This document shows, piece after piece, positions 1-21,739 of a stretch of DNA of 21,739 nucleotides. Position numbers and translations under genes: made by a program. Source of the stretch: a virus. The stretch is taken from positions 1 to 21,739 of the IMG/VR virus record IMGVR_UViG_3300005613_000460; one strand, 5' to 3'. The notes under the pieces are model-generated. The model was not told the origin of the DNA. It saw only the letters and a list, made by a program, of their open reading frames with translations, and did not search any database. Positions within the stretch are counted from its first letter, which is position 1. Each line of letters opens with the position of its first letter.

Positions 1-123
1 ACCAGTTAAGATGGATATGAACTGACTATTTGTCATATCCCCCTCAAAGTTTTTAACTGTCTCGTATTGGTCTATGGATATTCCATCCAACTGAACCTCT
101 TTATCTCCAAGTATTATCTTCAT
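1..123 (-). CDS. N-terminal part of a tail-chaperone-like protein, cut by the window edge
   Basis: A 41-codon open frame starts at an ATG (121-123) that overlaps the TGA of the upstream gene as ATGA, and it runs off the left edge without a stop. The visible protein begins MKIILGDKEVQL and continues with ISIDQYETVKNF and FISILTG. This opening resembles the start of the 229-residue protein at 19009-19698 (LGDK, then an I-x-Q-[YF] motif, then an I-x-SI stretch). The two may be distant paralogues of a tail-assembly-chaperone-like family. The tight overlap shows that it is cotranscribed with the methyltransferase cassette. Too little is visible to settle the function. Confidence 0.6.
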   Translation of the reverse strand, partial: MKIILGDKEVQLDGISIDQYETVKNFEGDMTNSQFISILTG

Positions 124-536
124 AATTCATTTATCATATTTTCAAACCATTTATCTATATCGTAATATCTGCTGTTAGTTCCTTTATCACTATAAAATTG
201 TCCTTTTATTTTATTTACAATCGGGTTATTATCAGTCCCCACAAACTCCTCTCTGTGTCCCCCTAAATAAGTTCCGTTGTCTTCCCTTGTCTTATTGTAT
301 TGAACGATACTACCATCATTTAACATATCATCACTCACCAATAAATTAGAGGGAAACCTACCTTTTTTATTATATTCTTTATAGTTCGGGTCTGTATAAT
401 CGTGAGCCTGTTTTAACACCCAATCTTCATTTATACTTTTTCGTGTTCTTGGTCTATCAAAGTTAATATTACTATCTGCTTCCACAAATGGTATCCTACA
501 ATCGTCAAACCAAGTTATACCTTTAGAATAATTCAC
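120..536 (-). CDS. Detached central (target-recognition-like) segment of a DNA methyltransferase, copy 1
   Basis: This 138-residue protein has no catalytic motif. It carries blocks that in intact phage class-beta DNA methyltransferases lie between the two catalytic halves: GITWFDDCRIPF (residues 6-17), GRFPSNLLVSDDMLNDG (59-75) and NSRYYDIDKWF (121-131). The section between the last two blocks differs from the copy at 21266-21652. The start is a GTG (534-536) lying inside the end of the upstream methyltransferase gene, whose TAA is at 523-525, giving a 14-base overlap and probable translational coupling. The neighbouring catalytic protein lacks exactly this segment, so the two probably act together, with this one contributing to DNA target recognition. 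That role is inferred from position in the family. A non-functional remnant is the alternative, but the frame is intact in both copies. Confidence 0.75.
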   Translation of the reverse strand: MNYSKGITWFDDCRIPFVEADSNINFDRPRTRKSINEDWVLKQAHDYTDPNYKEYNKKGRFPSNLLVSDDMLNDGSIVQYNKTREDNGTYLGGHREEFVGTDNNPIVNKIKGQFYSDKGTNSRYYDIDKWFENMINEL

Positions 537-623
537 CTTGAACTTTTATCTTTAATGTTTTTATGAGTTCCTCCCTACTGACCTGTAGTCGTTCCTCTGC
601 TATATCAAAATACTCCTCCGTAA
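499..623. repeat. Direct repeat, left copy (methyltransferase/segment junction)
   Basis: This stretch matches 21615-21739 in the same orientation at a constant offset of 21116 bases, with 3 mismatches in 125 bases by hand count. It covers the end of the methyltransferase gene and the start of the detached segment gene. Similarity continues, more patchily, to the left within the segment gene. Confidence 0.85.
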
Positions 624-1536
624 AATCTATTCCAATAAAGTTTCTCTTCAGTAATTTACAAGCTAGTCCTGTTGTTCCACTACCCATAAAAGGGTCTAAA
701 ACATAGTCCCCTTCCCTTGTAAATAAAGTTATAAGATAAGACATTAACTTAATCGGTTTAATGGTGGGGTGGGTGTTCTTACGAATGGTTGTTATTCCTT
801 TTTTATTTTTTTTCAATAGTATTAGTAAATTAAAATCATTTTCCGTTTCTTTCTCTTCACCACTTAATCCCATATCTTTTTCCTTCTTACTGGCTTTCGG
901 GGTCTGTATCAACGGATATGTTCGTTGTATATTCTCTGGCAATTTCTCAAAGTTTAATACCTTGTCTATATAAGATTTTTCCTTAAATGGTTTCATTCCC
1001 ACCACCACTATCTCTCTTGAAGGTTTCGGCTGAAAGCCCAATTTACTTCCTTCGTATTTCTTTGCTAAATCTGTTGATGGTGCTGTAATATCATATTCGT
1101 CTTTACGACCATGATAAGTCTTTTCTCCGTTATGGTATTCGGTATTTTTTATCGGTCTTTCTGCTTTACCAACAACCTCTCTATCCACCCCCAATCTTTT
1201 ATCTATGTGTTTAGAGGTGTCACCAGCCTTCGGGAACCCTGAATGGTATACCCATTCTATATTAGTAAAGGATAAATCAAACCCTGCCCCCTCTAAATCC
1301 CTACACAACCTCCATAATACATCACTTCGGGGTGCTGCCATAACACAGATAAAAGAACCCTCCTTAAGAACTCTAAAACTCTCCTTCCATATATCTACAT
1401 CAGGCAATACTTTATCCCACCCCTTATTCATAAATGAGTAGCCGTATGGTGGGTCAGTACATAACATATCCACAGAGTTATCTTTAATCTTTTTTAACTC
1501 TATCTTACTATCTCCGTTAAATAATATACTTTTCAT
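523..1536 (-). CDS. DNA adenine/cytosine-N methyltransferase, catalytic part lacking its central segment
   Basis: This 337-residue protein would transfer a methyl group from S-adenosylmethionine to an exocyclic amino group of DNA. Motif IV (DPPY) is at residues 28-31 and the AdoMet-binding motif I (DPFMGSGTTG) at 281-290, the class-beta order. THPTIKP (255-261) precedes motif I as usual. Between KPFKEKSYIDKVLN (182-195) and FEKLPENIQRTYP (196-208), where related phage enzymes carry a segment of 100 or more residues with the GRFPxNL block, this protein runs straight on. The missing segment is the next gene. The ATG overlaps the preceding stop as ATGA. Likely roles are protecting phage DNA from host restriction or marking it. 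Whether the base is N6-adenine or N4-cytosine cannot be told from DPPY alone. Confidence 0.9.
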   Translation of the reverse strand: MKSILFNGDSKIELKKIKDNSVDMLCTDPPYGYSFMNKGWDKVLPDVDIWKESFRVLKEGSFICVMAAPRSDVLWRLCRDLEGAGFDLSFTNIEWVYHSGFPKAGDTSKHIDKRLGVDREVVGKAERPIKNTEYHNGEKTYHGRKDEYDITAPSTDLAKKYEGSKLGFQPKPSREIVVVGMKPFKEKSYIDKVLNFEKLPENIQRTYPLIQTPKASKKEKDMGLSGEEKETENDFNLLILLKKNKKGITTIRKNTHPTIKPIKLMSYLITLFTREGDYVLDPFMGSGTTGLACKLLKRNFIGIDFTEEYFDIAEERLQVSREELIKTLKIKVQGELF

Positions 1537-1835
1537 ATCTCATTAAAATAATATCTTTTTACCGCACTTATAATATCTGCATGACATGTATTACAACCTG
1601 TCGGTATTTTATTAGTTTCAAAAGTATAATTATATACTTCATATACTGCATTTAAAAACTCAGGGGTTTTTTGTCCGTAATTAAAAAACTCTTTTCTGTT
1701 TTCTATTACCCACTTCGTATATTTTAATTTATCAGTTAAAGGTGTAGGTTCTATTTTTTTTTTCGGTCTACCCCTTTTTTTCTTACAACTGGTACATTTA
1801 CCACTCTCGTTGGTATTTAATAAGTTTTCTTCCAT
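1533..1835 (-). CDS. Small protein with two CxxC pairs and an AT-hook-like motif
   Basis: A 100-residue protein of unknown function. Near the N-terminus it has CTSC followed by KKKRGRPKKK (residues about 14-28), a classic AT-hook core (RGRP flanked by lysines) that binds the minor groove of AT-rich DNA. A second CNTC lies near residues 81-84, so the two pairs could hold a zinc ion. The middle is helical and aromatic. It overlaps the preceding small gene by 38 bases in another frame, and its TGA overlaps the methyltransferase ATG as ATGA. Between a sigma-like factor and a DNA methyltransferase, a DNA-binding or transcriptional role is reasonable but inferred. Confidence 0.7.
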   Translation of the reverse strand: MEENLLNTNESGKCTSCKKKRGRPKKKIEPTPLTDKLKYTKWVIENRKEFFNYGQKTPEFLNAVYEVYNYTFETNKIPTGCNTCHADIISAVKRYYFNEI

Positions 1836-1983
1836 AATATTTATAATTTTTAAATTTATTTATTTTTTCATTATCGTTAAAAAAATCTAATAATTCAATT
1901 ACATCATCATCAAAAATATACTCATATTGATTTTTTAATATCCACCTAAAAAAATTACTTTCATCAGTATCGTTTTTTTCCAT
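1798..1983 (-). CDS. Small acidic/aromatic hypothetical protein
   Basis: A 61-residue protein that I do not recognise. The N-terminal half is acidic (MEKNDTDESNFF, then FDDDVIELLDFFNDNE) and the C-terminal end is basic and tyrosine-rich (KNYKYYGRKLIKYQREW). No signal peptide, membrane segment or metal motif is visible. Its ATG lies inside the last codons of the sigma-like gene (20-base overlap) and its end overlaps the next gene by 38 bases. This is consistent with a packed early or middle operon. Confidence 0.55.
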   Translation of the reverse strand: MEKNDTDESNFFRWILKNQYEYIFDDDVIELLDFFNDNEKINKFKNYKYYGRKLIKYQREW

Positions 1984-2563
1984 AATGTTTTAATAATTTA
2001 CTAGCCAATATTTTAATCGGTATATTATTATAATGTTCGTTGATATTATTTTTTTTCATTTTTTCCCATATTATTTTTACCCCCTCGTAAAATTGTCTTC
2101 GTATTGTTGTTCTCGGTATATCTAATAATCTACTACATTCCGCAAAATTATACCCATTACTAAAGTACACCATCATTATAAACGCATAATGTTTTTCAGT
2201 TGGTATTGATGACTTTAACATATCTTCCAGTATATTTAACATCTTTTCTATTATAATATCTGTATCAATATCATAATCGTTTTCATCTGGTATAATCCAT
2301 TCAGTTTCTAATTCCAAATGTTTTCTTTTATATTCCCTATAAAAACTTGATGTCGTACTTCTATACTGATTAAGGGTTATTCGTATAAAAAACCATTTTG
2401 CGTGTCCTTGATTAACTAGTTCCTGAGCTTTTTTATGTTCTAAAAAAATTATAACAACCTCATGTAATAAATCATCTACTAAATCATAATCATTATGCGT
2501 TATGTTTAATAATGTTTTTCTTAAGTCATTATAATTTGCTGTCACCCATTCACTCGGTGTCAT
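1964..2563 (-). CDS. RNA polymerase sigma-factor-like protein
   Basis: A 199-residue protein with the layout of a small, group-4-like sigma factor. An N-terminal helical part (about 25-85) includes DYDLVDDLLHEVVIIFLEH, resembling region 2.1-2.2, and WFFIRITLNQYRS, resembling the core-binding/-10 part. After an acidic linker (about 90-105), residues 137-163 (GYNFAECSRLLDIPRTTIRRQF) form a helix-turn-helix like region 4, which contacts the -35 box. It probably redirects host RNA polymerase to phage promoters; the repeated CTTTTACT elements at 3091-3560 are candidate targets. It overlaps the 25-residue peptide upstream and the 61-residue gene downstream. A phage terminase-small-subunit-like helix-turn-helix protein is a less likely alternative. 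Confidence 0.65.
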   Translation of the reverse strand: MTPSEWVTANYNDLRKTLLNITHNDYDLVDDLLHEVVIIFLEHKKAQELVNQGHAKWFFIRITLNQYRSTTSSFYREYKRKHLELETEWIIPDENDYDIDTDIIIEKMLNILEDMLKSSIPTEKHYAFIMMVYFSNGYNFAECSRLLDIPRTTIRRQFYEGVKIIWEKMKKNNINEHYNNIPIKILASKLLKHYGKKRY

Positions 2564-2627
2564 ACCACTTATAAATTATATAACCCCCCACAAAATACGC
2601 TAGTGTCATTATTATAAAAAATTCCAT
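2550..2627 (-). CDS. 25-residue single-membrane-span peptide
   Basis: A very short gene filling the gap between the HNH endonuclease and the sigma-like factor. Its ATG (2625-2627) overlaps the HNH stop as TAATG, and its TGA lies 14 bases inside the sigma-like gene. The product, starting MEFFIIMTLAYFVGGY and ending KWYDTE, is one hydrophobic helix (residues about 3-19) with a short polar tail, so it would span the inner membrane once. The overlaps at both ends argue for a real translated unit. No function is evident. Confidence 0.55.
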   Translation of the reverse strand: MEFFIIMTLAYFVGGYIIYKWYDTE

Positions 2628-3043
2628 TAAGTCCAGGATATTAAATTTATCACATCATGTATAGTGGTTCTACTGACATTATATTCGTCAGCTAACCCCT
2701 TATAACTTATGTTCTCTGCGGCGTATCTTAATCTAATTTCTTTAGCCAACTCCATAGTTAATTTACAATATCTACGATGTCTATTGTTTTCCTTCGGTGT
2801 TGATAAAATCAAATTAGATAACCTGTTATCCGTTTTATCGTGATTAATGTGGTTTACCTCCAACCCTTCAGGTATCTCTCCATTATGGTACTCATAAATA
2901 AATCTATGACAGGTTCTATTCCTCCTATTGTCTTTGTCTTTATATTCAACAAAATACATATACCCTTCTTTTTGTTGATAAGTTTTTAATTGATAGTCGT
3001 GAGAGTTGTATATATTACCCTCTTTGTCTGCATAATATTCCAT
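2627..3043 (-). CDS. HNH homing-type endonuclease with C-terminal helix-turn-helix
   Basis: A 138-residue protein of the free-standing phage HNH family that cuts DNA. An N-terminal beta-rich part leads into RFIYEYHNGEIPEGLEVNH. The HNH core is at residues about 63-78, with H65, H68, N73 and N77 in VNHINHDKTDNRLSNL. The C-terminal 30 residues (ISYKGLADEYNVSRTTIHDV) form a resolvase-like helix-turn-helix of the kind that guides such enzymes to a target. It is the first gene after the leftward promoter at 3068-3098 and heads the leftward operon. It may be a selfish homing element or may serve phage DNA processing; the sequence does not decide. Confidence 0.9.
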   Translation of the reverse strand: MEYYADKEGNIYNSHDYQLKTYQQKEGYMYFVEYKDKDNRRNRTCHRFIYEYHNGEIPEGLEVNHINHDKTDNRLSNLILSTPKENNRHRRYCKLTMELAKEIRLRYAAENISYKGLADEYNVSRTTIHDVINLISWT

Positions 3044-3067
3044 TTTTTTATTATTTTAAGTGTTTAT

Positions 3068-3098
3068 ATTATATAAGTATCAGGCTTTTTAGTAAAAG
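3068..3098 (-). promoter_or_regulatory. Putative leftward promoter (element D)
   Basis: On the minus strand CTTTTACT (3098-3091) is followed after 17 bases by TATAAT (3073-3068), then about 25 bases to the HNH start codon. This fits a promoter for the HNH, sigma-like and methyltransferase operon. The same octamer begins three plus-strand elements nearby. Confidence 0.55.
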
Positions 3099-3144
3099 TT
3101 CTTTTTTTATAAAAAAAAAATAAAAAAACTTTATGCATTATAAA

Positions 3145-3173
3145 CTTTTACTATATTTAATAATAACTATACT
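3145..3173 (+). promoter_or_regulatory. Putative rightward promoter (element C)
   Basis: CTTTTACT (3145-3152) is followed after 15 bases by TATACT (3168-3173). It diverges from the leftward element about 50 bases away. Transcription from it would meet the terminator-like hairpin at 3215-3249 within about 70 bases. Confidence 0.45.
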
Positions 3174-3174
3174 C

Positions 3175-3194
3175 GGTTCTAGTAATGCAGAACC
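3175..3194. repeat. Short perfect inverted repeat at the predicted transcription start
   Basis: GGTTCT (3175-3180) and AGAACC (3189-3194) are perfect inverted copies separated by 8 bases. The repeat begins right after the TATACT box of element C, so it may be an operator. If transcription starts a little upstream, it would instead form a hairpin in the short RNA. Confidence 0.4.
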
Positions 3195-3249
3195 ATTTAT
3201 TATTTTAAAGGTGTAATAGGGGGGTATCAAAACCCCCTTATTTTTTTTT
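3180..3249 (+). ncRNA. Candidate short (about 70-base) non-coding RNA
   Basis: Bounded by a predicted promoter (3145-3173) and an intrinsic terminator (3215-3249), with no open frame between them. It carries AAAGGTGTA (3207-3215), which is complementary to TACACCTTT at 3331-3339 and at 3480-3488 in the next transcript. This could allow base pairing in trans. Its existence is inferred from the bracketing signals only. Confidence 0.35.
3215..3249 (+). terminator. Intrinsic terminator, plus strand
   Basis: AATAGGGGG (3215-3223) pairs with CCCCCTTATT (3233-3242), leaving one bulged T, and is followed by a run of T to 3249. This is the standard shape of a Rho-independent terminator for rightward transcription. 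Confidence 0.7.
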
Positions 3250-3273
3250 AATATTTTTTTTTTAATATTTAGT

Positions 3274-3302
3274 CTTTTACTGAATTCCTGTATATTTATA
3301 AA
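3274..3302 (+). promoter_or_regulatory. Putative rightward promoter (element A)
   Basis: CTTTTACT (3274-3281) is followed by TATATTTATAAA (3291-3302). An alternative reading is the Bacteroidota consensus: TTTA (3268-3271), 19 bases, then TATATTTA, close to TTTG-N19-TAnnTTTG. It precedes the structured untranslated stretch at 3308-3493. Confidence 0.5.
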
Positions 3303-3307
3303 TAACG

Positions 3308-3493
3308 AGTGGATAAGTGAGTATAGTGACTACACCTTTCTCTCCCCACGAACGATAAATATATTAAAAATTAGCGCCCTTAGCGGTTGGAGACTTCAGT
3401 TGTAAAAGCCTTGTTGGTACAGATAAATACTCTTTTAAGAGTGAACCTAAGGTGTAGGTTTCTTGCCTACTTCTTTTACTACACCTTTTTATT
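3308..3493 (+). ncRNA. Structured untranslated RNA with attenuator-like alternative pairings
   Basis: No credible gene is present. CTACACCTT occurs at 3330-3338 and 3479-3487, and its exact complement AAGGTGTAG lies between them at 3449-3457. The middle arm can pair with the left arm or with the right arm, but not both. Pairing with the right arm gives a stem followed by TTTATT, a terminator. Further hairpins are CGC-CCTTA-GCG (about 3375-3385), ACTCT-TTTA-AGAGT (3429-3442), AACCT/AGGTT (3444-3460) and GTAGG/CCTAC (3454-3470), the last two also mutually exclusive with parts of the main stem. It may be a stand-alone RNA or a leader controlling the gene at 3607. I recognise no named RNA family. 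Confidence 0.5.
3449..3493 (+). terminator. Conditional intrinsic terminator, plus strand
   Basis: A 9-base perfect stem (3449-3457 with 3479-3487) encloses a smaller hairpin (GTAGG with CCTAC) and is followed by TTTATT. An upstream copy of the 3' arm at 3330-3338 could compete for the 5' arm, so termination may be regulated. Confidence 0.5.
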
Positions 3494-3552
3494 CCCGATA
3501 AATATTATTTTATTATATAAAAAAAAAGTAAAAAAAATAGTAAAATATTTGT

Positions 3553-3582
3553 CTTTTACTAGATTAGCGTTATATTTATATA
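3553..3582 (+). promoter_or_regulatory. Putative rightward promoter (element B)
   Basis: CTTTTACT (3553-3560) is followed by TATATTTATATA (3571-3582). TTTG at 3548-3551 lies exactly 19 bases before TATATTTA, also matching the Bacteroidota -33/-7 pattern apart from the last base. It ends about 25 bases before the ATG at 3607, giving a very short A/T-rich leader. Confidence 0.55.
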
Positions 3583-3606
3583 TATAAACCTTTAAATAAT
3601 AATAAT

Positions 3607-3834
3607 ATGAATAATTTAAGAAAAATGGCTTTTAAAAGAGCTCAGGAGTTAAAAGCTCAAAAAATCGGTACTACTAAGATTATTACCCCTCAACCTAAAC
3701 CTCGTCAACGAACAGATGAAAGATATGCGGAGATGATGGACGATTTCTGGCGTGATGTGGAGGATAAGATGATAGATTTAAGTAGGTGGAGTGGTGAGGG
3801 TTCCCCTTGGCTTTACCGAGAACTAATTGACTAA
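3607..3834 (+). CDS. Small charged hypothetical protein, the only plus-strand gene
   Basis: A 75-residue protein that I do not recognise. The first third is basic (LRKMAFKRAQELKAQKIG), a proline-rich hinge follows (ITPQPKPRQR), and the remainder is acidic and tryptophan-containing (MMDDFWRDVEDKMIDLSRW, then SPWLYRELID). There is no membrane or signal segment. Leading AT-rich sequence without a Shine-Dalgarno site is normal in Bacteroidota. It has its own promoter-like element B and is convergent with the end of the late operon. Its position in a divergent control region, isolated from the structural genes, suggests an early or regulatory gene, but this is inference. Confidence 0.7.
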   Translation: MNNLRKMAFKRAQELKAQKIGTTKIITPQPKPRQRTDERYAEMMDDFWRDVEDKMIDLSRWSGEGSPWLYRELID

Positions 3835-3877
3835 TACTTTGTTCCATGTTTTTTTAATGTTTTTCATTAGTCAATTA
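3824..3877. repeat. 12-base perfect inverted repeat across a stop codon
   Basis: TAATTGACTAAT (3824-3835) and ATTAGTCAATTA (3866-3877) are exact inverted copies separated by 30 bases. The left arm includes the stop codon of the plus-strand gene and the right arm abuts the bidirectional terminator. In RNA it would form a long hairpin at the 3' end, perhaps stabilising the message. Confidence 0.6.
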
Positions 3878-3878
3878 A

Positions 3879-3910
3879 AAAAGGGGGTTCTCAACGGAGT
3901 TCCCCCTTTT
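3879..3910. terminator. Bidirectional intrinsic terminator between convergent genes
   Basis: AAAAGGGGG (3879-3887) pairs with CCCCCTTTT (3902-3910); an inner CTC/GAG pairing closes a small loop. The minus-strand reading is followed by TTTTTTAATT and the plus-strand reading ends in TTTT. It separates the end of the late leftward operon from the plus-strand gene. The right arm and loop overlap the last codons of the 43-residue gene. Confidence 0.75.
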
Positions 3911-4022
3911 CCTTTACTATTTGTTCTAATTCCTTAACTTTTTTCTGTAGTAGTATAATTTGTTCTTTAAGGGGGTTAGTCATCAGTTCCATCTGTTCTA
4001 ACCTCCTTTTTGTATAACTCAT
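3891..4022 (-). CDS. 43-residue coiled-coil protein ending the late operon
   Basis: A short gene whose ATG directly abuts the stop of the holin-like gene, with no bases between. The product starts MSYTKRRLEQMELM, continues with NPLKEQIILLQKKV and then KELEQIVKEKGELR; leucine/isoleucine spacing suggests one long amphipathic helix or coiled coil. Its final codons form one arm of the terminator at 3879-3910. Placement next to a holin-like gene could suggest a lysis accessory role, but nothing in the sequence proves that. Confidence 0.6.
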   Translation of the reverse strand: MSYTKRRLEQMELMTNPLKEQIILLQKKVKELEQIVKEKGELR

Positions 4023-4220
4023 TTATTTAGTTTCTTTTTTATCTTTACTAAAAAAGCTCCAAACAAATCCTACAATAGTAGTAATCGCTCCAACTACTTC
4101 CATAAGTATACTTTCATCTATAACACCTGATGTTACTAGATATCCACCTAAAAATGTTAAGATATGTCTTAACAAACCTTCAATTTTATTATTCATAATT
4201 TTTAATATTAATTTTTTCAT
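4023..4220 (-). CDS. Small holin-like membrane protein
   Basis: A 65-residue protein with two hydrophobic helices (about 18-33 and 40-57) and a lysine-rich C-terminal end (SKDKKETK). The pattern around LRHILTFLGGYLVTSG and GAITTIVGFVWS resembles small phage holins of the Pam3-gp28-like kind, which open the inner membrane at lysis. Its ATG directly follows the stop of the fibre gene. An internal ATG at 4196 (starting MNNKIEGLLRH) is an alternative start. No endolysin gene was seen in the window, so the lysis partner would lie elsewhere. The holin assignment is probable, not proven. Confidence 0.6.
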   Translation of the reverse strand: MKKLILKIMNNKIEGLLRHILTFLGGYLVTSGVIDESILMEVVGAITTIVGFVWSFFSKDKKETK

Positions 4221-5564
4221 TTATGTTATTCTTATTCTAACAGCACCTGCGTTATGGTATAGACCACCCAATTCTACTCCACCTGCTGCTGCCGCTGTAT
4301 CATCAGCGAAGTTTAATGAAGCATAATTAACAACATTTAATGCTGGTACATATACCATATCATCTGCGGTGGCTGTGTATCCTGATAAACCAATAATAGT
4401 AGTTCTTGTTGTTGCGCTAGTTACACAAGCATCACTACCTATAATCGTATTTAATACTCCATTTTGTATATTACTATTTTTACTATTTAATATAGTATTT
4501 GTATCACCAGTAAAACTAGTTCCAACTGGACTAGCATAAGTCCCTGACGCACTAATCCAGTTACTCGTTCCTCCGTAGATATTGTGGTGTCCTGAACCAC
4601 CTGTTGCGTATATTTTATTTCCTAAACCATTAAGAAAAGTACAATATCCGTTATTATTAAGACTAGATTTATTATTTTTACCACCAATAGATATAGTAGG
4701 TTTAGATGGGTTATTTGCTGATGTATTACTAAAACTAAATGAAGCAAAAGTATAAGCATCTTCTCCTGTAGTATTATTAGAACCAAATACAACACCACTT
4801 CTTGATGAACTAGCATTATTATCACTACCACCTAAAACTCCATTATAAGTAGCCGCTGAACTATTACCTGTTCCTCCAATTATAAAACCCTGAGAACCAG
4901 TATTACTCGCATTAAATCCTCCAATAACAACTGATTTATCACCCGTCATATCAGCAAAAGTTCCACCGAGAAAAACAGAACCTTCCTTTATGTTATTTCC
5001 GGTATTACTTCTTCCTCCTATCATAACACCACCACCAAATCCTGAGTTATTGCAAATATTACCATATCCACCAATCATTACATCACCCCAACCATTTTGT
5101 GTAAAGGTATTTAATCCACCTCCTCCTTGAAAAGCCCAAGAACCACTACCACCTAAAGTGTTGTCTTCACCACCAACAGATGAGTTAAAACCCGCTGTTG
5201 ATGTTATGGTATTACCTGTTCCACCAATAATAATTTGTCCGTCTCCTGCGGTGTCTGTAGTTAAGTAATTACTACTTCTAAAACTATCAGTTCCATTACT
5301 TGTTTTTAATTCACCACCACCACCTCCACCAGTAGAACCACTTAATACTATTGTCTGTCCGTCTGTAGATATGTCTATATTCGTACCACTAAAGGTTATA
5401 TTACCTGTTAAACTTTCTAATGTATTTACCCCAGTTCCGTCCTGTAAATCACTTAACTTAACTGAATAAGTAGTAGTATTACCACTATCTACTATCGCTA
5501 GTCTATCGTCAGCGGTTACGCCGGTTCTAAGGGGCAAATCAAATATTTTTTTATTACCAGCCAT
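4221..5564 (-). CDS. Tail fibre-like protein with beta-roll repeats
   Basis: A 447-residue, glycine/asparagine/serine/threonine-rich protein with many repeats of the form IGGxxN or LGGxxN (about residues 110-350). These are like the head repeats of trimeric YadA-type adhesins and phage fibres and suggest a trimeric beta-roll or beta-helix. A polyglycine stretch (about 75-85) separates an N-terminal attachment part from the repeats. The C-terminus (ELGGLYHNAGAVRIRIT) resembles ends seen on many phage tail fibres. It probably contacts the host surface. It follows the other fibre-like gene (5897-6718) and precedes the holin-like gene. Confidence 0.75.
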   Translation of the reverse strand: MAGNKKIFDLPLRTGVTADDRLAIVDSGNTTTYSVKLSDLQDGTGVNTLESLTGNITFSGTNIDISTDGQTIVLSGSTGGGGGGELKTSNGTDSFRSSNYLTTDTAGDGQIIIGGTGNTITSTAGFNSSVGGEDNTLGGSGSWAFQGGGGLNTFTQNGWGDVMIGGYGNICNNSGFGGGVMIGGRSNTGNNIKEGSVFLGGTFADMTGDKSVVIGGFNASNTGSQGFIIGGTGNSSAATYNGVLGGSDNNASSSRSGVVFGSNNTTGEDAYTFASFSFSNTSANNPSKPTISIGGKNNKSSLNNNGYCTFLNGLGNKIYATGGSGHHNIYGGTSNWISASGTYASPVGTSFTGDTNTILNSKNSNIQNGVLNTIIGSDACVTSATTRTTIIGLSGYTATADDMVYVPALNVVNYASLNFADDTAAAAGGVELGGLYHNAGAVRIRIT

Positions 5565-5568
5565 GATA

Positions 5569-5871
5569 TTATATTTCTGTTATTACAACTGAAAAACCTA
5601 AATCTTCTAGTTGTTCTTTTATTTTTACATTTGTAAAATTTAATACATCTACACCATCTACTTCTCTGTCGTAGGGTATATTATAATTTAATTGAAAAAC
5701 ATAATCTAAAGGTCTTAAACCATTAGTATACGAAGTATCGTCAGTCCATATCTGTAAATAAGTCATAACACTATTACTTTTATCATTAACCTTATAAAGT
5801 GTTCTTCCATAACAACCTTGTAATGTTATACCATTCTCCAAGTTAATATTACCTGTAATTTCTAAAGCCAT
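5569..5871 (-). CDS. Small protein of the fibre cluster, unknown function
   Basis: A 100-residue protein that begins MALEITGNINLENGITLQG and ends DLGFSVVITEI. It looks like a soluble beta-rich domain with no membrane segment. Its place between two fibre-like genes suggests a virion component such as a fibre connector or chaperone. I do not recognise a specific family beyond its being typical of this genomic position. Confidence 0.65.
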   Translation of the reverse strand: MALEITGNINLENGITLQGCYGRTLYKVNDKSNSVMTYLQIWTDDTSYTNGLRPLDYVFQLNYNIPYDREVDGVDVLNFTNVKIKEQLEDLGFSVVITEI

Positions 5872-5896
5872 TTTTTTATTTTTTATTTTATTTATT

Positions 5897-6718
5897 TTAA
5901 TTATATTCTAATGCGAAGCCGTCATTTGTTATCAACACCTCATCGTCATTTGTTATTAAATATGAAGTATTTGTATTTATTTTATAATAAATATCAGGGT
6001 TAAGAACTATACCCACACTTCCTAAACTATGTCCTATTCCTCTTTGTGCATTACCTGCAGTATAGTCTGGTATTTCATCAAAACCACTTGTAGATAAATA
6101 TAATGCTCCTGCAGTATGTCCTGTCTGTCCTGCTAAAGTTATTAAACCACTTATATATACACCATCAGTTAAACTATTTGTTCCTGCGGCAACACCTATC
6201 AATTTATCATAAGCATTACTTGAAGTAGGGTTATTAGCCCACTCTGTTCCGTCCCAATATACACCTTTACCTACCGCTGTAGTTATACCTGACCCGATGT
6301 ATAATTTATGGTTATCTGCAGATGTATTAGTAAAAGTAAAATCACCTGTTATTACATTCTCAGTAATATCAATACCTGTCCCTGCACTATAACTAATTAA
6401 CCCGTCAATCGCAGGCTGTCTACCACCCGCATCTTTTACAGCTACATTTTTTACTATACCCGTAGTATTAACACTAGTAAAATCCATAGTAGAACCATCT
6501 ACATCTATGGTGCTCCCCGTTATTCTAATATCAGTACCAGCTTCTATCTCAAAAGCGTCTCTAAATCGTATTTTAGTACCGCTTACATACATCGGCAACC
6601 TATTACCTAACCCATCTACCACTTGAACCAAATTAGATGGACTAGACCCCGTAAAATTGTCTACCCTCAATAACGACGGATAAGTACTTGATATTGTATT
6701 TCCTGATAATGTGCTCAT
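5897..6718 (-). CDS. Fibre- or appendage-like structural protein
   Basis: A 273-residue, beta-rich, Gly/Thr/Ser/Asn-rich protein. The N-terminal third has GTDIRITGSTIDVDGSTMDF, typical of fibre shafts. The central part (VYISGLITLAG, then GALYLSTSGFDEIPDY, about 185-220) resembles the carbohydrate-facing or trimerising domain found in many phage fibre proteins. The end repeats ITND (YLITNDDEVLITNDGF). Probably part of the adsorption apparatus. It follows the connector gene by 2 bases. Confidence 0.65.
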   Translation of the reverse strand: MSTLSGNTISSTYPSLLRVDNFTGSSPSNLVQVVDGLGNRLPMYVSGTKIRFRDAFEIEAGTDIRITGSTIDVDGSTMDFTSVNTTGIVKNVAVKDAGGRQPAIDGLISYSAGTGIDITENVITGDFTFTNTSADNHKLYIGSGITTAVGKGVYWDGTEWANNPTSSNAYDKLIGVAAGTNSLTDGVYISGLITLAGQTGHTAGALYLSTSGFDEIPDYTAGNAQRGIGHSLGSVGIVLNPDIYYKINTNTSYLITNDDEVLITNDGFALEYN

Positions 6719-6720
6719 TT

Positions 6721-7281
6721 TTATATTTTATTCGGGTCTGGGTTATTCGGGTACTCCGGACAAGTATTACATCTATTCGGTATTACTATACCTGAACTAT
6801 ATGCATTTTGCTTGTTCGGTGGCATTCCGTCTACACCATAATTTATATAATCTGGATATTGTTCTTCGTTATCCTTTAAATATTCTCTAGTTCGTTCTCT
6901 ATAAAATTCTGCAGTATTTAATATACTCCCCCTCAAATATTTTAATTCAGTTAAATCTGTATTTTGCGCTTCCTCTGCAGTCGGTGTTAATACAGCTTTA
7001 TTTTTAATTTTATAATTTAGTGAGGGCAACGCCAAATATACTGAATAATTTGCCAACATCGGTGCGATGTAGTTATTTAATAATATAACCTCTGGACCTG
7101 TAGTAGTTCCGTTTATTATACGGGTTTTTAAATTATTATAAAATTTAGTTCCCAATAATTCTTGAATATATATGTCCTGAGCCTGTATAACAAAAGGGGT
7201 TAATTCATCAGGTTCTACATTCGCATGAACTGATGTTAACCTTTTTAATCTATTCTCACTTATTAATAATGTATAACTCAT
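6721..7281 (-). CDS. Head-tail connector (adaptor) protein
   Basis: A 186-residue helical protein. ISENRLKRLTSVHANVEPDEL and FVIQAQDIYIQELLGTKFY are characteristic of adaptor-like proteins of Bacteroidota siphophages, which bind beneath the portal to join head and tail. The C-terminal tail (about 150-186) is proline/asparagine-rich with two cysteines (NRCNTCPEYPNNPD). Its ATG overlaps the portal stop as ATGA, which agrees with a portal partner. The family assignment is from recalled pattern rather than from a search. Confidence 0.7.
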   Translation of the reverse strand: MSYTLLISENRLKRLTSVHANVEPDELTPFVIQAQDIYIQELLGTKFYNNLKTRIINGTTTGPEVILLNNYIAPMLANYSVYLALPSLNYKIKNKAVLTPTAEEAQNTDLTELKYLRGSILNTAEFYRERTREYLKDNEEQYPDYINYGVDGMPPNKQNAYSSGIVIPNRCNTCPEYPNNPDPNKI

Positions 7282-8372
7282 AATTCACCCGTGATATTTT
7301 TATTAAAGTCAATCGTACTCGGTATTACCTGTATAGGTTCTTCAATTCCCATATAGTATAATATTTTTCCTAAACCCTTATTTATTTTTTTTTGTTTCGG
7401 TTCTATTGATGTACTTACAAAATGTGTATATGCAACCTCAATTTCATCTGCGTTATTTCCTAAACCCCCCTCATCTCTCACCCCTATCAACCTTCCTGAA
7501 GTAATGCGGTGCGCCGTCAAAATCCTTGAACTAATCCGTGTTTCTAATGTTGTATAATAATCATCGTTGGCTGAGGTTATCGCTTGAACCTGAGGGGCTA
7601 GTTCTGGACCTTCACTAAAACTTACAAATAATTTACCTGCGTTATCCTCACCTGTAAAGCTTTCTACTAAATCTCTGTATAATGTTCTTTGTTCGTCAGG
7701 TGTCGGTTCTCCATTCGGCATGTTTATAAAAATCCCCCCACTAAATCCATTAGATATTTGCGCGTTGTGATATTTAGATATTCTTGCATCCAACTGAATA
7801 TCGTTTAATGCACCAACATAACTCGGCAACGGATAAATCATATTACCTGGTGTATAGTCAAAACAATAATATATTTGTGATGCATTATCACCCTTATTGT
7901 CTGTACTATCATAACTTTTGTATCTAACTGGTTTATACTTTCTCGTATTACTCCAATTACTACTATAGTAATATTCCTCTACTTTGTCTTCCTCATTTAA
8001 TTTACCACTACGGACTTTATCAAAACATAAGTGGTATAATTCTACTACTTTATCACCCCCTCTGTTCCATATACAATTTACACTAAAACCCCCGTGTAAA
8101 ACATAGTCCATACTTACTTTTGCATATATTTCGTTTAATGTTTCACCCTGAGTATTAACTATAGTATCACCATAGTTTAAAATACCTTCACCCTTAACTG
8201 CATCATTTATACTATTTATCGCAGTTCCGTTCATCGCAGAACTATTAAATAATTCAATAATTTTATCAGGGTATAAATTATCTTTACCAAAACTTACCCA
8301 GTCTTTACCTCTTATCTCTAAAAACTCTGGCAAATCTAAAGCTTTAAAATTAAAAATCTTCATATTAGTCAT
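7278..8372 (-). CDS. Portal protein
   Basis: A 364-residue protein that would form the dodecameric ring through which DNA enters and leaves the head. The N-terminal part (VSFGKDNLYPDKIIELFNSS, then AINSINDAVKGEGI) matches the usual opening of portal proteins, and the long mid-section (YVLHGGFSVNCIWNRGG, then VVELYHLCFDKVR) also fits. The region ITSANDDYYTTLETRISSRILTAHRI is typical of the helical stem and crown. The stop overlaps the connector ATG. The first ATG (8372) overlaps the upstream gene by 8 bases; a second in-frame ATG lies at 8363. It is unusual that it lies downstream of the capsid and tail tube genes. Confidence 0.85.
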   Translation of the reverse strand: MTNMKIFNFKALDLPEFLEIRGKDWVSFGKDNLYPDKIIELFNSSAMNGTAINSINDAVKGEGILNYGDTIVNTQGETLNEIYAKVSMDYVLHGGFSVNCIWNRGGDKVVELYHLCFDKVRSGKLNEEDKVEEYYYSSNWSNTRKYKPVRYKSYDSTDNKGDNASQIYYCFDYTPGNMIYPLPSYVGALNDIQLDARISKYHNAQISNGFSGGIFINMPNGEPTPDEQRTLYRDLVESFTGEDNAGKLFVSFSEGPELAPQVQAITSANDDYYTTLETRISSRILTAHRITSGRLIGVRDEGGLGNNADEIEVAYTHFVSTSIEPKQKKINKGLGKILYYMGIEEPIQVIPSTIDFNKNITGEL

Positions 8373-8754
8373 TTATAAAATATACATATTGTTCGTTATC
8401 TTCGTTATTACTTATATAATTAACATCAGGGTTATCAGTATTAAAATTATTTAATACTTTACATAATACTCTTTGTATTTCATAACTCGTATCATTAATA
8501 TCTAAACCATATAAAATACAATCGTAATAGTCGTTTAATTCTATACTTTGTAAACTACTAATATCACTTGAATAAGTAAAACTATACCAACTATCACCCG
8601 TATCTACAGATGATAAATTTATAAAACCAAACTCATCGTTATTTATCTCTTTATTATTGTATCTGCTTACTAAACTCATTCTAAATGCATTATATTTCGG
8701 CTTAATACCATTAAAATACACTCTATTTGTCTGTTCTCGTAAATCTACTATCAT
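8365..8754 (-). CDS. Small virion-cluster protein, unknown function
   Basis: A 129-residue protein, mixed alpha/beta, with the distinctive ending SNNEDNEQYVYFIND. No membrane or catalytic motif is visible. It is the first gene after the internal terminator at 8770-8794 and overlaps the portal gene by 8 bases. A head or tail accessory role is inferred from position alone. Confidence 0.65.
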   Translation of the reverse strand: MIVDLREQTNRVYFNGIKPKYNAFRMSLVSRYNNKEINNDEFGFINLSSVDTGDSWYSFTYSSDISSLQSIELNDYYDCILYGLDINDTSYEIQRVLCKVLNNFNTDNPDVNYISNNEDNEQYVYFIND

Positions 8755-8769
8755 ATCTATAAATATAAA

Positions 8770-8794
8770 AAAAGGGGGCGTTGTGCCCCCTTTT
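8770..8794 (-). terminator. Strong intrinsic terminator inside the virion operon
   Basis: AAAAGGGGGC (8770-8779) and GCCCCCTTTT (8785-8794) form a perfect 10-base stem with a 5-base loop. On the minus strand it is followed by a T tract (TTTTTTTATATTT). It sits directly after the tail tube gene and before the portal group. Confidence 0.85.
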
Positions 8795-8816
8795 CTCTGT
8801 ATATAAAAAGTTAGTA

Positions 8817-9356
8817 TTATGAAAATACTACTTGAACTGCCGGCTGGCGACTATAACCCGTAAAAGTTATCGTCAAACCATTCCTATCACCAAAACTTGT
8901 CCCAGTATCACCTGTAGACGCAGTCACGATGGCTCCAGTTTCATTACCAACCATGAAGTAGTTTCCGTTGTTATCTTTAAAAACTACAACTAGTTTAGTA
9001 TTCTGTCCTAATACATTTAATGCATTTAATTTGTCTGCTTCTAATTTATTTACGACAATAGTTAAACTACTTTCATAAAAAGCAACTCCGTTAGCCTCAT
9101 CAAATGTTCCTGTTTCTGTAAAATTAGCTGCCTGTCTAGGCTGTTGGAACTCAAACATTGGAGATGTTGTTAATCCAGAGACTTCTACTACTGAAGTAGA
9201 GCCTGAACCAAAAGTAAATCCGCTGACTGAGTTATCCGCTAATCCTAACAAATCAATATCATATCCCGTAGTAGAACCGATGAAGACGCTAGCGACGCCA
9301 CCCAAATTATTTCTACAATCTAAAGATATTGATGTTAAAGTTCCGCAAGTACTCAT
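8817..9356 (-). CDS. Major tail tube protein
   Basis: A 179-residue beta-rich protein that would polymerise into the tail tube. The pattern ANFTETGTFDEANGVAFYESSLTI, then NKLEADKLNALNVLGQNTKLVVVFKDNNGNYFMVG, then TGTSFGDRNGLTITFTG is that of tail tube proteins in Bacteroidota siphophages. Two cysteines lie near the N-terminus (residues 4 and 14). It immediately follows the capsid gene and precedes a strong terminator, consistent with high expression of both. Confidence 0.75.
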   Translation of the reverse strand: MSTCGTLTSISLDCRNNLGGVASVFIGSTTGYDIDLLGLADNSVSGFTFGSGSTSVVEVSGLTTSPMFEFQQPRQAANFTETGTFDEANGVAFYESSLTIVVNKLEADKLNALNVLGQNTKLVVVFKDNNGNYFMVGNETGAIVTASTGDTGTSFGDRNGLTITFTGYSRQPAVQVVFS

Positions 9357-9388
9357 TTTATTTTATTTTTTTTAGTAGTTTATTTTTA

Positions 9389-10273
9389 TTATGTCATATA
9401 TACCCACAAATCAGGCTGACTTACAGCGACCCCTATCGCCCACTTCATAGATGTTCTTACATCGTCGTTGTCACGAGAGTACCAAATTCTAAACTGCTCA
9501 AAATCACTTGATAAGTCAGTTCCTAAGAATAATGTAGATGTACTACCTAAGAACTTTTCGCTGTTATCACACCCTAATGATGCAACCACTTTTACATTAG
9601 TACCGGGTATAAAGATTTCTCCACCTGGTGCGATATGATAGTAGTTCTCTTGTGTAATAGCCAACTGAAGTATTCTATACTGCTGAGGAGAACAAATTAA
9701 AATCAAATCGTCCATCATCGCCGCTGTATCAGGCAACGCTGCGTACATCGCTTGTGCAGTAGCAACTGCTCCACTCAATACCCATGTTGCAGTTGAACCT
9801 GTGTATAAAGTAGCTCCGTTAGCTGCAGTAATAATGTTTTCCAATCCATTATAAGAACCATCACCATTAATCAAAAAGTTTTCGTTATAGTTATTTAACT
9901 TTTTAACAAAATACTCCGCCATCAACTGCTCCACTGGTACGCTTTCATTACCTGCGTACGCACCTGCTGCTAACGACTGACTTAAGAATGTTTCTCTTAA
10001 TGTAGTAGGACAATACGACTGATTAACCTTAGCTGCTTTTAAGTTTAAATCCACTTGTGTTATGGTCGTATCACCTGAACTTGTATAACTACAAGAACCC
10101 CCATCTTGAACGAAAAAGTCCCCGTTCATAATCGGTATTTTATTTAATCCGGCTTTTAATCCTACTCTTACATTAAAGTAGTCAGCCAATGGTGTTTCTA
10201 ACACCGCCTTACTGATTAGCTCAAAACTATTCTGTTCTACATAACCGCTAATCGCTCCAATATCAAAACTCAT
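9389..10273 (-). CDS. Major capsid protein
   Basis: A 294-residue protein, the likely main shell subunit with an HK97-like fold. It lacks a long N-terminal delta domain, which is consistent with the separate scaffold gene just upstream (10283-10852). Features include a mixed alpha/beta middle (VEQLMAEYFVKKLNNYNENFLINGDG), a repeated DD/LILICSPQQYRILQ stretch, and a C-terminal end (ISDD-like acidic loop then VSQPDLWVYMT). The gene is spaced 9 bases from the scaffold stop. The gene context (protease, scaffold, capsid, tail tube) is the main support. Confidence 0.8.
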   Translation of the reverse strand: MSFDIGAISGYVEQNSFELISKAVLETPLADYFNVRVGLKAGLNKIPIMNGDFFVQDGGSCSYTSSGDTTITQVDLNLKAAKVNQSYCPTTLRETFLSQSLAAGAYAGNESVPVEQLMAEYFVKKLNNYNENFLINGDGSYNGLENIITAANGATLYTGSTATWVLSGAVATAQAMYAALPDTAAMMDDLILICSPQQYRILQLAITQENYYHIAPGGEIFIPGTNVKVVASLGCDNSEKFLGSTSTLFLGTDLSSDFEQFRIWYSRDNDDVRTSMKWAIGVAVSQPDLWVYMT

Positions 10274-10282
10274 TTTTTTATA

Positions 10283-10852
10283 TTATTTATTTAATTTATT
10301 TGCGCGTCTTAATTCAATTAATTTATTAACTCTACCAGTCATTAAATCTTGCTCACGGGTGGTATACTCATTTAAATTATTATATACCTTTGCTCCCGCA
10401 GGTTCATCTCTAAACGCATGAAATTCACCTTTTAATTTATTAACCTCTTTAGATAACTCATCAATTTTTTCTAAAGATGGTTTTAGTGCATTAACCAACT
10501 GATTAACGATATCGTCACTAAGTTCCGTTTCTACTTCTTCTTCTGCGACTACTTCGTCAATACTGGTTATTATGCCTTCAGCATCAACTGATAAAATAAA
10601 TCCGTCAGTAGTTTCGTGTTGACCTTCAGGTGCTGGTATTTTTTCACCTTCTTCTGTCACGACGACTAATTGTTTACCGACTTCAAAATCACCTTCAGTT
10701 TCTACTATAGTACCATCTAATAAGGTGGTACTTGCGAGTTTTACTTCTGTGGTTTCCACTAAAGCGTCCTCTGTAGTGTTTACTTCACTTAATTCCGCTT
10801 CGTTTAATCCCAACATAACTCTAATTTTTCCTAAAGCCTCTTGTGCTGTCAT
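10283..10852 (-). CDS. Capsid scaffold protein
   Basis: A 189-residue, strongly acidic protein. The centre has a beta segment (LLDGTIVETEGDFEVGKQLVVVTEEGEKIPAPEGQ in outline, residues about 44-80, then ETTDGFILSVDAEGIITSI) and the C-terminal half is a coiled coil (VNALKPSLEKIDELSKEV) ending in a basic tail (IELRRANKLNK). This is the typical form of scaffold proteins placed between protease and capsid genes. It would assemble the prohead interior and be removed by the protease encoded upstream. Confidence 0.8.
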   Translation of the reverse strand: MTAQEALGKIRVMLGLNEAELSEVNTTEDALVETTEVKLASTTLLDGTIVETEGDFEVGKQLVVVTEEGEKIPAPEGQHETTDGFILSVDAEGIITSIDEVVAEEEVETELSDDIVNQLVNALKPSLEKIDELSKEVNKLKGEFHAFRDEPAGAKVYNNLNEYTTREQDLMTGRVNKLIELRRANKLNK

Positions 10853-10902
10853 ATTTATTATGTTTATTTGTTTATTACTGATAAATATAGGTTATAAAAA
10901 AA

Positions 10903-11076
10903 TTAACCCTTTTCTTCTTTTTGTTTTTTATATTCACCAAATATTCTGTATAATGTATAAATAATAGAGACTAGTAATAATATAATTTTTAATATCTCTT
11001 GAATATTCATAAAACTTAATGTTATAGTACTAGCGTTTAATAGTAGTACTTTATCGTGTATAAATTGTTTAATCAT
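10903..11076 (-). CDS. 57-residue membrane protein between protease and scaffold
   Basis: A short gene in the 220-base gap between protease and scaffold. Its ATG (11074-11076) overlaps the protease TGA as ATGA. The product begins MIKQFIHDKVLLLNASTIT, has one hydrophobic helix at about 25-45 (LKIILLLVSIIYTLYRI) and ends in a charged tail (GEYKKQKEEKG). An internal ATG (11010) would give a 35-residue form. A membrane protein inside the head module is unexpected; holin-like or anti-holin-like function is possible but not shown. Confidence 0.6.
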   Translation of the reverse strand: MIKQFIHDKVLLLNASTITLSFMNIQEILKIILLLVSIIYTLYRIFGEYKKQKEEKG

Positions 11077-12278
11077 TTTACTTTATTTAAAATATCCTTG
11101 ATATCGTTTAATGTTTTTTCTGGGTCTACAGGCTTCATCTTAGTAATAAATCCACCCGCTAGACTGAACCCTTTTAATTCACCTGACTTAATTTTACTCC
11201 ATGTTTCATCATCATTAATTTTATAAGTGACAAACCAGGTACCAGGGGGCAACATATATCCATATTTATACGACTTATCGTGTTTCATACTTTCACTAAT
11301 CCAACTTTCTACTAATGTGTTATCAGTAGTAATATTCTCGTCGTGGTTAATATCAGTATTATTATTTTTATTTGTTTTAAAAAATTTCTCCGCCATTTTT
11401 CTTATTGTCTCCCTACTGAAAAAAATATAAAAAGGTTCACCCGATGCGGTTCTACGCAAAATCATTTTATTCGGTATCATAAGTGGTCCAGTAACCATTC
11501 GTTTTTCTTCGTTTAAACTAAAACTAAAACTATCTTTATAATTGACTGATGCATTATTCGGTACACTACCTAATGGGCCTGGCTGGTTTTTATTATTAGA
11601 TTTCATCGCGTTATCCTCACGGGTATTTTTCGCATCACTCGTGGCGATAATAACTTTATTACCTTGACTATTTTTAAAAATATTTAATTTTTGCCAGTAA
11701 TGGACGCATGAGGTTCCCCCCTTCCATGCCATTTTATCATAAGTACTTTGTCCTCTTTGTGCAAATTGACTATTAATACTATCCATTTTATCTAGTTCTT
11801 CCTGACTAAATATTTTACCCCTTTTTGCTAAGTTCATCATCGCCCTACAAAAATCCCTTTGTGCAGGTGGTCCAGAATATCTCCAATATACTTGCGCTGG
11901 CTCGTTTTTACTGATAACTAATCTTTTTAAAATATCTAATCCTACAATACTTTTTACTACATCACCAACTCCAAAACTAGTTTTTGTAAAATCTAAATAT
12001 ATGTCGTCCTGTTCTATATAATATCCGTTATTGTCGTCATTACAAAACTTAAGTATTTCTGTCTGTGCGTCATCACTCAATACTTCGTATTCGTGTTTAC
12101 ACTTTTTACCTTTACATTTTTTTAGTTCTAATTCTATATCTTCACTAAAATAGTGAAAATCTACATTTATCGCGGGGGCATCTACCAAACTCACGATATC
12201 TACACCTGTATCGTCAGTATCGTCGTTAAACAATTCGTCGTCAATATCTAACTCTACTATTTTTTCTATTTTTTCCAT
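11073..12278 (-). CDS. XkdF-like prohead protease with an N-terminal cysteine/histidine domain
   Basis: A 401-residue protein. The C-terminal part (about 255-385) matches the XkdF-like putative serine protease family (Peptidase_S78_2): TGPLMIPNKMILRR, YIFFSRETIRKMAEKF, the probable catalytic His312 in INHDEN, LVESWI, PPGTWFVTYKINDDETW, and the probable catalytic Ser372 in LKGFSLAGGF. It would mature the prohead by cutting scaffold and perhaps capsid. The N-terminal half (about 60-215) is a separate domain: KKCKGKKCKHEYE, RDFCRAMMNLAKRGKIFSQEEL and WKGGTSCVHYW. The last two resemble the C-terminal part of phage head-morphogenesis proteins. The ATG overlaps the tape-measure stop as TAATG. Confidence 0.8.
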   Translation of the reverse strand: MEKIEKIVELDIDDELFNDDTDDTGVDIVSLVDAPAINVDFHYFSEDIELELKKCKGKKCKHEYEVLSDDAQTEILKFCNDDNNGYYIEQDDIYLDFTKTSFGVGDVVKSIVGLDILKRLVISKNEPAQVYWRYSGPPAQRDFCRAMMNLAKRGKIFSQEELDKMDSINSQFAQRGQSTYDKMAWKGGTSCVHYWQKLNIFKNSQGNKVIIATSDAKNTREDNAMKSNNKNQPGPLGSVPNNASVNYKDSFSFSLNEEKRMVTGPLMIPNKMILRRTASGEPFYIFFSRETIRKMAEKFFKTNKNNNTDINHDENITTDNTLVESWISESMKHDKSYKYGYMLPPGTWFVTYKINDDETWSKIKSGELKGFSLAGGFITKMKPVDPEKTLNDIKDILNKVK

Positions 12279-14482
12279 TATAATCTACTTAAATTCTCTA
12301 TTTGTTGATTAGCCGCCAAACTACTTTCTACTTCAGTACTTACAACATAAGCCCTTATAGGTTCTTGTTGTCTAGATAAATTTATTTCTTCGCCTGGGTC
12401 TTGTAAATCTGTTAGCTGTTGATTTCTATTATTTAATGCAGTCTGCGGGTTAAACGACGGAGCCTGTATATTACTATCTACAGAACCCCCACCCTCAAAT
12501 TCCTGATTTCTAATTGATAACACCTGAGCCAATCCAGCCGCACCTGCAGCCGCTGCACTTATAAATCTACTACCCGGAAAAGTTGCGTCTTTAGCCAACG
12601 CATCACTTACAGCTAGTGCGGTATTAATTAAAGCCTGACTTATACTAAACGCTTTATTTATTTTAAATTGTTTTCTAGCTTCTTTTTCATCGTCTGCGGT
12701 TCGTGCATTATTAAGGGCTGCAAAACCTGCGAATAAATCACTCACCAACTTAGCTGCAGATTTCGCACTTTGTTTTCTTAATTCAGCTCTATCGGCTTCA
12801 CCCTTTTTTGTCTGTGCCGTGACTTTGTCCTGATAGTTCGCATCTAATGCGGCCAGTTGTTCTGCAGTTGCTCCAGCCTGTTTAAGCTTTTCTACATCGG
12901 CTAAATATTGTTGTTCCAACTCGGCTAGTATCCGTTCTTGCTCACTATTATATTGTTTTTCCGCATAACCATTAATAATATCATTAATAGTTTTTTGTGT
13001 TTCGTCCTCTTGTTTTTTTCTTTCGTCTGCGTATTTCTTTTCAGTATTTAATCTGTCCTGTTCGTATTTTTCTGTCAGTTGTTTTTGTAATTCTTCGTTA
13101 TCACCAGCCAGCTTTAGTTGTTCTTCATATTTTAATTTTAAGTCATCTAATTCTAATTTTTCTGCATCTAATTTAGCTCGTCTTAATTCTTCACTTATTT
13201 CAAACTCCCTTTTCGCTTGTTCTTCAGCTTGTCTTAGTTTTTCATCATTAACGGCTTTTTCCTCCGCATCTAATCTGGCTTTTTGTCTAGCCAACGCAAT
13301 TTGTTTTTGCGTACTTTGTTCCTGTAAATTGGCTAGTTTAATTCTCTGTGCGCTTAATTCATTTAAAGTAGCCTCATCACTATCACTCTGTGCGGCTAAG
13401 GCTTCTAATGCAGCCAATCTTTCTCCCTCTAATTCTAATTGTTTATTTAAAATATCCTCCTCAGCTGCACCAGCTTCTTCTAATGCGGCTTTTCTTTCAT
13501 CTAAACTTAATGTTGTATCATCTACCCTTAATTTAGTTTCAGCCAGTAATGCATTTTGTTTAGCCCGTTCTTCATTTAAATCTCTTTCCTTATCTTTTAA
13601 ATCCTGTAGTACTCCAGTCAATCTTGCTGCTTCAGTGGCCTCAGTCGTAGCTTCATCAACTACATCTTTTACTGCATTAAACGCATCACCTATTTTATTA
13701 ACTGCGTCTTCAGTTCCTGTAGTCACTTTTAAAAACGCATTTGCAGCCGTTTCAGCTGCACCAGAAAAATCCCTTTCAAATAATAGTTTAATTGACTTGG
13801 CGATGTTCGGTATAAATTCTAATATACCTTCAAATCTATTAACTATGTTTTCCTTAATCGCAGTACCAAAACTGATAAGGCTTTCTTTCGGGTTCGTGAA
13901 TACATCTATTAATACTTCCGTGACTTTTACTAATACATCTCTAAAAACATCAAATACTGCACTTACCCCCGCCATCACTCTATCTAATGCTTCACCCCCT
14001 TCTTTAGTTGATGTAAACGCCTTGAATAATGCCGTGACGGCTGCGACTATACCTGTAATAACTAATATTACGGGGTTAGCCAATAAAGCTTTAAATGCAA
14101 CCCCTAAACCTTGAACTGACTTTGTTAATCCACCAACTGCACCAGGTGCGTTAGCCAATTCGTCAGTAAATCCTTTTTGTCCGTTTTTAGCTACATCTAA
14201 TTCTTTTTCTACATCTTTAATTTGTTCTTTAAGTTCATCAAAAGCCTCACTCCCTATTTCAGTTTCATTAAGTTTTTTATTTAAATCACTTAACTTAGTA
14301 TTAAGCCCCACTATTGTGTTTTCGGTTTCTTTAACCTCTTTATTAACCTCTTTTTGTGAGTTAGATAAATCTTTAGTTTCAGTATCCGTTTTTTTTAATG
14401 CACTCTGTAGTTCGTTTAAATCAGTTATATAACCATCTAAACCTTCTACTTTAAAAAATATTTTTACTTCTTGATTAGCCAT
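12278..14482 (-). CDS. Tail tape measure protein
   Basis: A 734-residue protein that sets tail length and is ejected during infection. An N-terminal coiled coil (about 25-105) is followed by a hydrophobic span at about 129-156 (ALLANPVILVITGIVAAVTA) and a second hydrophobic stretch. A very long charged coiled coil covers roughly 290-610, rich in Glu, Lys, Ala, Gln and Leu. A small Ala/Gly-rich hydrophobic part lies near the end (ISAAAAGAAGLAQVLS). At about 0.15 nm per residue the length implies a tail near 110 nm, typical of a siphovirus; this conversion is approximate. A 261-residue open frame on the opposite strand is a shadow of its coiled-coil coding. Confidence 0.9.
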   Translation of the reverse strand: MANQEVKIFFKVEGLDGYITDLNELQSALKKTDTETKDLSNSQKEVNKEVKETENTIVGLNTKLSDLNKKLNETEIGSEAFDELKEQIKDVEKELDVAKNGQKGFTDELANAPGAVGGLTKSVQGLGVAFKALLANPVILVITGIVAAVTALFKAFTSTKEGGEALDRVMAGVSAVFDVFRDVLVKVTEVLIDVFTNPKESLISFGTAIKENIVNRFEGILEFIPNIAKSIKLLFERDFSGAAETAANAFLKVTTGTEDAVNKIGDAFNAVKDVVDEATTEATEAARLTGVLQDLKDKERDLNEERAKQNALLAETKLRVDDTTLSLDERKAALEEAGAAEEDILNKQLELEGERLAALEALAAQSDSDEATLNELSAQRIKLANLQEQSTQKQIALARQKARLDAEEKAVNDEKLRQAEEQAKREFEISEELRRAKLDAEKLELDDLKLKYEEQLKLAGDNEELQKQLTEKYEQDRLNTEKKYADERKKQEDETQKTINDIINGYAEKQYNSEQERILAELEQQYLADVEKLKQAGATAEQLAALDANYQDKVTAQTKKGEADRAELRKQSAKSAAKLVSDLFAGFAALNNARTADDEKEARKQFKINKAFSISQALINTALAVSDALAKDATFPGSRFISAAAAGAAGLAQVLSIRNQEFEGGGSVDSNIQAPSFNPQTALNNRNQQLTDLQDPGEEINLSRQQEPIRAYVVSTEVESSLAANQQIENLSRL

Positions 14483-14494
14483 TTCTTTTAAATA

Positions 14495-16753
14495 TTATAA
14501 GTCCCATCTAAATACCGCATCTTCCCAATTAACATTAGTATTGTTCCATATTCTGCGTGGACGGACAGGGGTTATTCTTACATCGTAATCTAATAATTTT
14601 ATAAGTTCTACTTTTACTGATGTTTTTTTACCAACTACTGCATCTATTATTTTACTGACATAATAATATGTGTCTTTTACCCTTATTACATCATCAAAAC
14701 TAAATGTGTGTAAATCTATATAATCTAAAATAAAATATGCAGTTATTTTTCTACTCCACTTATTATATAATGAACTAATATAATCACTCCAGTATCTTTC
14801 ATATACACTACCCCCTAATTCATAATTCAAAAGGTCATAATTAATATACGACTTTTCCCTTTGCCAATTTAAATAAATCGTTGATGGTGTAGTGGGAAAA
14901 ATACTATATTCGCTAACCATAGGATAAGTAGTATGTGAAAAAGTGGTTCCGTTTTCATCTTCAATATACCAATCATTAGTCGTCGCTGGTATAATACCAG
15001 TATTTTTTAATCCGTTATAAAATAATATTCGTGTTTTTGTTTTTATCGGTGTATGTTGTAATCCAGTATCTTCAGCGTTATGTGTATGTATTTGTGGTAT
15101 AATCATGTTATCCATTCCGTGATTATTACCTCCCCCTGTTGTCTGGTTAGCTCCCTCAATTTGTGTAACTGGCGTAGGGGGCAAATCACCTTTAATTTCT
15201 CTTTCACCTGTTATTAATTCATTCGGGTCAAACGCTTTTAATGTTCCATATACCTCATCAAAAGTTTCTTGATTAAGTGTATTTAAAAAGTCCTCAGCTT
15301 CAGTATCAGTAAAAGTTATTTTACTAGTCTGCGTATAAAATACAGGTTCTATAGTAAAATCTTTACTAACATCTAATTTATGCGTCCAATCAAATAATTC
15401 ACCTGAACCTATAAAATCACTCCAGGGTTCTATAATAAAATTTGTGGGGTTATTTTTATCAGGTGATAAAACTAATCTAAATTTATTTATAATAGTTTTT
15501 ATAAATTCAATTTGTTTAGTGTCGCAGTCCAAATAATAAGATATGTTTAAATCACCTGGCGCATCTATACAATTAAAAGTTCCCCCTTTGGCGATGGTGG
15601 TACTAGGGTTAGCCAACGGGTCAATCCATAATTGTATTGTATCACCTGCGTTTAATACTATAGGGCTAAATGTGTGAGAAAAATAAAAATTCCCACTACC
15701 AGTACTAGCGAAAAAAGTGTGCACATCACTATCTACCAATATACCATTTCTTTTTAATCTAAAAGTTAAATTAGATGAACCACTACTTATCAGGTTATTT
15801 ATTTCTAATACTTGTTCGTAGCTAAAAGTATATGTTCCATTACTGGGGGCTGTATAAGTATCAGTGGATAAATTATAATTATTATTATAATCAAAAGTTA
15901 AACCCATATAATCAACTTGTGTTTCAGGGTTATCTATATCCTGTTCGTAATATCCGTCATCTAATGCACTTCGTCTAGCTTGAAAATAATTAGATATTGC
16001 GGACTGAGTTGTAATATCATTATCATTACCCCAGGCTGAAGCGTATAATTGTTTAAATGTATTACTATTTATAAAATTAGAACTATAAGTAAATCCGGCT
16101 TCATCAAATATTTTATCCCACAAATACTTAACCCTAACCATCGGTTTAAACCTATCAATTAATAAAGGGTTTCCTGGTGTAGTAAAATGTGTTCCACCCC
16201 CTACCGCCATGCGTGTTTCTATAACATTTCCGTTGTCGTTATAAGTATTACCAAAATCAACTAAGGGGTATAATACATTACCAGCAAATAATCCGTCTGT
16301 AATACTTCCCTCCGGATATGCAGTCCAACTTTTTATAATATTAAGATAGTTTAATTCGTGGTCTAGTTCCGTAGTATCAATATCACATAAAGCCTTTTCC
16401 CCTATTGATGTTGCCAGACTTCGTGTTTCACCTAAAAATATACACTCGTAGTCAATCCTTTCGTTTTCCCTTGTAGTATAAATTTTATTTAATCTTAATT
16501 CACCAACCCTAAATAATATACCATCAACATTAATTCGGGCTTCCCTTTTTATCGTGACATCAAAATCAACTCCGTTTACAAAAAACGCATTTTTAAAAAA
16601 CTTATTATTGTTGGCTGTAGCTGGTACTCTAAAGGTTCTTGTAAATATACTCCTAGCGCTAGTATCCGTAATATCATCAATAAGAAAATTAAATTTCGGG
16701 GGCTCTAAGTCATATAAGTCAATATAAAAGCCGTCTACTATTAATTGTATCAT
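14495..16753 (-). CDS. Large tail or tail-tip structural protein
   Basis: A 752-residue protein upstream of the tape measure. The N-terminal part (ISLYDLEPPKFNFLIDDI-like opening, then RSIFTRTFRVPATANNNKFF, then INVDGILFRVGELRLNKIY) resembles the start of large tail or baseplate-hub-type proteins in Bacteroidota phages. The middle (about 300-400) has jelly-roll-like strands (NGTYTFSYEQVLEI, then AGDTIQLWIDPLANP) that could be a carbohydrate-binding insert. No enzymatic motif is seen. Its ATG overlaps the previous stop as TAATG. Tail tip, hub or receptor-binding function is the best guess. Confidence 0.65.
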   Translation of the reverse strand: MIQLIVDGFYIDLYDLEPPKFNFLIDDITDTSARSIFTRTFRVPATANNNKFFKNAFFVNGVDFDVTIKREARINVDGILFRVGELRLNKIYTTRENERIDYECIFLGETRSLATSIGEKALCDIDTTELDHELNYLNIIKSWTAYPEGSITDGLFAGNVLYPLVDFGNTYNDNGNVIETRMAVGGGTHFTTPGNPLLIDRFKPMVRVKYLWDKIFDEAGFTYSSNFINSNTFKQLYASAWGNDNDITTQSAISNYFQARRSALDDGYYEQDIDNPETQVDYMGLTFDYNNNYNLSTDTYTAPSNGTYTFSYEQVLEINNLISSGSSNLTFRLKRNGILVDSDVHTFFASTGSGNFYFSHTFSPIVLNAGDTIQLWIDPLANPSTTIAKGGTFNCIDAPGDLNISYYLDCDTKQIEFIKTIINKFRLVLSPDKNNPTNFIIEPWSDFIGSGELFDWTHKLDVSKDFTIEPVFYTQTSKITFTDTEAEDFLNTLNQETFDEVYGTLKAFDPNELITGEREIKGDLPPTPVTQIEGANQTTGGGNNHGMDNMIIPQIHTHNAEDTGLQHTPIKTKTRILFYNGLKNTGIIPATTNDWYIEDENGTTFSHTTYPMVSEYSIFPTTPSTIYLNWQREKSYINYDLLNYELGGSVYERYWSDYISSLYNKWSRKITAYFILDYIDLHTFSFDDVIRVKDTYYYVSKIIDAVVGKKTSVKVELIKLLDYDVRITPVRPRRIWNNTNVNWEDAVFRWDL

Positions 16754-18174
16754 TACCCTCTTTGACTATTTATTTTATGCGCTTCGTCATAATTTATTGT
16801 ATACTGAAAAAACTTATCTTTTCTAAATGTCCTCTCAGTCCATCTAGTATCAGTAATAGTAATCGGTATCCAATTCGTCTCGTTATTATATCTTACCCTT
16901 ACATCAGGACTGATAAATAAATACTTAAGATATTGTGCTTCCTCATCACTTAAGTATCTAGTATTTATAGTTCGTTTTTTTGTTAATTCCTGACTAAATG
17001 TTGTATTCCCCCTTGAATATGTCGGTACTTCAAATGTATCACTACCCCATGTCCCTTCTATTCGTTCGTAGTTATTTTTTACTATATTAATACTCTCATC
17101 AGTTCTTTTACTGAAGTAAAAATAATCACGGAACCCCTTACTATTTAACCAACTTAACTGAACTGGCGCAAAATCATTACATTCGTCAATAACATTATCT
17201 ACCCTATATACATAACTCGTGGGGGTATTACTATAATATGTATCCTGAGCCGAGCATAACCCCCCTCCGTAATATGTATAAGTCGCTACATAAAAATGAG
17301 TAAATCCAAAATTATATGGATTTAAAAAGTTCCTTCTACCTAACGGAACTGATATTGCGTTATAGGGGTATAACCAATTTCTATCTGTATTTAATGCGTT
17401 TACTTCACCCCCTCCGTTAATAATAGTGTTATCCCACCAAACATCATAAGTTTCAGTGTCCCCGTCATAAAAAGTTATTCTTACAGCTTTAATACCATCG
17501 CAACCTGTGGGTGGCGGAAAAGATATGTTTTTATCGGCTTTAGTAATAAAAGATAAAATCAGTTCGTCCTGTTCTCTTTTTTGTAAATTATAAACAAATG
17601 TATCTGTTCCTGGTATCCAACTAGGGACGCCTCCTGTTAATTTATCTATGTCCTTTTTTATAGTCCAGTCAGTTAAGGCTAGTTGTTTATTATATACTAC
17701 AGGACAACCTAATAACCCTGATAACCCTATAATATAATCACTTTGATTATTCCATTCTAAATCCCAATATTCTTTCACCCCTCCATATACAAAACAATTC
17801 TGCGTCTGTCCTGTACCAGGATAAGTTCCTTGAATATTAAATTGTCCTGTAGCCTGATTAACCCAACCATATCTTACCTTGAATGCATAACTCTCGTCAT
17901 CTGCAGTAAATAATTTAGTACTATATGTTTCTGCGTCATAATTCGGGGTCGTATAGTTTTTTAATAAATTCTGCAAATCAAAATGATAGTACCCTACAGG
18001 GTTCGGGTATGTTTCAAATGTTCCTAATACTTCAGTTCCATCACCCTTGATGACCTGTATTCCAGCTTTAGTACCTGTCTCGTTCTGGTCGTAAAAACTA
18101 AATACATTCTTACCAAAACTAAGGTTTATTAAAGATGGTGTATTACTATAAATTATATCTGGTTCTTCAGCCAT
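16753..18174 (-). CDS. Tail-associated structural protein, distal-tail candidate
   Basis: A 473-residue, tyrosine- and asparagine-rich protein, predicted to be beta-rich and without a membrane segment or catalytic motif. The beginning (IYSNTPSLINLSFGKNVFSF) and the end (RYLSDEEAQYLKYLFISPDV, then WIPITITDTRWTERTF) look like a virion structural protein. Position between the gp10-like completion gene and the 752-residue tail protein suggests a distal-tail or tip component. I do not recognise a defined family. Confidence 0.6.
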   Translation of the reverse strand: MAEEPDIIYSNTPSLINLSFGKNVFSFYDQNETGTKAGIQVIKGDGTEVLGTFETYPNPVGYYHFDLQNLLKNYTTPNYDAETYSTKLFTADDESYAFKVRYGWVNQATGQFNIQGTYPGTGQTQNCFVYGGVKEYWDLEWNNQSDYIIGLSGLLGCPVVYNKQLALTDWTIKKDIDKLTGGVPSWIPGTDTFVYNLQKREQDELILSFITKADKNISFPPPTGCDGIKAVRITFYDGDTETYDVWWDNTIINGGGEVNALNTDRNWLYPYNAISVPLGRRNFLNPYNFGFTHFYVATYTYYGGGLCSAQDTYYSNTPTSYVYRVDNVIDECNDFAPVQLSWLNSKGFRDYFYFSKRTDESINIVKNNYERIEGTWGSDTFEVPTYSRGNTTFSQELTKKRTINTRYLSDEEAQYLKYLFISPDVRVRYNNETNWIPITITDTRWTERTFRKDKFFQYTINYDEAHKINSQRG

Positions 18175-18604
18175 TTTTACTTAATATTTCTAATATTTTA
18201 TTCTCTACATCTTGCGGATAAAACTTAAACGCATCTATACCATATACATTACTACTCCCGAACTTATACCCCTCAGCTACACCAAATGCGGTTGCTACTT
18301 CAGGGGGCAAACCTATACCCCCAGCTCTGTTTTTTCCATCAACTCCAAAAGCTAAATAGTATCCGTAGTTTAACATTTTTATAGTTAAACTTGAACCCTC
18401 TAATGCGGTCAACATACTTCGTCTTAGATTTCCTGTTCTACTTATAAAGGGTTGTTTTTTCTTACCCCCTAATCCACCTCGTATAAGTTCTTGCTGAATA
18501 TCCCCAACCAATTTAGTTAATTCAGTTGGCACATCTTTTTCTAAGTACTCACTTTGTTGTAGTATTAGTCGTTCTAATTCTTCTATATTAGTATTAATCG
18601 GCAT
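18167..18604 (-). CDS. HK97 gp10-like head-tail completion protein
   Basis: A 145-residue protein. Helical N-terminus (IEELERLILQQSEYLEKDV), then a basic loop followed by FISRTGNLRRSMLTALEGSSLTIKM and a Tyr/Gly-rich stretch (NYGYYLAFGVDGKNRAGG) match the general form of HK97-gp10-like proteins, which complete the head-tail joint. It overlaps the neighbouring genes by 8 and 11 bases. The assignment is by pattern and context. Confidence 0.6.
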   Translation of the reverse strand: MPINTNIEELERLILQQSEYLEKDVPTELTKLVGDIQQELIRGGLGGKKKQPFISRTGNLRRSMLTALEGSSLTIKMLNYGYYLAFGVDGKNRAGGIGLPPEVATAFGVAEGYKFGSSNVYGIDAFKFYPQDVENKILEILSKNG

Positions 18605-19040
18605 AAGGAGGGGTGCAGTCGTTTAATAGTGACGGATAAACAATACTGATATTTGCAGTAGCCCCCACTACATCGTCACTAAACCTTTCCTTGAACGGAG
18701 TTATAGTAAAGGGGGTTATTATTTCTATATCGGGGTTATCTAAGTTCATATTGATATGACTAATCACTTGAAGTAGATATTCAGTACAATTACTCTGGTG
18801 CATTAATTCGTCTGTTGTTGTATCATAAGCCTGCGTCATAACAATAAGATTAACTGATAGTGTCCCCGTAATACCATTATGACTTATACTTACAGGGTTA
18901 ATAAATGCATAGGGGTATAAAGGTGGTTCCTCATCTTCGGGGGTATTTAAATCACTTAAATTTCCATACCCCACCTGATTAACAAAATAGTTATTTATAC
19001 AGGTTCTCTCAATTAAGTCTATTACTTCTATATAATTCAT
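18594..19040 (-). CDS. Probable tail terminator/completion protein
   Basis: A 148-residue protein with the size and alternating alpha/beta look of tail terminators (gpU-like): an N-terminal helix (YIEVIDLIERTCINNYFV), strands around GTLSVNLIVMTQAYDTTTDE, a central helix (TEYLLQVISHINMNLD) and a terminal strand (ATANISIVYPS). It directly precedes the gp10-like gene. Overlaps of 32 and 11 bases with neighbours show tight coupling. Function is inferred from fold impression and place in the operon. Confidence 0.5.
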   Translation of the reverse strand: MNYIEVIDLIERTCINNYFVNQVGYGNLSDLNTPEDEEPPLYPYAFINPVSISHNGITGTLSVNLIVMTQAYDTTTDELMHQSNCTEYLLQVISHINMNLDNPDIEIITPFTITPFKERFSDDVVGATANISIVYPSLLNDCTPPYAD

Positions 19041-19698
19041 TTAATTTTTTTCTTTCTTCTTCAGCTTTATCTTTTTTATACGCCAAAAAGTTTAAGGCTT
19101 GTATTATAGGTTTTTCTACTACTAAGTCCATTTTTATAAAATCTTCATCAGCCAGCGTAGCAATAAACGCATACCAATTATAAGCCGGGTCAACCTTTTC
19201 TTGTAGTTCTGTATCGTTTTTGCTAAATTCGTCATCTAATCCAAATAATTTTCTATAACTATTAAATATGTTTAATCTCCAGTTTAAATAATATTTTATC
19301 CCCCCGTAATAGTCATATAATAATTCGTCATCTTTTACTTCAGTATTATATAATGTATTGATTATGTTTTTAATATTGGCTTGAACCCCCCTACTTATAA
19401 AAACCTCCATATCTATAAAAGTCCCTACCTTTACATTTTTAATATCCACTAATCCGTCTTTGTTAAGGGGTGCGTCTTCAGGATATATTTTATCTATTAA
19501 AAAAGCGATGGATAACTCAATAGTTTTTTCTGGTATAATAAATGTGTCCTCATAAGGCACTTTCATTACTATACTCATTATTTTACGCCAGTTATTCGGT
19601 TCTCTAATATCCCAGTTAGCCAGTTCTGCAAATTGATTAATCGTTAACCTGTGGGGTACATCATATACTTTATCCCCTAAATGTAATTTATACTTCAT
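19009..19698 (-). CDS. Tail-assembly-chaperone-like protein
   Basis: A 229-residue, mainly helical protein. The N-terminus (LGDKVYDVPHRLTINQFAEL) followed by WRKIMSIVMKVPYED and EKTIELSIAFLIDKIYP is the pattern of small chaperone-like proteins encoded among tail genes. The C-terminal end is highly charged (KKDKAEEERKKLNELYRS). Its ATG overlaps the terminase stop as ATGA. The partial gene at 1-123 shares the opening motif. A terminase-linked or head-completion role is an alternative, since it sits directly behind the terminase. Confidence 0.5.
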   Translation of the reverse strand: MKYKLHLGDKVYDVPHRLTINQFAELANWDIREPNNWRKIMSIVMKVPYEDTFIIPEKTIELSIAFLIDKIYPEDAPLNKDGLVDIKNVKVGTFIDMEVFISRGVQANIKNIINTLYNTEVKDDELLYDYYGGIKYYLNWRLNIFNSYRKLFGLDDEFSKNDTELQEKVDPAYNWYAFIATLADEDFIKMDLVVEKPIIQALNFLAYKKDKAEEERKKLNELYRSNRLN

Positions 19699-20924
19699 AC
19701 CATATATGTATATTTCCCTCTTTTTATTTTTGTTTTTCTGCAGTAGTTGGCTAAGGCTAGACTGATAACGCAGTCGTCGTGTAGTCCCGTAGGGTGAGTA
19801 TATTTAACATTTCTTGTCTTCGGGTTATATTCGTATGTAAAAGTCTCTAACTCTTGATATAGGGGGTTAAAAAGGTTTTTAGAGGGTATCGTAATATTCC
19901 CGTCATTAAAGTCCAGTATAAGTCCCTCAATTATTTCCCTTTTAGTATTTGCTGTTGTCGTAAAGGGGTGAATATCCCTATAGTTATTTTTTATTTGTTC
20001 GTATATAACATCACCAATACTATTAACCTCAACTAATCCCGTTGCGTTGTTATCCCTTAATAAATCTACAATATCTTTAATAATAAAATTCCATTCCCGT
20101 TGATTAGTTCTGTATATGTCTATTACTTGTCCTTCAGTATCCATAAAAGTTATAACTGAGTAATCCTCGTGTCTTCCTAAGTCTATACCTGCGTATATTT
20201 GTCCTTTACTTATGGGGTATTTATCAAAAGTGTATTTATCTATATTCGTGAATACTTCACCACCCCCGTCTAAAAACTCAGCTAGATATTCTTGTTTATA
20301 TACATTCTCAGGCAAAGTTTTTTTTGCGTCTATTATTTCCTTCGGGTTAATATAAGGGGTGTCGTAGCTTGAACCCATATAACTTTTATAATCTGTATAG
20401 TCTGGACTTAACCCCAAATTATATAAATCGTAAAACCAGTTCTTACCTTTCGGGGTGGATAAAAACAAAACCTTTTTTCCCCTTACCGCTAATGTAGGAC
20501 GGACAGCTTCAGTCCATGCTTCCCCCTTCATAAATGCAGCTTCATCTAATACTGCATAGTCAAAAGTATAACCCCTGATATTGTCGTATCGTTCTGCACT
20601 CCTAAAGTATATTTCAGTCCCATTTGTTAACTCAATATAATTCTCACTATGGTTGCAGGTTTTTATTATACCTGACTGACTAATCGCTTTTTCTAATTCT
20701 TTTTGTACTTTACTAGTCTGTGAATATACAGGTGCGCACCATAAGATTTTACAGGGGGGGTTATTTATCCCCCAATATAATAATAGGTTCATTCCCATTA
20801 AACTTTTACCAAACTGACGCCCGACTGATATTATATGGTATTTTTCATCTCCGTCAATTATACTATCTATAATTTTTCTTTGTTTACTATGTGGGCTAAA
20901 CCCCTGTAGATTAATCGTCTCCAT
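19695..20924 (-). CDS. terL: Terminase large subunit (packaging ATPase and nuclease)
   Basis: A 409-residue protein that drives DNA into the prohead and cuts the concatemer. The ATPase has a Walker A-like motif GRQFGKS (residues 35-41), Walker B AVLDEAAF (124-131, with D127 and E128), and the coupling motif STPKG (156-160). The RNase H-like nuclease has AGIDLGR (D247) and HDDCVISLALAN near the end (D383, D384), the expected acidic metal ligands. The start chosen is the ATG at 20922-20924, preceded by GGAGAGAGTAAAG; the frame extends 7 codons further to a TTG at 20945, which has a weaker case. It overlaps the small subunit by 14 bases. Cuts cannot be assigned to cos or pac type. Confidence 0.95.
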   Translation of the reverse strand: METINLQGFSPHSKQRKIIDSIIDGDEKYHIISVGRQFGKSLMGMNLLLYWGINNPPCKILWCAPVYSQTSKVQKELEKAISQSGIIKTCNHSENYIELTNGTEIYFRSAERYDNIRGYTFDYAVLDEAAFMKGEAWTEAVRPTLAVRGKKVLFLSTPKGKNWFYDLYNLGLSPDYTDYKSYMGSSYDTPYINPKEIIDAKKTLPENVYKQEYLAEFLDGGGEVFTNIDKYTFDKYPISKGQIYAGIDLGRHEDYSVITFMDTEGQVIDIYRTNQREWNFIIKDIVDLLRDNNATGLVEVNSIGDVIYEQIKNNYRDIHPFTTTANTKREIIEGLILDFNDGNITIPSKNLFNPLYQELETFTYEYNPKTRNVKYTHPTGLHDDCVISLALANYCRKTKIKRGKYTYMV

Positions 20925-21261
20925 CTTTACTCTCTCCAAAATCAAACTTATAATCTGTAGTGTGTTCTATTTGTTGTTTTTCAATATACCCCCTATGTTT
21001 TCCCCGTGTCTTTAAATAAAAAATAGTAGCGGCTGTATTATTGGCTTTTATTTGTTCTAATAGTTTACTCTCCGCAAAATCTAAACTTACATTCTCAATA
21101 TCCTTTACGGCTTGTTTAAACTTTTCGTCCTCATTATAGTATCTGTAAAAAGTCCCCCTATCTACACCCACTATTTTACATGCAGTCGTGACTATACCTA
21201 GTGATTTTTCTAGTGCATCTAATAGTGCCTTTTTTGTCTGTTGCTTTTTGTTGGTTCTCAT
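20911..21261 (-). CDS. terS: Terminase small subunit
   Basis: A 116-residue protein that would recognise phage DNA and hand it to the large subunit. A helix-turn-helix is visible at about 22-46 (VTTACKIVGVDRGTFYRYY), followed by a helical oligomerisation region (FAESKLLEQIKANNTAATIF) and the frequent terminase ending LKTRGKHRGYIEKQ. The C-terminal tail is acidic (ESKDGDD). It directly precedes and overlaps the large subunit gene, the normal arrangement. It starts 4 bases after the detached methyltransferase segment, so the methyltransferase cassette appears to be transcribed together with it. Confidence 0.85.
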   Translation of the reverse strand: MRTNKKQQTKKALLDALEKSLGIVTTACKIVGVDRGTFYRYYNEDEKFKQAVKDIENVSLDFAESKLLEQIKANNTAATIFYLKTRGKHRGYIEKQQIEHTTDYKFDFGESKDGDD

Positions 21262-21265
21262 ACTA

Positions 21266-21652
21266 TTAAATATTTTTTAATAAGTTATTAAACCATTTAT
21301 CTATATCGTAGTATCTACTATTACTTCCTTTATCATTTCTTGGTGTATATGTTCCACGCTGACTGAATATATCCCCACCACCATCGGTGTTATTCCATTT
21401 GTAGTTTATGTTTGCCTTTGCTTCAGTAATAATACCATCATTTAACATATCATCACTCACCAATAAATTGGAGGGGAACCTACCTTGAGTATTATATTCT
21501 TTAACATTAGGGTCTTCCCACTTTGTTCCCAAATCATATACCCATTCTTTTTTCTCCCTTAATCTTGGTCTATCAAAATTTATCTTACTATCCTCATCAA
21601 CAAAAGGAATACGACAATCGTCAAACCAAGTTATACCTTTAGAATAATTCAC
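21266..21652 (-). CDS. Detached central (target-recognition-like) segment of a DNA methyltransferase, copy 2
   Basis: A 128-residue protein homologous to the one at 120-536. Residues 1-18 are identical in the two copies, and GRFPSNLLVSDDMLNDG (57-73) and NSRYYDIDKWF (111-121) are shared. Residues about 74-106 differ in sequence and length from copy 1. The GTG start (21650-21652) overlaps the stop of the second methyltransferase gene (21639-21641) exactly as in copy 1. It lacks catalytic motifs. The likely role is as the recognition part of a two-piece enzyme. It is followed 4 bases later by the small terminase gene rather than by the chaperone-like gene found after copy 1. Confidence 0.75.
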   Translation of the reverse strand: MNYSKGITWFDDCRIPFVDEDSKINFDRPRLREKKEWVYDLGTKWEDPNVKEYNTQGRFPSNLLVSDDMLNDGIITEAKANINYKWNNTDGGGDIFSQRGTYTPRNDKGSNSRYYDIDKWFNNLLKNI

Positions 21653-21739
21653 CTTGAACCTTTATCTTTAATGTTTTTATGAGTTCCTCCCTACTGACCT
21701 GTAGTCGTTCCTCTGCTATGTTAAAATACTCCTCCGTAA
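21615..21739. repeat. Direct repeat, right copy (methyltransferase/segment junction)
   Basis: Right partner of 499-623. It runs to the window edge, so its full length is not visible. The sequences beyond each copy on the downstream side are unrelated (chaperone-like gene versus small terminase), so this is a duplicated cassette and not terminal redundancy. Confidence 0.85.
21639..21739 (-). CDS. C-terminal end of a second DNA methyltransferase, cut by the window edge
   Basis: The last 33 codons and stop of a gene entering from the right. The end IAEERLQVSREELI, then KTLKIKVQGELF, is the same as the end of the methyltransferase at 523-1536; only one residue differs across the visible stretch (EEYFN instead of EEYFD). 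The catalytic motifs lie outside the window, so whether this copy also lacks its central segment cannot be seen directly. The detached segment that follows suggests it does. Confidence 0.8.
   Translation of the reverse strand, partial: TEEYFNIAEERLQVSREELIKTLKIKVQGELF

Follow-up and report, generated by a model that had tools for sequence, protein, structure and literature searches.

The window is a 21,739-nucleotide stretch of viral DNA with two genes of interest at its left end. The catalytic gene M (523..1536, minus strand) encodes a 337-aa beta-class amino-methyltransferase that carries DPPY and FMGSG motifs and lacks a target-recognition (TRD) segment. Residues 22-315 match the Pfam family N6_N4_Mtase (PF01555) with an E-value of 7e-32, and the DPPY motif (residues 28-31) lies N-terminal to FMGSG (residues 283-287). 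Residues 195/196 read ...KSYIDKVLN followed directly by FEKLPENIQRTYP, with N195 and F196 contiguous. This junction (951..952, minus strand) is the point at which fused homologues carry a TRD block of about 100-235 residues. The first-pass annotation had described a catalytic chain without a recognition segment at this position, and both the open reading frame and the comparison with fused homologues bear this out. By definition, beta-class enzymes carry their TRD in the catalytic chain itself, between motifs VIII and X, and M departs from this definition in that its TRD is encoded separately. By its catalytic domain, M is assigned to the beta-class DNA amino-methyltransferases, with a holoenzyme layout that would depart from the class. 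Its predicted methyl acceptor is N6 of adenine or N4 of cytosine, as the class implies, and its activity and target motifs are likewise predictions. Upstream of M are an HNH endonuclease gene (2627-3043) and a sigma-factor-like gene (1964-2563), an order that is repeated in the nearest relative (L278).

TRD1 (120..536, minus strand) is a putative stand-alone specificity subunit of 138 aa with a GTG start, and blocks homologous to it lie inside fused enzymes. The protein begins (V/M)NYSKGITWFDDCRIPF, holds GRFPSNLL, and ends SRYYDIDKWFENMINEL. Its gene overlaps the end of M by exactly 14 bases (523..536, minus strand), with the M stop codon at 523-525 and the TRD1 GTG at 534-536, and this overlap is a putative site of translational coupling. 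Both the overlapping GTG start and the three sequence landmarks of the small gene had been noted before; the coordinates confirm the former and the 138-aa reading frame the latter. TRD1 contains three framework blocks that are near-invariant in 89 TRDs: block 1 (xYSKGITWFDDCRIP; 489..536, minus strand), block 2 (GRFPSNLLVSDDMLNDG; 312..362, minus strand), and block 3 (DKGTNSRYYDIDKWFENMINEL; 123..188, minus strand). Between them are variable cassette V1 (363..488, minus strand), in which most columns have an entropy of 2-3.9 bits, and variable cassette V2 (189..311, minus strand), which is shared with TRDs of other phages. TRD1 V1 is 71% identical to that of one L024 TRD whose V2 differs, and TRD1 V2 is 68-85% identical to those of six TRDs from other phages whose V1 cassettes are different. 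The protein has no match in Pfam, PHROGs, or NCBIfam. After TRD1 comes a partial open reading frame (1-123, minus strand; MKIILGDKEVQLDGISIDQYETVKNFEGD...) that looks similar, by eye, to the family of genes found behind the terminase (19009-19698), although it has no terminase in front of it.

The split arrangement was compared with single-chain enzymes using IMG/VR scans and a profile map of the catalytic halves (MN and MC) and the TRD blocks, with loci sharing an identical protein merged before counting. All split proteins measured have 0 residues between MN and MC, against 99-235 in full-length fused homologues of the sister clade, which contain the same blocks in the same order. IMG/VR contains 65 non-identical loci with a gapless catalytic gene, and stand-alone TRD genes are present in 63 of them; the contigs of the other two end inside M. 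No stand-alone TRD occurs in any of the 62 fused loci, there are no mixed loci, and 20 further fragments contain TRDs only. In a quick tree of conserved core columns, made without bootstrap, the split proteins form one side of a branch (SH-aLRT 96) and the fused clade adjoins it (97); a single split event is the simplest reading of this single clade. Because the arrangement recurs in 63 non-identical loci, it is not a product of chance. The comparison supports a real split in which the excised putative recognition segment is encoded by the neighboring gene. This had been proposed for the window from its sequence, together with the statement that intact enzymes carry the same blocks in the same order between the same flanks. 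Fused relatives do show that order in one chain, alignment to full-length methyltransferases places the blocks at this very point, and the proposal gains further from the single clade, the constant presence of TRDs, the co-divergence of the framework with M, and the common cassettes described below.

The 89 aligned TRDs consist of three short near-invariant blocks with two highly variable, sharply bounded stretches between them, V1 of about 39 residues and V2 of about 35. In Mantel tests on 51 loci, divergence between M proteins goes along with divergence of the TRD frameworks (r=0.80, p 0.0005) but not of V1 (r=0.04, p 0.19) and barely of V2 (r=0.09, p 0.03); the framework co-divergence could partly reflect linked inheritance. 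Among 6,903 TRD pairs, both cassettes are common in 8, V1 only in 91, and V2 only in 243, counts for which identical-protein loci were merged first, which lowers the number of pairs sharing both. V1 and V2 have evidently recombined independently of each other. TRDs of the same array have 86% identity in the framework, compared with about 21% in each cassette. Homologous cassettes have pN/pS ratios of 0.20 (V1) and 0.25 (V2) and the framework 0.17, for pairs picked by protein identity, which biases the ratios down. Since homologous cassettes are conserved, their variability reflects replacement by exchange rather than decay, and the ratios point to purifying selection on them.

These values also bear on the reading that a methyltransferase gene has broken up and left the small genes as inactive remnants, with M working alone or dead. 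A few TRDs lacking most of V2 (such as that of L013, 92 aa) and the absence of a confident fold for the TRD alone are compatible with it. The 127 complete stand-alone TRDs of 88-146 aa, the purifying selection, and the constant presence of these genes with M over a deep clade make it the least credible of the alternatives, with hardly any probability left to it.

Homologous cassettes occur beyond the split family as well. Split-family V2 cassettes recur in the V2 slot of single-chain enzymes, with up to 89% identity over 28 residues. Cross-slot matches are rarer in the split family, whereas fused enzymes often show them between V1 and V2. In the fused enzymes L009, L012, L014, and L016, PDLRDVGKKSKEAIGIDKLSYGQVQNAERK occurs with small changes in slot V0, V1, or V2, which suggests that a recognition cassette can change its slot inside a single chain. 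V0 is an optional segment of the catalytic chain that sometimes resembles a helix-turn-helix domain by eye (L061, L030, L092), and the M gene of L026 is interrupted in this region. Many M proteins have two further variable segments besides the excised TRD, and these could contribute to specificity. L054 and L108 instead encode 274-aa M proteins without any variable segment, so in these two only the small proteins would be left to determine specificity. The assignment of the central segment as the DNA-recognizing part draws on its position and variability and not on a characterized close relative.

Another reading gives the small proteins no part in specificity: they would associate with M as regulators or inhibitors, or serve as restriction-enzyme decoys. 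Their operon position would fit a regulator too, and their role in specificity is predicted from sequence. Their blocks, on the other hand, are collinear with the central segment of the fused enzymes, and cassettes are common to both slot for slot, which leaves a regulator or decoy role highly improbable.

Structure prediction lends no support to docking of the TRD onto M. AlphaFold2 yields no confident fold for the small protein alone (89-row alignment; pLDDT 48.5, pTM 0.22). For the fused homologue L111 the core is modeled well (pTM 0.66), with the TRD region under 50 and no docking geometry, and Foldseek places a fused homologue model closest to CcrM, M.RsrI, and M.BceJIV. The sole PDB sequence match to the TRD profile, an antifreeze protein repeat (E 0.0012), lies mostly over V1 and was rejected as chance. 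Fusion of M and TRD by frameshift was rejected because the TRD would land at the C terminus and not in its native place, and protein trans-splicing by an intein was rejected because neither junction carries extra sequence.

Each locus contains one to five TRD genes, counts that are lower bounds because many contigs are short. M overlaps the first TRD by 4, 23, 1, 14, or 20 bases in 64 of 66 cases, and in the two exceptions, L061 and L109, an HNH-like gene intervenes (L061:4397-4885, L109:5815-6276). Neighboring TRD genes overlap one another by 14, 8, 4, or 11 bases, with a 14-base TRD-TRD overlap in 21 relatives. A 31-kb contig that breaks off within its one M gene carries five TRDs in a row, and no other M was found in that contig. 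The TRD genes usually lie directly upstream of the terminase, and a 4- or 8-base overlap commonly joins the last of them to the start of a gene for the terminase large subunit. The terminases at this position start with clearly different sequences; those of the relatives were named by likeness to the window's annotated terminase and by eye. In some loci TRDs precede M or follow the terminase. Many loci have another beta-class methyltransferase gene, different from M, immediately before it (L004:741-1562, L006:1705-2757). Locus L071 contains a small gene, similar by eye to a class-I methyltransferase, between two TRD genes (L071:5393-5992), and no M was found in its 32-kb contig. The 92-residue TRD at L013:1224-1499 lacks V2 and is the sole small protein of its locus; it may be a dead copy or a naturally occurring mutant with half of the specificity. 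The arrays also qualify the earlier picture of one catalytic and one recognition piece: the split itself stands, and the idea of a single partner is too narrow for arrays that reach five different recognition genes and suggest a multi-specific system.

Tandem copies might serve as a silent reservoir, with one TRD per cell joining M at a time and recombination rebuilding the active gene from the extra copies, like phase-variable hsdS. The strong cassette shuffling, the homology for exchange offered by the conserved blocks, and the position of some TRD copies away from M, for example after the terminase, all agree with such a reservoir. Silent cassettes lack starts, whereas every copy in the arrays is an intact gene with an overlapping start codon of its own and the copies are under purifying selection; a reservoir is considered improbable.

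TRD2 is a second putative stand-alone specificity subunit at the right end of the window (21266..21652, minus strand; 128 aa, GTG start), and terminase genes follow it. It is 51% identical to TRD1, with the same framework and a different V1 and V2. It overlaps by 14 bases the 3′ end of a second catalytic gene, M′ (21639..21739, minus strand), which is cut by the contig end and retains the last 32 codons and the stop. Over these 32 residues M′ and M have 97% protein identity. The earlier account of the window as a single pair was correct for the TRD1 pair and missed both this second TRD, read from 21652 to 21266, and the tandem arrays of the relatives.

The two contig ends carry almost the same DNA where M ends and the TRD begins (21639-21739 vs 523-625), and this repeat probably broke the assembly. 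Because the M-TRD1 join lies in sequence that is repeated at the other contig end, it could be a chimera made in assembly; two loci, a strain mixture, and a misjoin are indistinguishable from this contig. The real locus would then be M-TRD2-terminase, with TRD1 after the terminase as in L031. This rearrangement would agree with the near identity of the two ends, the resemblance of the partial gene after TRD1 to the family following the terminase, and the placement of a TRD after the terminase in relatives. The nearest relative contig, G008, has an M-TRD unit before a terminase, and another M begins at its contig end, where HNH, sigma factor, two small genes, and M follow in the order seen at the window's left end. 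G008 thus has an M start in each of the two gene contexts of the window, which favors two real M loci without proving them, and a chimera is rated as unlikely, if more plausible than any of the alternatives above. It concerns the window alone, is compatible with the preferred explanation, and leaves the system itself unaffected, as that is found in 63 loci.

The explanation best fitting these data is a heteromeric orphan anti-restriction methyltransferase, in which one catalytic subunit would work with exchangeable specificity subunits in trans; this is considered likely. M would be the catalytic core that binds AdoMet and transfers the methyl group, having lost its internal target-recognition segment, and the small protein would be that former segment, now a free subunit. 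The conserved framework blocks may dock onto M while the hypervariable V1 and V2 cassettes read DNA, and the overlapping stop and start codons may couple M and TRD synthesis. Tandem TRDs sharing one M would give a phage several methylation specificities at once, and recombination between the conserved blocks would swap V1, V2, and whole TRD genes and renew specificities. The likely purpose would be protection of progeny DNA from diverse host restriction enzymes, by genes that head the terminase region. Physical assembly in trans and the anti-restriction role are, like activity, base type, and target motifs, deduced from gene content and alignment. The broader proposal is rated somewhat lower and still favored: a tandem array of stand-alone two-cassette TRDs (up to five or more), each assembling in trans, would share one TRD-less M, one phage would methylate several sequences at once, cassettes would be shuffled between phages, and the whole would represent a new class of DNA modification system.

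Type I HsdM and HsdS are similarly separate catalytic and specificity polypeptides from overlapping genes, the EcoKI hsdM/hsdS overlap being 1 base (PMC3510504), and phase-variable Type I loci contain several hsdS genes (PMC3874165, PMC7394358). Type I systems also have two variable recognition segments between conserved blocks, shuffled by recombination. M here is beta-class and not of the HsdM family: it matches N6_N4_Mtase and CcrM-like models, and no HsdM model is among the reported matches. None of 89 small proteins matches any Pfam family at E 0.01, HsdS (Methylase_S) included, and Type I membership was rejected on the lack of an HsdS match. The several intact tandem TRD genes and the origin from a single-chain orphan enzyme differ from Type I as well. 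No candidate for an HsdR nuclease was found among the ten proteins of the incomplete window contig scanned against PHROGs.

M.AquI and M.EcoHK31I are two-polypeptide cytosine-5 methyltransferases (PMC3404938). They too are normally single-chain enzymes naturally divided between two genes, but they are C5 enzymes with one partner each, whereas M has an internal segment cut out with its flanks joined directly, and up to five different partners exist. Single-chain beta-class phage orphan methyltransferases (the fused sister clade L009-L016 and L111-L115; PHROG 67) have the same core, framework blocks, and cassette slots, but carry one recognition segment per enzyme, inside the chain between motifs VIII and X. 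The Bacillus phages SPR, phi3T, and rho11 encode multispecific cytosine methyltransferases with several TRDs in one chain. These likewise combine one phage catalytic core with several recognition segments, each of which is a separate protein in the present system. Domain movement (DOMO) of TRD sequences is known from the specificity subunits of Type I and IIG systems (PMC3077401); there too, recognition sequences are exchanged between alleles and occasionally slots, whereas here the TRD genes are stand-alone phage genes. In a cryoconite study (PMC7468147), orphan methyltransferases rank with the most variable genes of phages, and its passages on methyltransferases describe no such split.

Neither a split M nor a stand-alone TRD was found in 50,697 GenBank phage records, and a TRD scan of 84,980 species genomes returned three loci, all fused. 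Word searches of open-access papers, which other wordings and subscription papers may escape, found no such system described. The small proteins scanned have no Pfam, PHROG, or NCBIfam match and so probably escape annotation. If the proposal is true, this is a plug-in phage methyltransferase with specificity supplied by small separate proteins, and that specificity would go unseen in any prediction of phage methylation based solely on the catalytic gene. It would show how phages can cheaply, in genetic terms, keep up with the many restriction systems of their hosts. The growth of arrays and the shuffling of cassettes would be explained, and a methylation tool that is modular by nature would become available. 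The carriers are a group of uncultivated phages in which one enzyme could mark phage DNA at several sequences. The portal protein is nearest to those of Nonlabens phages, at 28% identity, a likeness that weakly hints at a Bacteroidota host.
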